Part shown: piece after piece, positions 1-64,000 of the stretch
Layout: each line of letters starts with the position of its first letter
Position numbering within the stretch: position 1 is the first letter of the stretch
Assembly (NCBI GenBank): GCA_002869885.2
Contig: NEWR02000007.1
Location: 34,753-98,752 of the forward strand
Source of the DNA: Nitrospira sp. CG24C
GTDB lineage: Bacteria > Nitrospirota > Nitrospiria > Nitrospirales > Nitrospiraceae
Length of the DNA: 64,000 nucleotides
Direction of reading: 5' to 3'
Notes under the pieces: generated by a model
What the model was told of the DNA's origin: nothing
Database searches by the model: none
Seen by the model: the letters and a program-made list of their open reading frames with translations, nothing else
Made by a program: the position numbers and the translations under genes

Positions 1-294
1 GTCACGATGCCGGCGGTCGTAGCTTGCGGGCATTTGCGTGTGGCCATCAGTACGAGTGGAGTCGCTCCGGCCTTGTCAGGCTTCATGAGGGAAGATATGG
101 AGAAGATTTTCGGCGAAGAGTTTGCCGTATTTGTGAAGTGGCTTGGCCAACTTCGCGAGCAAACCAAGGAGACTGAGCCAGACTTTGAAAAGCGTCGAGC
201 CCTGCTGCGTGAGGCCCTTGACGGGTTTCGCCTGTTGGGCAAGGTCCAGTATCCGAAGGTTTGGCTGGATGAACGGGCGGCGAAGACGGGATAG
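1..294 (+). CDS. Precorrin-2 dehydrogenase / sirohydrochlorin ferrochelatase family, C-terminal part (5' end outside window)
   Basis: The open frame runs in from the left edge, so the gene is truncated there. It contains the stretch VAISTSGVAPALSGFMRE, which matches the (I/V)AISTxGxxPALxxxxRE segment of the SirC/Met8/CysG-N family that oxidises precorrin-2 to sirohydrochlorin during siroheme synthesis. The remaining residues are a helical C-terminus. The NAD-binding N-terminal half is not visible, so whether this is a stand-alone dehydrogenase or a multifunctional CysG-like enzyme cannot be told. The TAG stop lies inside a G-rich short-unit array that follows the gene. Confidence 0.8.
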   Translation, partial: VTMPAVVACGHLRVAISTSGVAPALSGFMREDMEKIFGEEFAVFVKWLGQLREQTKETEPDFEKRRALLREALDGFRLLGKVQYPKVWLDERAAKTG

Positions 295-357
295 GGTAGA
301 GGGGTATAAGGGGATATGGGGGTAGAGGGGTAAGGTCTGAGACGTGAAACGTTAGGC
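288..357. repeat. G-rich 7-nt-unit array (GGGGTAR type) running into a GTGAAAC unit
   Basis: Degenerate units of GGGGTAR form, with some spacing changes, begin over the stop codon of the preceding gene and end in CTGAGACGTGAAACG. The G-rich units resemble the arrays in the leaders of gspG and gspH. The GTGAAAC part resembles the palindrome near 25.0 kb. No opposing arm is seen here. Confidence 0.55.
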
Positions 358-378
358 GAAGAGAAGAGAGGGGGCGCT

Positions 379-687
379 ATGGTGTTGTTGGAATTCAGTA
401 TGTCGCCGTTGGGCAGGGGAGAGAGCGTGGGGAAGTATGTGGCTCGCTCGCTCGATATCATTGATAAGAGCGGAGTGGACTATCGGTTGAATCCGATGGG
501 GACGGTGCTCGAAGGGGAATGGGAAGAAGTCTTTGCCGTTGTCAAAAAGTGTTATGAGCGGATGAAGAAAGATTGTGGCCGTATTTCCTGCACAATTAAA
601 GTCGACTATCGGAAAGGCCGCGCAGGCAGATTGCAGAGTAAGGTTGCAAGTGTCGAAAAGACGCTCAAGCGATCGATCAAGCACTAA
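379..687 (+). CDS. MTH1187 family thiamine-binding protein (UPF0045 type)
   Basis: The 102-residue product matches the small ferredoxin-fold MTH1187/YqgV family: N-terminal strand VLLEFSMSPLG, then GESVGKYVARSLDII, then NPMGTVLEGEWEEVF, with the usual family length of about 100 residues. Structures of family members bind thiamine-like ligands as tetramers, and the physiological role is poorly defined. It is probably cytosolic, as no signal peptide is seen. It sits alone between two short-unit arrays. The family call is strong; the ligand is inferred from family knowledge. Confidence 0.82.
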   Translation: MVLLEFSMSPLGRGESVGKYVARSLDIIDKSGVDYRLNPMGTVLEGEWEEVFAVVKKCYERMKKDCGRISCTIKVDYRKGRAGRLQSKVASVEKTLKRSIKH

Positions 688-809
688 CAGAATGCTGAAA
701 CTGGTTTGTTTTGTTTGTCCGGTTGATCTGGTTAATCAAACGAACGAGACAAACCAAACAAACCAACCAAATAACGGTCTTCTTGCGCTGGCAGACTTTT
801 TAGCATCCG
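688..809. repeat. TGGTT-type 9-nt-unit palindrome, copy A
   Basis: It begins CAGAATGCTGAAACTGG and ends near TTTTTAGCATCC. Between lie a T/G-rich arm (units TGTTTTGTT, TGTCCGGTT, GATCTGGTT) and an A/C-rich opposing arm (units such as AAACCAAAC), then a shoulder AACGGTCTTCTTGCGCTGGC. It aligns along nearly its whole length with the reverse complement of copy E (25974-26104). It directly follows the thiamine-binding protein gene. Confidence 0.85.
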
Positions 810-1235
810 CTAAGCATTGCATTGGCCAGAGGCAGCATCATCTCACTCATTGATTCGTAAGCTTTTTCAATTTCCAGAGGAATGAACTGATCGGGATTCT
901 TCCGAAGCTTTCCTGTTGGGGTTCATCTTCAGGGCGTCTCATCCGTCCTTTCTGCTATCACAATCATTCTTCTTCGGTCCGCAGCCTGTCCAGAGACCTG
1001 TCCTCCTGTAATGCCACCATTTAAAATGGTGCGGAAAAATAATGAGATATCGATGCTAGGAATGCCATTATTTAGCGATCGTATTTATATTATAGTTCGT
1101 ATTGCAATGTAATAGTGTACCTATGTAGACTTACGCGCCATCGACGAAGGCTCTTAGTGGGAAGAGCTCACTAAGTGCGGCATGTGGGGAATTTTGGAGA
1201 ATCGCAGGTGGGGATGGCAAGAGGGATGGTGATCT
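810..1235. other. Gene-poor gap; possible decayed minus-strand frame; AT-rich stretch
   Basis: No convincing gene is seen. On the minus strand a 40-codon open frame (about 800-925, containing KNPDQFIPLEIEKAYESM) has no upstream start, being preceded by TGA, and ends in the repeat copy A boundary. It could be a remnant of a lost gene. Positions 1020-1125 are AT-rich (for example TTTATATTATAG) and could hold the promoter of the following kinase gene. No clear -35/-10 pair was identified. Confidence 0.35.
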
Positions 1236-4175
1236 ATGAGCCGTAGTGCGACGGACGAGGTTGAACTCAAGACGCATTCCAGTCTTGATCTCTTGCCGAA
1301 GGACCGTACGATTCTTGAGCGAGAGATCATGGAGTTCCGTCCATTTGGATTGGACGAACAGGGACACAAAATCAGAGATCTGAGCGGGATGAGTATCAGG
1401 GCTGTCGTCGTCTATCTTGAGAAATCGCTGGCTCGTAAGCGTGGAACCATAGCCGGAAGTCAGGCAATCGAGGATCTCTGTCGTCTATTGAATCTGCGCA
1501 TCAAAGATCCGGTCTATCATGTGACGCCTGAGTTTCTGAAGAATGCATGGAACAGCTACACCTGTGAGTTCACATCTTATCTGTATGAGTTCTGCGAGCA
1601 CATGTCCGGCGATCCTCGCTTTGCGTATCTTGGTGGGATGGAGAAGGCGTCGTCGGTCATGCAGGTACTTGCCAGACCGTTTTCACTGCCACAGATTTAC
1701 GGGATGTTTCCCTACTTCGGGAATAAGTTCGCGTCCGGTTCGCTCGAATTTCGAGTGGTCGAGGTGACGCCAGCCACCGCGACTCTGGCGATGAAATTTT
1801 CCGGGCGTGCCCTTCAGCAGTTCGGCCCTTATCGAAGGCGGTGCGCGCACCTGATGTGTCAGGCTGCTCAAGGCATTATGGCGGCAGTGCCGGCTCGCGT
1901 TCATGGTCTGCCAGCGGCCTCTTTGACGGAACTATCCTGTATTGCAAATGACGATGAATGGTGCCAATGGGTCATCTGTTGGGAAGGAGAGAGACAGGGC
2001 CTATGGCGGCGCAGAGTCTGGCAGATCATGGCAGGATCGGGAGAGGGCTGGTCGTCACTGACTCAATCGAACCGATTCCGTTCGTGCCAACAGGCCGAAG
2101 CTATTCCGTCCAAAGGGAATGTGGAAGACCGAGAGGTAAAAGTCACGCCAATCCATGCAGCGGTCGGCGCCACACAATCGAAACGGCATGCGATCTGGTC
2201 GCTCTGCTGCGCACTGGCTGGCTTGACTTTGGCCATGGGGCTCCGCGTGATGAATCCCTCGACAAGCTTGGGCGATGTCGTACTTCTCGGCCTGGTGCCC
2301 ATACTGCTCACAAGAATGCTGATCAATCGCCATCTTCGTCTGGAGAGCCAGCGACGCGAGTCGTTGATTCATGAGCAGATTATGTTCCTGGAGTCGCGGC
2401 ATGAGGAATTGCGTGAAGCGTATCTGGAGCAGGAGCAGACGCGCGTCGAACTGCGCCGAAAAGTGGCTCAGTTGACGGCACTCCACCAAACCGGATTGCT
2501 GTTTAGCTCGACGCTGGATCGAGAGGCGCTGATGCAGAAAGTGCTGGAGGCCCTAACCATCGATCTGCAGTACGATCGGGCAATGATCTCGTTTTACGAT
2601 CCGGTTCGCCAGGTTGTCATGGATGCCAGAGTGCTCGGTGTCTCGCCTGAGATCCAGGCGTTTGCACGCGCCCGTGAGATTCCCGTCACCGATCCCATGA
2701 GTCCGGAAGGTCTTGTGCTGCTGCAGGGCCAGCCGTTCTTAGTCGAGGATGTGCAGGCGGTGTGGGATCGCATCCATCCATTGAACCAGCAGCTGGCCCT
2801 GCTGACGCAGACCAAAGCATGGATCGCTGTCCCATTGAAAATCAAAGACCGGATTCTTGGAAGCCTGACCGTGGATCGGATCCATGCGCATAGCCTGACT
2901 CAGGACGATCTTGAGTTGATGATCACGGTCGCCCATCAAGTGGCCATCGGACTGGATAACGCGTCTGCGTATGAACAGATTGAAGACTTAAACGTGGGAC
3001 TTGAAGCCAAAGTGCGTGAACGCACGGCTGAGTTGGAGCAGGCAGATTGCTTGCGGTCTCAATTCCTCTCGCATGTTTCGCACGAGCTCAAGACGCCGCT
3101 AACCTCGATCAAAGGGTTCTTGCAGAACCTGCTCGATGGATTAACGGGTCCGCTCAACGAGAAGCAGCAGCGTTATTTGTCACGGATGCTGGGCAATTCA
3201 GACCGTTTGATCCGAATGATCGAGGCCCTGTTGGATCGCACAAGGATTCAATCAGGGAGGTTGGATCTCGTTCCGGACGAGATCGACATCGGAAACTGTG
3301 TGTCGGATGCAGTCGAGCAATTGCGCCTGTTGGCTCAAGCCAAACAGCAGACGTTGGAGGCCGCCGTTCCTTCTGACCCGCTGATGGTCTGGGCGGATCG
3401 TGATCGTTTGTTCCAGATCGTCACGAACTTGGTCCAGAATGCAGTGAAGTTCACGCCGGAGGGTGGCAGCATTATGGTGGCGGTGCGGCAGGAGAGCCAG
3501 ACGCTCGCCACGGTCTCTGTGCGCGATACCGGGCCCGGTATTCCGCCGGAGTTTCTCGATCAGATATTCGACCCGTTCTTTCGAGTGAAGCAGGTACGGA
3601 GCGGAATAAAAGGGCTGGGCTTGGGCCTGTCGATCGTGCGGACGCTGGTGGAGTTGCAAGGTGGGACGATCGCCGCACGGAGTGAACCGGGGCTGGGCGC
3701 GGAGTTGTGTTTCACGATTCCATTGCATCCCACGAAGGCGTCTCCACTTGATCACGCATCGGCAGACGCGCCGCGTATTCTCGTTGTCGACGCCGATCCG
3801 GATATTCGTCAGCTCTTACAGGATCGTTTGCGAGCTAAGGGATATCGTGTCCAGTCGGCAGTTGACGGGATCCGAGCACTGGAAGCGGTTCAGGCCGAGA
3901 CGTTTGAAGGCATGATTTTGGATATCGGTATTCCCTCTATGGATGGCCTGTTGGTACTTCAGCAGATTCGAAAATGGGATCAGCAAATTCCAATTGTGAT
4001 GGTCACGGCGTCAGATTCCAAAGAATCGGCGGTTCGGGCGATCGGCATGGGTGCGCAGGCCTATATGCTGAAGCCATTTGATGTCGACGAACTGCAACGG
4101 GTTGCTGATTATTGGTTCCAGCCGTTTGAACGGCCGCCATTGGAGTCTGCAGGGGTGTCGAGTACGCATCGGTGA
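1236..4175 (+). CDS. Hybrid sensor histidine kinase / response regulator with GAF domain
   Basis: The 979-residue protein has several modules in order. The first ~300 residues are a cytosolic region I cannot assign. Two hydrophobic segments follow at about 317-360, then a coiled coil (about 365-405), a GAF-like sensor (about 410-570) and a HisKA domain with the phospho-acceptor His near 616 (FLSHVSHELKTPLTS). The ATPase domain has the N-box NLVQNAVKFTPEG and G1 box DTGPGIP. A C-terminal receiver domain has the acceptor Asp near 895 (LDIGIPSMDG) and a KPF motif. The architecture implies autophosphorylation and relay to its own receiver; the signal is unknown. The following porin gene overlaps or abuts it, which suggests co-transcription. 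Confidence 0.88.
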   Translation: MSRSATDEVELKTHSSLDLLPKDRTILEREIMEFRPFGLDEQGHKIRDLSGMSIRAVVVYLEKSLARKRGTIAGSQAIEDLCRLLNLRIKDPVYHVTPEFLKNAWNSYTCEFTSYLYEFCEHMSGDPRFAYLGGMEKASSVMQVLARPFSLPQIYGMFPYFGNKFASGSLEFRVVEVTPATATLAMKFSGRALQQFGPYRRRCAHLMCQAAQGIMAAVPARVHGLPAASLTELSCIANDDEWCQWVICWEGERQGLWRRRVWQIMAGSGEGWSSLTQSNRFRSCQQAEAIPSKGNVEDREVKVTPIHAAVGATQSKRHAIWSLCCALAGLTLAMGLRVMNPSTSLGDVVLLGLVPILLTRMLINRHLRLESQRRESLIHEQIMFLESRHEELREAYLEQEQTRVELRRKVAQLTALHQTGLLFSSTLDREALMQKVLEALTIDLQYDRAMISFYDPVRQVVMDARVLGVSPEIQAFARAREIPVTDPMSPEGLVLLQGQPFLVEDVQAVWDRIHPLNQQLALLTQTKAWIAVPLKIKDRILGSLTVDRIHAHSLTQDDLELMITVAHQVAIGLDNASAYEQIEDLNVGLEAKVRERTAELEQADCLRSQFLSHVSHELKTPLTSIKGFLQNLLDGLTGPLNEKQQRYLSRMLGNSDRLIRMIEALLDRTRIQSGRLDLVPDEIDIGNCVSDAVEQLRLLAQAKQQTLEAAVPSDPLMVWADRDRLFQIVTNLVQNAVKFTPEGGSIMVAVRQESQTLATVSVRDTGPGIPPEFLDQIFDPFFRVKQVRSGIKGLGLGLSIVRTLVELQGGTIAARSEPGLGAELCFTIPLHPTKASPLDHASADAPRILVVDADPDIRQLLQDRLRAKGYRVQSAVDGIRALEAVQAETFEGMILDIGIPSMDGLLVLQQIRKWDQQIPIVMVTASDSKESAVRAIGMGAQAYMLKPFDVDELQRVADYWFQPFERPPLESAGVSSTHR

Positions 4176-4198
4176 GCGAGATGAGGAGGCGTATGACC

Positions 4199-5587
4199 AT
4201 GAGAGCCGAGGGCAGGGGTTGGAAGACTGGATCGGCTTTTCGGACGTGGGTATTGCTGACCTATGTAATAGGGCTCTGTTTGGCATCTTTGCCGGGGTTG
4301 GCCTCAGCGCAGGTGCCTCGTATTCAAGGGCAGGGAAGCGCCGCGTCCGCGATGAGCAATGCCTTTGCCGCCCAAGCTGATGACCCTTCAGCGCTGCACT
4401 ACAACCCTGCAGGGATGACGCAGTTGCAGGGGATTCAATTCATGGGAGGGGCGCTCGCATCGGGTGGGTCGACGAATTTCACCAGCCTGACAGGCGTAAC
4501 TGCTCGTGGTGATCGGAATGGGAGTGCAGCCTGGCCCCCTCCCGGCCATATGTACATCACGGCGAACTTGAAGAGTCTAGGAGTGACGGCTTTGGGCGAC
4601 CTTTCTGTCGGAATTGGTCTGACTGTGCCATTTGGCTCGCTGACTCGCTGGCCGAACGAGGGGCCGTTCAGATCGGCCACGACCTTTAGTACGCTGCCGC
4701 TTTTGGATATCAAGCCGACCCTTGCCTATAAGGTCACGGAGAACCTCTCGCTCGGGCTGGGAGCGGATATTTATACGTTCAGCGGACTCATTGGTGAAGG
4801 TCATGCCGAAAGGCAGGCGATTCCCGCAGCTGGGGTGAAAACTGAACTCAATGGGAAAGACACCGCAGCTGGTTTCAATGCCAGTCTGTTGTATACGGCG
4901 TTGCGCAATGACGATGGAAAGCCTCTGGCAAACATCGGGATCGTCTACCGGAGTCAAGCAACCTTGCACCTGAGCGGCGCATTACTGGCGAATGGAGCCA
5001 AAGTGTCCGATGCCAACGCCACGCTGGTCTTACCGCAAATCATTACGGGAGCGATCGCGATCTGGCCTATTCGAACGAACGAACGAGAATGGAAATTGGA
5101 GATGGATGTCGATTATGTGGGGTGGAAGTCTGTTCGGAATCTCGATGTGACCTTGGGAAATGGGATGACGATCGCACAGCCGCAGAATTGGCGGAGCACC
5201 TACGCCGTGATGTTGGGAACCGAATACAAGTGGCTGGCGCTTGAATCGCTCCAGAACTGGGAGGTGGCGCTGAGGGGTGGTTATACCAACCAGCAAAATC
5301 AAACACCTGATGTAACCTATGATCCAGGGATTCCTTCTTCGGACCTTCACGTTGTGGGGGGAGGGCTCGGATTGTTGTGCAAGGAACAGGGATCGTTTCT
5401 GGGGCTGATGCGTTGTGGAGATATCGGTCTAGGCTCGCTGAAACCAAAAGCGATTGGACTCGACCTTGCATTTCAAGCGGGGCTCTACGAGGACCGTACG
5501 GTCCAGGGCAATCGCAACCCGACCGTTGATGGGCTCTATAGGACCACACTGTATCTGGGTAGTGCGACGGTTCGAATGGTGTATTAA
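4199..5587 (+). CDS. FadL/OmpP1/TodX family outer-membrane transport protein
   Basis: A hydrophobic signal segment (WVLLTYVIGLCLASLPGLASA) precedes a mature start rich in Ala/Ser with the family signature of the FadL hatch region (SAMSNAFAAQADDPSALHYN, then PAGMTQL). The rest is alternating beta-barrel sequence to the C-terminal TVRMVY. FadL-type porins carry hydrophobic substrates such as long-chain fatty acids across the outer membrane. The frame can open at GTG 4172, overlapping the kinase stop by 4 nt. The AGGAGG at 4184-4189 sits 9 nt before ATG 4199 but only 3 nt before ATG 4193, so 4199 was chosen. The substrate is not deducible. Confidence 0.85.
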   Translation: MRAEGRGWKTGSAFRTWVLLTYVIGLCLASLPGLASAQVPRIQGQGSAASAMSNAFAAQADDPSALHYNPAGMTQLQGIQFMGGALASGGSTNFTSLTGVTARGDRNGSAAWPPPGHMYITANLKSLGVTALGDLSVGIGLTVPFGSLTRWPNEGPFRSATTFSTLPLLDIKPTLAYKVTENLSLGLGADIYTFSGLIGEGHAERQAIPAAGVKTELNGKDTAAGFNASLLYTALRNDDGKPLANIGIVYRSQATLHLSGALLANGAKVSDANATLVLPQIITGAIAIWPIRTNEREWKLEMDVDYVGWKSVRNLDVTLGNGMTIAQPQNWRSTYAVMLGTEYKWLALESLQNWEVALRGGYTNQQNQTPDVTYDPGIPSSDLHVVGGGLGLLCKEQGSFLGLMRCGDIGLGSLKPKAIGLDLAFQAGLYEDRTVQGNRNPTVDGLYRTTLYLGSATVRMVY

Positions 5588-5723
5588 CGGATAGGCGAGA
5601 CGCGCGGGACGGGCGAGAAAGGCGCGACGTGCAAGACCAAGACAAGGTGAGGATCGCTTGGATCTCTGCCCGTCCCGCCTGTCGCGCCTTTCACGCGAGT
5701 CTCGCCTGTCGCGCGCCGTTAGG
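5588..5723. repeat. GC-rich palindrome of 9-nt units (GGCGNGACR) filling a convergent junction
   Basis: The left arm reads as units GGCGAGACG, CGCGGGACG, GGCGAGAAA, GGCGCGACG. The right arm (about 5667-5723), read on the minus strand, gives GGCGAGACT, CGCGTGAAA, GGCGCGACA, GGCGGGACG. The arms face each other and fill the space between the stops of the FadL-like gene and alr. It could act as a bidirectional terminator or 3'-end protector. A one-armed relative is at 27191-27243. Confidence 0.8.
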
Positions 5724-6852
5724 CGGATTCATAAATGCGTGGAACGCGGGAGCCTATTCCGCAGAGGACTTCATAGGGGATCGTGCCGATCCAATCGGCC
5801 ACTTCATCAGCCCAGATCGATTCCTTTCCCTGCTGCCCAATCAGCGTGACGGTCTCACCGACTGTTACCGGCGCGAGGTCGGTGACATCCACCATGATCA
5901 TATCCATGCAGACCAGACCGACGATTGGGGCCCGGCGTCCCTGAATCAAGACTGATCCGCGATGGGAGAGCCGACGGCTATAGCCGTCGGCGTAGCCGAT
6001 CGGCAGTACCGCAATGCGGGTCTGTCGTTTTGCGACGAATGTCCCGTTGTAGCTGACGGAGCACCCTTTCGGAATAGTCCGCAGTTGGGCGACCGTGGTG
6101 TGAAGTGAGAGGACTGGTCTGAGGTCAGGATCTGGGATTGTGGCAGGCAGGGTGTGATACCCGTACAGCATAATGCCGGGGCGCACGAGCGAAAAGTGTG
6201 CGGCGGGAAATCTGACGATGGCGGCACTGTTTGCCGCATGCACCAATGGAAGAGTGAGACCGCGGAGCCGGACTTGGTCTAGCATGGCGCGAAATGCGGC
6301 AAGTTGCTGCTCCGTAAAGGCAGAATCTGCTCCATCTGCATCGGCCAGGTGGGTCATCAGGCCTTCAATTTTGAGGGAGCTGTGCAAGAGAGGGTTGTCG
6401 AGGACTGCGAGTAGCTCGTCCTGAGAAAATCCTAGCCGGCCCATCCCGGTTTCGACCTTGAGGTGAATCGGGTAAGGAGCTTGATGTGAATGAGCTGCCT
6501 TGGCCAAGGTGGGAAGGATGCGCCCATCGCTGACAACCGGGGTCAGCCGGTGAGCAATCAGGTCGGGAATTTGTTCTTCAAAGAGCGCTCCGAGAATGAC
6601 GATAGACGCTGAGAGACTGGCTTGGCGGAGTGCGATCCCTTCGTCGAGAGAGGCGACGGCAAACTGTCCGATGCCTTGGCGGGCAAGCGACTGAGCGATC
6701 TCGACCGCTCCATGTCCGTACGCATTGGCCTTGACGATCGCCATGACCTCGCAGCCCGGAGACAGGTAGCGCTTGATGCGAGAGAGATTGTGGGCAAGTG
6801 CCGCGAGATTGACAGTAGCGTAGGTGGGTAACAAGATTGAAATGGAGGTCAC
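5719..6852 (-). CDS. alr: Alanine racemase
   Basis: The 377-residue product is a PLP-dependent fold-type III enzyme that interconverts L- and D-alanine for peptidoglycan. The Schiff-base lysine is in the family motif AIVKANAYGHGA (K41). The C-terminal domain carries the catalytic-tyrosine region CSVSYNGTF and the conserved VLPIGYADGY. The length is normal for the family. It opens at GTG, overlapping the frr stop by 4 nt (GTGA), so it is translationally coupled as the last gene of the rpsB-tsf-pyrH-frr-alr string. Its stop codon lies in the right arm of the GC-rich palindrome. Confidence 0.95.
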   Translation of the reverse strand: MTSISILLPTYATVNLAALAHNLSRIKRYLSPGCEVMAIVKANAYGHGAVEIAQSLARQGIGQFAVASLDEGIALRQASLSASIVILGALFEEQIPDLIAHRLTPVVSDGRILPTLAKAAHSHQAPYPIHLKVETGMGRLGFSQDELLAVLDNPLLHSSLKIEGLMTHLADADGADSAFTEQQLAAFRAMLDQVRLRGLTLPLVHAANSAAIVRFPAAHFSLVRPGIMLYGYHTLPATIPDPDLRPVLSLHTTVAQLRTIPKGCSVSYNGTFVAKRQTRIAVLPIGYADGYSRRLSHRGSVLIQGRRAPIVGLVCMDMIMVDVTDLAPVTVGETVTLIGQQGKESIWADEVADWIGTIPYEVLCGIGSRVPRIYESA

Positions 6853-7412
6853 ACTTCCATGATTTCTTGTTCTTTTTTCTTTACCACGTCATCGATTTTT
6901 TGAATGTACTGGTCGGTCAGTTTCTGGGTATCGGCTTCGGACTTTCGCAGTTCGTCTTCAGTGAGCTTGGCATCCTTTTGCAGTTTCTTCAACTCTTCGT
7001 TGGCATCCCGGCGAAACCCTCGTATGACGACTTTCGTATCTTCGCCGTGTTTTTTGCAGATCTTGCTGAGTTCTTTGCGCCGTTCTTCGGTGAGCGGAGG
7101 AAGGGGAACACGAATGAGCTTTCCATCGTTGGACGGAGTGATGCCGAGGCCCGATCCCGCCAGGGCCTTTTCGATTTCCTTAATCAAAGCAGGTTCCCAT
7201 GGCTGGATGGTGATGAGGCGGGCCTCCGGGGTTGAAATACTGGCGACCTGTTTCAGCGGGGTCATCGTGCCGTAGTAGTCGACCCGAACGCCGTCGAAGA
7301 GGGCGACTGACGCCCGTCCTGTCCGCAAGCCGGACAAATCACGCTTGAGATGTTCCAGTGCGGACTCCATCTTTTCCGTGACCTTTTGATGTATGGCAGC
7401 AGGGTTGGACAT
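6849..7412 (-). CDS. frr: Ribosome recycling factor
   Basis: The 187-residue protein matches RRF throughout. The N-terminal helix contains LKRDLSGLRTGRAS. The beta domain includes VDYYGTMTPLKQVASIS and ITIQPWEP. The segment IRVPLPPLTEERRKEL leads into the long C-terminal helices. RRF works with EF-G to split post-termination ribosomes. It lies 18 nt downstream of pyrH and overlaps alr by 4 nt, in the common bacterial order rpsB-tsf-pyrH-frr. Confidence 0.97.
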   Translation of the reverse strand: MSNPAAIHQKVTEKMESALEHLKRDLSGLRTGRASVALFDGVRVDYYGTMTPLKQVASISTPEARLITIQPWEPALIKEIEKALAGSGLGITPSNDGKLIRVPLPPLTEERRKELSKICKKHGEDTKVVIRGFRRDANEELKKLQKDAKLTEDELRKSEADTQKLTDQYIQKIDDVVKKKEQEIMEV

Positions 7413-7430
7413 GAAAGACTCCCCGGAATG

Positions 7431-8156
7431 TCAGCGGCGATCGGGGGTGACAATGGTTCCGATCGCTTCGCCGGTGGCGATGCGTTTGAAATTACCTTGT
7501 TCCTTCAAGTTGAACACGATAAGCGGAAGGTTGTTATCCATGCAGAGGCTGATGGCCGTGGCGTCCATCACTTTCAAGTTCTGATTCAAAATCGAAAGAA
7601 AGGAGATGGTCTGATATTTCTTGGCGGTGGGATTCTTCACGGGATCGGCATCGTAGATGCCGTCGACCTTGGTCCCTTTCATGATGACCTGGGCTCCGAT
7701 CTCCATCGCCCTGAGCGCTGCTGCGGTATCGGTTGAGAAGTAGGGATTTCCTGTGCCGCCCGCGAAGATGACGACGCGTTTTTTCTCAAGATGACGAATG
7801 GCGCGCCGGCGGATATACCCTTCAGCCAGCTGGCGCATTTCGATCGCGGACTGGACTCGCGTGATGATGCCGATGCGCTCAAGCGCGTTTTGCAGGGCTA
7901 AGGCATTGAGCACGGTGGCGAGCATCCCCATGTAGTCGGCGGAGGCGCGTTCCATGCCGGATGCGCTGGCGGCAATACCGCGGAAAATATTGCCGCCACC
8001 GATGACTACGGCGACTTCGATGTCGAGCGCGACGACGGAGGCGATTTCCGAAGCGAGGCCTTCAAGGATGGATGGCTGGATGCCGTAACCCTGCTCACCG
8101 GCCAACATCTCTCCGCTTACTTTGAGGAGGATGCGCCGATAGTTGGCAGAGTTCAT
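7431..8156 (-). CDS. pyrH: Uridylate kinase (UMP kinase)
   Basis: The 241-residue product belongs to the amino-acid-kinase fold family and phosphorylates UMP to UDP in pyrimidine nucleotide synthesis. Visible family motifs are [11 protein letters not shown] at the N-terminus, [11 protein letters not shown] in the nucleotide-binding region, [20 protein letters not shown], and [13 protein letters not shown]. The length is typical. Its ATG overlaps the tsf stop by 4 nt (ATGA), consistent with translational coupling in the ribosomal-protein operon. Confidence 0.97.
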
Positions 8157-8749
8157 GCTTCGCCTAATTGGTACCGTGTAAAGCGTCGGATATTCATGTT
8201 CTCACCGATTTTTGCGATCTTCAGCGCAAGGAGATCCTTAATGGTGACGGCGGGATCTTTGACGAAAGACTGTTCAATCAAGCAGCTTTCCTGAATGAAC
8301 TTTTCAAGCTTGCCTTCGACGATTTTCGGCCATGCAGCCGGGGGCTTGCCCATTTCTTTGGCCTGTCCTTCATAAATCGACCGTTCTTTCTCGATGAGTG
8401 AAGCGGGAATTTCCTCCCGTTTGACATAGGAGGGCTTCCCGGCAGCGACCTGGAGGGCCAGATCGTTGACGAACGATTTAAACTCTTCATTGCGGGCCAC
8501 GAAGTCGGTCTCACAGTTGACCTCGATGAGCACACCGATCTTTCCGCCCATGTGGATATAGGCATGCACGAGGCCTTGGTTGGTCTCGCGGCCGGACTTT
8601 TTCAGCGCGGCGGCCAAGCCCTTTTGGCGCAGGTAATCGACGGCCTTCTCCATATCGTCGCTATTCTCGGTGAGCGCTTTTTGGCAATCCAGGATGCCGG
8701 CGCCGGTTTTTTCTCTCAGTTCTTTGACAAGCTGACTTGATCCAGCCAT
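8153..8749 (-). CDS. tsf: Translation elongation factor Ts
   Basis: The 198-residue form of EF-Ts is the short type. The N-terminal UBA-like domain carries [20 protein letters not shown]. The core contains the signature [17 protein letters not shown]-Ts exchanges GDP on EF-Tu. Compared with the ~280-residue E. coli protein, one core subdomain is shortened, which is common outside the gamma-proteobacteria. The gene lies 60 nt downstream of rpsB and is coupled to pyrH. Confidence 0.96.
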
Positions 8750-8809
8750 ACGTGACGGTCCTTCTTGATCAACGGTGAGTATAGTTGCCGCAACCTGCGA
8801 TGTCCGGCG

Positions 8810-9583
8810 CTATGAAGCCGGGGCGCTCGCCAAGCTGACGGCCGCGGCTTTGTCTCCTACTGCGGGAACGGGTTTGAACTCCGCTTCGTCGCGCTGTGTC
8901 CTCAAATGAGCGCCTTCAATGCAGGCGTTGGCAATAAGAGAGGTGATGAGCTTGATGGAGCGGATCGCGTCGTCGTTTCCGGGAATCGGGAAGGTGATGT
9001 GGTCCGGGTCGCAGTTCGAGTCCAGGATCGCGATCAACGGAATCTCCAACCGCTTCGCTTCCTGTACGGCCAGGTGTTCGATGCGGGTGTCGAGGACGAA
9101 GACGGCTCCTGGTACACCGCGCATGTCCTTGATGCCGCTCAGATACTTCTGGAGTTTCACGATTTCCTTCTGCATCTTCATGATTTCTTTTTTCTTTAGA
9201 CCGTATTGGCTGGGGTCCGCCAGCTTGGTCTCCATCTTCTTCATCTTATCGATGCTCTTCCGGATGGTCTGGAAGTTCGTGAGCATCCCGCCGAGCCAGC
9301 GCTGGTTGACGAAGAACATGTTGGCGCGCAAAGCTTCTTCTTGAAGGATCTCAGCGGCCTGCCGCTTGGTTCCGACAAACAGCACCGTTTGGCCGGCGGC
9401 CACGGTGTCGCGGACGAAGGCATAGGCTTGCTCCATCCGAGCCAGCGTTTGCTGAAGGTCGATGATATAGATGCCGTTGCGTTCCCCAAAGAGGAACTTC
9501 TTCATCTTCGGGTTCCACCGGTTCGTCTGGTGCCCGAAATGGACTCCTGCTTCTAACAGTTCCTTGATTGAAACCACTCCCAT
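8810..9583 (-). CDS. rpsB: 30S ribosomal protein S2
   Basis: The product is the S2 family: [50 protein letters not shown], and [19 protein letters not shown]. An upstream in-frame ATG exists at 9601, but the ATG at 9583 has GGGGAGG seven bases before it and begins the family-typical [10 protein letters not shown], so 9583 was chosen (258 residues). It is the first gene of the minus-strand translation operon. The divergent gap to the glutaredoxin-like gene should hold its promoter. Confidence 0.96.
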
Positions 9584-9712
9584 GCCTTCACCTCCCCTCA
9601 AGACTTGCAGAGCGCCTACTGACGCAGGCGAGGGGGACTGGCCCCCTTATTCTCAAGTCGAGCGACGTCCGTGACGCCGATATGAATTTGATACTGTCCT
9701 TTCACGCACAAA

Positions 9713-9718
9713 ATTATA
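9713..9718 (-). promoter_or_regulatory. Candidate -10 box for the rpsB operon
   Basis: Read on the minus strand, the sequence is TATAAT, about 130 nt before the rpsB start. No good -35 hexamer is seen at 16-18 nt spacing. The long leader would be compatible with an autoregulated rpsB mRNA, but no such structure was established. Confidence 0.3.
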
Positions 9719-9872
9719 CGAGAAAGAGACTGCCCCTAGCGTTAGAACCTTGGCACGGTATCATGCTGGCCGTCAGCTTGCAAGACCATCTACGGGTCAT
9801 TGCTCCCCCGTCCCTTCGCTTGCTGCCCTCTCCGACCGGATGTTAAGATCGCGCAACTATTGGAGGAAACCG

Positions 9873-10136
9873 GTGCCGAACATTTTGCTATTAGTCTCAC
9901 CAAGCTGCGGGGCCTGCCCCTCGGCCAAGAGTCTGTGGAAACAGTTGCGAGTGAAATATAGCTTCAGCTATCGCGAGGTCGATATCACCACTGAGGATGG
10001 ACGGAGCCTTGCCGATCGGCATGCGGTCCGGGCCGTGCCTGCCACGATTATCGATGGGCGGCTGACGTTCGTCGGTGTGCCGAGCCGGGAAAGTGCCGAA
10101 AAGGCCTTGTTACTCAAGATGAAACCGCGCGAATAG
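9873..10136 (+). CDS. Glutaredoxin/thioredoxin-like small protein
   Basis: The 87-residue product begins with strand NILLLVSPSCGACPSAKSL, where the CxxC of a redox-active thioredoxin fold (CGAC) sits at the start of helix 1. It is followed by YREVDITTEDGRSLADRH and the cis-proline-containing VRAVPATIIDGR. This is a minimal glutaredoxin-like protein of unknown partner. The frame is open upstream, but GTG 9873 with GGAGG six bases before it gives the family-like N-terminus. The small zinc-ribbon gene and addB follow on the same strand. Confidence 0.8.
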   Translation: MPNILLLVSPSCGACPSAKSLWKQLRVKYSFSYREVDITTEDGRSLADRHAVRAVPATIIDGRLTFVGVPSRESAEKALLLKMKPRE

Positions 10137-10153
10137 GGGAGAAGGATTGCTCC

Positions 10154-10309
10154 ATGGCTGACGAAGACTTTGAACTACCGGAGCTCCCCGTTATTGACAA
10201 GGGGCCTCCTCCCGAGTGCCCTATGTGTGGCGATCCGATGTCATTCATCGATGGCGACTGGGGCTGTATGGATTGCAATGGTGAACTCATGGGGCCGGAA
10301 ACCGGATAG
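10154..10309 (+). CDS. Small zinc-ribbon protein (51 residues)
   Basis: The short frame begins ATG GCT GAC and encodes an acidic N-terminus followed by PECPMCGDPM and WGCMDCNGELMGP. Two CxxC pairs 15-20 residues apart are a zinc-ribbon or rubredoxin-like knuckle. The start lies 17 nt after the stop of the glutaredoxin-like gene, with GAAGGA upstream of the ATG as a possible ribosome site, so the pair may be co-expressed. Function unknown. Confidence 0.7.
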   Translation: MADEDFELPELPVIDKGPPPECPMCGDPMSFIDGDWGCMDCNGELMGPETG

Positions 10310-10316
10310 CTCACGC

Positions 10317-10389
10317 AATGTTGAATTGTAAATGTTAAATGATGAATTGTCTGTCATTAAACATTCAACATTTCGCATTCAACATTCGG
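10317..10389. repeat. Palindrome of 7-nt units (GAATGTT type), copy 1
   Basis: The left arm is AATGTTGAATTGTAAATGTT and similar units. The right arm read on the minus strand gives GAATGTT, GAATGCG, AAATGTT, GAATGTT. It lies between the zinc-ribbon gene stop and the addB start. A second copy is at 40454-40538. Confidence 0.75.
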
Positions 10390-10395
10390 TATTAG

Positions 10396-13300
10396 ATGCT
10401 TCGCATTGTCACCGGGCCTTTTCATCCTGCTCTCGATCGTGCACTGGTCGAAGATATTCGGTCCTGTAAGACCGACAATCCCTTTGCTCCGCTCGCCGTC
10501 ATTGTCCCCTCGGTCTCCCTGGTCGAACATCTAAAAGAAGTACTCACTCGTCATGAGCCTCGCGCATTCCTCAATGTACACTTTCTAACGTTCCACCAGC
10601 TGGCCCTCCGTCTGCGGGATGATCTCGCGCCGTTCGCTGGGACCAGATTGGAACTGCCACTGCAACTGGTCGACGATTTCTTCTGTGAGCAATTGGTGCG
10701 GCAGGTGGTTCGGCGCAAGCTTCCAGGGCTTGAACCCCTCACGCGGCTGCCGCCCTCACCAGGAACCTGGAAAGGTCTCTGGGCGACGGTGCGCGACTTG
10801 AAAGACGCGGTGGTTGCGCCGGCAACGGCATTGAAGGCTCTTGCGGAAGGGGTGTTTGAGGAAGAAGACCAAGTCTGGCTCCATTCCATATTTACGCTGC
10901 ATGCAGCCATCAAGGAAGCCAGCCGGTCGCTCGGAGTCGGTTCTCCGGATGACCTGGCTGCTTCACTCAGCCAGGACCTCTCAGGTTCCTCGTTTCTCAC
11001 CGGACTGCAACGCCTGTTCTACTACGGCTTCTACGATCTCTCGCAGGTCCAGCTGTCATTTTTCCAATCGGTTACGCACGCGGTGCCGACCACGTTGTAT
11101 TTTCCATTGCAAGACCGCCCGGCCTTTCGCTTTGCCCGCCAATTTTTCGAGCGCCATCTTCTTCCTCTGGCAGACAGTCATGAGGATCGGAATGGAAAAG
11201 GGGAACGAACCGCAACGTCGGAACTAGTCGAACTCTCCGTGACGAACGTGATCGGGGTTGAGGAAGAATTGTCGACGGTCTGTCGTGAAATCCTGACCTT
11301 GACCGAGGTGAACGGCTATCGTTTCGATGAGATTGGAGTGATGGCTCGTACGCTGGAGCCCTATCAGGCTCGGCTCCAGTCGGTGTTCGATCGTCATCTG
11401 GTGCCCTTCACGTCAACGGCTGGGAAGCCGCTGGCGCGCGAACCATTGGTCAAAGCTCTCTTGCGCCTGGCATCGCTCCCATTGAACGACTTTGACCGCG
11501 CGGCCATGCTGGATGTGATCACAGCCCCCTTTTATCGTCGTTTACAGGAGGCGGACCCCTCCAGCACGAATTTCCGGCCCGATATCTGGCGTTCGCTGGT
11601 CTACACCTTGGGTATTACGAAGGGGGAGGTGGAATGGAAGCGTTTGGGTTCGCCGGCCAGTTTGTCGATTCTACGCGATGCAGAGACAGGTTCTGACGAA
11701 GACGATGGGACAAGGGTCGGAACATTCGAGGCGACTCAGCTGACATACTTGTGGGACATCGTGTCGCAACTGATCCATGATTGTCTGGCTCTTCCAGCGC
11801 AAGGATCGATTGGAACCTTGACCGATGCATTTCTCACCCTGGTGAAATCCCATATTCACGTGCCGGACCTATTCGATGGAACATCAGCCGAGCTATCCGA
11901 ACCGACAGCTCTCACTGAGGTCGGCTTGCTGATCCGATCTGCTCTGGACCGACTTCAGGAATTGGACCCGCTTGGAGGCGACCTCTCTTGGGAAGAGTGG
12001 GTCCAATTGTTTCGGCGGGTTTTGGATGAAACGAGCATCCCCATAGAAGGCGGACGGCACCAGGGTGTTCAGGTGCTGGATGTCATGACGGCTCGAGGGC
12101 GGACATTTCGCACAGTCTTTGTACTTGGCATGAACGAAAAGGTTTTTCCACGATACGTAAGGGAAGACCCCTTTCTTCGTGACCGGCAACGAACCGTGCT
12201 GGAATCGACCCTGGGCTACAAGATCGATGAGAAATTAGCAGGACATGAAGAAGAGCGGCTCTTGTTTGAGCTCCTCAGCCGGTCGGCAACCAATCGGCTG
12301 TATCTCTCGTACCAGCGAGCAGACGAAACAGGGCGGGTCATGGCGCCGTCAGGTTTTGTCGCTCTTGCGCTGTGCGATCCACGATTCGTCGGAAAGCCGG
12401 AAGAGGCAGTCCCTCGACGGCTGACTCAACGGATCAGCAAACAGCCCTCAATTCAAGACCGGTTACCTGCCGAGGAGTTGGCCTTGGGTTGCCTGCTGCA
12501 AGGACAGGATGCGCTACCGGTGCTCGATGCAATAGGGCGAGACCGGCCCCTCTTTGAACAGGGGCGCGTCACACTGAGCACCATTGAACGAGAATCCCCT
12601 GAGCTAGGCCCCTTCGACGGCATGATCGGCACAGAGGCGTCTGAGTCACCGGCTGTCACCGATCGGAGTTTTTCACCGACAGCATTGGAACGGTATGCGA
12701 CCTGTCCCTTTCAGTACTTTGCGGAAAAAGTTCTTCGATTGGAGCCGGTACGGCGGCTTCAGCAGGACCATCTGCCTCCCTTAACGATCGGAACTCTTGT
12801 GCATGCATCGCTGCGATTGAGCTATGAACGGTTGCTGTTGCTTCAATGGCCTGATAGCTCGCTGGCCGAGGCTACGGTGCGATCAACGGTGCAAGAGGCA
12901 GTGACCGAGACCTTTGCCACCCATGCGGCAAGTCAGGGGACAGGGCATGCCCTGCTCTGGACGCTGGCGCGTGAACAGGTGACTGAGTTGGTGACCGCTG
13001 CCGTCTCGTCGGACCAGGTAGAGTATCTCGCAACTGGATTCCGCCCTGTCGCCTTTGAAGCGTCCGTCCAGGGCGTTGTCCTGCTGGAGTCCGATTCGTT
13101 ATCCGGCTCCCTGAAGATTCATGGCACTCTGGACCGTGTCGATTACCGGGCTGATCCCGCCGCGGTCCGTATCGTGGACTATAAATTTAAGCAGGGTAAT
13201 GAGATCAGCGCCGTGGACCGCAACCTAGCCTTGTCGGCTGTGCGCGGATTGCGGCTGCAACCTCCGCTCTATGCCCGTATGGCCCTGCCCTCGCTTCCCG

Positions 13301-13602
13301 CAGTCACCGATGTTCAATTACTCTTTCTGGCCCCACAGTGGAAGCAACCTCTCTCTCGTTCAACGTTCGACGCTGGCCTCTGGACCGGCCATACCGGGGA
13401 CATGATCCGGCAGACGCTCTCCGCATTAGTTGAAGGCATCGCGAGGAGAGAGTTTTTTATTCTTCCCGATGGCTATTGCGACTACTGCGAATTTTCCGGC
13501 GCCTGCCGCCGCCACGACGATATGGTTGGGTGGCGTTCGCACCAATCATCTCAGGCCCGTGTCTTGCGCAAGTTGAGAAAACAGAAGGTAAGCGATGAGT
13601 GA
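10396..13602 (+). CDS. addB: AddB-like helicase-fold / PD-(D/E)XK nuclease subunit with Fe-S cluster motif
   Basis: The 1068-residue protein resembles AddB, the partner of AddA in double-strand-break end resection. The N-terminal region is helicase-like but lacks a Walker A lysine motif. The C-terminal third carries the RecB-family nuclease motif (IVDYKFKQGN, Asp near 927). Four cysteines fit the AddB 4Fe-4S arrangement: one in ALERYATCPFQYF (near 770) and three in YCDYCEFSGACRRH (near 1026-1040). Its last 8 nt overlap addA, so the two are coupled. No ribosome site is obvious before its ATG, which follows a palindrome. The AddB versus generic PD-(D/E)XK label rests mainly on the neighbour. 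Confidence 0.82.
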   Translation: MLRIVTGPFHPALDRALVEDIRSCKTDNPFAPLAVIVPSVSLVEHLKEVLTRHEPRAFLNVHFLTFHQLALRLRDDLAPFAGTRLELPLQLVDDFFCEQLVRQVVRRKLPGLEPLTRLPPSPGTWKGLWATVRDLKDAVVAPATALKALAEGVFEEEDQVWLHSIFTLHAAIKEASRSLGVGSPDDLAASLSQDLSGSSFLTGLQRLFYYGFYDLSQVQLSFFQSVTHAVPTTLYFPLQDRPAFRFARQFFERHLLPLADSHEDRNGKGERTATSELVELSVTNVIGVEEELSTVCREILTLTEVNGYRFDEIGVMARTLEPYQARLQSVFDRHLVPFTSTAGKPLAREPLVKALLRLASLPLNDFDRAAMLDVITAPFYRRLQEADPSSTNFRPDIWRSLVYTLGITKGEVEWKRLGSPASLSILRDAETGSDEDDGTRVGTFEATQLTYLWDIVSQLIHDCLALPAQGSIGTLTDAFLTLVKSHIHVPDLFDGTSAELSEPTALTEVGLLIRSALDRLQELDPLGGDLSWEEWVQLFRRVLDETSIPIEGGRHQGVQVLDVMTARGRTFRTVFVLGMNEKVFPRYVREDPFLRDRQRTVLESTLGYKIDEKLAGHEEERLLFELLSRSATNRLYLSYQRADETGRVMAPSGFVALALCDPRFVGKPEEAVPRRLTQRISKQPSIQDRLPAEELALGCLLQGQDALPVLDAIGRDRPLFEQGRVTLSTIERESPELGPFDGMIGTEASESPAVTDRSFSPTALERYATCPFQYFAEKVLRLEPVRRLQQDHLPPLTIGTLVHASLRLSYERLLLLQWPDSSLAEATVRSTVQEAVTETFATHAASQGTGHALLWTLAREQVTELVTAAVSSDQVEYLATGFRPVAFEASVQGVVLLESDSLSGSLKIHGTLDRVDYRADPAAVRIVDYKFKQGNEISAVDRNLALSAVRGLRLQPPLYARMALPSLPAVTDVQLLFLAPQWKQPLSRSTFDAGLWTGHTGDMIRQTLSALVEGIARREFFILPDGYCDYCEFSGACRRHDDMVGWRSHQSSQARVLRKLRKQKVSDE

Positions 13603-16600
13603 TCTCCTGACACTCTCGGACTCCCAGGGCCGGCTCCTGGCAGAGACAACTTGGGACAGCAATGTCGTGGTGATGGCGGGAGCCGGGACCGGCAAAACCA
13701 CGATTCTTGTCAATCGCATCCTCAATCTTCTTCTGAGAGAGCCAAACCCCTTGGCCATCACCGAGATTGTGGCCCTGACCTTCACGAACAAGGCTGCGGC
13801 TGAAATGAAGAAGCGGCTGCGTGAACAGCTCATTCGTTTGACAGAGCAGACCGATGAGCTGATCTCCATCTTCCGGACTCGCTATCATCTCTCTGCTGAG
13901 CAGGTCGGCGAACGGGCCAGAACTGCGCTTGAGCAGATTGAAAAAGCCCAGATTGGTACCCTGCATAGTTTTGCCGCACACCTCTTGCGGCTCCATCCAG
14001 TGGAGTCTGAGATTGATCCATTATTTCAAGAGGATGATGGGTCAAATTTTAAGGAATTGTTTGCTTTATCTTGGGATCGTTGGTTGGACGATGAGCTTGG
14101 ATCAGCCGGACCACAGCATGACCGCTGGCGTCGAGTTCTGGCAGGGACCACTCTCGACGATCTTCGGCAGTTTACCGAGGCTCTCTCCGGGGATTTTGTG
14201 GATCTCCATGAGCTGGAACGTCAGTGCCGATCCCTTTCCCTTGAGGGCCCCTTGCGAGACTGGATCGTTGCCATGCATGGGAGAGCCGCTACTCTCCTTG
14301 CCGTGCAGGATCGATCCAAACGGCGTAAGGCAGAACAGATGCTTGCTGCCACAGTGCAATCGATGACACTCCTGTTGGAGCAGGGAGCACCGGGGCTCAT
14401 TCATCTTTCAGAGGAAGAACGGGCAACCTTGGAGAAGGATCTGGGAAAGGCGCCTGCAGGATGGGATGAGACTGCATTTCAGGAGGCGGCCTCCATCATC
14501 GGGCTGGCCCAACAACTACTCATAGTTGACCAGTCCTACTTTCAAGAGGTCGTGACCGTCGTGAGACCCTTCCTCGATCAGGTCCAGCAGGGCTTTCGTA
14601 CCTCCGGGTGGATTGCTTTCGATGGATTGCTGGCACGGGCTAAAACCCTCTTACGCGATCATCCGGCAGTCCGTGCCAGAATCAAACAAACCTATCGGGC
14701 AATTTTGGTCGATGAGTTTCAGGATACAGACCCGGTTCAGTACGAGATCATTCTTTACCTTGGTGAACGGGCGGACAGCCATCAGACCTCATGGCAGGAC
14801 ATAGACTTGGAGCCGGGTAAATTATTTATCGTGGGAGATCCGAAGCAATCGATCTATGCCTTTCGCCGAGCCGATATCGAAGCCTTCGAGCGAGTGGTGG
14901 AGAAAATTCGAGCTGCCGGGGGAAGGGTCTATTCCCTGGTGACGAATTTTCGCAGCGACGGGGCCGTACTCGACGTCGTGAACAATGTCTTTGACCGGCT
15001 CTTTCAACAAGCAGAACACATTCAGCCGGCCAATGAACCGTTGGCAGTCAGGCCACAACGAAAGCCTGAGGTCTCAGTCTCCGGTGTGCAGCTTCGTCTT
15101 GTGACATCGAGAGAGGGCGACGAGGAGTTCGATGTTCAGGCTGCAACCAGGGAAGAGGCGGAAGCGCTGGCACGTTGGCTGAAGGAAGAGCTTCTCCCAG
15201 GGACGACGGTCATAGATCGCGACCGGCACAAAAGCCCGCTCCAACCGGGCCATATTGCCCTGATTTTTAGAAAGTTGACCCAGACCGAGGTCTATCTCGA
15301 TGCCCTGCGCCGGTACGATATCGCCTATATCACGGATGGGGAAAAGCATTTTTATCGGCGGCAGGAAGTCATCGATGTGGTCAACCTTCTCCGCGTCATC
15401 GACAATCCCCACGACAGGATTGCGATGGTCGGAATCTTGCGCTCACCCCTCGGCGGCATGACGGATCGGGATCTGTTGGCCCTTCAGCAAAGAGAGGGCT
15501 TCGACTACCAGCAACGGGAACGGCTATCTGCCTGGAACCATCCGCAGGCAGAAACGGTACGGCGGCTCTATGAGCATTTGGCCGAGCTGCATCGGCTCGC
15601 CCCTTTGCGGCCTGTGCCTGACGCCATTGACCTCATCTACGATAGATTACCCATTCTGGAATTAGCTGCGGCGTCCCTCCATGGCGAGCAAGGCGTGGCC
15701 AATCTTCGGAAGATCCGGGAGATGGCCGAAGCATTGGCCGATCGCCCCCATCTCACCTTGACCGGGTTCGTTGACTTAATGATGACCAGAGTATCGGAGC
15801 AACCGGTCGAGGCGGAAAGCGCTCTGGCTGAGGAATCACTGGGGGCAATCCGCGTGCTGACCATCCATAAGGCCAAGGGATTGGAATTTCCTATTGTCAT
15901 TCTTCCCGGTCTGCATCAGGGGGCAAAGAATTCTCACAAAGGGCCATCCATCCATCACGATTGGTCGAGCCGCTGTTATAGTCTACGGCTGGGAAACCGC
16001 TCGAACCTCGGAGCCCTGCTGGTGGAGATGAAGATGGCAGCGCGTGAAGAAGCGGAACAGCGGCGGCTTTTGTATGTCGGCATGACAAGGGCGCGCGATC
16101 TATTGGTCCTATCAGGCGGGCTGACCGCGAAGCCGGGACATGACACGGTTCTCTCTCTGCTTGGAGAAACAATTGTTGACGAGGGGAGCCCTTCGACGCC
16201 TGATCAAATCTGTATCGGAACGAGCCATCTCACTCGTGTCATAACGCCGGCCACGAAGGGAGCGAGGCGGCGCAGTCAAAAGTCTTTCTCCACCATGGCT
16301 CCTAACCCGCCCCTTGGCCCCATCCTCATACGCCGCCAAGCCAGGAAACTTGAATGGGAGAAGCGCCGTATCACACCGCGACGAGTGACTCCTTCTAGCC
16401 TGGCAGGAGGCAGACCCGATGCCGTTTTCCCCCGTACTGTGACAGGCCATGACCCCGATCTGGCTCGGCTGGTGGGAGTCTGCGCCCATGCGGTACTCGA
16501 ACAGTGGGACTTCACCAAGCCGCGCGCTGAGATCGGCACTGTGATCGAGCAGGTCTGCCGACACTATGTGACACAGGATCATTTGATGGCTGATGTCGCA

Positions 16601-16939
16601 GGGGATCTCGCTGTTCTCTTTGGGAACTTCCTTTCCTCTGAGCCGTACGAAAGACTGCAACGTGCGACGCTGCTCGGACGAGAGGTTCCGTTTGTTATGC
16701 CCCTGGGCGAAGGGCAGACGATGGAAGGGGTGATCGACCTGATTTACCGGCTTGACGATCGGATCTGGATTGCCGACTATAAGACGGACGATGTGGCGGC
16801 TGAAGATACACGAGCCCGAGCAGATCGCTATCGACCCCAAGCTGAGATGTATTCGCGAGCCGTCGCAAGTGCTTTAGGGATGGGGACTCCCTCGTTTCAA
16901 TTTATCTTTTTGCGTCCAGGCGTCGCCGTCGACGTGTAG
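13595..16939 (+). CDS. addA: UvrD/Rep-family helicase-nuclease, AddA-like
   Basis: The 1114-residue protein shows SF1A helicase motifs in order: Walker A AGAGTGKTT (about 28-36), TFTNKAAAEMK (Ia), VDEFQDTDPVQ (II, near 371), GDPKQSIYAFR (III), TIHKAKGLEFP (V, near 756) and YVGMTRARDLL (VI). The C-terminus has a RecB-type nuclease motif, WIADYKTDD (near 1060). AddA unwinds and degrades DNA ends with AddB to load RecA. Its start overlaps addB by 8 nt. Length and motif order fit AddA or the related AdnB/RecB-like families. Confidence 0.88.
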   Translation: MSDLLTLSDSQGRLLAETTWDSNVVVMAGAGTGKTTILVNRILNLLLREPNPLAITEIVALTFTNKAAAEMKKRLREQLIRLTEQTDELISIFRTRYHLSAEQVGERARTALEQIEKAQIGTLHSFAAHLLRLHPVESEIDPLFQEDDGSNFKELFALSWDRWLDDELGSAGPQHDRWRRVLAGTTLDDLRQFTEALSGDFVDLHELERQCRSLSLEGPLRDWIVAMHGRAATLLAVQDRSKRRKAEQMLAATVQSMTLLLEQGAPGLIHLSEEERATLEKDLGKAPAGWDETAFQEAASIIGLAQQLLIVDQSYFQEVVTVVRPFLDQVQQGFRTSGWIAFDGLLARAKTLLRDHPAVRARIKQTYRAILVDEFQDTDPVQYEIILYLGERADSHQTSWQDIDLEPGKLFIVGDPKQSIYAFRRADIEAFERVVEKIRAAGGRVYSLVTNFRSDGAVLDVVNNVFDRLFQQAEHIQPANEPLAVRPQRKPEVSVSGVQLRLVTSREGDEEFDVQAATREEAEALARWLKEELLPGTTVIDRDRHKSPLQPGHIALIFRKLTQTEVYLDALRRYDIAYITDGEKHFYRRQEVIDVVNLLRVIDNPHDRIAMVGILRSPLGGMTDRDLLALQQREGFDYQQRERLSAWNHPQAETVRRLYEHLAELHRLAPLRPVPDAIDLIYDRLPILELAAASLHGEQGVANLRKIREMAEALADRPHLTLTGFVDLMMTRVSEQPVEAESALAEESLGAIRVLTIHKAKGLEFPIVILPGLHQGAKNSHKGPSIHHDWSSRCYSLRLGNRSNLGALLVEMKMAAREEAEQRRLLYVGMTRARDLLVLSGGLTAKPGHDTVLSLLGETIVDEGSPSTPDQICIGTSHLTRVITPATKGARRRSQKSFSTMAPNPPLGPILIRRQARKLEWEKRRITPRRVTPSSLAGGRPDAVFPRTVTGHDPDLARLVGVCAHAVLEQWDFTKPRAEIGTVIEQVCRHYVTQDHLMADVAGDLAVLFGNFLSSEPYERLQRATLLGREVPFVMPLGEGQTMEGVIDLIYRLDDRIWIADYKTDDVAAEDTRARADRYRPQAEMYSRAVASALGMGTPSFQFIFLRPGVAVDV

Positions 16940-16948
16940 CAGATTGTT

Positions 16949-17040
16949 ATTTGGTTTGTTTTGTTTATTTGGTTGATTTGGTTCATCAGATTAGTTTCGT
17001 TCAACCAAACAAACGAAAGAAACCAAACGAACCAAATAAA
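16949..17040. repeat. TGGTT-type 9-nt-unit palindrome, copy B
   Basis: The T/G-rich arm contains TGTTTTGTT, TATTTGGTT, GATTTGGTT and then CATCAGATTAGTTTCGTTC. That last part is the reverse complement of the loop seen in copies F and H. The opposing A/C-rich arm follows. It lies between addA and the metallopeptidase gene and ends 5 nt before the latter's ATG, so it may also affect that gene's translation. Confidence 0.85.
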
Positions 17041-17045
17041 TATTC

Positions 17046-17411
17046 ATGATTGTCTCGCAGGAAGAATTCGACAGGTGGATACAAGAGGCGCTGGCAGAAC
17101 TGCCGCCACGTTTTGCCGCGCTGGCGGACGAGGTGTCGATTGTCGTTGAAGAAGAACCGTCGTTAGAAGTTCTGCGTGATCTTGAGTTGGAATCAGAAGA
17201 CGATCTACTGGGTCTCTATCAAGGCGTCCCGATTGATGAGACATCGTTCTTCCAGCCTGCAGGTGAGTTGCCCGCCCGTATCTCCATCTATCGTGGCCCT
17301 ATCCTACGTCTCTGCCGAACAAAAGTGGAAGTCATTCAAGAAGTTCGTGACACGGTAGTCCATGAACTCGGACACCATGTTGGGTTGGATGACGAGGAGA
17401 TGCCGTACTGA
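17046..17411 (+). CDS. Zinicin-like metallopeptidase family protein
   Basis: The 121-residue protein has the minimal zinc-peptidase motif HELGHHVGLDDEEMPY near its C-terminus, which matches the DUF1025/metallopeptidase family (HExxHxxGxxD). The upstream part, with FAALADEVSIVVEE and the segment GLYQGVPIDE, is family-typical. Two His and Glu ligate zinc, with the distal Asp as a third ligand in the family. The substrate is unknown. The translation start is close behind palindrome copy B, and no good ribosome site is visible. Confidence 0.85.
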   Translation: MIVSQEEFDRWIQEALAELPPRFAALADEVSIVVEEEPSLEVLRDLELESEDDLLGLYQGVPIDETSFFQPAGELPARISIYRGPILRLCRTKVEVIQEVRDTVVHELGHHVGLDDEEMPY

Positions 17412-17483
17412 ACTCAGGTGTTTAGGCTGAAGGGGTTCAGGCTGAAGTGTTCGGAACTTCGAACCCAGAACTTCGAACTTCGT
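17412..17483. repeat. TTCAGGCTGAAGG / GAACTTC short-unit array
   Basis: It reads TTAGGCTGAAGGGGTTCAGG followed by GAACTTC units. The first half matches the element at 22736-22832 and a truncated piece at 19187-19211. The last 28 bases (17456-17483) match 49792-49819 with one difference. It lies in the convergent gap between the metallopeptidase and PEP-CTERM genes. Confidence 0.7.
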
Positions 17484-17542
17484 GTCGCGCTTGCCGCGCA
17501 CCACTCCGCCATTTACCCTGCTGCAACAGAGCCAGACCCTAC

Positions 17543-17579
17543 CAAATAAAAACGGCGGCCCCATTGCTGGAACCGCCGT
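17543..17579 (-). terminator. Rho-independent terminator of the PEP-CTERM gene
   Basis: On the minus strand ACGGCGG pairs with CCGCCGT around a 14-nt loop and is followed by TTTTTATTT. It starts 27 nt after the stop codon of the PEP-CTERM gene. This is the clearest intrinsic terminator seen in the window. Confidence 0.85.
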
Positions 17580-17605
17580 CTGTGATGGCGCGATGTAAGG
17601 TTAGG

Positions 17606-18232
17606 TTACGCCGCTTGCTTCCGCCGCCAGACCACCACGCAAGCCAGACCTGAGCCCAACAAGAGGATAGTGCCTGGTTCAGGCACCGGGGAACCAGATA
17701 CGCTCTGCGCACCATCAAAGTTCACCTCTCGGATCTCAATACGTGAACCCACGCCACCGGTGAGCAACGTGAGCGTCTCCAAATCGACTTTGCTTACGTT
17801 TAGAACGGAGGAGGCAAATGAATAGGTTTGACCAGGAATTTGACCGACCGGCGCAAACAATGTCGCCGTGCTTTGGATAAAGGTGTCGGATGCATCGAAG
17901 AAGTGAAGCCTGAAGGTCTCGACTCCCTCAAGATTCACGTTGATGTCATTCCATAACGTAAAACTCTGAAGATCGAAATTGCCGAGCAGATCAAGAGTAA
18001 TAATTCCGACCACACCGTCTGCACCAGCATACCCGTTAAAGTTTGCAGTATCGCCGTCAGAGATCTGATTGATGTCGGTGCCAAAGCCAAGGCAAATACT
18101 AACCGCACAGGGTGCAATGCCCGTAGTAGGCGTAATAAAGCTAGCGCCCTGAATGGTTACGGCGTTTGCCGGAGACGCACCGAGCGCAAGGGCGGCAACC
18201 GCGAGCGCTAGTGACAGTATGTAATTTTTCAT
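17606..18232 (-). CDS. PEP-CTERM sorting-domain protein
   Basis: The 208-residue secreted protein has a signal peptide (KNYILSLALAVAALALGASP, cleavage near ANA) and a C-terminal sorting tail. The tail consists of VPEPGT, a hydrophobic helix ILLLGSGLACVVVW and the basic end RRKQAA. Exosortase systems cut at such tails to place proteins in the envelope or exopolysaccharide matrix. The middle domain is all-beta-looking and not recognised. An in-frame upstream ATG exists at 18328, but the ATG at 18232 with GGAG before it starts the signal peptide. A strong terminator follows. No exosortase gene is in this window. Confidence 0.85.
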   Translation of the reverse strand: MKNYILSLALAVAALALGASPANAVTIQGASFITPTTGIAPCAVSICLGFGTDINQISDGDTANFNGYAGADGVVGIITLDLLGNFDLQSFTLWNDINVNLEGVETFRLHFFDASDTFIQSTATLFAPVGQIPGQTYSFASSVLNVSKVDLETLTLLTGGVGSRIEIREVNFDGAQSVSGSPVPEPGTILLLGSGLACVVVWRRKQAA

Positions 18233-18771
18233 TGTTGGCTCCATTGCTCCGGAAGGCATATCACCTGAAAGGTGAGGTGTCCTGTTCATCGTAGACAGTG
18301 TAAAAGTGTGCAATTTTAGTTCCATCATGTAAACGCTTGATTTATTGCGAGACGCATTCAGCCCTCATCGCGCATACGTAAGTAGTTTTTACAGTATTCC
18401 ATCGCCTAACCACTAATGAATAGGCGGCCTTGATTGTCGCGGGAACGACGCGTCACCAGGAAATCCAATACTTTCGAGGTATTGACGCTGTGTCCGATAC
18501 GACGGAGCCACCTCCCAGGCGTGCTTCACGATACTGTAAAAACTTTTGACAGGTACCGACTGGTTTTTACACGGTGAAGCGGCACCCGTTGCTCAAGACG
18601 TTACGTTCTACTGGGGTGGGTGCTGCAAGGATCTTGACGATCGAGGACGATGCAGATGATCGTGGATCGTTTATCACAATAGAACGGTTACTATGGGACA
18701 GGCTCCTACCAGGCTGTGAAATGCCTAGCCCGCGCGCATCGAACGACCACCGCACATCTACCTGTTTCCTT
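18233..18771. other. Long gap without a supported gene
   Basis: The first 100 nt contain the leader of the PEP-CTERM gene. The rest has only weak open frames on both strands. One plus-strand frame from 18574 reads ARILTIEDDADD, reminiscent of a response-regulator start, but it runs straight into the inverted repeat at 18772. It has no domain continuation and was not accepted. Confidence 0.4.
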
Positions 18772-18867
18772 GAGGGCGGACTAGATGGTCTCCCACTGCG
18801 CGTGTCCAACGAGGGTCTTCCCAGACCGCGCGTTGCACGAGCACAGGAGACCATCTAGTCTGCCCTC
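18772..18867. repeat. Long inverted repeat with 22-bp arms
   Basis: The arms 18772-18793 and 18846-18867 pair with one mismatch and include a perfect 13-bp core CTAGATGGTCTCC. The interior contains GCGCGTGTCCAACGA and GCGCGTTGCACGAGCACAG. Both recur in altered form in the neighbouring composite element (18918-19096). No transposase-like gene is nearby. Confidence 0.8.
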
Positions 18868-18917
18868 ACATCCTCCCTCCAAGCTTGCTCGTTCTCTCTT
18901 CGGGGATGGGGGCTGAT

Positions 18918-19180
18918 TGATCTTCCACTGAGCGCGTCCAACGAATGCTGGTTCATCTGGTCTATCTGGTCTATTTCGTCTATCTCGATTGTTTGGTTGA
19001 TCGGACTGGAAATTCATCCAGAAGGACCAGACAGACCAGAAAGACCGGCCAACTAGACAGACGAGTCCGTGCGCGTTGCGCGAGCACAGAAGATCATCAG
19101 GCTCCATCCCACTTCTGTTCTGCGAGCAAGAAGGGCACCTGGCCGCTCCCCCCTCTGCTGGCGAACTTTTCGGCATCCTG
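18918..19180. repeat. Composite nested repeat containing TGGTT-type palindrome copy C
   Basis: Outer arms TGATCTTC (18918) and GAAGATCA (19089) enclose GCGCGTCCAACGA, then TGGTT-type units (CATCTGGTC, TATCTGGTC, TATTTCGTC) with their opposing arm (ACCAGACAGACC), then GCGCGTTGCGCGAGCACAG. A downstream part, 19123-19159, is nearly identical to 56225-56260. The end TTTTCGGCATCCTGC matches the right ends of copies A and E. It reads as one element inserted in, or merged with, another, lying 3' of lgt. Confidence 0.75.
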
Positions 19181-19186
19181 CTAAAT

Positions 19187-19211
19187 ACCTTCAGCCTATC
19201 AACCTGAGTAC
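19187..19211. repeat. Truncated TTCAGGCTGAAGG-type repeat next to the lgt stop
   Basis: On the minus strand it reads CTCAGGTTGATAGGCTGAAGG, matching the outer arm of the elements at 17412 and 22736. Only one arm is present. Confidence 0.55.
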
Positions 19212-19215
19212 CTAC

Positions 19216-20028
19216 TTATGGTTTGGCCTGCATCAACGTCCGCCGCTGATAGCCTAGGGCGAGCATGAAGACTCCTACCACGATCATGGGGAAGGAGAGG
19301 AGTTGGCCCATGGAGAAGGATGCCAGGATAAACCCAAGGTGGGCATCAGGTTCGCGAAAGAACTCCACGATCATCCGGCAGACTCCATAGCCAGAGATGA
19401 AGGTCCAAAAGAGGGTGCCTGGTGGCGGTGTGGTTTTCGAGATAATCCATACCAGGGTGAATAAGAATACACCTTCGAGTCCTGCCTCATACAGCTGTGA
19501 AGGGTGGCGGCAGGCAGGGCCTCCCGTCGGAAACACCATACACCAGTCGACATCGGTGGCTCGGCCATACAACTCCCCATTGATGAAGTTGCCGATCCGC
19601 CCGAATCCTAGCCCGATCGGTGTGACGGCAGCGGCTAAGTCTGCGACCTGGTAGGTGGGAATGCCCTGCCGTTGGCTGAACCACACTAAGGCGATGCTGG
19701 CGCCGAACAGGCCGCCGTGGAAGGACATGCCCCCTTCCCAGACTGCTACGATACTGGCTGGATGCTGGATATAGTAGGAGAAATTATAGAAGAGCGTATA
19801 GCCGAGCCGTCCTCCGATAAACACCCCGAATGCCGCCCAGACGACCATATTGTAGACCTGGTCTTTGGTCATGGAGAGGCCGCGCGACTCCACTCGACGC
19901 TTGATCAGGATATAGGCGCAGGCCAGTCCGATCAGATACATCAGACCGTACCAGCGAAACTGCAAGGGCCCCAGCTCAAGGAAAACCGGACTGATATTCG
20001 GATATGGGATCGCGTGCAACCAAGTCAT
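19216..20028 (-). CDS. lgt: Prolipoprotein diacylglyceryl transferase
   Basis: The 270-residue integral membrane enzyme transfers diacylglycerol from phosphatidylglycerol to the lipobox cysteine of prolipoproteins. The family signature GRIGNFINGELYGR is present, together with HGGLFGASIALVWF and RHPSQLYEAGLEG. About seven hydrophobic segments are visible. An upstream in-frame start at 20205 would add 59 residues with no membrane character. The ATG at 20028 (MTWLHAIPYPNISPVFLELG), with GAGG upstream, fits the family. It is a single gene on the minus strand with repeats behind its stop. Confidence 0.95.
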   Translation of the reverse strand: MTWLHAIPYPNISPVFLELGPLQFRWYGLMYLIGLACAYILIKRRVESRGLSMTKDQVYNMVVWAAFGVFIGGRLGYTLFYNFSYYIQHPASIVAVWEGGMSFHGGLFGASIALVWFSQRQGIPTYQVADLAAAVTPIGLGFGRIGNFINGELYGRATDVDWCMVFPTGGPACRHPSQLYEAGLEGVFLFTLVWIISKTTPPPGTLFWTFISGYGVCRMIVEFFREPDAHLGFILASFSMGQLLSFPMIVVGVFMLALGYQRRTLMQAKP

Positions 20029-20367
20029 TAGTGCCTCATGTGGCGTTTTGGAGAATAATAGGTGACGGTCTCCATCATTGCAAGCGCGCGAACAGGCCCA
20101 GGACAATCTTTTCTGATCCTTACTCAGAGCCAGTTTGAGCGAGCTACCACTTTCGTATGTTGGTTTTCTGTCACGCTTGTGTTGTGACCTGTGAGGAATA
20201 CACAACGAAAAATCGATCGGTTTGTTTAGTGAGTACAGAGTTGTGACGAATCATGGGATGTTTTTGTAGTTTCTCGTCTGGCACGCTTACTGCTGAAGAG
20301 AGAGAACAAGAATATGCAGGGTGTCGGCGATCATGTTCTTCATTTAACTGTTTCAAGGAGGTTCACC
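20029..20367. other. Divergent gap between lgt and the YtxH gene
   Basis: No gene is supported here. The plus-strand leader of the YtxH gene ends in AAGGAGG (20356-20362). An AT-rich part at 20200-20300 may carry promoters for either side, but no convincing hexamer pair was found. Confidence 0.35.
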
Positions 20368-20628
20368 ATGTCGGACCAGGGACGTCAAGCAGCGAAGGTT
20401 GCAGCATTAGTGGCAGGTGGCGCGGTGATTGGAGCGGGGATCGGTTTGCTCTTTGCACCGCAGACTGGGACAGAAGCTCGGCGTGAGGTCCGTCGCTATG
20501 CGAAAAAGGCTCAGTTGCAAGCGACTCGATGGAATCGGACAGTCCAATCCGGTGTGAAAGAAGTAATGGATCGCAGTAAGTCTCTCATTCGCAAGGACGA
20601 TGAGACCGTACGGATCGAAGCAGCATAG
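20368..20628 (+). CDS. YtxH domain-containing small membrane protein
   Basis: The 86-residue protein has one glycine-rich membrane helix (AALVAGGAVIGAGIGLLFAP) directly followed by QTGTEARREVRRYAKKA. That is the YtxH/gas-vesicle-associated signature: membrane helix, then P-x-x-G-x-E-x-R and a basic amphipathic tail. Such proteins are often stress-induced, and their molecular role is unclear. The start is fixed by AAGGAGG six bases before ATG 20368. It appears monocistronic. Confidence 0.8.
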   Translation: MSDQGRQAAKVAALVAGGAVIGAGIGLLFAPQTGTEARREVRRYAKKAQLQATRWNRTVQSGVKEVMDRSKSLIRKDDETVRIEAA

Positions 20629-21094
20629 TTCGCGTTTCTGAGGTAGGGGGGTTGTCCAAGTCGTTGATGACATGGGCAATCCCCTTGTCATTGTTGGCGA
20701 TTCGAGGTTTGATCCATTCAGTTCTGTTCGGTTCTCTTTGCTGCTAATCCAGTCGATTCTTCGCTCTGCCTAACACTGTATTAACACTTGCCGGTATCCC
20801 AGATTTCCTAGCATCATAACCTGGCCTGCACGGTTGTGCTGTGCCATGGGGTACACTTGTGTGTCACCCGCCAGCGCGTTGGCCACTGGGTCCAGGTTAA
20901 AGGCGTGACGGTGCCAGAGTTTATTAGGTGGGGACCACCGAGCAAGACTATTTTCGCTGCTTCCTCCACTCTCACGGCGGCCTTTGCAGACTTCGTGCTT
21001 GAAAGCCATGGCGTATGAGTTTACGTTTATGCCGTTTGAAGTGTTGTCTGGAAGGTAGTATGTCGAAAAACTCACTCAACAAGGAGCTGCTCTG
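20629..21094. other. Gap holding a CTAACA-N5-TTAACA direct repeat
   Basis: Two half-sites, CTAACA (20770-20775) and TTAACA (20781-20786), are spaced 11 nt start to start. Almost the same pair occurs at 21761-21777. The minus-strand frame 20770-21075 has no recognisable protein features. The last 20 nt carry AAGGAG, the ribosome site for the next small gene. Confidence 0.4.
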
Positions 21095-21298
21095 ATGGAG
21101 ACTAGTAATTGGGTATTGGGAGATATGTCGTGGGTCATTATAGGGGGGGCCGTTATCCTCGGGCTATTGGTGTTGAATGCGTATGTTCAGCGACAAGCTA
21201 GAATTGATGAGGAGCAACGAATAGCACTCCTGGCTTCCGAGCGTCTTAATCGAGAGAGATCAGCAGCTTCTCAGAGTCGTCGACCTGACGACATCTGA
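21095..21298 (+). CDS. Small single-pass membrane protein, unknown function
   Basis: The 67-residue frame has an N-terminal membrane helix (WVIIGGAVILGLLVLNAYV) and a charged cytosolic tail rich in Arg, Glu and Ser. AAGGAG lies at proper distance before the ATG, which supports real translation. I recognise no family. Neighbours give no clue beyond another small membrane protein (YtxH type) upstream. Confidence 0.55.
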   Translation: METSNWVLGDMSWVIIGGAVILGLLVLNAYVQRQARIDEEQRIALLASERLNRERSAASQSRRPDDI

Positions 21299-21438
21299 CG
21301 TCCTGGCTGCCTGTGGAACTCGGCGTGTCTTCCCTCCGATTCCGGACACACTTGCTTCCCTCGCATTCTGCCCATGGTTCAAAATCTCACGCCATCTCCG
21401 CCCAGTGGGGGAGGGTCAGTTTTCCCTGGATGTTTTCA

Positions 21439-21486
21439 GCTGACAGCTTTTAGAAGGGTTTTCGATTCCCGTTTGGGGCTGTCAGC
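21439..21486. repeat. Inverted repeat GCTGACAGC / GCTGTCAGC
   Basis: Perfect 9-bp arms at 21439-21447 and 21478-21486 sit in the convergent gap between the small membrane protein gene and the PilZ fragment. No T-run follows on either strand. Confidence 0.6.
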
Positions 21487-21496
21487 AATAATTGGC

Positions 21497-21760
21497 TCAT
21501 CCTCTCCGGTTCTCGAACCAAGCATTTACATAATGCTGAAGCCGCACATGGTCGTGCTGCTCAATCAAAACATTCTCCACGGCGGACTCCTGCTCTCTCG
21601 ACCAGCGCACCACCGCTTCAGGGATCTCGATGCGTTGCTCATTCGGCAGCGTGACCGTCAACGAGAGCGTTTCCCCTGGTCGCATGGGGAGATCACCTGA
21701 GAGACGCCACCCGGTACAACAGCTTCCGGGAGGCCGACCTGAGAGAGGCAGCCTGTAAAT
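21497..21760 (-). pseudogene. 5'-truncated PilZ-domain gene fragment
   Basis: The minus-strand frame encodes SGDLPMRPGETLSLTVTLP, then IEIPEAVVRWSREQESA and RLQHYVNAWFENRRG. This corresponds to the second half of a PilZ (c-di-GMP receptor) domain. The first half, with the RxxxR and D/NxSxxG binding motifs, is missing. The frame is closed by TAG at 21761-21763 before any usable start except the internal ATG 21685. It is probably a decayed gene, though a short protein from 21685 cannot be excluded. Confidence 0.6.
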
Positions 21761-21867
21761 CTAACACCTATTTAACACTAGCTCACGCGAAGATGTCAGA
21801 ACAGAAGATTGAAGGCGAGGGAAAGTTGGCCGCAAGTGCTTGATGCTATGTTAGAATCCGCCCCGCT

Positions 21868-21957
21868 GCCGGAGTGGCGAAATTGGCAGACGCAAGGGAC
21901 TTAAAATCCCTCGGGCTTAATAGGCCCATGCCGGTTCAATCCCGGCCTCCGGCACCA
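21868..21957 (+). tRNA. tRNA-Leu (anticodon TAA)
   Basis: The acceptor stem GCCGGAG (21868-21874) pairs with CTCCGGC (21947-21953), followed by A and an encoded CCA (21955-21957). The anticodon stem AGGGA/TCCCT encloses the loop CTTAAAA, giving anticodon TAA at 21902-21904. A long variable arm (TCGGGCTTAATAGGCCCA region) is typical of class II tRNA-Leu. The T arm contains GGTTCAATCC. No integrase or attachment-site duplication is seen beside it. Confidence 0.95.
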
Positions 21958-22113
21958 TATTCAAAGAAAGAAGTAACAGCGCCCTCTCTAGATAGTGTCA
22001 CCAAGACCGCCGCCCGCTGTTTTACTCTAGACCTCCGATCATTTCCCCCGCTCAGCTCTTGCGCCGTCCTTCATCACCCTCCTACAATACGCCTCCTTGC
22101 GAGGCCTCTATTG

Positions 22114-22722
22114 ATGGATGATCAGCGGACATCTTTCCGGTTCGGTATCGCCCTTGTGCTGTCGTGTGTTTGTTTTGCCGTTCCTGCATGGGCCGATAAT
22201 AAGGCTGTCAAGGAGGCCTACGCTCTTGCCCTTGAGCGCGGCGACTACGCCACAGCCATGAGTGAGTTGCGACCGCTGGCCGAGAGGGGGCTCGCAGCTG
22301 CACAGTTTAACCTCGGACTGCTCTATGCCAACGGCCAGGGTTTGCCCAAAGACGATGCCCTAGCGCGCCAGTGGTGGGAGAAAGCCGCCGTCCAGGGACA
22401 TGTGGAGGCTCAGGCTAACCTGGGAGTCTTGCTTGTCTATGCGCGGGGTGGTCCGCAGGACTACAAGATGGCCGTGTACTGGTTACGTCTGTCTGCAAAT
22501 CAAGGGAATGATTTAGCGCAAAGAAAACTTGGCCTTATGTACGAGCGTGGGGACGGTGTGCAGCAGGACTATATCCGGGCCTACATGTGGTACAGCCTCG
22601 GGGCAGCGAAGGGCATGGAAGCTGGGGCTAGGCTCCGGGATGCGATTGCCAAACGGATGGACTCTGACCAGATCGCCGAGGCGCAACAGCTGGCGCGGGA
22701 GTGGAAACCAAAAGGCAAATGA
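22114..22722 (+). CDS. Secreted Sel1-repeat protein
   Basis: The 202-residue protein has a signal peptide (FGIALVLSCVCFAVPAWA). It is followed by about four Sel1-like repeats, recognisable as AAAQFNLGLLYANGQGLPKD, then ALARQWWEKAAVQGHVEAQA, then DLAQRKLGLMYERGDGVQQD with YMWYSLGAAKG. Sel1 repeats make alpha-solenoids for protein-protein contacts. A longer open frame begins inside the tRNA-Leu, but that part is tRNA. ATG 22114 starts the signal peptide, with GAGG upstream. Periplasmic location is inferred; the partner is unknown. Confidence 0.82.
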   Translation: MDDQRTSFRFGIALVLSCVCFAVPAWADNKAVKEAYALALERGDYATAMSELRPLAERGLAAAQFNLGLLYANGQGLPKDDALARQWWEKAAVQGHVEAQANLGVLLVYARGGPQDYKMAVYWLRLSANQGNDLAQRKLGLMYERGDGVQQDYIRAYMWYSLGAAKGMEAGARLRDAIAKRMDSDQIAEAQQLAREWKPKGK

Positions 22723-22735
22723 ACGTAACTACTCT

Positions 22736-22832
22736 CGGAAGGGATTCAGGCTGAAGGGGTTCAGACTGAAGGGTTCGGAACTTCTGATTCAGACCTTCGG
22801 CCTGAACCCCTTCAGCCTATCTACCTGGGTCG
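22736..22832. repeat. TTCAGGCTGAAGG-type palindrome filling a convergent junction
   Basis: The left arm GATTCAGGCTGAAGGGGTTC and the right arm GGCCTGAACCCCTTCAGCC face each other between the Sel1 gene and the PilZ-like gene. Its outer right arm (CAGGTAGATAGGCTGAAGG on the minus strand) matches the copies at 17412 and 19187. Confidence 0.75.
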
Positions 22833-22839
22833 TTCTGAG

Positions 22840-23226
22840 CTAGGCCCGAATGAGAAGATGGTTGATTACTGCAGCACCCCCAATGTGTATACCAGTGGAG
22901 GTATCGATAAATAGTTTGAGCCTCATCCGATCATTTGGGCTCACCTGGATTACTTCCACCGCTATCCAGTGTTCGTATACTTTTCTGACTTCCGCCAGCC
23001 GGATGTCTATAAAGGCCTCCTCGCCTTCCACCCATAGTTGAACGTTTACAAAGTCTCCTACTCTTAGATGATCAGGGGTAGTGGGCTTACAGCCTGTCTC
23101 GAGGCGTTCGAGGACGCACCCGTCTGCTTCAAGCTGCTTGGTTACGTTTGTAAGCACGCAATCAATCAAATACTTGGGGCTATCCCACCCGCTCAGTTGT
23201 GGTTGTTTCCTCTGAGTCATCATCAT
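22840..23226 (-). CDS. PilZ-like domain protein, uncharacterised
   Basis: The 128-residue protein begins after a short basic N-terminus with YLIDCVLTNVTKQLEADGCV. It continues with HLRVGDFVNVQLWVEGEEAF, then IRLAEVRKVYEHWIAVEVI and MRLKLFIDTS. The pattern of short beta strands resembles PilZ/YcgR-type barrels in this group, but the c-di-GMP-binding RxxxR and D/NxSxxG motifs are not evident. The assignment is therefore fold-level only. It is a single gene between a convergent palindrome and a divergent DUF423 gene. Confidence 0.55.
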   Translation of the reverse strand: MMMTQRKQPQLSGWDSPKYLIDCVLTNVTKQLEADGCVLERLETGCKPTTPDHLRVGDFVNVQLWVEGEEAFIDIRLAEVRKVYEHWIAVEVIQVSPNDRMRLKLFIDTSTGIHIGGAAVINHLLIRA

Positions 23227-23401
23227 ATGTGGAGAATAGTGGCAAAGCGGGTGCGTGGCTATTCCTCAAGAGGTGGGGGAGGCTTACCCCAAAATGGTGG
23301 TGTAGGGGTAACTGTCTGTATTTTCTGCACATACGCATGATCTTATGCTCATTATTCATGAGCGATTCTGGTACAATCGCGAATCTTTTAGGAGGATACG
23401 T

Positions 23402-23803
23402 ATGGGGCATTCACTCTCTCAGCGATTCCTGATGATTGGAGCAATATTGGCTGGATCCGGCGTTGCTGCCGGTGCCTTTGGCGCCCATGCGCTTAAGGAA
23501 ATTCTGGATGCGCCTATGCTCCAAACGTTCGAGACCGCAACAAGGTATGTGATGTACCATGCCTTTGGACTCTGTATCGTGTCGTTGGCCATCGATCGTT
23601 ACCCTGAGCAGGGTCTTGAAAAGTCCGGATGGTTTTTCATCGCCGGAATGTTTCTCTTTTCAGGCAGTCTGTATGTGGTGTCTCTTGCAGGCATCAGGTG
23701 GATGGGGGCTGTGACGCCGGTCGGTGGGCTAGCCTTCATGATAGGCTGGCTGCTCTTAGGCTGGGGAGTCTGGCGGGCTGAGCTACCTCGCGGTGGCGCG
23801 TAA
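23402..23803 (+). CDS. DUF423 family membrane protein
   Basis: The 133-residue protein matches DUF423 (YgdD-type): IGAILAGSGVAAGAFGAHAL, then FETATRYVMYHAFGL, WFFIAGMFLFSGSLYVVSL and VTPVGGLAFMIGWLLL. Four membrane helices are expected in the inner membrane. Function is unknown. An upstream start at 23345 exists, but AGGAGG at 23390-23395 precedes ATG 23402 by the usual distance. Confidence 0.88.
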   Translation: MGHSLSQRFLMIGAILAGSGVAAGAFGAHALKEILDAPMLQTFETATRYVMYHAFGLCIVSLAIDRYPEQGLEKSGWFFIAGMFLFSGSLYVVSLAGIRWMGAVTPVGGLAFMIGWLLLGWGVWRAELPRGGA

Positions 23804-23810
23804 AAGGGGA

Positions 23811-23874
23811 TGGTTTCTTTTGTTCATTTAGTCTATTTAGTTTGTTTGGTTGAACAGGACTAACCAGATGAACC
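23811..23874. repeat. TGGTT-type 9-nt-unit palindrome, copy D (shortened)
   Basis: Units CATTTAGTC, TATTTAGTT and TGTTTGGTT are followed by GAACAGGACTAACCAGATGAACC-like sequence, a truncated opposing arm. It occupies the convergent gap between the DUF423 gene and the next minus-strand gene. Confidence 0.75.
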
Positions 23875-23894
23875 CTCGCGCTTCACGCGTCGAA

Positions 23895-24872
23895 CTATGA
23901 CGCGCAACCGACCGTTTTCTTTCCGCTGATCGATCCCCACCCACCTTCGGAATTCACGAAGGTTCCCTCGAGACGCTGCCCTTCTTTGCTGAACTGCAAA
24001 CTATCTTCTTGAACTCGGCCATCGACTTCCCACCGTAAATAGACGTTCTCACCCAGGACGATCGTTTCCGCGAGTCCCAGCAGGGTAGCCTTCGTATTCC
24101 CTGCCGGAGGGAAGAGTAGTATCAGCTTCTGCTCCTGATGGTGCTGCTGATGGTTATGAATGATCCACTGCCAGGTTCCGCAGAGCCGGGCCTGTCCGCG
24201 GAGACCACGCACCCGATCCTTCCAACTCCGTATCCGGTCCCATTCCTGGTAGCTAGCCTGCATGGCATCCAATTCCAGGCGAGCAGCTTTCTCTAAGGTT
24301 GTTGTCAAAATGGTCGACGCAGAAGCCTCTCCCTGAATCCCCTTGCCCCATTCTGGGGAGGTAACCACCTCAGAGAGTTGATTCAGTGAATCATGCCAGG
24401 AAGATTTTCCCTGCTGATCGAGCCATGCTCTTGTTTGCGGAGATCCGTATAGTCGATCGATTTCCGTTGAGAATTGCTGATCTCTTACCGCTTGTCTGAC
24501 GGTCGAGGCAAGGCGCCAGGCTGCCAGACTACCCATTAACCGATGAACTGCGGCAGTAAGATCTGACAAGAGAAGTTCGTTGGCGAGCTTGGCCTGCAAA
24601 GGATTGGCTCCTAATGTCCGAGCCGCATCACCCATCTGGAGCGCAGGGCCGATTGTCGACACAAATAGGGTGATGGCTCCCTTATCGGAGTCTATCTTTC
24701 CCAGTTGATCGGAATGGGTACGAATGATCGATGGGAAATCTGGCGTAGAACTCGGAAGGGATTCGTCTGCCGTGGCATTGTGCCAGGACACGAGTGCCGA
24801 GAAAATCACCAGAACAAGGGTGAGGCCGATTTGCGATGAGACTGGTCGAGTCACGTGGATGTGATGGCGCAT
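23895..24872 (-). CDS. Secreted hypothetical protein
   Basis: The 325-residue protein has an N-terminal hydrophobic signal or anchor (IGLTLVLVIFSALVSW, then HNATADES). A long helical middle follows (about 60-215), then a C-terminal part with strands and the segments CGTWQWIIHNHQQHH and RLEGTFVNSEGGWGSISG. The last resembles small beta-sheet domains that describe background-subtracted binding or lipocalin-like folds, but I recognise no family. Periplasmic location is inferred. It has no operon partner. Confidence 0.6.
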   Translation of the reverse strand: MRHHIHVTRPVSSQIGLTLVLVIFSALVSWHNATADESLPSSTPDFPSIIRTHSDQLGKIDSDKGAITLFVSTIGPALQMGDAARTLGANPLQAKLANELLLSDLTAAVHRLMGSLAAWRLASTVRQAVRDQQFSTEIDRLYGSPQTRAWLDQQGKSSWHDSLNQLSEVVTSPEWGKGIQGEASASTILTTTLEKAARLELDAMQASYQEWDRIRSWKDRVRGLRGQARLCGTWQWIIHNHQQHHQEQKLILLFPPAGNTKATLLGLAETIVLGENVYLRWEVDGRVQEDSLQFSKEGQRLEGTFVNSEGGWGSISGKKTVGCAS

Positions 24873-24927
24873 CGCGCTACTCTACCGCGCTTCGATCTAC
24901 ACCCTCAAGCGGGGACTCCTCGATACC

Positions 24928-25054
24928 CGTAAAATGTAAAACGTGAAACGCATCTAGTGGGAAGACGGCGTTGATAGCAAATGAAATATCGCGTATGGCT
25001 CGGACGCGGTGATCTTCATGATACGTTTCACCTTTCACGTCTTACCTTTTACGG
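24928..25054. repeat. Palindrome of 7-nt units (GTGAAAC/GTAAAAC type)
   Basis: The left arm is CGTAAAATGTAAAACGTGAAACG. The right arm read on the minus strand is CCGTAAAAGGTAAGACGTGAAAGGTGAAACG, so both are runs of GTRAAAS units. It lies just behind the stop codon of the dienelactone-hydrolase-like gene (25061). Related single arms are at 335-352 and 41531-41622. Confidence 0.7.
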
Positions 25055-25060
25055 TTTCTG

Positions 25061-25858
25061 CTAAGTGCCTTGGAAGCAGGTCTTCAGAAATGCGGCCGTT
25101 GCCTCCCAGGCCTCTGCCGTTGTATCGGCACGATAGTTTTCCACGCGCTGTTCATTACAAAAGGCATGGGGAGCATTGGGGTAAGTCCTGATCTCGACGC
25201 GTTTGTGATGCTCAGCCGCCGCAGCGCGCAACCGTTCTACATCCTGACTGGGCACCCATTGGTCCTGACCGGCCTGGTGATAGAGTGTCGGACAGAATAA
25301 ATCTTTGATTGCAGTTTCAGGCTGCATGACTCGGCCGTAATAGACGGCTGCGGCGCGAAGCCGTTTCCGTTGGCAGGCGAACCGGAGCGCATAGGATCCA
25401 CCCATGCCGTAGCCAACCACGCCATGGATGTTTCGTTTAATGTAGTCGCGTGTATTGAAGAACTCACAGCAAGAATTGATGTCTTGCAGAACGAGTGATT
25501 CGTTCAGCTTGCCCATGAGCGCATCTGCAACCTCTGCGTTGGCCGTGACCATGCCACCCAGTCGAGCGTATAAGTTCGGAATGATCACGCCGTAGCCTTC
25601 GCAGGCCAGTCTGGCTCCGAGATCCTTGATTTGCGCGGTTAGTCCCCAGGCTTCATGCAAGAGGACGAGCCCGGGGTAGAGACCTTTTTCCTGAGGCCAA
25701 AACTGAATACAGTCTACATGCACATGTTTCGAGACGCGTGTCTGGATATAGGGATCGGCTGCAGCATCGGTCAGTGTAGGAATGGCGAGGCCGCTCGGAA
25801 AGCGAACGGCACCCGTACCGATTTGATCCAAGGTAAAGGGAGCGATGGTCGATGTCAT
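25061..25858 (-). CDS. Dienelactone-hydrolase family protein lacking the usual nucleophile
   Basis: The 265-residue alpha/beta-hydrolase resembles dienelactone hydrolases: PGLVLLHEAWGLTAQIKDLG, VIIPNLYARLGG and the acid/His elements QAGQDQWVP and NAPHAFCNE. In the family the nucleophile sits in VGFCxGG. Here the sequence is VGYGMGG, with codon GGC in place of the usual TGC cysteine. The protein may be inactive, use another residue (a Ser lies two positions later), or have another role. The function of a hydrolase should not be assumed. The assigned start gives a normal family length. Confidence 0.8.
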   Translation of the reverse strand: MTSTIAPFTLDQIGTGAVRFPSGLAIPTLTDAAADPYIQTRVSKHVHVDCIQFWPQEKGLYPGLVLLHEAWGLTAQIKDLGARLACEGYGVIIPNLYARLGGMVTANAEVADALMGKLNESLVLQDINSCCEFFNTRDYIKRNIHGVVGYGMGGSYALRFACQRKRLRAAAVYYGRVMQPETAIKDLFCPTLYHQAGQDQWVPSQDVERLRAAAAEHHKRVEIRTYPNAPHAFCNEQRVENYRADTTAEAWEATAAFLKTCFQGT

Positions 25859-25973
25859 TACGGCAATCTCTTTTCCATCAAGGTTTTACGGGATAGGCCC
25901 TATTCAGATTGAGCGTGATACGATGCGCGGGTACTATAGGGACCGGGCTGTTGGGCTGTCAATCGACCTCTGG

Positions 25974-26104
25974 CAGGATGCTGAAACAACCCGCCAACGG
26001 AAGAAGACCGTTTTTTTGGTTTATTTGGTTTGTCTTGTTTATTTGGCTAAACCAGACAGACCAGATGAACCAGATAAACAAAACAAACCAGTTTGAGCAT
26101 CCTG
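25974..26104. repeat. TGGTT-type 9-nt-unit palindrome, copy E, with terminal inverted repeats
   Basis: The most complete copy. Ends CAGGATGCTGAAAC (25974-25987) and GTTTGAGCATCCTG (26091-26104) are inverted with one mismatch. Between them lie the shoulder GCCAACGGAAGAAGACCG, one arm (TATTTGGTT, TGTCTTGTT, TATTTGGCT) and the opposite arm, whose minus-strand units are TGTTTTGTT, TATCTGGTT, CATCTGGTC and TGTCTGGTT. It lies in a divergent gap, unlike most other copies, and runs opposite to copy A. Confidence 0.85.
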
Positions 26105-26156
26105 CGTGAGTGTGCTGTCATTGCCCAGACGGATAGATTTACATCGAGTTTTAGTT

Positions 26157-26186
26157 GATCCTGTAATCAATTGTGATTACAGGATC
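26157..26186. promoter_or_regulatory. Perfect 30-nt palindrome before the oxidoreductase gene
   Basis: GATCCTGTAATCA and its exact complement flank the 4-nt centre ATTG, 11 nt before the annotated ATG. It could be a dimeric repressor operator or an mRNA hairpin at the ribosome-binding region. No T-run follows, so it does not look like a terminator. Confidence 0.6.
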
Positions 26187-26197
26187 TTCCCCTCACG

Positions 26198-27190
26198 ATG
26201 GATGTGATGACTATGCCCCTTAGAATCGGTCTCATCGGCGCCGGCAGGCATGGTAGCCGGTATATCCAGCATCTTCTGCATGATTTGCCAGGGGTAAGCC
26301 TTGCCGCTCTCTGCCGGAAACGGATCGGGGAGAGACTGCCTTCGCTTCCAATGACAGAGATCCCTGTCTATGGGGACTATCGTGCTTTGATTGCCGATCC
26401 AACGGTAGAGGCCATTGTAGTGGTGACCTCTCCGGCGCTCTGTCTAGAGATCTGTCTGGAAGCTGTGAAGGCGCGGAAGCCAATCCTCATTGAAAAGCCA
26501 TTAGCACCGACAGGACGAGAAGCGCGAGTGATGGTGGCGGCGGCAGAGGAGGCAGGCTTGTTGCTGATGACCGCACAGACCTTGCGTTTCGATTCGTCTA
26601 TTCTACTTTTGAAGGAACATTTGCCGGAGATCGGTCAGTTTCGGTACGCCACTTTCACCAGCCGGATTGAAACGAAAGCCAGTGCCCATGTTCGCTCACC
26701 GATGCCAGGTCAGCGCGGAGCACTCTTGGAATTTGGGGTTCATCTCTTGGATCTGGTGCCCTTTCTTACCGGCGAAGAAGTGGTCGCCGTCCGCTGCGAG
26801 TTGGACCAGCTTCCGAGCGTGGCGCCGGAGACGATGGCGATCGTGCAGGCACAGACTACAAGCGGCCTGCGATGCATCCTCGACGTTGCACGAGTCGAAG
26901 CGGGGCGGATTGCTCGAACGGAGTGGGTGGGTACGAAGGGGCAGATCGCCGCTGATTGGTTTCATCAGCGGGTGAGTGGGGTCATTGGTGATAGCGCTCC
27001 TGTGGAATGGGATGTCCAGCCGCAGCAGACGATCCTTGCCACGCTCCGCGCCTTTCTCCATGCCATTGAAACGAACAGCCCGCCGCCTATTACCGGGCGC
27101 GATGGTTGTCGAGCCGTCGAGGTGGCCGACGCCTGCTACCGTTCGGCAGAGCTTGGCGGGGCCACGGTTAGCGTCGCATCTCTTCGTTAG
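26198..27190 (+). CDS. Gfo/Idh/MocA family oxidoreductase
   Basis: The 330-residue protein has an N-terminal Rossmann domain with the nucleotide motif RIGLIGAGRHGSRY. It is followed by VVVTSPALCLEICLEAV and the family EKPLAPT motif carrying the conserved lysine. The C-terminal domain includes LLEFGVHLLDLVPFLTG with the usual GxHxxD pattern and ends GCRAVEVADACYRSAE. Family members oxidise or reduce sugars, inositols or similar with NAD(P). The substrate cannot be told. ATGs at 26198, 26207 and 26213 are all possible; the conserved part begins at the third. The gene is probably monocistronic. Confidence 0.85.
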   Translation: MDVMTMPLRIGLIGAGRHGSRYIQHLLHDLPGVSLAALCRKRIGERLPSLPMTEIPVYGDYRALIADPTVEAIVVVTSPALCLEICLEAVKARKPILIEKPLAPTGREARVMVAAAEEAGLLLMTAQTLRFDSSILLLKEHLPEIGQFRYATFTSRIETKASAHVRSPMPGQRGALLEFGVHLLDLVPFLTGEEVVAVRCELDQLPSVAPETMAIVQAQTTSGLRCILDVARVEAGRIARTEWVGTKGQIAADWFHQRVSGVIGDSAPVEWDVQPQQTILATLRAFLHAIETNSPPPITGRDGCRAVEVADACYRSAELGGATVSVASLR

Positions 27191-27243
27191 AAGAGATCGC
27201 CGCCTGTCGCGCTTTTCCCGCCCGCCTCGCCCGTCTCGCTGAG
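27191..27243. repeat. One-armed GC-rich 9-nt-unit array in a convergent junction
   Basis: Read on the minus strand it is AGCGAGACG, GGCGAGGCG, GGCGGGAAA, AGCGCGACA, GGCGGC, matching the units of the palindrome at 5588-5723. It fills the entire gap between the oxidoreductase stop and the Lrp-type gene stop. Confidence 0.7.
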
Positions 27244-27480
27244 TTATGCGTCGGCGACGATATGCGTATCTGTTTCTTCCACTCCCTCGACTTGATGGAT
27301 TTTTGTAATCACCACATCCGAGAGGGCTCGCTCGTCCGAGACTGCGATGAACAGAATAATGTCCGGACGTCCGAAGCAGGAGTGGGCTTGTTCGACGCCG
27401 GCTAGGCGTTTAAGTGTTTGTAGTACATCTTTTGTCTTCCCGGCCTTGACCTTGATCAGGATATAAGCTTTTGTTGCCAT
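27244..27480 (-). CDS. Lrp/AsnC ligand-binding (RAM) domain protein
   Basis: The 78-residue protein is a stand-alone RAM domain: AYILIKVKAGKTKDVLQTL, GVEQAHSCFGRPDIILFI and ITKIHQVEGVEETDTHIV. It has no helix-turn-helix. Such small proteins form oligomers that bind amino acids or other small ligands and may act as sensors. GGGAGG precedes the ATG at 27480, which was preferred over an in-frame start 12 codons upstream. It is a single gene. Confidence 0.88.
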   Translation of the reverse strand: MATKAYILIKVKAGKTKDVLQTLKRLAGVEQAHSCFGRPDIILFIAVSDERALSDVVITKIHQVEGVEETDTHIVADA

Positions 27481-27519
27481 TGAGTCCTCCCTGTTGCAGT
27501 TATTTCCCTTCGCCAAATA

Positions 27520-27628
27520 CCCCGTAGATTGCTACGGGGATGAAGGCGAGGAGAACCCTCCGTGCCTTGGCGAAGGAGGGTAGTGGCTTCGCAGAATTTT
27601 GCAAGATACCCCGCAGCTCGCTGCGGGG
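27520..27628. repeat. Pair of related 20-nt hairpins
   Basis: CCCCGTAG-ATTG-CTACGGGG (27520-27539) and CCCCGCAG-CTCG-CTGCGGGG (27609-27628) are both preceded by ATA or AGATA. Compensated changes (T/A to C/G) keep the stem intact. Between them is another small inverted pair, CCCTCC/GGAGGG. They lie in the tandem gap between two minus-strand genes. Confidence 0.7.
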
Positions 27629-27662
27629 GGCTTCATTGTGTGCTGCCCGGCATCTCCCGCCG

Positions 27663-28250
27663 TCATTGCGCAAATATCTGATGCATGTTCTGCCCCCGTT
27701 GTTCCAGGGCCGTCCTTGCTTTCGTAACAAGTCCCATCAAGACATCAAAATCTGCAGGACTGACGTTGAATTGGCCGAAGCCAGGCGTCAACCGCTCTCG
27801 CTGATCAATCGCCGTAACGCCCCACTGTTCACTCAGCGCCTCAAGCGTATTCGACGTCCAGCCTGTTGAGCGGAATCGAGACGCGGCTTCGTTTGCATCG
27901 CTGCCCTTCTGTGCCGCAAATGCGTGACCCAACAATGTTTGCACAGCCGGATCACTGCTCTTTAGAAACACCGATTGAAATTGGATGACCGACTTGATGA
28001 CACGATTCGCTTCGGGAGTCCCTTCGGGTGGAAGCACATTGGCATCTTGCAGCGTTGCAAGGACGGCCATCGCTGCTCCAACTGGTCCGGATGGGGTGAT
28101 TGCATGGCCAGGCATTTGGGCCAAGATCGGACTGCTTGTCCCAATGATCAAGCCACCAAGGAGTACACACACCGGCATTGGGCCGGGCGACAGGAAGTGT
28201 GAGGCATGTACTACCAGGTTTGATCGTAAGGAGAGAGGCTGGATAGGCAT
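27663..28250 (-). CDS. Secreted hypothetical protein
   Basis: The 195-residue protein has an N-terminal hydrophobic segment (PVCVLLGGLIIGTSSPILA) that looks like a signal peptide with an extended n-region. A start at a later Met (PMPVCVL) would shorten it. The mature part is mainly helical: PEANRVIKSVIQFQSVFLKS, LLGHAFAAQKGSDANEAASR and DFDVLMGLVTKARTALEQRG. I recognise no family. Periplasmic location is inferred. It is divergent from comM. Confidence 0.6.
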   Translation of the reverse strand: MPIQPLSLRSNLVVHASHFLSPGPMPVCVLLGGLIIGTSSPILAQMPGHAITPSGPVGAAMAVLATLQDANVLPPEGTPEANRVIKSVIQFQSVFLKSSDPAVQTLLGHAFAAQKGSDANEAASRFRSTGWTSNTLEALSEQWGVTAIDQRERLTPGFGQFNVSPADFDVLMGLVTKARTALEQRGQNMHQIFAQ

Positions 28251-28312
28251 GGGGGGAGATTATACAGAAGGGGAGAGGAGGGTGCTAGCGGTTGGATGGC
28301 CTTAGAACGACT

Positions 28313-28332
28313 GGGAAATGGAACCATTTCCC
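28313..28332. promoter_or_regulatory. Short perfect palindrome upstream of comM
   Basis: GGGAAATGG-AA-CCATTTCCC sits about 80 nt before the comM start in a divergent gap and is followed by the partial unit CCATTTTCC. It could be an operator or a short-unit repeat; no T-run is present. Confidence 0.45.
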
Positions 28333-28413
28333 GCCATTTTCCATTGTTTCGATTGCAACGATTCGAAGCGGTTCCTATAATCCACCAGCTCCAGGCCTTG
28401 GACCGGAATACTC

Positions 28414-29943
28414 ATGCTCGCAAAAGTTCTGAGTGCGGCACTCGTCGGTATCGATGCGCATTTGATCGACGTAGAAGTCGATATTGCCGGAGGGCTTCCA
28501 CAGTTCTCAGTTGTCGGCCTGCCAGATACCATCGTGAGGGAGAGCCGCGATCGCGTCCGTTCCGCGCTCAAGAATACGGGCTTCCATTTTCCGGCAAAAA
28601 AAATCACAGTGAACCTTGCTCCCGCAGGAATTAAGAAAGAAGGGGCTGGGCTCGATCTGGCCATTGCCATTGGGATTCTCGTCGCAGAGGATGTTATTCC
28701 TTTCCAGAATGTGCAAAACCGAGTCTGTATCGGAGAACTCTCATTGGACGGACATATCAAGGCGATTACCGGCGCCTTATCCATCGGGATTGCCTGCCGG
28801 CCCAACTATAGTTTGCTCTTGCCGGCTCAGAACAGCCTGGAGGCAGCCGTGGTGCAGGGTGTGACGGCCTATCCGCTTCATACGCTCCCCGAGGCGGTGG
28901 GATTTCTCAATGGTACGGTTTCGCTGGAGCCGGCTCACGTAGACCGGGACAGATTTTTCACCACTCGTCCGGTGGAGGATGACGACTACGGCGATGTGAA
29001 GGGACAGGACCATGCAAAGCGCGCCCTGGAGATCGCTGCAGCTGGAGGGCACAATCTTTTGATGGTAGGACCGCCCGGATCCGGCAAGACCATGTTGGCG
29101 AAACGTCTGCCGACGATACTTCCCCTCATGGAACCGGACGAGGCGATCGAGACGACCCGGGTCCATAGCGTATCCGGGCAGTTACCCGCGAATCATCCTC
29201 TGCTGACGATTCGTCCCTTTCGCGCTCCGCACCACAGTATTTCCGATGCAGGACTTATCGGAGGCGGAACAGTTCCTCGGCCTGGAGAAGTGTCCTTGGC
29301 GCATAATGGCGTGTTGTTCTTGGACGAATCCCCGGAGTTTCGCCGTCCCGTTCTGGACGGATTGCGGCAACCGCTGGAAGACGGGCATGTGACCCTGACC
29401 AGGGCCAGCGGCTCGCTCCGCTACCCCGCCCGATTTATGTTGATCGCTGCGATGAATCCCTGCCCCTGCGGATACTACGGAGATCGCACGCGTGAATGTG
29501 TCTGCAGTCCCCAGCAGATTCGCCGTTATCGAGCCAAATTGTCCGGGCCGCTTCAAGACCGAATCGATATGCATATCGAAGTTCCGCCGGTCTCCGTGAG
29601 AGACTTGCACGATCGTGGTCCTGCGCCGGAAAGTTCCGCCATGATTCGTTCGCGCGTCCTGGAGGCGCGTGATCGGCAGCGCCACCGGTATCGTCATGAC
29701 GGGATTCACTCGAATGCGCAGTTGAAGCCGCGGCTCCTAAAGCGGTATTGTGGTTTGGAAACGCCGGCTCAAGAGTTGCTGGAACAGGCGTTGACGAAAC
29801 TCGGATTATCCGCTCGGGCTCACGGGCGCATTGTGCGTGTGGCGAGAACCATCGCAGATCTTGCAGGCTCTGATAAGATTGAGCTGCTGCATGTGGCGGA
29901 AGCGATTCAATATCGCAGCCTCGATCGCCGAATGGAGTTTTGA
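28414..29943 (+). CDS. comM: YifB/ComM family magnesium-chelatase-like AAA+ ATPase
   Basis: The 509-residue protein has the N-terminal ChlI/Lon-like domain (ALVGIDAHLIDVEVDIAGGL, PQFSVVGLPD), then AAA+ motifs: Walker A GPPGSGKTMLAKRL near 218, Walker B VLFLDESPEF and the conserved ALRYPA-like segment SLRYPARFMLIAAMNPCPCG. ComM is a hexameric helicase that promotes branch migration during natural transformation in some bacteria. Length and motif content are typical. The next small gene follows after 9 nt and may be co-transcribed. Confidence 0.93.
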   Translation: MLAKVLSAALVGIDAHLIDVEVDIAGGLPQFSVVGLPDTIVRESRDRVRSALKNTGFHFPAKKITVNLAPAGIKKEGAGLDLAIAIGILVAEDVIPFQNVQNRVCIGELSLDGHIKAITGALSIGIACRPNYSLLLPAQNSLEAAVVQGVTAYPLHTLPEAVGFLNGTVSLEPAHVDRDRFFTTRPVEDDDYGDVKGQDHAKRALEIAAAGGHNLLMVGPPGSGKTMLAKRLPTILPLMEPDEAIETTRVHSVSGQLPANHPLLTIRPFRAPHHSISDAGLIGGGTVPRPGEVSLAHNGVLFLDESPEFRRPVLDGLRQPLEDGHVTLTRASGSLRYPARFMLIAAMNPCPCGYYGDRTRECVCSPQQIRRYRAKLSGPLQDRIDMHIEVPPVSVRDLHDRGPAPESSAMIRSRVLEARDRQRHRYRHDGIHSNAQLKPRLLKRYCGLETPAQELLEQALTKLGLSARAHGRIVRVARTIADLAGSDKIELLHVAEAIQYRSLDRRMEF

Positions 29944-29952
29944 GGATTCCCT

Positions 29953-30168
29953 GTGTTACCGAGTGTAAAAGTCTTTCTCTGGTGGTTCATTGTCGGCGCC
30001 ACCATGGCGCTGGCTGTGATCATGCTGCAGGGCGGCATTCGGGAAGCCATGCAAGCGCAGGGGTCCGTGTGGGAACTCAAATTGGTCGAGCTGTTCACGA
30101 CCATCATGGGAGGGGGGCTGCTCGGCGGATGTATCGCGTTGATTCTGGATCGCATTAAGAAGTCATAA
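29953..30168 (+). CDS. Small two-helix membrane protein
   Basis: The 71-residue frame starts with GTG 9 nt after the comM stop. It has two hydrophobic helices (VFLWWFIVGATMALAVIML and MGGGLLGGCIALILD) and a basic C-terminus (RIKKS). I do not recognise it. The tight spacing to comM and the clean membrane pattern support a real gene. Confidence 0.6.
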   Translation: MLPSVKVFLWWFIVGATMALAVIMLQGGIREAMQAQGSVWELKLVELFTTIMGGGLLGGCIALILDRIKKS

Positions 30169-30205
30169 CGAATGATACGCACAACAGTATGAAATGAGGC
30201 CATAG

Positions 30206-30631
30206 ATGGATGTGGAAGTAGGTTCGAATCTTTATCGTAACACCGACGGGATGATTGAAATCGAGGGGGTTCCGCAAATTCAGGTGGCGCTAAAACCGGT
30301 TACTGGCTCCCTGCTCGTGAATTTTGCCCTGTTCAACGCGGATGGGAAAGTGACGGCGAAGCTCAACGACAGCACTCTGATGGTCAACGAGAAGCGTGCC
30401 TACGAAGTGAATAAGACTCCGAAGAGCCTGTTGCTCACCCATCTGGCTTCGGGAACCGTGATCTTACAGATGTCCGTCAAGGCGCCTGACGTGGTGGCCT
30501 TTACGAAAGGGGAGTTCCATACGATCAAAGGCCATGTGCTCCAGGTGTCTTCCGAAGAATGGAAAATCGACAAGTTGCGCGCCAGCGGCACAACGCAAGA
30601 TCTAAAAGGCGGGTCCGTCGTCTTGGGCTGA
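30206..30631 (+). CDS. Hypothetical beta-rich protein
   Basis: The 141-residue product has no signal peptide and alternates short strands: GMIEIEGVPQIQVALKPVTG, LLVNFALFNADGKVTAKLND and FTKGEFHTIKGHVLQVSS. I recognise no family. It lies 37 nt after the small membrane gene and just before the palindrome shared with the convergent clpB gene. The coding call rests on length, composition and position. Confidence 0.6.
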   Translation: MDVEVGSNLYRNTDGMIEIEGVPQIQVALKPVTGSLLVNFALFNADGKVTAKLNDSTLMVNEKRAYEVNKTPKSLLLTHLASGTVILQMSVKAPDVVAFTKGEFHTIKGHVLQVSSEEWKIDKLRASGTTQDLKGGSVVLG

Positions 30632-30636
30632 AGCGT

Positions 30637-30732
30637 CTTGTTCATTTGGTCTATCTGGTCTATTCGGTCTGTCTCGTGTGTTTGGTCGAACGAAACTAAC
30701 CAGATGAACCAGATAGACCGAATAGACCGGTA
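30637..30732. repeat. TGGTT-type 9-nt-unit palindrome, copy F, in a convergent junction
   Basis: The left arm has units TATCTGGTC and TATTCGGTC. The loop is GGTCGAACGAAACTAACC, and the right arm read on the minus strand gives TATTCGGTC, TATCTGGTT and CATCTGGTT. The units of the two arms pair one by one. It occupies the gap between the hypothetical gene and clpB, ending 9 nt from the clpB stop. Confidence 0.88.
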
Positions 30733-30741
30733 TTCCGCCTG

Positions 30742-33336
30742 TTAGCCTGCGACCGTTGGCACGATGACGATCTGCCGGTCTTTCAGTTCTACGGTTGCCG
30801 TGTCTCCATCACGCAATTCACCCTTGACCAACTGACGCGCCATCGGTGTTTCAATCTCCTGCTGGATCAATCGCTTTAAGGGCCTCGCTCCATAGGCCGG
30901 ATCGTACCCACGCTCACCCAAATGCCGTAAGGCCGCCGGCGTCACGATTAGGGTGATTCGCCGCTCTGTCAATCGTGTCCGTAGCCTTTCAAGTTGAATC
31001 TCCACAATCTTAGTGAGCTGTTCCGTCTCCAGCGCATGGAATACCACCGTCTCGTCGATTCGGTTCAAGAACTCAGGACGGAAATGTTCTCGTAATTCCG
31101 CCATGACGAGAGCACAGACTTCGTTATAGGAAGCATGCCGTTGTTGTGCCTCAAGAATCTGCGGGCTACCGATGTTCGACGTCATGATCAACACCGTGTT
31201 CTTGAAATCAACAGTTCGACCCTGAGAGTCCGTCAGTCGTCCGTCGTCCAAGACTTGCAGCAAGACATTGAAGACGTCGTGGTGGGCTTTTTCGATCTCG
31301 TCGAACAGGATAACGGAAAACGGCCGCCGCCGAACCGCTTCAGTCAATTGACCACCTTCCTCATAGCCGATATAGCCTGGCGGGGCTCCGATCAGCCGGG
31401 CCACGGTGTGTTTCTCCATGTACTCAGACATATCGATTCGAATCAGGTTGGCGTCGTCATCGAAAAGTGTCGCGGCAAGGGTCCGTGCCAACTCGGTTTT
31501 CCCCACTCCAGTCGGACCAAGGAAGAGAAACGAACCAATGGGCCGATTCGGATCTTTGATGCCGGAACGAGCGCGGAGGACCGCATCTGCGACAGCCTGC
31601 ACTGCTTCTTCCTGGCCGACCACCCGCTGATGGAGCATCTCGCCCAGCTTGAGGAGTTTTTCTGTCTCACCTTCGACCAGCCTGGAGACGGGGATCCCAG
31701 TCCAGCGACTCACGATAGCGGCGATATCGTCTTCATCGACCTCTTCTTTGAGCAGCCGGCTTTCTCCCTGTTTCTTGCCGAGCTGTTCCTGCTCTAACGC
31801 GAGTTCCCGCTCAAGGCGCGGCAACTCTCCGTATCGTAGTTCTGCAACACGATTGAGATCATAGGCCCGTTCCGCGCGCTCCATCGTCTGCTTCACTTCC
31901 TCCATTGCAGCGCGAGTCTTGCGTAGCCGTGCCACCGAGGCCTTTTCGGAATCCCATCGGGTCTTGAGCGTATTCAGATCGTGTTGCTTTTCGCTCAACT
32001 CAAGCTCCAGTGTCGCCAGCCGCGCCTGACTGGCTTGGTCCTGTTCTTTCCTTAAGGCCTCCCGCTCGATCTCAAGCTGCATCACCTTGCGCGAGACCTC
32101 ATCGAGTTCTGCCGGCAAACTATCGATTTCCGTACGCAGCCGGGCCGCTGATTCATCGACCAGATCGATGGCTTTGTCCGGGAGAAAGCGATCGGCGATA
32201 TACCGGTTCGAAAGTTTCGCTGCGGCGACCAGCGCAGCATCTTTTATGCGCACGCCATGGTGCACTTCGTAGCGCTCCTTAAGCCCGCGCAAAATGGAGA
32301 TGGTATCCTCCACCGATGGCTGATCGACCAGTACCGTTTGGAACCGACGTTCCAATGCGGCATCCTTCTCGATATGTTTCCGATACTCATCGAGTGTGGT
32401 CGCGCCGATCAAATGCAATTCGCCTCGGGCCAGCATGGGCTTGAGCAGATTGGCGGCGTCCATCGCTCCTTCTGCTGCGCCTGCTCCTACAACCGTATGC
32501 AGCTCATCGATGAAGAGCAAGATTTGTCCCTCGGCCGCCTGCACCTCTTTCAGGACAGCTTTCAATCGTTCCTCAAATTCGCCCCGAAACTTTGCGCCGG
32601 CCACCAACGATCCCATGTCGAGGGTGATGACGCGCTTTTTCTTGAGCCCTTCAGGGACATCACCCTTGATAATACGAATGGCCAGCCCTTCGACGATGGC
32701 GGTTTTTCCGACTCCTGGTTCGCCGATGAGTACCGGGTTGTTCTTGGTGCGTCGTGAGAGAATTTGTATGACGCGGCGAATTTCTTCATCGCGCCCGATG
32801 ACGGGGTCTAACTTTCCTTGCCCGGCTAGCAGGGTGAGGTCGCGGCCATATTTCTCCAACGCCTGGTAGGTGCCTTCCGGATCTTGGCTCGTGACGCGCT
32901 GAGAGCCTCGTATTTGTTGCAGGGCGCCCAAGAGCCGTTCCTTCGTCAGACCGAGTTTCTTGAAGACGCCCCCCTCTTGAACCATGGCAAGGACGACATG
33001 CTCGACACTGAGATAGTCGTCTTTTAACGTTCGTTGTTCGTCTTCGGCTTTGGTCAAGACCTGACTCAGCCGCGAGGCGACATGGAGTTGTCCGGGACTT
33101 GCCCCGGCGCCTTGAACTTGAGGCAGTTTGGCGAGGGCCTGTTCTACTGCCTGGCGAATGGAAGGGACTGATAATCCTGCCTGTTCGAGGAGAGAGGAGG
33201 CGAGACCTCCATCCTGTTCCACAAACGCAAGCAGAAGATGTTCCACATCAATCCCCTGATGGCTGCGCCTTGCAGCATGAGACGACGCGGTCTGGAGCGC
33301 TTCTTGTAATTTGACTGTCATGCGGTTCATATCCAT
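30742..33336 (-). CDS. clpB: ATP-dependent chaperone ClpB
   Basis: The 864-residue protein is a complete Hsp104/ClpB disaggregase. The N-terminal Clp repeat domain comes first, then NBD1 with Walker A GEPGVGKT and the [18 protein letters not shown] region, then the middle-domain coiled coil (about 410-530) and NBD2 with [33 protein letters not shown] and [19 protein letters not shown]. With DnaK it rescues aggregated proteins after stress. AGGAG precedes the ATG. No heat-shock operator (CIRCE) or sigma-32 promoter was recognised upstream. Confidence 0.97.
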
Positions 33337-33466
33337 CGGATCTCTCCTTCAGGCTTAATAGTCTGTGCTGTCACATTCACATAAGCATAGGAATAGGAGA
33401 AGTCAACCTCTCACGAGGAGGTGAGGACGGCTTGACCCAAGAAGTACCAGCAGACTATTGTCTTTC

Positions 33467-34288
33467 ATGTCACGTGTTCTGACTGAAACACTCTTGCTCT
33501 ATCGGAGCGCCTTCCAGAAAACTGGACAGTCCCTTGTCCGGGGCTGGATGACCATAGTCGCCGTGGTGGGGTTTGGATTTCTGTTGATGCTCGCTACCCA
33601 GATTGCCTCTCCGCTCGGCATGGTTGGCGGCTTTCTGCTCGGTGCAGTGAATGCGCTTCTGGTTGGCGCCACTCTGAGCTTGGTTGAGCAATCGATTAGC
33701 CATGCACGGGCGCTTACCATCAAGGATCTTGTTGCCAGCGTCGGGCATTACTTTTGGGATGTCATCGGCATTGGGTTTATCCTATGGCTGCCGCTGATGG
33801 CCCTCGATCTGAGTATGCAGGCAAACCCGTATGGGCAACTTATATCCTATGCAGCCCTGTTGCTCCTCTTTCTCTTATTGAACCCGGCGCCTGAAATTAT
33901 TTATCAAGTCCGGCATGATTCCCCGCTCGAGGTGCTCAAGACTTCGTACGAGTTCGTCCTTGAGAATTGGATTGAATGGTTTCTTCCTTTTGCGATTATC
34001 TTGATTCCCATCGTCCTCTCGCCCACTGGGCTGCAATCGTTTTTTTCCCTCTCCAGCCGCGTGGGGAGGGGGGCAGGTTTGGACTTTTCCCAGGTTCTCG
34101 TATTGCCATTTACGATCCTCGGTGGTTGGCTGGATTACGTGGGAATTCCTTCCTCAGTCGGCTGGTATCTTGGGTTACTCTTCACACCACCACTTGCCGT
34201 CGCGATGTTGTTGTTTCGTGGCCATCTCTTTGCATCGTTACATGGGGTGTCACGGCGCCAACGCCGGTTTGCCTCGTCAGTCAAGTAG
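33467..34288 (+). CDS. Multi-pass membrane protein, unknown function
   Basis: The 273-residue protein has about five or six hydrophobic segments, including GWMTIVAVVGFGFLLMLAT, ASPLGMVGGFLLGAVNALLV, GFILWLPLMALDL, LISYAALLLLFLLLNPAPEI and EWFLPFAIILIPIVL. A conserved-looking NPAPEIIYQVRHDSPLEVLK follows one helix. I do not recognise the family. A TTG three codons upstream is also possible; ATG 33467 was chosen. No good ribosome site is visible. It is divergent from clpB. Confidence 0.65.
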   Translation: MSRVLTETLLLYRSAFQKTGQSLVRGWMTIVAVVGFGFLLMLATQIASPLGMVGGFLLGAVNALLVGATLSLVEQSISHARALTIKDLVASVGHYFWDVIGIGFILWLPLMALDLSMQANPYGQLISYAALLLLFLLLNPAPEIIYQVRHDSPLEVLKTSYEFVLENWIEWFLPFAIILIPIVLSPTGLQSFFSLSSRVGRGAGLDFSQVLVLPFTILGGWLDYVGIPSSVGWYLGLLFTPPLAVAMLLFRGHLFASLHGVSRRQRRFASSVK

Positions 34289-34497
34289 GGAAGAGCTTTC
34301 GTGTAGGTAAGAAGATCTTCCGTCTCTCCTGCTTGGAAGCCGCTCAAACCTCCTAGCCCGATTGATCCGTCTAAAGGGCCTCATGATGCATGAGAGAATT
34401 TGTTTGGCTGATTCCTTGAGTCAACAGGGGAAATAGTGTATGGAATTGCATACAGTTTCTACAATTATTCTTAAAACTCAAGGCTAAGAAAGCGCTT

Positions 34498-35976
34498 TTG
34501 CCTGTGGGCTTATCGATCTTTTGGCGGATTGTTCTAACCTCCCTTATCATCATCGTGGTGATGGCAGGGGTGAACCTGTACGCCCTGTTTCAGCTACGTC
34601 AGTTGACCGCATTAAGTGCCGACATAGCCACTCGACATTACCCGGCGATCGAATCGGCCAAGCGGCTGCTCACCGTGCTCTATGCCCAACTCAATAGCGA
34701 GAAGAAGTATCTAGCCGTACGCGATGCCACATTCTTGCAACATTTCGATGAAGAGGTCGACGAATTCCATCGAGGACTCCAGACCCTTGAAGCACGGGAA
34801 CTCACCCCTCAAGGCATTCAGCTGCTCAAGGATACCAAGCGTTTGCAGCAAGAACGCCTCATGATTTTCCGCTCAGAACTAGAGCATGGCCGCTCGTCTC
34901 CATCGGTCCCGTCTGCAGACTATGAAGGTCGTCGCGATGCCTTGATGGACCGTATAGGCGGCATACTCCAGAAATTTATCGATCTTCACGAGACGGGCAT
35001 CAGTGTCGGCGTCAGCCAGTCACGGGAAAGCTCAGCACAAGCTGAAACGGTGACGGAGCAGCTGGTTTTGCTAGCGCTCGTATTTGGCATTGCGCTCGCC
35101 GGTTTTGCCAGTTATACGGTCCTACGCCCGTTGCGCCAATTGCAGACCCATATTAAACAGATTGGGCAGGGGAATTTCCGCACGTCGCTGAATATTCAGG
35201 CTCCCAGCGAATTGCGTGACCTTGTCGACGCCGTCAATTGGATGGGCACGAAGCTGCAAGAGCTGGACGATATGAAGGGGGAGTTTCTCGCCCATGTTTC
35301 CCATGAATTACGCACGCCCATGGCTTCGATCCAAGAAGGCACCCATCTGTTGTTGGATGAAATTCCAGGCCCCTTGTCGCAAGAACAGCGCACGACCTTG
35401 CGTATCATGGCGGACAGCAGCCGCCGCCTCATCACCCTCATCTCTACTATTCTGGATCTCTCCAAGATGGATGCCGGGATGATGGAGTATCGAATTGTCC
35501 CGACTGACCTCAAGCGCATCACAGATATGTCGGTCAACAAAGTCCAGCTCCTCGCCGATGCCAAGCATGTGCAGCTGTTACTGGAAGCGCCTGCACAACG
35601 TGTGTGGGTCATGGCGGATGCGCTTCGAATTGAGCAAGTACTCGACAATTTACTCTCAAATGCCTTGAAGTTCAGTTCGGAAGGAGGCATTGTAAAGGTA
35701 CTCATGAAGCCGGACTCACAAGCGGGAGTCCTTGAAGTCAGTGTGACCGATGGAGGCCCCGGCATCCAAGCTGAAGACCTGCCCTATATTTTCGAACGGT
35801 TCTATCAAGGACGTACGAAGGCTAAACATGCTACACCGGGAAGTGGCCTGGGGTTGGCACTGGCAAAGAAAGTGGTGGAAGCACACGGAGGACGGATTTG
35901 GATCGAAAGCGAAGTCAAGAAGGGAACGACTGTACGGTTTATTCTGCGCCTTACGAAACCAGCGGAAACGGCATAA
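34498..35976 (+). CDS. HAMP-domain sensor histidine kinase (GlrK/QseE-like position)
   Basis: The 492-residue protein has membrane helix 1 (IVLTSLIIIVVMAGVNLYAL), a helical periplasmic sensor of about 150 residues and membrane helix 2 (LVLLALVFGIALAGFASYTV). A HAMP domain follows, then HisKA with the phospho-acceptor His in LAHVSHELRTPMASI, and a HATPase with NLLSNALKFSSEG, DGGPGI and GSGLGLALAKKVVEAHGG. It starts at TTG with only a weak AAGAAAG upstream. The following lipoprotein and sigma-54 regulator mirror the E. coli glrK-qseG-glrR locus, which suggests envelope sensing. That assignment is inference from gene order. Confidence 0.88.
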   Translation: MPVGLSIFWRIVLTSLIIIVVMAGVNLYALFQLRQLTALSADIATRHYPAIESAKRLLTVLYAQLNSEKKYLAVRDATFLQHFDEEVDEFHRGLQTLEARELTPQGIQLLKDTKRLQQERLMIFRSELEHGRSSPSVPSADYEGRRDALMDRIGGILQKFIDLHETGISVGVSQSRESSAQAETVTEQLVLLALVFGIALAGFASYTVLRPLRQLQTHIKQIGQGNFRTSLNIQAPSELRDLVDAVNWMGTKLQELDDMKGEFLAHVSHELRTPMASIQEGTHLLLDEIPGPLSQEQRTTLRIMADSSRRLITLISTILDLSKMDAGMMEYRIVPTDLKRITDMSVNKVQLLADAKHVQLLLEAPAQRVWVMADALRIEQVLDNLLSNALKFSSEGGIVKVLMKPDSQAGVLEVSVTDGGPGIQAEDLPYIFERFYQGRTKAKHATPGSGLGLALAKKVVEAHGGRIWIESEVKKGTTVRFILRLTKPAETA

Positions 35977-35999
35977 AGGTTGTCCTCCGAGGCTCTGCC

Positions 36000-36758
36000 T
36001 TGGGGGTTTTGTCGTACCTATTCCTTTTCGCTGGATGCGCGGCATGGTCGCCTGCCCCGCAATTTTCACATCCCTACTTCACGGTTGATGCGGGAGAGGC
36101 AAAATCTCTCCAAGCATTGGCGAAAAAGCAGGATGTCCTCGTTCCGAAATGCGCCGAGCACAACTCTTGCGACCATGTCTATTTCACACGCGCGCTGTTG
36201 GGACTCTACGAAAGTCGAGACAGCGCCTCGAAATATTTCGAGAAAGTGATCGCCGTGGCGCCCAAGAGCCAGATGGCCGTTTCCAGCAAGCTCTGGATAG
36301 ATCTGCTTGAGCGTCACGCCGCTCCCGTTGAACAATCCTGGTTCCAATCGGTCGTGGCCGCCCCGGCTATTTCGGAAAGTCAGGCGATCCTGGCTCAGGC
36401 CTCAGATCGGCTGGTGCGGGACTTGCTTGATAGGGAATTGGTTATCCAGCAATTTCGGGCTATGAAGGAGGCCGACTCCCAAGCCTTGGAAAGCCTTCAA
36501 CGGGAATTGGCTGATCGTGAACGGAAGGTGGATTCAGGCAGCGGCAAGAAGGGCTCGACCGATTCAAGCACCGGTTCAAACACCGTGGCGTCTTTACAAA
36601 GGCAACTGTCTGATCGAGATAGGAAAATAGAGGAATTGACGAGCCAATTGGAGGCATTGAAGCGCATCGATCAGGAAATGCGGGATAAGGTTCGACCTAT
36701 TCGTCCCCCATCGACCGTTGCGCCGCCTCCAACTTCGCCGGAATCGACAATACAGTAG
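36000..36758 (+). CDS. Lipoprotein between kinase and regulator (QseG-like position)
   Basis: The frame encodes a lipobox LFLFAGC at the end of a short hydrophobic segment, then a helical region with DHVYFTRALLGLYESRDSAS (TPR-like). The C-terminal part is coiled coil with RELADRERK and RQLSDRDRKIEELTSQLEA, ending in a Pro-rich tail. The start is uncertain. No ATG lies between the kinase stop and the lipobox. TTG 36000 with GAGG eight bases upstream was chosen. Counting back to 35973 would give a better signal sequence with Lys/Arg but needs a non-standard ATA start. It is probably membrane-anchored. Confidence 0.72.
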   Translation: MGVLSYLFLFAGCAAWSPAPQFSHPYFTVDAGEAKSLQALAKKQDVLVPKCAEHNSCDHVYFTRALLGLYESRDSASKYFEKVIAVAPKSQMAVSSKLWIDLLERHAAPVEQSWFQSVVAAPAISESQAILAQASDRLVRDLLDRELVIQQFRAMKEADSQALESLQRELADRERKVDSGSGKKGSTDSSTGSNTVASLQRQLSDRDRKIEELTSQLEALKRIDQEMRDKVRPIRPPSTVAPPPTSPESTIQ

Positions 36759-36768
36759 AAGGAGCTTC

Positions 36769-38187
36769 ATGGAAAAAGAACATATTCTCGTAGTCGATGA
36801 TGAAGAGGGACTCTTACATCTCGTGAAGATGCGATTGACCGCTATGGGCTTTGCCGTCACAGGTTGCACCACCGGGCATGAAGCCCTCGCTGTCGCCAAA
36901 AATAACCGGTTTGACCTTGCCATTACCGACCTCCGGCTTGGAAACGAAGACGGATTGAATGTGACGGAAGAACTGCTGCGGATTCATCCAGGCCTTCCGG
37001 TTATCATCCTGACGGCCCATGGCAGTATCCCCAATGCCGTGGAAGCTATGCAGCGGGGCGCCTTTGGATACCTCACCAAGCCGTTCGACGACAAGGAACT
37101 CAAGGCCAAGATCGAAGAAGGACTTTCTCCTCAGCGGATGAGAGGCGAGATCCAGCGGCTGAAGTCTCTTGTCAACGAACTGTACGGAATGGAAAATATC
37201 GTCGCGCGGAGTCCCGCGATGCAGCGCTTACTCCAGCAAGTCGTGCAGGTGGCAGACTCCGACGCGACGATTCTCCTCTTTGGAGAAACTGGGACTGGCA
37301 AAGAAGTATTCGCGCGCGTCATCCATGCGAACAGCCGACGGAGTAAAGGGCCGTTTGTCGCTCTCAATTGCGCGGCCATTCCTGAAACACTCTTCGAGTC
37401 TGAGCTCTTTGGGCATGTACGGGGGGCCTTTACCAGCGCCCATGGCGCAAAGCGCGGTCTGTTTCAAAGCGCCAACGGCGGCACGCTCTTTCTCGACGAG
37501 ATCGGCGAAATGCCCCTCTCGATGCAAGTCAAACTGTTGCGGGCTGTGCAGGAACGGGAAGTTCGCGAAGTCGGCTCTGAACTTTCAAGCAAGATCGATG
37601 TGAGGATTATCGCCGCAACCAACAAAGACCTCGGCGAAGCCGTCAAGAACGGATCGTTCCGGAACGATCTGTACTACCGCATTTCTGTCGTTCCGCTATT
37701 TATCCCGCCGCTTCGTGACCGCCGAGACGATATTCCATTGCTGGCGCAACAGTTTCTGACCTCGAGCGCAAAACGGGCGAATAAAGGATTGCGCGGATTT
37801 ACGCCGGCTGCTCTTAATCGGCTGGTCACACATCCCTGGCCCGGCAATGTCCGCGAATTGGAAAATGTCGTTGAAAAGGCCGCCGTCATGACGCGCCAAG
37901 ATATGATTACGCCGGATCTCTTGCCCGCTATGGGCTCATCACCGGATTCGCCGCTCAAGCCTTTGACGGAAGCTAAGGAAGAGTTTGAGAAGACCTATCT
38001 CAAGAACGTCCTGCAACTCACCGGCGGCAATATCTCACGCGCCGCCCAATTTGCAGGGCGCTATCGGGCAGACTTCTACAAAATGCTCAAGAAATATGGC
38101 TTGCATCCATCAACCCTGAAGGCCAAAGCGGAGGCCGATCTTGAAGAGCTTGAAGAAGAAGCCAACCTCACGGAAGCTGAACGCTAG
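36769..38187 (+). CDS. Sigma-54-dependent response regulator (GlrR/NtrC type)
   Basis: The 472-residue protein has a receiver domain (ILVVDDEEG, acceptor Asp in AITDLRLGNEDG, KPF near the end). The AAA+ sigma-54 domain has Walker A GETGTGKEVFARVIH and GTLFLDEIGEMP. The C-terminal Fis-type helix-turn-helix is in LQLTGGNISRAAQFAGRYRA. The sigma-54 contact loop reads GAFTSA rather than the canonical GAFTGA. ATG 36769 with AAGGAG before it was preferred over an upstream in-frame start at 36718. It is probably activated by the kinase two genes upstream. Confidence 0.92.
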   Translation: MEKEHILVVDDEEGLLHLVKMRLTAMGFAVTGCTTGHEALAVAKNNRFDLAITDLRLGNEDGLNVTEELLRIHPGLPVIILTAHGSIPNAVEAMQRGAFGYLTKPFDDKELKAKIEEGLSPQRMRGEIQRLKSLVNELYGMENIVARSPAMQRLLQQVVQVADSDATILLFGETGTGKEVFARVIHANSRRSKGPFVALNCAAIPETLFESELFGHVRGAFTSAHGAKRGLFQSANGGTLFLDEIGEMPLSMQVKLLRAVQEREVREVGSELSSKIDVRIIAATNKDLGEAVKNGSFRNDLYYRISVVPLFIPPLRDRRDDIPLLAQQFLTSSAKRANKGLRGFTPAALNRLVTHPWPGNVRELENVVEKAAVMTRQDMITPDLLPAMGSSPDSPLKPLTEAKEEFEKTYLKNVLQLTGGNISRAAQFAGRYRADFYKMLKKYGLHPSTLKAKAEADLEELEEEANLTEAER

Positions 38188-38354
38188 GCCAGCGTTTCGT
38201 TTTACAAGGGGTGAGTGGCGGGATGAGACAATTTTCTCGCCTGCCTAACGATTCGCCAGCTCGATCTTCCCATAACTCGACCTAGGCATCGTGCATATTT
38301 CGACGCAACGGACAGTTCGCCGCGATGGTGTGTTTCCCACGGCCTCGAGAGGCT

Positions 38355-38579
38355 TCACCAAATCCACGAAACACCGAGAATGATGAGCCCCCACAATATA
38401 ACCGACAGGCCCAAAGCACTAAGAATGCCTATTGCGGGCGCAAGGGTATCATCATTAAGATTCTCCTCCGTTATGGCTGGTGCAGGCCGCAGAACAGGGG
38501 AGAATATCTCGTTCGCTAAGGCTAGATTCCCTTCCGATCGCGGATACGCCTTTGCTCCCAATTTTTGTTTCCTATTCAT
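38355..38579 (-). CDS. Small membrane protein, unknown
   Basis: The 74-residue frame has a basic N-terminus (MNRKQKLGAKAYPRSEG), a linker and one C-terminal membrane helix (SALGLSVILWGLIILGVSWI). GGGAGGTG lies six bases before the ATG, a strong ribosome site that supports translation. No family is recognised. It lies convergent to the response regulator gene. Confidence 0.6.
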   Translation of the reverse strand: MNRKQKLGAKAYPRSEGNLALANEIFSPVLRPAPAITEENLNDDTLAPAIGILSALGLSVILWGLIILGVSWIW

Positions 38580-38639
38580 CAGCGCACCTCCCTCTGCAGG
38601 CTCGCTCGTCCTTGCTGCATCGTAGCCTTCAGTTAGTCG

Positions 38640-38885
38640 TCAGGCCGCCCGTCGGATGAAGGACTCTGCGCCAAGATAGACGTCACCATCCTGGTAGTCC
38701 GGCTCGCCACTTGGGAAGACCAAGACCTTCTTCGGTTGGGCCGGTTGATTCTGCTCGATCACGGAGTCGTGGACACGACCGCAATTCATACAACGCCAAC
38801 TGGTTGTCCACATCTCACCATAGGCTCCCTCAAGGTCTAAGAAGTGGTCTTCTACCATGAACCCACAACAGCGTGAACAGGTCAT
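38640..38885 (-). CDS. Zinc-ribbon-like small protein
   Basis: The 81-residue protein has CSRCCGFMVEDHFLDLEG at its N-terminus and TTSWRCMNCGRVHDSVIEQN in the middle. The two CxxC pairs about 30 residues apart are a probable zinc site. AAGGAGG precedes the ATG by six bases. Small proteins of this type are common in this group and have no known role. It is 60 nt from the small membrane gene on the same strand. Confidence 0.75.
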   Translation of the reverse strand: MTCSRCCGFMVEDHFLDLEGAYGEMWTTSWRCMNCGRVHDSVIEQNQPAQPKKVLVFPSGEPDYQDGDVYLGAESFIRRAA

Positions 38886-39091
38886 GATCGCCCTCCTTGG
38901 TGTAGGCTCTGGAACGCATCTCTCATGGACAAATGATAGCGCAAGCCATATCCGGCGCTAGACCCAAAGGAAGTACCTCGGAAGTAGGGTGCCCAAACAG
39001 CCTTGCTTCAACAACTCATGAGTAGCGGTCGAAATGAACGCGGCGACTTTCTTTTTTACTTCAGGGAGGGCTTGGGCGTATCCTAATAGAT

Positions 39092-39661
39092 ATGAAACGG
39101 TGGTATTTGTATCTGATAACTGCGCTGCTCGGGTTGGTGATCGTGGGTTACTTCATTGTCAGAGGGAGTTCTCCCATTAACTTTTCCGACATTTGGAGTA
39201 GAAACAATCACGTCACGAACGCGCAGCGTGATGTCGGAAAGATGTCGGATGGAAACGCGGCTCTCCGAGAGGTACTGAGGCTCCGGCGTGAACAGCAACT
39301 TCGACCGCTTACTGAACGGGAAGATGGAACGAAAGTACAGGATTTGCCGAATGGTATATACGGTTTCTCAATGTGCAGCGTCGTAGCGCTGCGCGCAAAA
39401 CGTGGCGACACATTCTCGCTGGAGATTCATAAGTATAATGGCATCGTTTACTATGTTGGGTATGCCTCCGACGAACAGATAGAAAAGTATCTGACTCGTC
39501 AAAAAGATTTCCATATCCTCACGTCCCCTCACCCAAGGAAAGGGGCGTCAACGCTGTTCGAAATCCCCGTCGAGTTTGTATCGAAATGCGAGGAACGCCC
39601 TGGTGGAGATGGGGGTATGTTCGATCTGTTTGTTACCACTATCCCCGAGTTGCAAACCTAA
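39092..39661 (+). CDS. Membrane-anchored hypothetical protein
   Basis: The 189-residue protein has an N-terminal signal anchor (WYLYLITALLGLVIVGYFIV). The rest is soluble: EVLRLRREQQLRPLTEREDG, VQDLPNGIYGFSMCSVVALR and YNGIVYYVGYASDEQIEKYL. No family is recognised. The base composition and absence of frame breaks are consistent with a real gene. It ends 15 nt before tRNA-Thr on the opposite strand. Confidence 0.58.
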   Translation: MKRWYLYLITALLGLVIVGYFIVRGSSPINFSDIWSRNNHVTNAQRDVGKMSDGNAALREVLRLRREQQLRPLTEREDGTKVQDLPNGIYGFSMCSVVALRAKRGDTFSLEIHKYNGIVYYVGYASDEQIEKYLTRQKDFHILTSPHPRKGASTLFEIPVEFVSKCEERPGGDGGMFDLFVTTIPELQT

Positions 39662-39675
39662 ATCAGCAGAAGTTA

Positions 39676-39750
39676 TGGAGCTGGCGAGAGGAATTGAACC
39701 TCCAACCTGCGGTTTACAAAACCGCTGCTCTGCCATTGAGCTACGCCAGC
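39676..39750 (-). tRNA. tRNA-Thr (anticodon TGT)
   Basis: On the minus strand GCTGGCG (acceptor) pairs with CGCCAGC, followed by T and an encoded CCA. The D arm is GTAGCTCAATGGCAGAGC. The anticodon stem GCGGT/ACCGC encloses the loop TTTGTAA, giving TGT. The T arm is TTGGAGGTTCAATTCCTCT. Length without CCA is 72 nt. Confidence 0.94.
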
Positions 39751-39939
39751 CAGAATGAGATCGCGGTGTGCATGGACACTGCACCGGTCGACCGAAAACC
39801 TAACAACTGTGTATGGAGCTGTCAAGCATAGGTGCGTGAGGCTGGCGGGATATTAATACGGCCAGCCGTATGTCCATATGTCGCCATCAACTCAATGTTT
39901 TTCCCATACAGTGCGTGAGGAAAGCAGCACGCATAACCA

Positions 39940-40170
39940 CTATTTGGCCGGGGGAGAGGAATTGTCGGAGGTATGGTTGTGGGTCTCAAGGGCCTCTGTA
40001 AGGACTCGGAGAGACTCATTGAGAAGGTCAGTTGCACAGTTCAGAGTGATGGGAATTTGTTGGAGTGCCTCCTCCCACCGTTCTTCATGGCGAAGGGTTT
40101 GAAAACGGCGATAATGCTCATCCATGATCGCTTGTTTTGCATCGAGCATGAGACTATCCACTGCTGTCAT
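39940..40170 (-). CDS. Small helical protein, unknown
   Basis: The 76-residue product is mainly helical, with MLDAKQAIMDEHYRRFQTLR and ATDLLNESLRVLTEALETH. GGGAGG precedes the ATG by six bases. No family is recognised. Nothing in the neighbourhood points to a function. Confidence 0.55.
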   Translation of the reverse strand: MTAVDSLMLDAKQAIMDEHYRRFQTLRHEERWEEALQQIPITLNCATDLLNESLRVLTEALETHNHTSDNSSPPAK

Positions 40171-40664
40171 AGATGCCTCCCATTCCTAGGGTCGAGGCTG
40201 CAAGGTAGCAGACCTCTATCTAGACAACAATGCTACGAATGGGTGGTATATAAATGATGTGATAGATCATATTTTTATCATAAGTCTTTATTTGTATGTA
40301 TATTTAGGCGACAAGCGCATGTCTTGAAAGCCCGGCATCGCTTCTTCCGACGAATCATCTATTCTGCATTACTCATGAGGGATTTTGACACAATCACCGG
40401 ACCACTACTCTGGCGTATGAATTGTGAGCGAGCCAGGCTGAAACGACTCGGATCTGTTGAACTATTGAATGTTGAATGTTTGGAACTCGTCAGATCGAGG
40501 CCGATCTGACAATCCAACATTTATCATTTAACATTCCCAATGGGCCTCACCCGTCCTGCTTCTCTCGCAAGTCTCTGGCGCATATCACTCCGCTCGCCTA
40601 ACAATTTACATACATGTTACGAGGAATTCACAGGACTGGAATGTGTCTCGGTTAAGTTAGGACC
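40171..40664. other. Divergent AT-rich gap before the PsiE-like gene
   Basis: The first part (40240-40320) is AT-rich and likely holds promoters. 40454-40538 is a palindromic repeat, listed separately. 40598-40623 (CTAACAATTTACATACATG and GTTAC) loosely resembles the spaced Pho-box repeats before pstS. No CDS is supported; the 61-residue plus-strand frame at 40324 ends in the palindrome. Confidence 0.4.
40454..40538. repeat. Palindrome of 7-nt units (GAATGTT type), copy 2
   Basis: The left arm contains TGAATGTTGAATGTT. The centre is a perfect hairpin GTCAGATCG-AGGC-CGATCTGAC (40489-40510). The right arm on the minus strand reads GAATGTT, AAATGAT, AAATGTT, GGATTGT. It shares its units with copy 1 at 10317 but has a different centre. 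Confidence 0.75.
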
Positions 40665-41180
40665 ATGACACAGAGCACAATGGAACAGACCTTGACGAAT
40701 AGCTGGCCCAAACGATTCAGGATAATGTTCACGAACTATGACATCGCATGCGCCTTGGAGGCGGGCACGCGATTTATCCTGAGCCTTCTGACTCTGACGA
40801 TCCTCGTCGGTTTGGCAGGCGGTGTGGTTAAAACATTTCTCGATCTGCGGCTTCTCCTATCCGCTAACGTGGAAGTGGCTCTTCGGCAGGTATTGGTCGA
40901 TACCCTGACCCTGCTGGCTGTCGTCGAGGTATTGAAGACCACTCGTGCGTACTGCTCTGACGGGCGAGTCCGGGTCACGTTTATTATTGATACGGTCCTT
41001 GTCGTGATGTTGACGGAGGTCATCTCACGATGGTTCACAGGCGGGGATTGGCAGCAATTCGCAATACTGGGAGGCATCTTAATCACGCTGGGTCTCATGC
41101 GCATCGTGGCCGTTCGGTACAGCCCGACACAGGCCACATCTACACAACAGGGCAATCAACCGGGGCTTGCATTTTTATAA
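40665..41180 (+). CDS. PsiE-like membrane protein
   Basis: The 171-residue protein has four hydrophobic segments: FILSLLTLTILVGLAGGVV, LVDTLTLLAVVEVLKTT, VTFIIDTVLVVMLTEVISRW and FAILGGILITLGLMRIVAV. The pattern fits the phosphate-starvation-inducible PsiE family of inner-membrane proteins, whose function is unknown. It lies near the pst-phoU operon, which fits a phosphate link, and a weak Pho-box-like stretch is 40-65 nt upstream. The next small gene follows after 18 nt. Confidence 0.75.
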   Translation: MTQSTMEQTLTNSWPKRFRIMFTNYDIACALEAGTRFILSLLTLTILVGLAGGVVKTFLDLRLLLSANVEVALRQVLVDTLTLLAVVEVLKTTRAYCSDGRVRVTFIIDTVLVVMLTEVISRWFTGGDWQQFAILGGILITLGLMRIVAVRYSPTQATSTQQGNQPGLAFL

Positions 41181-41198
41181 TTTTAACAGGAGGTGCCT

Positions 41199-41465
41199 AT
41201 GCCGATAAGTTCTCTGCTTGAATCAGCTCAGGACGTTCAATCTTTGCTGCGTGAGCATCCGGATACCGATGTTCTCGATGCAACTATTCTCGACCACCTC
41301 AGTGAGCAAACCGTCATCAGTCTGGATTCGCTCATCAGTCTCATGCCTCAATACACCTGGAACCAAATCTTCTACAGCGTAGACCAACTTGCCAGACGCA
41401 AGAAGATCGTCCTTCGCCGACACCGGTTTGAGTACATGCTCTTCTCCAACCATTTCGTGGCATAA
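41199..41465 (+). CDS. Small hypothetical protein with winged-helix-like tail
   Basis: The 88-residue product has helices and a C-terminal DSLISLMPQYTWNQIFYSVD followed by ARRKKIVLRRHRFEYMLF. This resembles a small winged-helix core (a recognition helix then a basic hairpin), but no family is recognised. CAGGAGGTG at 41188-41196 precedes ATG 41199. It lies 18 nt after the PsiE-like gene and may be in one transcript with it. Confidence 0.62.
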   Translation: MPISSLLESAQDVQSLLREHPDTDVLDATILDHLSEQTVISLDSLISLMPQYTWNQIFYSVDQLARRKKIVLRRHRFEYMLFSNHFVA

Positions 41466-41530
41466 CTGCATCTTTCCCATCCAGCGTTATCTATGTGAGC
41501 TTCTGCTGCAAGGGCCGATCCGGGGCTCTT

Positions 41531-41622
41531 GGGCGTGAAGCGTCGAGCGTGAAGCGCAGGACGGAAAGAGTGTGGCTCTATCGTCGAGAGTAAGATATGA
41601 GAAACGCGTAATGCGAAATGTG
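41531..41622. repeat. GTGAAGC/GAGAAAC 7-nt-unit array (degenerate)
   Basis: Runs such as GCGTGAA, GCGTCGA, GCGTGAA, GCGCAGG and further on GAGAAAC, GCGTAAT, GCGAAAT lie in the convergent gap between the small gene and phoU. They resemble the arms of the palindrome at 24928-25054, but no clear opposing arm is seen. Confidence 0.45.
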
Positions 41623-41654
41623 CTTGCGCGAAGAACTGATATGAATGATTCGGG

Positions 41655-42347
41655 TTAACTTTTTGCGAGGTCTATGGGGGAAGATTGCGGTGGAGTCGTG
41701 TGGCGGATGATCTTGCCCTCCACGAGATAGACCACCAGCTCGGCGATGTTCGTGGCATGATCGGCCATCCGCTCGAGATATTTGGCAATGAAACTCAAGC
41801 GAATGGCGCGTGAAATCGTCTGAGTGTCCTCGATCATGAATGAGAGCAGCTCACGGAATAATTGTTCCATGAGATCATCGACATAATCGTCGTCGGTGAG
41901 CACCTTGCGGGCGAGCGTGGCATCGTCCTTCACGAAGGCATCGATGCTTTGTTTCACCATCATCCTCGCCATGTTACCCATCATTGGGATATCGATGTAG
42001 GGTTTGAGCTGCGGCTCTTCGTTCAGCTCAATTGTCCGCTCACAGACATTCTCTGCCAAGTCGCTGATTCGCTCGAGCTCGGTGGCGATTTTCATCGCCG
42101 TCGTCACCAGCCGCAGATCCCGCGCGGCAGGCTGATGGAGGGCGAGCAACCGGATACTCTCTTCGTCGATCTCCACATCCAATGCATTGATCTCGTGGTC
42201 CCGTTCGATGACCTCACGGGCCAGGGCCGAGTCACGCGTTACCAATGCGGTGAGGGCCTTGTCGATCTGATCTTCCGTCTGCGCGGCCATTCGCAGAAGC
42301 TTGGTCTTCAGGTCTGCGAGTTCTTCGTCGAAGTGGCGATGTGGCAT
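41655..42347 (-). CDS. phoU: Phosphate-transport regulator PhoU
   Basis: The 230-residue all-helical protein has two PhoU repeats: HFDEELADLKTKLLRMAAQT, DHEINALDVEIDEESIRLLA, ATELERISDLAENVCERTIE, and in the second half FIAKYLERMADHATNIAELV. The E/DxxxD metal-binding motifs are in the last two segments. PhoU damps the Pho response by contacting the Pst transporter and the PhoR kinase. It lies 5 nt downstream of pstB and closes the pstSCAB-phoU operon. Confidence 0.96.
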   Translation of the reverse strand: MPHRHFDEELADLKTKLLRMAAQTEDQIDKALTALVTRDSALAREVIERDHEINALDVEIDEESIRLLALHQPAARDLRLVTTAMKIATELERISDLAENVCERTIELNEEPQLKPYIDIPMMGNMARMMVKQSIDAFVKDDATLARKVLTDDDYVDDLMEQLFRELLSFMIEDTQTISRAIRLSFIAKYLERMADHATNIAELVVYLVEGKIIRHTTPPQSSPIDLAKS

Positions 42348-42352
42348 ATTAT

Positions 42353-43222
42353 TTACCCGAATCGTCCGGTGATATAGTCATCGGTCTGTTTCTTGGACGG
42401 CGTGGTAAAGATTTGCTTCGTGAGGCCAAACTCCACGATTTCTCCGAGGTACATGAATGCCGTCCAATCGGATACCCGCGCCGCCTGCTGCATGTTGTGA
42501 GTGACAATAACAACCGTCAAGTCTTGCTTCAAGGAAAAGAGCAATTCTTCAATTTTTGCGGTGGCCACAGGGTCCAGCGCCGAACAGGGTTCGTCCATCA
42601 GCAAGACATCGGGTTTGACCGCGAGCGCGCGGGCAATGCACAGCCGTTGTTGCTGTCCCCCGGAAAGACCGAAGGCGCTTGCCTGAAGACGATCTTTCAC
42701 TTCCTCCCAGAGCCCTGCGCCCTTGAGCCCCTCTTCTACAATCTGATCCAATTGGCCACGGTTTTTGATTCCATGAAGACGCGGCCCATAGGCCACGTTT
42801 TCGTAGATCGATTTCGGAAAGGGGTTCGATTTCTGAAAGACCATCCCGACACGTTTTCTCAGGTCGGTGATATCTACATCAGGGCCATAGATATCTGTCC
42901 CGTCGAGCAGCATGGTGCCTTCCAATCGAGATCCTTCAACCAAGTCGTTGAGCCGATTGAGGCATCGCAGCAGGGTCGATTTTCCACAGCCGGATGGTCC
43001 AATGAACGACGTGACCTGATTTTTGACAATCTCGATATTGATTTTGAAGAGTGCCTGGCGGTCTCCGTAAAAAAAGTCGACCTGACTCAAGGCAAGCTTG
43101 ACGGCGTGAGCCTTGGAATCATGGCCAGGAGACTGTCGATGATCGTCCTGCACGTTAAGCCTTTGCGGGATAAGCCCTTCCACTTGGGACCGCTGCTCTG
43201 TCGAAGGTGGAGAAGGCGGCAT
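42353..43222 (-). CDS. pstB: Phosphate ABC transporter ATP-binding protein PstB
   Basis: The 289-residue ATPase has Walker [10 protein letters not shown] (about residue 75), the Q-loop region [12 protein letters not shown], signature [15 protein letters not shown], Walker [14 protein letters not shown] and H-loop VTHNM. The first 40 residues are an extra hydrophilic N-terminal extension beyond the core family length of about 250. PstB powers PstAC for high-affinity phosphate uptake. It lies 9 nt downstream of pstA. Confidence 0.97.
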
Positions 43223-43231
43223 AGAAATCCT

Positions 43232-44881
43232 CTATAACACTGAACCTGCATACTTCTTACGCAGGTGGTTACGAAGGACAATCGCCGTGAAATTCAATAG
43301 CACTACGACGGTAATCAATACCAGCGTAGTGATATAGACCATCGGTTTCGCTGCTTCCACATTGGGGGACTGGAAGCCTACGTCGTAAATATGAAATCCC
43401 AGGTGCATGAACTTCCGATCGAAGTGAAAAAAAGGCCAGGAACCGTCTACGGGGAGCGAAGGTGCAAGCTTTACGACTCCTGTCAGCATAAGCGGCGCCA
43501 CCTCGCCCGCAGCACGGGCCATTGCCAAGATCAATCCGGTCAGAATGCCCGGCAGGGCAGAGGGTATCACGACTTTGAGCATCGTTTCCAACTTCGTTGC
43601 GCCAAGGGCTAACGATCCCTCACGAAACTCTCTGGGCACGGCAGCCAGCCCTTCTTCTGTGGAGACAATGACCACCGGTACCGTGAGCAAGGCCAGGGTG
43701 AGTGACGCCCAGAGAATACCGCCGGTACCGAACGTCGGAGCCGGAAGCCGTTCGGGAAAGAAAAGGGTGTCGAGGGTTCCGCCGATGGCGTAAATGAAAA
43801 AGCCTAGTCCGAACACACCGAAGACAATCGAGGGGACGCCGGCAAGATTGTTGACGGCAATTCTCACAAGCCGAACCATGGCGCCCTGTCTGGCATATTC
43901 CCGCAGATAGAGTGCGGCAAGCACGCCAAAGGGCACGACGATGAGGCTCATGATGATGACCATCATCACGGTGCCGAAAATGGCCGGAAAAATGCCGCCT
44001 TCCGTGTTGGCTTCTCTAGGCTCAGTGCTGAGAACAGACCACACATTCGTAAGATAGATCCAGCTCTTGTGAAACAAACCCATCTCGTTCGGACGTAGTG
44101 CGCGAATGATCTGCCCTACGGGAATCTGCTTTTCTCGCCCATTCGCATCCACCATAAGGATAGAGTATTCATCGAATTGTGTCCGTAGTGCTTCCAATTC
44201 GATGGTTTTTTCCTGGTAACGAGATTCAGCGGCTACAACTTGAGCTTTGAGATCATCGATTTGCCCTCTCCCCCTCATATCTGGTACAGAGGAATTGCCA
44301 ATTTCGAACGTACGGATTTTCAGTCTGGCCTGTTCGATATCTGCGTTAATAGAGCCGATTTCATTTTTTTCGATCCTGGTGATCTGTCGATGAAGATCAT
44401 TGGCGGTGCTGATAAGTGAAACCAGGGCAATCCACCCTGCTTCATTTCCTTCAGCCTGAACTGCCTCTCCTCTGTAGACAGCCTTGATCCTGGCATACAT
44501 GTTGCCCCATTCGCGCCGTTCCAGAAGTACAATATCTGCCGGATACATTTCCGACACAATCTGATCGTCGTTGACCCATTTGAAGTCGAGCCCGTATATA
44601 TCGCGATTCCCGATTTTTATACGGAGACGGCCTTTCCCTTCAGGGCGATCCGGGGTGACTGAGCGAGGGATGATTTCGCGCCCGGCCAGTTGCCCCGTCA
44701 CATGCTGCTTATCTTTCAAGGTGAGTTCGACGATGTCAGAGATCCAAAAATAAGCCAGACCGTTGATCATGATCAACAACAACAGCCCAAAGACCATGAG
44801 CAGGGAGACCGAAACGCCGGCGGCACATCCCCAGATAAAGAGATTGCCGGAGGCGAGGAATTTTTTGAAAGAGGTGCGCAT
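43232..44881 (-). CDS. pstA: Phosphate ABC transporter permease PstA with long periplasmic insertion
   Basis: The C-terminal ~270 residues form a standard PstA permease, with GIFPAIFGTVMMVIIMSLIV, AALYLREYARQG, EEGLAAVPREFREGSLALGA (the EAA loop contacting PstB) and MARAAGEVAPLMLTGV. The first membrane helix (near 20-45) is followed by a long insertion of about 220 residues. That insertion includes a coiled coil (IGSINADIEQARLKIRTFEI, AAESRYQEKTIELEALRTQ) probably on the periplasmic side. At 549 residues it is about twice the E. coli length. Its ATG overlaps the pstC stop by one base. Confidence 0.93.
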   Translation of the reverse strand: MRTSFKKFLASGNLFIWGCAAGVSVSLLMVFGLLLLIMINGLAYFWISDIVELTLKDKQHVTGQLAGREIIPRSVTPDRPEGKGRLRIKIGNRDIYGLDFKWVNDDQIVSEMYPADIVLLERREWGNMYARIKAVYRGEAVQAEGNEAGWIALVSLISTANDLHRQITRIEKNEIGSINADIEQARLKIRTFEIGNSSVPDMRGRGQIDDLKAQVVAAESRYQEKTIELEALRTQFDEYSILMVDANGREKQIPVGQIIRALRPNEMGLFHKSWIYLTNVWSVLSTEPREANTEGGIFPAIFGTVMMVIIMSLIVVPFGVLAALYLREYARQGAMVRLVRIAVNNLAGVPSIVFGVFGLGFFIYAIGGTLDTLFFPERLPAPTFGTGGILWASLTLALLTVPVVIVSTEEGLAAVPREFREGSLALGATKLETMLKVVIPSALPGILTGLILAMARAAGEVAPLMLTGVVKLAPSLPVDGSWPFFHFDRKFMHLGFHIYDVGFQSPNVEAAKPMVYITTLVLITVVVLLNFTAIVLRNHLRKKYAGSVL

Positions 44882-47172
44882 TAGTACTGACTGTACTTTG
44901 TACGTAACCGTTGTCTAACGACTTCCGCTACCGTGTTGATGAGAAACGTAAACACAAATAGGAGCATCGCCGCCAAGAATAAGATGCGATAGAGGGTGCC
45001 TCCATGAGGGGCCTCTGGAATTTCCACGGCGATATTGGCCGATAACGTGCGAAAGCCGTTGAACAGGCTCCAATCCATAATGGGGGTGTTTCCTGTGGCC
45101 ATGAGGACAATCATGGTTTCTCCAATGGCCCGGCCAAAACCGATCATCGACGCCGAGAAGATCCCAGGGCTTGCCGAGATGAGCACGAGCTTGACAAGGG
45201 TCTGCCAGCGGGTGGCTCCCAGAGCAAGCGATCCGGCAATCAAATGCCGCGGGACGTTGGATAGGGCTTCCTCAGAAATACTGAAGATAATGGGGACGAT
45301 GGCAAAGCCCATCGCAAACCCCACCACCAGGGCATTTCGTTGGTCATACCTGAGACCCCAATGGGTGGCAAACCAGGATTTATAGTCGGCTCCGAACAGG
45401 AACGACTCGATCTGCTGGTTCAATCCCAGACAGATCCAGACGGAACAGATGACGACAGGAATCAGAACAAACGATTCCATTCCAGGGCGAAGGCGGCGAA
45501 CGATTGCGGCTGGGAGATATTGCCAAAGAACCGCCGTAACTATGACAGACAGGGGCACCACCACAGTCATTGCGACTATCGCGGGAAACATCCGTTCGAG
45601 CAAAGGCGCGAGCCACAAACCTGCCAGGAATCCCAGAATGACGGTCGGGAGCGCCGCCATGATCTCGATGGTCGGTTTGATCTTGGCTCGAAGGTTTGGG
45701 TGCATGAACATCGACGTATAGATGGCGCCTAACAGGGCCAGAGGTACGGCGAGCAGCATGGCGTACAAAGTCCCTTTCAACGTGCCGAAGATCAGAGGAA
45801 TGAGGCCGAACTTCGCCTCAAAGTCATCGGCGCCACTGGAGGATTGCCACACATGTTCCGGCTTCTCATAGCCTTCATACCAGACAGGTTTGAACAGGGT
45901 TGCGAATGTGGTCTCAGGGTGAGGGTTGCGAATCGCATAGGTGAGCAATTCTCCCTGGTCGGTGAGGGCTACGGCTCCATCGGCTTTTGGAGAAAATGTC
46001 AGGGTACGAATCGCCTGCTGGTTTCCCTGCAGCTTCAACAGAGTCTGCGAGGAAGTGGAGTAATGGACGAAAAGATTGCCTTGCATATCGCCGGTGATGA
46101 ATCCTTTGTCGCGAAGCGAGGGAGAAATCACGGTGACGGGAGACGGATGCGCGTCGAACTGATGAATCAAACGAAAGCGAGTCGTCGAGCTTTCTTGAGC
46201 CTGACGCACCGGCATCCAGACTGAGACATCGCCGGCGCTGCTGCCGATGGCCAGTGAACGGTCTCCAATCAAGTAGGAGAGGGCGGTGACTGAAGCGCCG
46301 GACGGAGACACGGATGTGGCTTCGGTGAGACTCGGCTGGGCATCCTCTCGCACTTCATAGTGGTAGAGGTTCCCGGCGGCTGTTCCAATCGACAGGGTTT
46401 CGCCTCGGCTATCGAAGATCACGGCCGTCACTGGCTCAGCGCCATGTCCCATCAGCGCAACCGGAGCCTTGCCAGATGCCAGGGCGGCATACCACAGGCG
46501 TCCATGATCCGTTAGGGCTGCGGTGAGTATGCCTCGCTCCGTCGGCTGATAGGCCAACCGAATAATTGGTTCTTTAGAGGGAGTCAATTGCACTGGAGTG
46601 CCAAGGGTGACCGTTGGAACAATGAGGCGAGCCCCCCCTTCGTAGCCGGCTGTGAACTCAATCGCCACAGGAATGATACGGCCATCGTCCGTGCCGAAGG
46701 CCAATCGATTGCCGATACCGACCGCTCGAGCAATGGCGGTGACGCGAACTTTGGCTAACTCCGGAGGAAGGTCAAGGGTGATGGGCGCGCCGGATTGCAC
46801 ATTGAAAAAGCTGATCTGCCGGTCTGATCCCGCTGTGAGTTGGTAGATAATCTCTTGATATTCATCCATCCCGACCAGGCTGGATTGCGGGAGCGCTCCT
46901 GGTGGAGGGGTGCCGGAAACGTGACCGATCTGGGTTCCTTGTGGAGGGAAAAATACTGGGACCACTTCTTTCACCAGGAAAATAAAAATGCAGACAATGC
47001 TCAGGATGACGGCGATCCCACCCATGGTGATGACGACTTTGGCAAGCCGATCGAAGATGCGGCGCCTTGTCACGCTGGCTGAGTGGTGCGATATCGTTTG
47101 TAGGGGCGTATGACCATACGCCCCTACAGTTGGTGGGGAGGGGGCTAGAGCGGGATCGCCGTCGTTACTCAA
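44881..47172 (-). CDS. pstC: Phosphate ABC transporter permease PstC with beta-propeller-like domain
   Basis: The C-terminal ~310 residues are the PstC permease, with [59 protein letters not shown] and [16 protein letters not shown]. After a first membrane helix ([20 protein letters not shown]) comes a ~350-residue insertion with repeated beta segments such as [20 protein letters not shown] and [14 protein letters not shown], suggesting a propeller-like periplasmic domain. At 763 residues it is much longer than E. coli PstC (~320), though long forms are known in pseudomonads. Its start overlaps the pstS stop by 8 nt. Residues near 15-26 ([10 protein letters not shown]) are encoded by a palindrome. 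Confidence 0.92.
47100..47127. repeat. Perfect 13-bp-arm palindrome inside the pstC start region
   Basis: GTAGGGGCGTATG-AC-CATACGCCCCTAC lies in the coding part of pstC, 38-65 nt beyond the pstS stop. It would form a strong mRNA hairpin at the pstS-pstC junction, suited to protecting the pstS message or limiting pstC expression. Effect inferred, not shown. Confidence 0.85.
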
Positions 47173-48157
47173 GCTTCTTGAGTTCCTTCTCGATTGCGTC
47201 GGCCTTCAGCGGGAAAAACCCGTCCTTGATCACCACTTGCTGGCCTTCTTTACTGTAGATGAATTTGAGAAATTCTCCGACGATCGGGTCTAACGGTTTA
47301 TTGGGCGCCTTGTTGACATAGAGATAGAGGTGGCGCCAGAGCGGATAGGATCCATTGTCCGCGTTTTGTTGGCTGGCTTCTTTGAACGGTCCATCCTCTT
47401 TCTCGGCCAGCGGAACAGCGCGCACGTTCGATGTGAGGTAGCCGATGCCGCTATAGCCAATGCCGGATTGATCTTCGCTCACGCTTTGGACTACGGAGGC
47501 TGACCCAGGCTGTTCTTTGACTTCGTCCTTGAAATCTCCGTTCTTCAGCGCATGTTCCTTGAAAAACCCATAGGTGCCGGAGGCTGAGTTCCGTCCATAG
47601 ATACTGATAGGATCGTTGCCTAGGCCATCTGCCAAACCGGCCTGTTTCCAGAGCTGAATGTTCTCATTGTGGCCCCAGCGACGGCTCTTCGAAAAGATCG
47701 CATCGACTTGCGCCATCGTGAGGCCCTTGACCGGATTGTCTTTGTTGACATAGACGGCGAGCGCGTCGATGGCAACCGGGAACGCAGTGGGTTTATATCT
47801 GAATTTTCTTTCGAAGGAATCCAGCTCGGTATTCTTCATCGTGCGAGACATTGGTCCAAGCTGTGCCGTGCCTTCGATCAAGGCCGGAGGAGCTGTGCTC
47901 GAGCCCTTCCCTTCGATCTGGATTTTGACGTTGGGATATTGTTTGCGAAACCCTTCGGCCCAGAGCGTCATGAGATTGTTGAGCGTATCCGAGCCGATGC
48001 TGTTGACATTACCGGACACCCCACTGACTTTGACATAGCCTTTCAAGGCTGGGTCAAGTTTGATCGCATCATCGGCATAGACCGATGGGATACTTGAGAT
48101 AAGAGCCCCGAGGAAAACGGCGCACCATAGACTGGATCGGACAGCTGATTTATTCAT
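47165..48157 (-). CDS. pstS: Phosphate-binding protein PstS
   Basis: The 330-residue periplasmic protein has a signal peptide ([20 protein letters not shown] then ADD). The substrate-binding pattern includes [40 protein letters not shown] and [23 protein letters not shown] and RNSASGT supply phosphate ligands in the family. It is the first gene of the operon and delivers phosphate to PstCA. AAGGAG precedes the ATG. A Pho-box-like triple repeat lies about 50-80 nt upstream of the start. Confidence 0.96.
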
Positions 48158-48206
48158 TGAGACTCCTTTCGGTACTCATAAAGATGGATGCGGTCTGTTA
48201 CCAGAG

Positions 48207-48234
48207 CATTACGTCAATGTTACAACGGTGTTAA
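48207..48234 (-). promoter_or_regulatory. Pho-box-like direct repeats upstream of pstS
   Basis: On the minus strand TTAACA, GTAACA and GTAATG lie at exact 11-nt steps. The same arrangement occurs before the porin gene (49677-49704). The 11-nt spacing is characteristic of PhoB/PhoP-type sites. No regulator gene is in the window. Confidence 0.65.
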
Positions 48235-48284
48235 CTCCCGCAAAAACTCTGCTGATTCCAAGCGTCTGAACCGGGAAGCCGTCG

Positions 48285-49595
48285 TTAATAATTCCACTGC
48301 AATTGAAAACGGACAAGCTGTCCATCGTGGATGGCATAGGGCGGGGTTGTAGGATCTGTGCGTTTCATCCAGGAATAGGCAACGGTCAGCTCAAGCGCCT
48401 TGTTGAATTGATATTCCACTCCCACTTCTGTTTCCCGGACGACATTGAAGGGCGAATTGATCCGGTTTTTCTTTCCGCCGGCGTATTGTTGCCAGCGTAT
48501 GTAGGGCATCACATTGTCCCACTTATACATGGCTTGAACATATCCGCCTTGAAGGTCGGCTTCCCGAACGGCTGTCCGGGCTTCGTTCAGTTCCGGCCCT
48601 CTGCCCCAGTTCCATTCTGCTTGAAGCCCGAAGGGTTGAGGGTACAGCACGAAATGTGCGCCGATTCTCTCGTCGAGTATATTCCCGCTGTTGGGAATGG
48701 CAACCGCTCCTTGTGCAGCTGTTGCTGTTGTTGTTACTGGAACATTGACTGCCCCACGATACGCATCGACTCCGACTTGCACGATTTGCCCATAGGGCAA
48801 TTCGAAGGGGTAGGTGGAATGCAGCACGATGTGTTTATTGTCATTGGCTTCATTGACATTCAACGTCTGGCCGTTATGCACCCCGATGCCAAAAATACCG
48901 TAGTCTCCGGACCCTTTGAGGCCCTTTTCAACCAGGCTGCGGAATAATTTCCTGGTCTCCATCGGTGTGTAATAGAGGAAAAAACCGGTATCCCGCTCAT
49001 TGGGTACCGCGCTGTTGATCGCATCGGTCCGATCCAACGCCAGCCGATTTTGGCTGGACTGTAACACTTCAAACCCAAACGGAACCTTCGAGATCCCTGC
49101 TCGGATACGGAATTCTTTGTCCTTCGTCAGGAACACATCGGCATAGAGGTCTCGAATTTGGGCAAAGTTTTGGTTATTAAGGGTGGTTCCAGTGGTTGGG
49201 GTGCCTTGCGCAAATTCCGTCTGCATATAGAGGGACACCCGTTCGTGGATATCGCCGGAGATGACGATGCGGCCCCGCCGGAGGAAAGATCCTTTATTGT
49301 TGCCGATGCCACCGTCGTTATCGCTGACCAGTTGTTTATCGTCAGTAATGTAGTTGTAACGCATTTGGGTATAGCCGCGGATGCTGATTTTTTCATACCA
49401 TTTTTCGGTCGTGGCTCTTTCTGCAGTAATGGCTTCTTGTTTTTCCTGGTCGGCTTTAGCCTTGAGCCATTCTTCTTTGGTGAAGAGGCCTTTCTCGTAG
49501 AGGGTGTCCTCAAGTCCAGCTTGGGCCATGTTGGCCTGGACGATGATCCCAAGGCTGATCACACAGGCGATGGTCGCGATCCACGGTCGTCTCAT
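48285..49595 (-). CDS. Phosphate-selective porin O/P family protein
   Basis: The 436-residue protein has a signal peptide (ATIACVISLGIIVQANMAQA), a short coiled-coil-like helix (KEEWLKAKADQEKQEA) and then a beta-barrel. Barrel features include ISIRGYTQMRYNY, SFLRRGRIVISGDIHERVSL, FRIRAGISKVPFGFEVLQSS and GVEYQFNKALELTVAYSW, with C-terminal RFQLQWNY. It fits the OprO/OprP family of anion-selective outer-membrane porins induced by phosphate limitation. Proximity to pst and a matching Pho-box-like repeat support a phosphate role; selectivity is inferred. Confidence 0.9.
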   Translation of the reverse strand: MRRPWIATIACVISLGIIVQANMAQAGLEDTLYEKGLFTKEEWLKAKADQEKQEAITAERATTEKWYEKISIRGYTQMRYNYITDDKQLVSDNDGGIGNNKGSFLRRGRIVISGDIHERVSLYMQTEFAQGTPTTGTTLNNQNFAQIRDLYADVFLTKDKEFRIRAGISKVPFGFEVLQSSQNRLALDRTDAINSAVPNERDTGFFLYYTPMETRKLFRSLVEKGLKGSGDYGIFGIGVHNGQTLNVNEANDNKHIVLHSTYPFELPYGQIVQVGVDAYRGAVNVPVTTTATAAQGAVAIPNSGNILDERIGAHFVLYPQPFGLQAEWNWGRGPELNEARTAVREADLQGGYVQAMYKWDNVMPYIRWQQYAGGKKNRINSPFNVVRETEVGVEYQFNKALELTVAYSWMKRTDPTTPPYAIHDGQLVRFQLQWNY

Positions 49596-49676
49596 TCACA
49601 TACCTCCTGTTATACCTATTGGAAACTATCCATTGGCTTCTATGAGCAAAAATATAGGCCACCCTTATTAAAACGA

Positions 49677-49704
49677 GATGACAGTGGTGTTACAGGATTG
49701 TTAA
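49677..49704 (-). promoter_or_regulatory. Pho-box-like direct repeats upstream of the porin gene
   Basis: On the minus strand TTAACA, GTAACA and GTCATC lie at exact 11-nt steps, 80-110 nt before the porin start. The match to the site before pstS includes all fixed positions of the first two half-sites. Confidence 0.65.
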
Positions 49705-49756
49705 TTTAAGATGGAGATTCGAAAAACTTGGAGCAAACGGGACGAGTGGGACAGGG

Positions 49757-49822
49757 GAGGGGTTCGAGGTCCGAAGTGCGAGGTTTTTCGAACTTCGAAC
49801 ACAGAACTTCGAACTTCGTCGT
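49757..49822. repeat. GAACTTC 7-nt-unit array behind gspK
   Basis: Units such as GAACTTC, GAACACA, GAACTTC, GAACTTC form the array. The part 49792-49819 matches 17456-17483 with one mismatch. It abuts the gspK stop codon (49829). Confidence 0.7.
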
Positions 49823-49828
49823 AGCCTG

Positions 49829-50779
49829 CTAGAGGACGCGGTAGTACTGCACCGTGCTCATTCCAGTACCAGCATCGCGCTGGAGCACCACGACCGCATT
49901 TCTGGTTACTTCGTTGACCTTCACAGTCATGCGGGCCAAGAACAGGTTGCTCTGGACGTCAATCAGACCTTTGCCGCGGAGTTCCGGTCCAAATTCCGCA
50001 AAGCTACTCACACGATCCAAATCTAGAACGGTTTTGTATGGCCGAGATTGAATAATGTCTCCCGCTACGCCTTGCGTTATACGGACATCGAGGGCCTGAA
50101 GGACAAGGGAATCCGCCGTGTTCATATTCATCTTGCTGTCACCAGCTGAGTCATAGACGGCCACCAGTTTGGAAAGTTTTGCCAGGATTTCTGGCGTCAT
50201 CCCCTTAATCAGGCGTAACTCCAAAAATGTCTGTAGCGGAGCATTTGCTGCCCGGTAGGAGGGACGCAGTGATTGATAGTAAATGCTTTCTGCGCCGGAG
50301 GGTTCTGGAGTTTCATCCTGATCAACCCAGTCGACGATGGCATCTACCAAGTCCGGATTGATCTGTACAAGTTCGAAGAGCCGCTTGAATTTCCCAACCT
50401 TGATCTTCTTTGCATTGGCATCTACAGAGAGGACAGCCAGGTCGTTTAAGTTCAGCTTGCCTCTTTCATCCTCGATCTTCGCGTTCAGCAAACCGTCCCC
50501 GATGACATAGTTCGTGATGGGGAAGGCCCACAAGTCGGTGAGGGCATCGAAGGGCTGGCCCGCTTGCTTGTCCTTCAAGAAGTCTTGCTGCAAGACGCCA
50601 CGGGCTGCCTGCACCGATGCGCGAGCGAGCACGGTCGCTTTAAAGTTATCGCGGAAAGCCGCAGCGTCGCGGTATTCCCGCCTTGCCTCGGCGTCGAACT
50701 CGAGAATCATTGCAACTAGGAGGGTAAGGACCAGGAGGGTGAGGAGGAGGGCGATACCACGTTCATCAGACCTTTGCAT
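49829..50779 (-). CDS. gspK: Type II secretion minor pseudopilin GspK
   Basis: The 316-residue protein begins with the pseudopilin-like SDERGIALLLTLLVLTLLVA, with the Gly-Ile-Ala-Leu start of GspK rather than a Phe. The periplasmic domain has KLNLNDLAVLSVDANAKKIK, IVDWVDQDETPEPSGAESIY (the Ca-binding-type WxDxD region) and YDSAGDSKMNMNTADSLVL with a helix-hairpin-helix part. GspK caps the pseudopilus with GspI and GspJ. It is the last gene of the operon and overlaps gspM by 14 nt. Confidence 0.93.
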   Translation of the reverse strand: MQRSDERGIALLLTLLVLTLLVAMILEFDAEARREYRDAAAFRDNFKATVLARASVQAARGVLQQDFLKDKQAGQPFDALTDLWAFPITNYVIGDGLLNAKIEDERGKLNLNDLAVLSVDANAKKIKVGKFKRLFELVQINPDLVDAIVDWVDQDETPEPSGAESIYYQSLRPSYRAANAPLQTFLELRLIKGMTPEILAKLSKLVAVYDSAGDSKMNMNTADSLVLQALDVRITQGVAGDIIQSRPYKTVLDLDRVSSFAEFGPELRGKGLIDVQSNLFLARMTVKVNEVTRNAVVVLQRDAGTGMSTVQYYRVL

Positions 50780-51314
50780 AGGTCACGATTTTCAGTGTCG
50801 CGTCGAGATTGACCGGGTTATCGTATTTGGGTTTCATCTGCAGATGGTGGACCTGGACGTCATAGGGCGCCTTTTCGATGGCCAGCAACAGCGCGAGGAG
50901 CTGGGGTAGCGTCACGCCGTCCAGTCGAAGATCGACTGAAGTCTCTTGATAGCCCTGGACAACGATGGGCGCTTGTGGCTGCATGCCGGCGATGCGATCG
51001 CGAATCTGCGCGGTTGTCGTCGCTTCTTCCATGAAGGCCAGCAGCGAAAACTGGGCCGGCGGAACTGGCATACGTTGTTCGAGCTTGGCGATGCGCGCCT
51101 GCTTGACGACATAGTCTTGCGCGACAAGCGCAAGCTCCTGACTGTCTTTCGCTTTCCGTTTCGCCTGGCGATCGAGCTTGTCGATCGTCGTCATGAGCGG
51201 ATCGACGATCAGCAGAAAGATAAGCGCAACTGCGACCACGCCTCCGCCTGCAGCCACGATGATGCGCTCGCGCTGTGAGAACTGCAGCCACCGTTCTTTC
51301 AGCATCTGCATCAT
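50766..51314 (-). CDS. gspM: Type II secretion inner-membrane protein GspM
   Basis: The 182-residue protein has a short cytosolic N-terminus (LKERWLQFSQRERIIVAAGG), one membrane helix (GGVVAVALIFLLIVDPLM), a coiled coil (IDKLDRQAKRKAKDSQELAL) and a small ferredoxin-like periplasmic domain. The pattern SQRERxxxxxG before the helix is family-typical. GspM partners GspL in the inner-membrane platform. Its start overlaps gspL by 4 nt. Confidence 0.86.
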   Translation of the reverse strand: MMQMLKERWLQFSQRERIIVAAGGGVVAVALIFLLIVDPLMTTIDKLDRQAKRKAKDSQELALVAQDYVVKQARIAKLEQRMPVPPAQFSLLAFMEEATTTAQIRDRIAGMQPQAPIVVQGYQETSVDLRLDGVTLPQLLALLLAIEKAPYDVQVHHLQMKPKYDNPVNLDATLKIVTYAKV

Positions 51315-52885
51315 GGCCGTTGCACCATATAGGTCAGGCGAAACACGACTTGGTTCGGCACAGCCCCGACGCGGGTATCGCTGATAGAGACGTCTTGAAA
51401 GGTTTCGTCCGAGACGAAAGCCTGTTTGATTTTATCGACCGCATCGAAGGTCGTGGTTTCACCTTCCAAATGGACGCTGGTCCCGTCGATCGTCAGATCC
51501 CGCACTTTCAACGGCACGCCTGGCGGCACATGCTTCACCAGTTCTGCAAGGCCGGCAAGGACGTTGTAGCCTCTACCGTCGACAATCGAGAGACCTTTTT
51601 CCAGCTGCGACAGTCGATAGCGCGCCTGATCCAATTCCTCGCCTGGGCTTGCGCCTGGACCGAAGGTTTGCGCGTATTGCGCCTGGAGCCCGCTCTTGAG
51701 GCTCTTGACCGTCGAATCCTTGAGCATCACGCGCACTGAGAGATCCATCAGCCCCAAAACAGCCAGGATGAATCCACCCCATAAGGCCAGCCGGCGATCC
51801 TGTTTCGAGACATCCTTTGTGGCGGATGCGGCATCGGTTCCGGATTTGAAGTCGATGGCGAGCCCTGATCCCGCCAACCTCGACTTCCAGCGGGGGCGGA
51901 CAATATTTGGATGGATTGCCAATCCGAATGCAATGGAAAATGCGCGGGGACAACTCGATCCAAACCCTTGCCGTGGGCCGACCGGGAGTAGGCCCAGTTG
52001 ATGCGCCATATGTCCGCTCAACTCTCTGAGCTTAGAACCGCCGCCCGATACCCAGCAATGAGTCAGCCGTTGATGGACTGCGCCTTCGTAGGCATGGAGG
52101 GAGACGCGCAGCTCTTTGAGGACCGGTTCGAGCCAGGCATCGACTTCCTGTACGGCCATGGCCCGTTTCCGCCGTTCCGCTTCGGCGAAGCTGCAAGCAT
52201 GACGAACGGCGAGAGCAAGGGTGAGATGATTCCCGCCCCAGAGTACGGTCCGTAACAGCACCGGACGGCCTTCATGCACCAGGCACAAGGTGGTCTTCGA
52301 AGCTCCGACATCGATGATCGCCATGTCGCCGGGAACCTGGGCTCCTTCCTCTTTCAAAAACTGGCTGACAGAAAACAAGGCCATGCCGTCAATCGTGATC
52401 GCCGAGGGGTTCAGGTCGGCGGAGGCCATAAACCCTAAATGTTCGGCAATTTTTGATTTGGGCGCTGCGGTGACGAGGACATCGGACCCGGTAATTTTCG
52501 TTGCCCCTTCCTGCGATTCTCGCGCCGGCAATAGCAGACTGCCGATGGTGACGTCCTCCAGGGGCATGGGAATCAAGTTTTCCATTTCGAACGGAACAAC
52601 CTGCGCCAGCTTGGAGGCATCGCGAAAGGGGAAAGAGAGGGTTCTGATAAACACATCCTGGCAGGGGAGTGCTGTGACAATTTCCCCACCGCCATACAGA
52701 CCATGCTGCCAGAGGAAGTTTCTGAGCATGGCCGTTCGCTGCGCCGGTTCCGTGTGTTTCTGCCCCCCATGAGGCACGGGCTGGTGAAAATATTCCACCG
52801 ACTCGCGCCCGGTCAGGCGTCGGCGAAACCGCACAGCTTTAAAAGCTGTCTGTCCGATATCGAGCCCGACACAATCAGCAATCAT
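51311..52885 (-). CDS. gspL: Type II secretion platform protein GspL (PilM-like plus PilN-like)
   Basis: The 524-residue protein has a PilM/GspL actin-like cytosolic domain: GLDIGQTAFKAVRFRR, FIRTLSFPFRDASKLAQVVP, MAIIDVGASKTTLCLVHEGR and HCWVSGGGSKLRELSGHMA. A membrane helix (RRLALWGGFILAVLGLMDL) follows near 370, and then a PilN-like periplasmic domain. GspL binds the GspE ATPase and GspM. Order and overlap with gspM fit; the N-terminal ATP motif resembles PilM. Confidence 0.9.
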   Translation of the reverse strand: MIADCVGLDIGQTAFKAVRFRRRLTGRESVEYFHQPVPHGGQKHTEPAQRTAMLRNFLWQHGLYGGGEIVTALPCQDVFIRTLSFPFRDASKLAQVVPFEMENLIPMPLEDVTIGSLLLPARESQEGATKITGSDVLVTAAPKSKIAEHLGFMASADLNPSAITIDGMALFSVSQFLKEEGAQVPGDMAIIDVGASKTTLCLVHEGRPVLLRTVLWGGNHLTLALAVRHACSFAEAERRKRAMAVQEVDAWLEPVLKELRVSLHAYEGAVHQRLTHCWVSGGGSKLRELSGHMAHQLGLLPVGPRQGFGSSCPRAFSIAFGLAIHPNIVRPRWKSRLAGSGLAIDFKSGTDAASATKDVSKQDRRLALWGGFILAVLGLMDLSVRVMLKDSTVKSLKSGLQAQYAQTFGPGASPGEELDQARYRLSQLEKGLSIVDGRGYNVLAGLAELVKHVPPGVPLKVRDLTIDGTSVHLEGETTTFDAVDKIKQAFVSDETFQDVSISDTRVGAVPNQVVFRLTYMVQRP

Positions 52886-52904
52886 TAACAGCCCTGTTCA
52901 CGAA

Positions 52905-53010
52905 CCCGGTTTGTTTGGTTCATTTTGTTTATTTGGTTGATTCGGTTCATTTCGTTTAACCAAACAAACGAGACAAACCAAATAAACTAAATAACGTTTT
53001 TCTTCCGCTA
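52905..53010. repeat. TGGTT-type 9-nt-unit palindrome, copy G
   Basis: Units TGTTTGGTT, CATTTTGTT, TATTTGGTT, GATTCGGTT and CATTTCGTT face an A/C-rich arm whose minus-strand units are TATTTGGTT, TGTCTCGTT and TGTTTGGTT. The shoulder TTTTTCTTCCGCTAGAACGC corresponds to that of copies A and E and contains the stop codon of gspN. It separates gspN from gspL within the operon. Confidence 0.85.
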
Positions 53011-53910
53011 GAACGCCATTCTCGCGGTCATGATTGGTCCCACTAGTTTGAAGGTCAAGGGGGTGCCTGGTTGAAAAGGCGGCAATGAGAGGCTCGCCGC
53101 CTTTTGGGCAAACCCAGCGCCGGGAATCACGGTGACGGTGAGATCCAAAAGGCTCTGCTGCACCGGTTGTTGCAACGTCACGCGCCCCTGAGCCGTAAAC
53201 GATCCGTCTACACCGTCTCCCTTCAATTCCGTTACGTCGCATGTGCCACCGCGGCAAGCGAGCGAAGCTTGGATCCGATCGAACGAAAGTGAGGGGATCG
53301 AAGCCGCGCCGGCAGCAATCTGATCAACAACGAGATCCTTGACTTCAACCTTCACGGTCCCTTCCCCTTTGAGAGCAGCAGAGGCGTCTTGCGCGCTGTC
53401 CCATCGATGCTTGAAATCTCCCTGGACAGTTCCTCGGCTCACGTAGGGCTTCAAGATTGCCGCAAGATCTATCTGTTGGAGATGGCCGTCGACTGCAATC
53501 GAACCAAGCAGGGACCACGAGGCCGCATTCAGAGATCCCGTGGCTTTCCCAGCCCCCGCTTGCGCCACCCCAGGCAGTTGAACAGTGTAGTCTATTGCCA
53601 GTCGCCCTAACAATGCCTGAAAGACTCCAACGGTTGCCCGCACGGCTTCAACTGGAATCGTCCCGATCGTCGGCCCCGCAAGAACGAGATCCCGCCACTC
53701 AATGGCTGCGGGAAGTCCTACAGACCAATCGGCGGCGCGGACCTCCCACCCGCTCGCCCGATTGAGTTCGGTCAAGAGGCGGTTCTGGAGCGGGCCATAG
53801 GGGAAAGTTAGAAATAGAAATACGATAAAGCAAGCCAGCGATGCCAGTCCCCATCCGAGGGGGGCCTTCAGCTTCAGTGTGTCAGGCAAAGCGATGGGCC
53901 AGGTCATCAT
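53008..53910 (-). CDS. gspN: Type II secretion protein GspN
   Basis: The 300-residue protein has one N-terminal membrane helix (GWGLASLACFIVFLFLTFPY) and a periplasmic beta-rich region: RAADWSVGLPAAIEWRDLVL, STNAASWSLLGSIAVDGHLQ-like sequence and ASIPSLSFDRIQASLACRGG. It matches the GspN family, an accessory found in some type II systems. An open frame extends 7 codons upstream, but ATG 53910 overlaps the gspJ stop as ATGA. Its stop lies in repeat copy G. Confidence 0.85.
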   Translation of the reverse strand: MMTWPIALPDTLKLKAPLGWGLASLACFIVFLFLTFPYGPLQNRLLTELNRASGWEVRAADWSVGLPAAIEWRDLVLAGPTIGTIPVEAVRATVGVFQALLGRLAIDYTVQLPGVAQAGAGKATGSLNAASWSLLGSIAVDGHLQQIDLAAILKPYVSRGTVQGDFKHRWDSAQDASAALKGEGTVKVEVKDLVVDQIAAGAASIPSLSFDRIQASLACRGGTCDVTELKGDGVDGSFTAQGRVTLQQPVQQSLLDLTVTVIPGAGFAQKAASLSLPPFQPGTPLTFKLVGPIMTARMAF

Positions 53911-54509
53911 GAGGCCCCCACCGACACCCACTGGCGGTAGGTCTGGAGTTCCGCTTTCTCTTGGAGCAGCGTCAGTTCAAGCAAGATCGCTTTTGGAGAC
54001 TCAGTTCCACGGCCAGTCCATTCATCCACCCAGAGCTTGCTCTTACCATCGTAATAGCGCACGTTGAACCCCTTGACCTTGTTAGCTAGCTCGACTAACT
54101 CGACCGATTCATCTGTCAGACCGTAGAAATTCCTGCGTACGAATCGAAGCAGCCGTTCGCCTTCTCTGGTATAGACGATTCGCACCAGCTCGCTATCTTT
54201 GACCGACTCCGCCCCTCGAAACTGGCCCATCGTGAGAAAGGCCATCGAATCGGCAGGCCGACCATCCAGCAGGCCATTGATTCCTATCCAAGGAGTCTGG
54301 CGGCTTTCGGCGACCGACAGCTCGTCGGCCATGACACGCAAGGTACTGCGAACGATCTGTTCAGTAGCTGAGTTTGCCCTTGCCGTGTCGATGGCGCTCA
54401 ACGTGACATAGAGAGATCCAAAGACCAAGGTGGCCATCATGGCGACCAGTGACACCGCCAGCAGAACCTCGACCAGGGTAAAGCCGTTCTCAGGGTGCCG
54501 AAACGACAT
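53907..54509 (-). CDS. gspJ: Type II secretion minor pseudopilin GspJ
   Basis: The 200-residue prepilin has the leader MSFRHPENG followed by the type III signal FTLVEVLLAVSLVAMMATLV, with the Glu at +5. The periplasmic domain includes NSATEQIVRSTLRVMADELS and FVRRNFYGLTDESVELVELA. GspJ is part of the tip complex with GspI, GspK and GspH. The frame is open 60 codons further upstream, but ATG 54509 gives a normal short leader and overlaps gspI by 20 nt, with GAGG upstream. Confidence 0.9.
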   Translation of the reverse strand: MSFRHPENGFTLVEVLLAVSLVAMMATLVFGSLYVTLSAIDTARANSATEQIVRSTLRVMADELSVAESRQTPWIGINGLLDGRPADSMAFLTMGQFRGAESVKDSELVRIVYTREGERLLRFVRRNFYGLTDESVELVELANKVKGFNVRYYDGKSKLWVDEWTGRGTESPKAILLELTLLQEKAELQTYRQWVSVGAS

Positions 54510-54909
54510 AGGTGCTGACCTCGACCATTTCATCCGTTTTCCCTCTGGGCCATAGAACCTGAATCTTGATTTCCCGCACTGTCGGCAATTGTGTGGGGGC
54601 GACAATCCTCTTCCAGCGATAATTCGCAGGGCGATTCGTAATGTCGGCAGTAGGCAGTGATCCGAATGGGGTCGCAAGGAATTCTCCACCTGTCTCGCCG
54701 ATGGGTAACTGCGCTCCCAGTTCCGTCTCGATCAATTTTTCCTGCGCGAGGATCGTAGCAGTCGTGATTTCCTTAGCCCTGGCGTGGAGGTCAAGATCCC
54801 AATTGCGAAGTCCCAATAGGATCGGCAACGCGAGGGCAAGAATGCCGAGCGCAATCAAGACTTCCATTAACGTGAAACCCCGCTCACTCCCCATAAATAC
54901 TCGTTGCAA
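54490..54909 (-). CDS. gspI: Type II secretion minor pseudopilin GspI
   Basis: The 139-residue prepilin has the leader MQRVFMGSERG and the class III signal FTLMEVLIALGILALALPIL with Glu +5. The pilin body has TTATILAQEKLIETELGAQL and the C-terminal IKIQVLWPRGKTDEMVEVST. The QxKLxE motif is typical of GspI. It starts 41 nt after gspH and overlaps gspJ. Confidence 0.9.
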   Translation of the reverse strand: MQRVFMGSERGFTLMEVLIALGILALALPILLGLRNWDLDLHARAKEITTATILAQEKLIETELGAQLPIGETGGEFLATPFGSLPTADITNRPANYRWKRIVAPTQLPTVREIKIQVLWPRGKTDEMVEVSTYVVSAP

Positions 54910-54949
54910 TAGTAGAGATTTGTCAATGCGGTGCGATGACCACCTACTT

Positions 54950-55507
54950 CTATGAGGTCTTAAGCAAGGGTTTCACTCGCTCTGGAATGATAAGCGGCCT
55001 GGGAGGCTCAATCCGCTCGTCACTCATGCGGATCGCTCCTGTTACCGGCTCGATAGCAATGGCCAGAATATTGTTCTTTGCATCCATCATATGCATCGTC
55101 ATCGGATCAATCCTTCCCGTAGGGTAAAAGGATAGATCGACCCGACCGGACTCTTTTTTCCCCTGACTCAGCAGAACATCTGAAACGCGAATTGTGGCGG
55201 GGAGAGTCAGCGGTGTGGCCCAGGTTGGGTCGGGCGGAATCTTTTCTTGATTCCCATCCAGAATCATCGGCCAGTACAGCCCTCGATCGAGATCAACGTA
55301 TAGACGCACCGTCTTCTGGCTCGACATGGCCAGGCTCTGGAGGGATCGCACAGTCCCGACCATCCGCCGGCCGACAGAGCTCAGATTTTCATCCAGCGAA
55401 ATTCGAGGCAGGACAATGCCCAGTAGACCGGCGAGCAAGAACAGCACAATGATGATTTCCAGAATGGTAAATCCATTACCCCTTACCCCCTTTACCCCTT
55501 GCCCCAT
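54950..55507 (-). CDS. gspH: Type II secretion pseudopilin GspH
   Basis: The 185-residue prepilin has the type III signal GFTILEIIIVLFLLAGLLGI with Glu +5. The pilin body includes RRMVGTVRSLQSLAMSSQKT and the GspH-like SFYPTGRIDPMTMHMM. ATG 55507 lies 4 nt after the gspG stop and gives the leader MGQGVKGVRGN, encoded by a G-rich 7-nt-unit array. The frame is open 33 codons upstream into gspG but that part is not prepilin-like. The ribosome site is weak. Confidence 0.87.
   Translation of the reverse strand: MGQGVKGVRGNGFTILEIIIVLFLLAGLLGIVLPRISLDENLSSVGRRMVGTVRSLQSLAMSSQKTVRLYVDLDRGLYWPMILDGNQEKIPPDPTWATPLTLPATIRVSDVLLSQGKKESGRVDLSFYPTGRIDPMTMHMMDAKNNILAIAIEPVTGAIRMSDERIEPPRPLIIPERVKPLLKTS
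55474..55505. repeat. GGGGTAA 7-nt-unit array coding the GspH leader
   Basis: On the minus strand the units are GGGGCAA, GGGGTAAAG, GGGGTAA and GGGGTAA. They encode QGVKGVRGN just before the prepilin cleavage site. Similar units are at 288-334 and 55988-56020. Confidence 0.6.
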
Positions 55508-55511
55508 CCTG

Positions 55512-56087
55512 CTAGTCCTTATCCAGGTTCCAATTGGTAATATCGGCATTGACGCCTTCGCCACCGGCTTCGCCATCGGTTCCGAGGGAGATAATATCGT
55601 ACTCACCTCTCTGACTAGTACTCTGACCGGGACTCAGAGCGGAACTCTGACCGGGACTCAGGTACTTGTAGGGGTTGGCCCAGGGATCTTCAGGAAGCTT
55701 TGGAAGATATCCACCGATCTTCCATTTCTTTGGGATGACGCCGACTGAGGGTTTTTCCACCAAGGCCTTCAATCCTTGTTCAGTTGAGGGAAAGACACCG
55801 TTGTCGAGCTTATAGAGTTGCAAGGCCCCTTCGATGTTGCGGATCTGAACCTTGGCCGCCGTACGCTTGGCATCATCGGTTCGTCCCATGATACGAGGGA
55901 CAACCAGCGCGGCGAGGATCGCGAGAATGGCCACCACGACCATGATCTCGATGAACGTAAAGCCACCTTCACGCCGAAGAATATGGCGTGAGGGGTGAGG
56001 GGTCAGAGGTAAGGGGTAGGAATGTGCATATTCATATGGTTTTGCCCATAGCAGCTTCATCCTCTCGACTTGATCTCTTCCAGTCAT
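55512..56087 (-). CDS. gspG: Type II secretion major pseudopilin GspG
   Basis: The 191-residue prepilin has the signal GFTFIEIMVVVAILAILAAL with Glu +5, then PRIMGRTDDAKRTAAKVQIR and NIEGALQLYKLDNGVFPSTE, with the C-terminal EYDIISLGTDGEAGGEG loop for calcium. Two oddities stand out. The leader before the cleavage Gly is about 42 residues (usual 6-10), containing SYPLPLTPHPSRHI from a short-unit array. A duplicated LSPGQS segment also extends the loop before EYD. ATG 56087 with GGGAGGTG upstream was preferred over 56120. GspG builds the pseudopilus shaft. Confidence 0.93.
   Translation of the reverse strand: MTGRDQVERMKLLWAKPYEYAHSYPLPLTPHPSRHILRREGGFTFIEIMVVVAILAILAALVVPRIMGRTDDAKRTAAKVQIRNIEGALQLYKLDNGVFPSTEQGLKALVEKPSVGVIPKKWKIGGYLPKLPEDPWANPYKYLSPGQSSALSPGQSTSQRGEYDIISLGTDGEAGGEGVNADITNWNLDKD
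55609..55661. repeat. In-frame tandem repeat inside gspG
   Basis: CTCTGACCGGGACTCAG occurs at 55621-55637 and 55645-55661 (24-nt period, eight codons). A partial copy, CTCTGACTAGTA, is at 55609-55620. On the coding strand it gives the repeated LSPGQS. Confidence 0.85.
55988..56020. repeat. GGGGTGA 7-nt-unit array coding part of the GspG leader
   Basis: The plus strand reads GTGA, GGGGTGA, GGGGTCA, GAGGTAA, GGGGTAG. On the coding strand this gives the Pro/Leu-rich PLPLTPHPS upstream of the prepilin cleavage site. Confidence 0.6.
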
Positions 56088-56158
56088 CGAACACCTCCCG
56101 TTAGACTCATCACGCATCATCCTGCAAGGTCCTGTCCAATTCTCTCTGCCTCTCTTTA

Positions 56159-56260
56159 GGGGAGCGGCCGAGGCTGCCCTTTACTGCGCGCCTCGCCGAG
56201 CACAGTTTCATCGTGCGCGTTCTACGAGCAAGAAGGGCACCTGGCCGCTCCCCCTCTGCT
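56159..56260. repeat. Long inverted repeat between gspG and gspF, related to the lgt-side composite
   Basis: GGGGAGCGGCC (56159-56169) pairs with GGCCGCTCCCC (56243-56253). Inside are TGCCCTT/AAGGGCA and further GC-rich segments. The right part (56225-56260) matches 19123-19159 with one C missing. It abuts the gspF stop codon. Confidence 0.8.
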
Positions 56261-57497
56261 ATCGCACCATTTGTCCCATCTCAAAGATCGGCAGCAAGAT
56301 TGCTACCACAATGAAGAACACCAAGACACCCATGACCAAAATCATGATCGGTTCCAGAAGCGATGTGAACCGTGTGATGACCCGATCCACTTCTCCATCA
56401 TAAATTTGTCCGATTCGACGGAGCATCTCTTCCATTTCACCGCTGCGTTCACCGACTGCAATCATGTGGGTCACCAGCGCGGGAAATTCACCGCTGCGCT
56501 TCAGCGGTTCGGCAATCGTTTCCCCTTCGCGTATATTCTGTCTGGCCCCCTCGACCGCATGTTCCAGCACGCGATTATTCATGACGCGCTTCGCGACGTC
56601 CATGGCATCTAACAGCTGCACGCCGCTGGCCAGCATGGTGGCCAATGTGCTGGTGAGCCGCGAGATGGCGACCATACGGGCGACCTCGCCGATAAGTGGA
56701 ATCTTCAGCAGCCATCGGTCGGCCTTGGTCTGTCCCGCTTCCGTCTTCATCGCCCGACGGATTGCCCACACTGTCAAACCCACCATACCAAGAATCACCG
56801 CCCAATAGTCTGCAAGAAAATGGCTGATGCTCATCAGTACAACGGTAGGCCAGGGGAGGGCCTGCTTCAGACTTGTAAAGACGGCGGTAATTTTCGGCAC
56901 GACAAAGGCCATGAGGAAAAACAGCACCGAGGCGCCGACGATCAACATCAGGGCCGGATAGAGAACGGCATTCGTCACTTTATGTTTGAGCGCCAACTGT
57001 TTTTCCAGAAACTCCGCAAGACGAAATAAGATCTGGTCCAACGCTCCGCTGGCTTCACCGGCCCGTACCATGTGCACATAAATCTGGGAGAACTCGCGCG
57101 GATAGCGTTCCAGTACCGCGCTATAAGACGCGCCTCCACGGATTTCTTCGCGAATATCGGCCATGAGGCTCTTCACGGTTTTTTTCTCGGTTTGATCGAC
57201 CATCACTCCGAGCGCTTCAACCAAGGGCAGTCCTGCGACCAGCAATGTCGCCAATTGCCGGGTCATCATCGCCACATCGGTTGTGCTGAGGGCAGGGGAG
57301 CGACCGATTCCGGCCGAGGATTTTCCAGCTGAACCAGCTTTGGAACTAGCCGAACCAGAGCTCTGTTCCACCATATCGGTGGGGAACACGCCGACCTTTC
57401 GCAGTTTTACGCGCGCAACCTTCGGGCTCTCGGCATCGATGATGCCGGTCGCGGCTCCGCCGTCGTTTCGATAACCTTTATAGTGATAGACCGGCAT
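56259..57497 (-). CDS. gspF: Type II secretion inner-membrane platform protein GspF
   Basis: The 412-residue protein has the N-terminal cytosolic domain (YHYKGYRNDGGAATGIIDAE) and two homologous GspF repeats: MTRQLATLLVAGLPLVEALG, RVFTSLKQALPWP-like sequence and ISRLTSTLATMLASGVQLLD. Three membrane helices end with PIMILVMGVLVFFIVVAILL. The first repeat includes the EREGxxLS-like GASYSAVLERYPREFSQIYV. It starts 4 nt after gspE. Confidence 0.94.
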   Translation of the reverse strand: MPVYHYKGYRNDGGAATGIIDAESPKVARVKLRKVGVFPTDMVEQSSGSASSKAGSAGKSSAGIGRSPALSTTDVAMMTRQLATLLVAGLPLVEALGVMVDQTEKKTVKSLMADIREEIRGGASYSAVLERYPREFSQIYVHMVRAGEASGALDQILFRLAEFLEKQLALKHKVTNAVLYPALMLIVGASVLFFLMAFVVPKITAVFTSLKQALPWPTVVLMSISHFLADYWAVILGMVGLTVWAIRRAMKTEAGQTKADRWLLKIPLIGEVARMVAISRLTSTLATMLASGVQLLDAMDVAKRVMNNRVLEHAVEGARQNIREGETIAEPLKRSGEFPALVTHMIAVGERSGEMEEMLRRIGQIYDGEVDRVITRFTSLLEPIMILVMGVLVFFIVVAILLPIFEMGQMVR

Positions 57498-57501
57498 CGG
57501 G

Positions 57502-59277
57502 CTAAATCTCGACTTCCTGTTGGGTAATCCGCATTAGCTCCTCAGTCGTCGTGACCCCATGAAATACTTTCTCTGCGCCTTCATCTTTCAACGTGATCAT
57601 CCCTTTCGTCATCGCCGCTTGACGAATCGACGCCGAGTCCGCCTTGTTGCCGATGAGGCGGCGGATCTCATCGTCCAGCACGAGGAGTTCGAAAATCCCG
57701 GTTCGACCGCGATAGCCTGTTTGGGCACAGGCCGGGCATCCGACTCCCCGGTAGAATGTGGGGCGTACCCGCGGCGGGACGATACCGAGCCTGATCAGTT
57801 CTTCATCTGCCGGATGATAGGGTTGCTTGCAGTCCGAACAGACCTGGCGCAGCAACCGCTGCGCTAAGACTCCCACCACCGAGGAGGCGACGAGAAACGG
57901 TTCGATGCCCATGTCGATCAACCTGGTGGCCGCGCTTGCGGCGTCGTTGGTATGGAGTGTGGAGAAGACCAAATGCCCCGTGAGTGACGCATGAATGGCA
58001 ATTTCTGCGGTTTCACGATCGCGGATTTCGCCGATCATGATGACATCGGGATCTTGCCTGAGAATGGACCGCAGCCCCGCGGCAAACGTCAGGTTGATCT
58101 TGGGATTCACCTGCATCTGGCCCACACCGAGCAGCTGGTATTCCACCGGATCCTCGACGGTAATGATGTTCTTGTCCGGCGCATTGATGTGAGTCAAGGC
58201 CGCATAGAGCGTCGTTGTCTTCCCGCTCCCGGTCGGCCCGGTCACGAGAATGATGCCGTGCGACAACTGGATCAGTTGCAGGATGATCCCCAACCGATCT
58301 TGCGAAAACCCCATCTCCTGCAGATTCAGCAGGCGGTTCTCTTTTTCCAATAGACGCAGGACCACCCGTTCGCCATGGGAGGTCGGCAGCACCGAGACAC
58401 GCAGATCGACATCCTTACCAGCCGTCCTGATTCGAAAACGGCCATCCTGCGGCAAGCGCTTCTCCGCAATGTTCAAGCTCGCCATGATTTTCAGTCGCGC
58501 GATAATACTAGCCTGCAGATGTTTCGGAGGTGTTAAGACGGGATAGAGCACTCCATCGATGCGATACCGCACGACCAGCCCCCGTTCGAACGATTCGAAA
58601 TGAATATCGCTCGCTCGTTGCCTGACCGCCTGGAAGAGCACGGAATTGACTAACCGAATGATGGGGGCTTCGTCCGTGGCATCGAGGAGATCTTGCGGTT
58701 CATCCAACTCATGAGCAATCTGGTCCAGGCTCTCACTGGCCGCAATATCCTCCATCACTTGCTCTGCGCCCGCAGGGCTCGCGGCTTCGTCATAGACACG
58801 GTTCAAACAGGCCAGGAGCGACAAGCTGCTTGTCAGCACCGATTTAATCGGGAGTCCCAGTAAAAGGCGAAGGTCGTCCAATGCAGCCGATTCCATAGGA
58901 TCAGTCGTCGCGACAAGCACCGCTCCATCTTCTACCTTGAGAGGGAGCACATGGTAGCGGCGGGCGAAATGGATCGGAACCTTCTTGACCCATTCATGGT
59001 CGACCTGGCTCACATCAAGATTCGGAAGCCAGGGAAGTTCAAATTGAATGGCCAGCGCCTGAAGGAGTTGCTCTTCGGTGATCGCCCTGAGTCGGATCAG
59101 GATTTCACCGAGGCGGCCTCCCTTGGCTCCTTGAAGATTAATCGCTTCAAGCAATTTGGCTTCGGTCAAGCCGAATTTGTCTTCGAGGATCGCTCCTATG
59201 AGCGGTCGACTGGAACGTTCGTTATTCATCAGCGAAGACCCAATAATGGACGGCTTATCACCGGGAGAACCCTTCAC
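57502..59277 (-). CDS. gspE: Type II secretion ATPase GspE
   Basis: The 591-residue ATPase has the N-terminal GspE-N domain (LGEILIRLRAITEEQLLQAL), Walker A GPTGSGKTTTLYAAL, the Asp box, Walker B RQDPDVIMIGEIRDRETAEI and the His box. The four-cysteine zinc element is CSDCKQPYHPADEE with CPACAQTGYRGRTGIFE. It powers pseudopilus assembly. It may start at GTG 59277 or ATG 59229; neither has a good ribosome site. It follows repeat copy H, where gspD would normally lie after gspC. Confidence 0.94.
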   Translation of the reverse strand: MKGSPGDKPSIIGSSLMNNERSSRPLIGAILEDKFGLTEAKLLEAINLQGAKGGRLGEILIRLRAITEEQLLQALAIQFELPWLPNLDVSQVDHEWVKKVPIHFARRYHVLPLKVEDGAVLVATTDPMESAALDDLRLLLGLPIKSVLTSSLSLLACLNRVYDEAASPAGAEQVMEDIAASESLDQIAHELDEPQDLLDATDEAPIIRLVNSVLFQAVRQRASDIHFESFERGLVVRYRIDGVLYPVLTPPKHLQASIIARLKIMASLNIAEKRLPQDGRFRIRTAGKDVDLRVSVLPTSHGERVVLRLLEKENRLLNLQEMGFSQDRLGIILQLIQLSHGIILVTGPTGSGKTTTLYAALTHINAPDKNIITVEDPVEYQLLGVGQMQVNPKINLTFAAGLRSILRQDPDVIMIGEIRDRETAEIAIHASLTGHLVFSTLHTNDAASAATRLIDMGIEPFLVASSVVGVLAQRLLRQVCSDCKQPYHPADEELIRLGIVPPRVRPTFYRGVGCPACAQTGYRGRTGIFELLVLDDEIRRLIGNKADSASIRQAAMTKGMITLKDEGAEKVFHGVTTTEELMRITQQEVEI

Positions 59278-59340
59278 CGCTAGAGCAAACCCGGAAAGCG
59301 TTAAAAATTAAAAGAATACTCTCTACCTGATACCCCTGAC

Positions 59341-59430
59341 AAGGTATCTGGTCTATCTGGTTCTTTGGTTGAACGAAACTAACCAGATAAACCAAATAGG
59401 CCAAACAAACCGGGTTGTTGACAGCAAGAA
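59341..59430. repeat. TGGTT-type 9-nt-unit palindrome, copy H
   Basis: Units TATCTGGTC and TATCTGGTT lead to the loop GGTTGAACGAAACTAACC. The right arm on the minus strand gives TGTTTGGCC, TATTTGGTT, TATCTGGTT and AGTTTCGTT, followed by a shoulder AGCAAGAAGGGG. It fills the gap between gspC and gspE. Confidence 0.86.
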
Positions 59431-59460
59431 GGGGTTGTAACTAACGAGGATACAGCGGAC

Positions 59461-60345
59461 TCAGCGGATGTCGAATGTCATGGCAGTTCGCTGATTGTTG
59501 CGCAGGACGTCAAGTTTCACTGTCTTTTCACTGCGAAGCTGTTGAAAGAGCGTGAGCATCGTACCTGGGTCGCGAATGTCCACGCCATTGACCTGCTGGA
59601 GGACATCCCCGTACTTCAGCCCAATTCTCTCGTAAAAGCTGGAGGGTGCGATATAGTCCAGGCGATACCCGTTCATCGCTCCATTCACCGAGTTGGGCAC
59701 GGCCCTCGCCTGAGACAACAGCTTGGGCAGATCGCTCACCGCTTGTTCAACTTCTCTCCGATCAAGCACCGCGCGCACCGGACTCCCAGGCGTGGGAACT
59801 ACGGCTGATCCAGCTGTGGCTGGGGCAGCCGGGGGTTTCTCGGTCTGCGAGGCGGCGAGTTCCAGCAACTCCTGCTGATCGCCTTGACGAACGACTATTC
59901 CGTCTCGGCGGATTTCGCTGATCTCACCCACATCGGGTATCTGTTCATGCAGCTTGAAAAATAACTGGCGTTTGCTGGAGAGTTCTTCAACGATCGCCGA
60001 AACCCCTTCACGATCGCCGATCACCACCCCCAGCAGTTTGAGTTTCGACGCCAGATTTAAGGGAGCACGGGCAGGCGGTGCGCTGAACCCAGAGGCGTTT
60101 ATGTTAAGGGGGTCCGGCGGCAGAGGAAAGAGTCCGCTCGTCCGAATGCGCTCAACTAAAACAGGCAGGGCAGCTCTCACATCAACCTCTCGGTCGGAGG
60201 CAGACGATGGCGCGATCAAACCTGTCGGAACAGACAAAGCCTCGGCAATCACCGCGTTCACGATGTGGGCCACGAGAAAAGCGCAACACATGACAAAGGC
60301 GAATATGAGGCCCCGACGTATAGTGATCGTCTTCAAGACTTGCAC
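59461..60345 (-). CDS. gspC: Type II secretion protein GspC
   Basis: The 294-residue protein has one N-terminal membrane helix (GLIFAFVMCCAFLVAHIVN), the homology region (LNLASKLKLLGVVIGDREG, SAIVEELSSKRQLFFKLHEQ) and a C-terminal PDZ domain (NGYRLDYIAPSSFYERIGLK, then YGDVLQQVNGVDIRDPGTML). GspC links the inner-membrane platform to the GspD secretin, which is not encoded here. It is the first gene of the operon. Confidence 0.92.
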   Translation of the reverse strand: MQVLKTITIRRGLIFAFVMCCAFLVAHIVNAVIAEALSVPTGLIAPSSASDREVDVRAALPVLVERIRTSGLFPLPPDPLNINASGFSAPPARAPLNLASKLKLLGVVIGDREGVSAIVEELSSKRQLFFKLHEQIPDVGEISEIRRDGIVVRQGDQQELLELAASQTEKPPAAPATAGSAVVPTPGSPVRAVLDRREVEQAVSDLPKLLSQARAVPNSVNGAMNGYRLDYIAPSSFYERIGLKYGDVLQQVNGVDIRDPGTMLTLFQQLRSEKTVKLDVLRNNQRTAMTFDIR

Positions 60346-60480
60346 GTATCCCTCGTCCCCTTCAGCGAGGCCATTCTAATGTGGAGAGAAGGCTTGGCGC
60401 AAGACCACGGAGCCTGTAGACAATGCTTCGCGATCACGCCATAATTTAACCGCTTCCAACGAAATGTAAGGAGTGGACTT

Positions 60481-61488
60481 GTGAAAAAAGCGTTGATCAC
60501 CGGAATTACCGGCCAGGATGGGTCGTATCTGGCAGAGTTGCTTCTCGGGAAGGGCTATGAGGTATACGGTATTATTCGGCGGTCGAGTTCGTTCAATACG
60601 GGGCGAATCGATCCTATTTATGAGGACCCGCACGTTCCACATCGGCGACTTGAATTGGTATATGGCGACCTCAACGACGCGAGTTCGCTGAACCATATCA
60701 TCCGAAGGATCCAGCCCGATGAAATTTACAACCTGGGCGCACAAAGTCACGTGCGCGTGAGCTTCGATATTCCCGAGTATACCGGCGAAATTACCGGGCT
60801 CGGCGCGATCCGTCTCCTGGAAGCCATTCGGGAGTCAGGGCTGAAGCCGAAGTTTTATCAGGCCTCGTCGAGCGAGATGTTTGGCAAAGTACAAGACGTG
60901 CCCCAGCGCGAAACGACGCCGTTCTATCCCCGCAGTCCCTACGGAGCGGCTAAAGTTTACGCCTACTGGGTGACGGTCAATTATCGAGAAGCCTACGGCC
61001 TCTTTGCCTGTAACGGCATTTTATTCAACCATGAATCGCCCCGGCGAGGCGAGACGTTCGTCACGCGCAAGATTACGAAAGCGGCAGCACGAATCAAGTT
61101 GGGTGTCCAGCAGGATCTGTTCCTGGGAAATCTTGACGCCAAGCGCGACTGGGGTTTCGCCGGCGACTACGTCGAAGCCATGTGGATGATGTTGCAGACG
61201 GAAGTTCCCACCGATTATGTCATTGCCACCGGTGAAACGCACACCGTCAAGGAAATGCTCGAGCTTGCATTCGACCGTCTGAAACTGGATTGGAAGAAAC
61301 ATGTCAAGATCGACCCGAAGTATTATCGTCCCACCGAGGTAGACCTCCTCATCGGCGATGCGAGCAAAGCGAAGAAAGAGCTTGGCTGGCAACCGAAGGT
61401 AAAGTTCCAAGAGTTGATCGCCATGATGGTTGACGCGGATCTGGCCATAGAGAAAGAAAAACTGGATGGCACGAGGAAGAAAGGCTGA
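60481..61488 (+). CDS. gmd: GDP-mannose 4,6-dehydratase
   Basis: The 335-residue SDR enzyme makes GDP-4-keto-6-deoxy-D-mannose from GDP-mannose. Visible motifs are [38 protein letters not shown], the active-site [10 protein letters not shown] (YxxxK), SSSEMFG and [17 protein letters not shown]. It starts at GTG with TAAGGAG upstream. The next gene completes GDP-fucose synthesis and starts 30 nt later, so they form one operon. The product feeds surface glycans. It runs divergent from the secretion operon. Confidence 0.96.
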
Positions 61489-61518
61489 GGGTTTAAGATT
61501 GGAGGCATTCACGCGGTT

Positions 61519-62481
61519 ATGACATTTTCTTGGAAAGAGCAGCGTGTCGTCGTCACGGGGGGAGCCGGCTTTCTCGGGTCGTTTGTCGTAGAACAGCTCC
61601 GGGCGAAAGGCTGCCAAGAGATCTTCGTTCCCCGCAGCAAAGACTACGATCTCGTGCAGATGGAAGCGGTGAAGCAACTGTACCGCGATCGAACCCCCGA
61701 TATGGTCATCCATCTGGCGGCACGGGTCGGAGGGATCGGCGCGAACCAAGCCAATCCAGGAAAGTTTTTCTACGACAACCTGATGATGGGGGCTCAGCTC
61801 ATCGAAGTCGGGCGCCAACAGAGACTGAAGAAGTTCGTGGCGTTGGGCACCATCTGTGCCTACCCCAAGTTTGCCCCGATTCCATTTAAAGAAGACGACA
61901 TCTGGAATGGCTACCCCGAAGAAACCAATGCACCCTATGGCCTTGCAAAGAAAATGATGCTGGTCCAGTCGCAGGCCTATCGTGCACAGTATGGGTTCAA
62001 TTCCATCGTGCTATTTCCGGTCAATCTCTACGGCCCTCGCGATAACTTCGACCTGGAAACGTCCCACGTCATCCCCGCCCTCATCCGCAAATGCGTGACC
62101 GCACGAGAAGCAGGCCACGGCACACTCACGCTGTGGGGGGATGGATCGCCGACACGAGAATTTTTGTATGTGGAGGACGCCGCAGAAGGTATCCTGCGCG
62201 CAGCTGAGTACTATGAAGGCAGTCTACCCGTAAACCTGGGGACAGGGGAAGAAGTCACGATTCGCGATCTTGCCACCATAATTGCCGCGGAAGCCGGTTT
62301 TACGGGACAGATCGCCTGGGATACCACCAAGCCCAACGGGCAACCTCGACGGTGTTTGGATGTTAGCCGGGCCAAGCAACTCTTTGGTTTTCAAGCGCAG
62401 CAATCGCTCCGGGAAGGACTCAAGAAAACCATGCAGTGGTTTGCTGCCAACCGCCACAATCTTCGGCAGGTCACTTTCTAA
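61519..62481 (+). CDS. fcl: GDP-L-fucose synthase
   Basis: The 320-residue epimerase/reductase converts GDP-4-keto-6-deoxymannose to GDP-L-fucose. It has the NADP motif [36 protein letters not shown], the Ser-Tyr-Lys region GTICAYPK with [11 protein letters not shown] (YxxxK), and [20 protein letters not shown]. The length is family-typical. It acts directly after Gmd, encoded just upstream, and with it indicates fucose in the cell-surface polysaccharide. Confidence 0.95.
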
Positions 62482-62482
62482 A

Positions 62483-62600
62483 GAGGCTAAGGCTGAGGCC
62501 CAGGGGGAAGGCTGAGGTCGAGGCTAAGGTTGAGCAAAAAGACTCAACTTACTTAGCCAGAACCTAAGCCTCAACCGTAACCTCAACCTTCCGCCCAGGC
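62483..62600. repeat. Palindrome of 6-nt units (AGGCTG type)
   Basis: The left arm runs AGGCTA, AGGCTG, AGGCCC ... AGGCTG, AGGTCG, AGGCTA, AGGTTG. The loop contains CAAAAAG. The right arm on the minus strand reads AGGTTG, AGGTTA, CGGTTG, AGGCTT, AGGTTC, TGGCTA. It begins just after the fcl stop. A single copy was found in the window. Confidence 0.78.
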
Positions 62601-62739
62601 AGCAGGATCAATTATGAACGAATCTGCCGAACCACTGGCTCAAAGACATTGAAACGTAAAGGGTTTGAAAACCACCTTGAATGGTCCAAGACTTGCGAAC
62701 TTATTGCCATTGCACCCATACCCCACAGGAAACAAGAAC

Positions 62740-63264
62740 GTGAACGAAACCAACGCATTATCCCTGATACAAGAGAACCGTCCAGCCTCACGCCAATCTT
62801 CGTCGGAGAATGAAGTGCGTGCTCTGATTCTGGAAGCGACTTTACAGACCATCGATGCCACTGTATCGACAGGGGCACCAGACGGACACGAAGCATACGA
62901 ACAAGGTTCGGCGCTTAAGAATGTAGGCCTGTTCAGACAGGCAGCAGAACATTTCCAGAAAGCTGCACAAGACCCCGCATATGCGCTCAAGGGTTTGGCC
63001 CAAATGGGCCTGTGCCTCAAGCAGAGCGGAAAACAAGAAGAAGCCGTCGCGGCCTTTCGTCGAGCCCTTCAAATACCCACGACATCAGTGAAAGAACAAG
63101 TGCAAATCCTTTATCTCTTAGGGCGGACATTAGAGTCTCTCGGGCGTATCCCTGACGCGTTGGAGGCCTATCGATGGCTCCGGCGTGAAGCACCGCAATA
63201 TCGTGACGTCACCATGAGAATCGAATCGCTCAGCACGAGACGCCAGCACACCACCGGTCGCTGA
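62740..63264 (+). CDS. Tetratricopeptide-repeat protein
   Basis: The 174-residue protein has about three TPR-like repeats: LKNVGLFRQAAEHFQKAAQD, AQMGLCLKQSGKQEEAVAAF with RRALQIP, and LLGRTLESLGRIPDALEAYR. TPRs mediate protein contacts. No signal peptide is obvious. The frame is open upstream to TTG 62665; GTG 62740 with AGGAAAC before it was chosen. A Gly/Pro-poor N-terminal segment of ~60 residues has no recognised domain. Confidence 0.72.
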   Translation: MNETNALSLIQENRPASRQSSSENEVRALILEATLQTIDATVSTGAPDGHEAYEQGSALKNVGLFRQAAEHFQKAAQDPAYALKGLAQMGLCLKQSGKQEEAVAAFRRALQIPTTSVKEQVQILYLLGRTLESLGRIPDALEAYRWLRREAPQYRDVTMRIESLSTRRQHTTGR

Positions 63265-63283
63265 TTTCACACCCACCAGATCA

Positions 63284-64000
63284 TCACCGTGACCGCACCC
63301 CTTCGTAGAGGGGTCTCACCGTCGGCATCGGCTCCCATTTCAAGATGGCTAGAGAGTCTTCGACATAGTTCCGCGTCCTCATTCCGTTCAACACAGAGGC
63401 CACACCGGGGGTGCTCGCCAGCACCGACAAGGCTTTTCGTGACAGTGATTCTTTGCGTCTGGCTTCCGGCAGCAGGGGATCTAGGGCCGCTGATAGCATG
63501 GCGGTTTTGGCACGACTCCGCTCGGTGGCTTCTCGACGAAGCCCGCCTAACAGAATGAGTAGCTGCGGCACATAGCGGTCACGCCAGGCCTCCCATTGCT
63601 CGGCGGCCGTTCCGGTCAGATGCCGTGTCAGCGCTTGCATCACTTGATTGATATGCGGCGCGATCATCTGATGCTCGATCTGTTCCCAATGTTCCAGGCC
63701 TTGGATCTGAGGCCTCACGCGCGGTAGCTCAATGGCCCAGGTAAAGAAGTCTGCCGGGGCCATCCCTTGACCGCTATGTTGAAGGGCCGGGGCAATGGCC
63801 TTGCGATATTCCTCTTCAAGCGCCGCAACTGTCCGGCATTGGCGATCGAAATCCACCGGGTCGCCTTCGAGTGGGAAATCCGCCAATCGAACCACACCGC
63901 TCATGTTCGTCGGCATGGCATTGAGCGGACGATTGACCAGCACGGCAATCCCTTCTCGTTGCGCCACCTCCAACACCGTCTCATGCTGATCTACGCCGGT
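63284..64000 (-). CDS. Aldo/keto reductase family protein, C-terminal part (5' end outside window)
   Basis: The frame remains open to the right edge, so the N-terminus is missing. The visible 239 residues include EVAQREGIAVLVNRPLNAMP near the start, which matches the C-terminal half of AKR-like proteins, and ALSVLASTPGVASVLNGMRT near the end, the family's final cofactor-binding element. A middle insertion (YRKAIAPALQHSGQGMAPAD, EAWRDRYVPQLLILLGGLRR) is unusual. The catalytic tetrad is outside the window. It converges tightly with the TPR gene (19 nt). Confidence 0.8.
   Translation of the reverse strand, partial: TGVDQHETVLEVAQREGIAVLVNRPLNAMPTNMSGVVRLADFPLEGDPVDFDRQCRTVAALEEEYRKAIAPALQHSGQGMAPADFFTWAIELPRVRPQIQGLEHWEQIEHQMIAPHINQVMQALTRHLTGTAAEQWEAWRDRYVPQLLILLGGLRREATERSRAKTAMLSAALDPLLPEARRKESLSRKALSVLASTPGVASVLNGMRTRNYVEDSLAILKWEPMPTVRPLYEGVRSR

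Follow-up and report, generated by a model that had tools for sequence, protein, structure and literature searches.

We propose that copy E, a 131-base repeat at 25974-26104 of the Nitrospira sp. CG24C window (the whole 64,000-nucleotide stretch of DNA that was analysed), is a decayed IS5-family MITE of the genus Nitrospira whose core has since been exchanged in place. We put the probability of this reading at roughly 0.85.

Copy E and its boundaries

Copy E sits between two divergent genes. Its ends, CAGGATGCTGAAAC (25974-25987) and GTTTGAGCATCCTG (26091-26104), are complementary at 13 of 14 positions, in agreement with the preliminary description, in which inverted ends bracket the palindrome. 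That description also gave the repeat a defined outer boundary. Position 25974 is indeed a true end, but 26104 marks an internal inverted copy of the end. Both right-hand ends could be recognised in 58 elements of the family, and in these about 80 bp separate the inner end GAGCATCCTG from TTTTTCCGCAGCCTG further right. The bases downstream of E align with the first half of this right-hand module, and the E element must therefore once have extended past 26104; intact, it would run about 80 bp further to its outer end. Both the outer end TTTTTCCGCAGCCTG and the second target copy have been deleted from E, with an identical truncation in its ortholog in genome G004, and empty orthologous sites pick up again at 26145. 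The features of the locus are:

25061-25858, minus strand: dienelactone-hydrolase-family protein, neighbour of E
25970-25973: CTGG, presumed remnant of the left 4-bp target copy of E (CTAG here in the G031 ortholog)
25974-25998, plus strand: left terminal end of the E element, CAGGATGCTGAAACAACCCGCCAAC, a locus-specific variant of the family consensus CAGGATGCTGAAAAAGTCCGCCAGC, found elsewhere only in the G004 ortholog
25999-26090, plus strand: P9 palindromic core (units of about 9 bases) with shoulder GGAAGAAGACCGTT; a T1-type core stands here in G004
26091-26104, plus strand: inner inverted end GTTTGAGCATCCTG, not the outer boundary
26105-26144, plus strand: what truncation left of the right-hand module (about 80 bp when intact), from alignment to intact modules
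26198-27190, plus strand: GFO/IDH/MocA-family oxidoreductase, neighbour of E

As DNA, E folds far better than shuffled sequences do (z about -7). A promoter-like site (TTGACA-18-TATAGT) lies on the minus strand directly left of the element, and TTGATC on the plus strand to its right is, by inspection only, a possible -35. Rfam matched two tRNAs in the whole window and nothing else.

Other copies in the window

The related repeats in the window include the following:

684-687: CTAA, first copy of the target duplication of copy A
688-809, minus strand: copy A, a related element of 122 bp with a P9 core
810-813: CTAA, second copy of the target duplication of copy A
16945-17040, plus strand: copy B, a P9 core at a CTAG-type site, ends mostly lost
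52908-53007, minus strand: copy G, a P9 core with shoulder, end sequence mostly lost

The end-to-end alignment of E with A in opposite orientation, reported earlier, was reproduced, with complementary arms of 45 nt (89%), 40 nt (80%) and 33 nt (79%). Target duplications had been called unclear; this holds for E, where none is visible because the outer right end is deleted, but not for A, whose flanking CTAA copies are plain. Copy G does keep part of the shoulder, as had been claimed, and reads CTAG and then CGGAAGAAAAACGTTATTT on the minus strand; at its site in relatives there are several different occupants, and their hairpins differ. Truncation, proposed earlier for the other copies, partly accounts for B and G, but the palindrome is an exchangeable core that unrelated cores have replaced at orthologous sites. 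Copy C was said to end in GGCATCCTGC, but that sequence is found about 130 bp past the C palindrome, near 19171-19181. Copy C (18943-19184) has an end-like TTTCGGCATCCTG at 19168-19180 with CTAA directly after it, and possibly represents a longer element.

The P9 core of copy B is inverted relative to its orthologs (L338, L339 and L341) within otherwise matching flanks, and is 98% identical to that of G020 in reverse. Other short-period palindromic repeats of the AGGCTGAAGGGGTTCAGG and CCGCCTGTCGCGCC types occur in the window at 17416-17475 and 22740-22830, and at 5595-5725 and 27200-27250; the same kinds serve elsewhere as alternative cores. There is also a 36-base direct repeat, GTTCTGCGAGCAAGAAGGGCACCTGGCCGCTCCCCC, at 19117-19152 and 56219-56254 (97% identical).

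A family with common ends and different cores

The host genome (2.99 Mb in 22 contigs, 94% complete) gave 40 scored forward matches to E, about 12 of them nearly full length. The genome contains 129 occurrences of the 23-base left end, counted with at most 3 mismatches, and 194 YTAR-tagged ends; the reversed control gave 0 in both cases. By rough ORF calls, the copies are mostly intergenic (22 between co-directional ORFs, 16 convergent, 5 divergent), while 4 lie inside ORFs and 3 were undetermined. Family units are mostly 120-340 bp long with no gene inside, and their terminal inverted repeats are common to many copies, the outer ends being intact in the 58 elements described above. Identical ends enclose different middles, of the T1, P9, GGTGAGTCCCC, GTGAAACG, GCGAGAC and GAGGTTAAGG types. 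In T1 cores the hairpin unit measures about 124 bp (CGTTCTCGCATCG...CGCTGCGGCCTTGCTGG), and P9 is the palindrome of E.

At least 113 contig stretches carry the 29-base end, and almost all of them bear the label of Nitrospira or its relatives. Two contigs that carry the element under labels of other phyla, L110 (a Pyrinomonadaceae MAG) and L172 (an Akkermansiaceae MAG), are probably misbinned, because in L110 there is also a match to the end of the gene next to copy A. With regard to phage spread, the exact 22-base end had no match in the viral collection. A text search of the literature for the end sequence returned no paper, and no name for the family was found in the literature searched, including under Nitrospira and MITE.

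Target duplications and empty sites

The four bases before the left end equal the four bases after the outer end in 32 of the 58 elements, among them cases of TTAG, CTAA and CTTG. Because the pattern used to retrieve elements from relatives contained CTAG, these are biased in this respect, and the fair test is the host genome alone; there, with L184 and L199 left out as belonging to relatives, an exact 4-bp flank duplication was present in 7 of 13 elements (expected 3.0, P = 0.0025). Pairing of left and right 4-mers gave no signal in unoriented elements, because inner and outer ends were mixed, whereas a signal was present after orienting. Among 235 left ends, the preceding bases were CTAG in 122, TTAG in 11 and CTAA in 10, counts to which the same CTAG-pattern bias applies. 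IS5 duplicates Py-T-A-Pu, most commonly CTAG and then CTAA and TTAG (PMC5493358). Because the target tetranucleotides of the family are those known for IS5, we assign its 4-bp YTAR duplication, hidden in E by the truncation, to the IS5 type.

Comparison of orthologous sites gives a second view of mobility. At the E site, G008, G029, G026, G027, G007 and G028 have only about 12 bp (e.g., gtcaat-CTGGCTGCAACGGT-cgag), and G031 has a full element, GGCTG[CTAG]CAGG...CCTG[CTAG]GGT. Empty orthologous sites were likewise found for L002 (in G025), L005 (in G013, with flanks 95-98% identical, in G017 and in four others), L006 (in G017) and L007 (in five relatives). It had been suggested that sites always occupied in relatives would speak against mobility; six relatives lack any element at the E site. 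The idea of a mobile, MITE-like unit is thus borne out by empty sites, by 4-bp duplications and by the IS5-family transposon with the same outer end described below.

Elements of other families occupy the E site in G006, G014 and G017. One of these families is also MITE-like: it has GCCCGCATTATTCATGA at its ends, its palindromic cores are of kinds already described (GCGAGAC types), and it was seen at E and L004 orthologous sites (L186 in G014, L192 in G024 and L397 in G006); no transposase was seen for it. Another occupant of the E site, L185 in G006, is a short gene-less unit with the ends of an IS1182-family transposon, GAGCCTGTCCGACA.

IS5-family transposons that share the outer end

Two DDE transposases of the genus, found in two sister species, are bounded by CAGGCTGCGGAAAAA...TTTTTCCGCAGCCTG:

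L215, 1329-2647: IS5-family transposon, 1319 bp, target copies CTAG/CTAG
L226, 1329-2646: IS5-family transposon, 1318 bp, target copies CTAG/TTAG

The L226 protein scores 267 bits against the IS5-family model NF033581 (cut-off 140) and matches Pfam DUF772 and DDE_Tnp_1. Like the MITEs, these transposons have the outer right end CAGGCTGCGGAAAAA in identical form and CTAG or TTAG target copies; unlike them, they encode a transposase of about 362 aa. The left end of the MITE is a variant (CAGGATGCTGAAAAA), which differs from the IS end by 2 mismatches in the first 15 positions (13/15 matching), and the interiors, compared by eye, are unrelated. Homologues of this transposase occur in 10 of 32 genus genomes, and none was found in the 94% complete host genome. 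The IS5-type enzyme of L215 and L226 is the probable mover of the elements.

Other candidates for an autonomous element were rejected. Three convergent end pairs spaced 1.1-1.8 kb apart (L128, L146 and L174) have host genes inside. L211, considered as an element whose module encodes a transposase, is a transposon of the IS1182 family bounded by different ends (GAGCCTGTCCGACA); it occupies 1320-2950, has CTAG flanks and is nested in an old element.

Replacement of the core at orthologous sites

At E, L004, L010 and L016 the core differs in place between genomes. E and its G004 ortholog have the same left-end variant, GCTGAAACAACCCGCC, which only 2 of 348 distinct ends show, and the same 3' truncation, but the G004 core is T1-type with an extra segment, unrelated to the P9 of E. 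Because the core of G031 at this site also has T1-like pieces, P9 at E is probably the derived state. The L004 site has P9 in G000 and G017 and T1 in G014 and G031, with the end variant common to them or nearly so, CAGGACGCTG being present in both P9 and T1 forms; other hairpins are found there in G013, G023 and G006. At L010, G000 has P9 and G013 has T1, and at L016, G000 has P9 and G013 a GAGGTTCAGG core, between flanks 98% and 94% identical. The relatives are mostly draft genomes, in which repeat misassembly could mimic a core swap at single loci. The palindrome is an exchangeable core and not the element itself, and exchange by conversion or recombination between copies is the most likely route.

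All occupants of the compared sites fold better than shuffled sequences (z -2.2 to -10.7, as against -1.1 for an element-free site), and occupants of one site across species have little core sequence in common. A tentative and rather doubtful extension is that hairpins are kept at fixed intergenic positions in Nitrospira while their sequence is freely replaced from among a few families of palindrome (P9, T1, GCGAGAC, GTGAAACG, GAGGTTAAGG). These would be common to element families with different ends, and selection or a replacement process would act on folded shape and not on sequence.

A different account of the same sites accepts an IS5 origin but holds that the differing cores reflect loss and fresh insertion into the same target, with no replacement in place. 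IS5-type targets are short and reused, and at copy A a single CTAR target has differently oriented elements, so that re-insertion is possible there; the other-family elements at the E site in three relatives point the same way. However, a fresh copy would not carry private ends or a private truncation, and at E different cores share both a rare left end and the 3' truncation, just as at L004 the variant end accompanies both cores. We consider this account improbable overall.

It is similarly improbable that the P9 palindrome is itself the mobile unit and that the inverted ends of E and A belong to old elements which it entered. In favour of this, P9 cores lie at many places where no ends can be recognised, and the junctions of P9 forms with the ends are fixed; yet at E, L002, L005, L006 and L007 presence or absence concerns the entire element between its ends, end remnants lie beside P9 at sites B and G, and no duplication was seen around P9 alone. 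A REP/REPIN-type palindrome with a RAYT tyrosine transposase as its mover, in line with the REP-like label first applied, would suit the palindromic, mostly extragenic, high-copy character of the repeats and the TAG beside one end. It is very improbable, however: units are mostly 120-340 bp as against REPs of 20-40 bp (PMC3733652), the outer end is shared with a DDE transposon, and the 4-bp YTAR duplications largely refute this reading for the outer unit.

A model for copy E

Under the reading of E as a decayed IS5-family MITE, the complete unit would be about 200 bp long and consist of a YTAR target copy, the left end CAGGATGCTGAAAAAGTCCGCCAGC, a palindromic core, the inner inverted end GAGCATCCTG, a module of about 80 bp, the outer right end TTTTTCCGCAGCCTG and the second target copy. 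An IS5-family transposase, presumably acting on the outer ends, would insert the unit at YTAR and duplicate 4 bp. E would have entered between the divergent genes in an ancestor of the host and G004, and probably of G031 too, and its outer right end would have been lost later through the deletion in common with G004. The core would then have changed to P9 (T1-type in G004), most likely by conversion or recombination with another dispersed copy through common ends, with the locus-specific left end and the truncated module unchanged. We regard the role of the element as that of a mobile spacer; any further function is only conjectural.

If this is correct, IS5-type elements that jumped account for a large group of repeats without a name in an important genus of nitrifiers. 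The host genome yielded no transposase for them, and their hairpin cores would turn over fast. Core replacement in place that leaves private end mutations intact would allow the exchange between dispersed repeats to be measured in a bacterium. There is also a warning here, in that position alone is no basis for reading such intergenic hairpins as conserved signals.

Comparison with known systems

REP/REPIN sequences with RAYT (PMC3733652, PMC3116915) resemble the E family in being palindromic, extragenic and of high copy number, but they are 20-40 bp long and tied to tyrosine transposases, whereas the E family is longer and leaves 4-bp duplications. The nearest described IS5-family MITE with a repeat core is BrickBuilt of Porphyromonas gingivalis (PMC4596501). 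Like the E family, it is short and non-autonomous, with IS5-family-like terminal inverted repeats, a repetitive core and a target duplication visible by comparison with empty sites in other strains. The two differ in end sequences and in host phylum, and the BrickBuilt core is a 23-base tandem whereas that of the E family is a palindrome of units of about 9 bases. A further difference is that, in the E family, unrelated cores are found at orthologous insertions.
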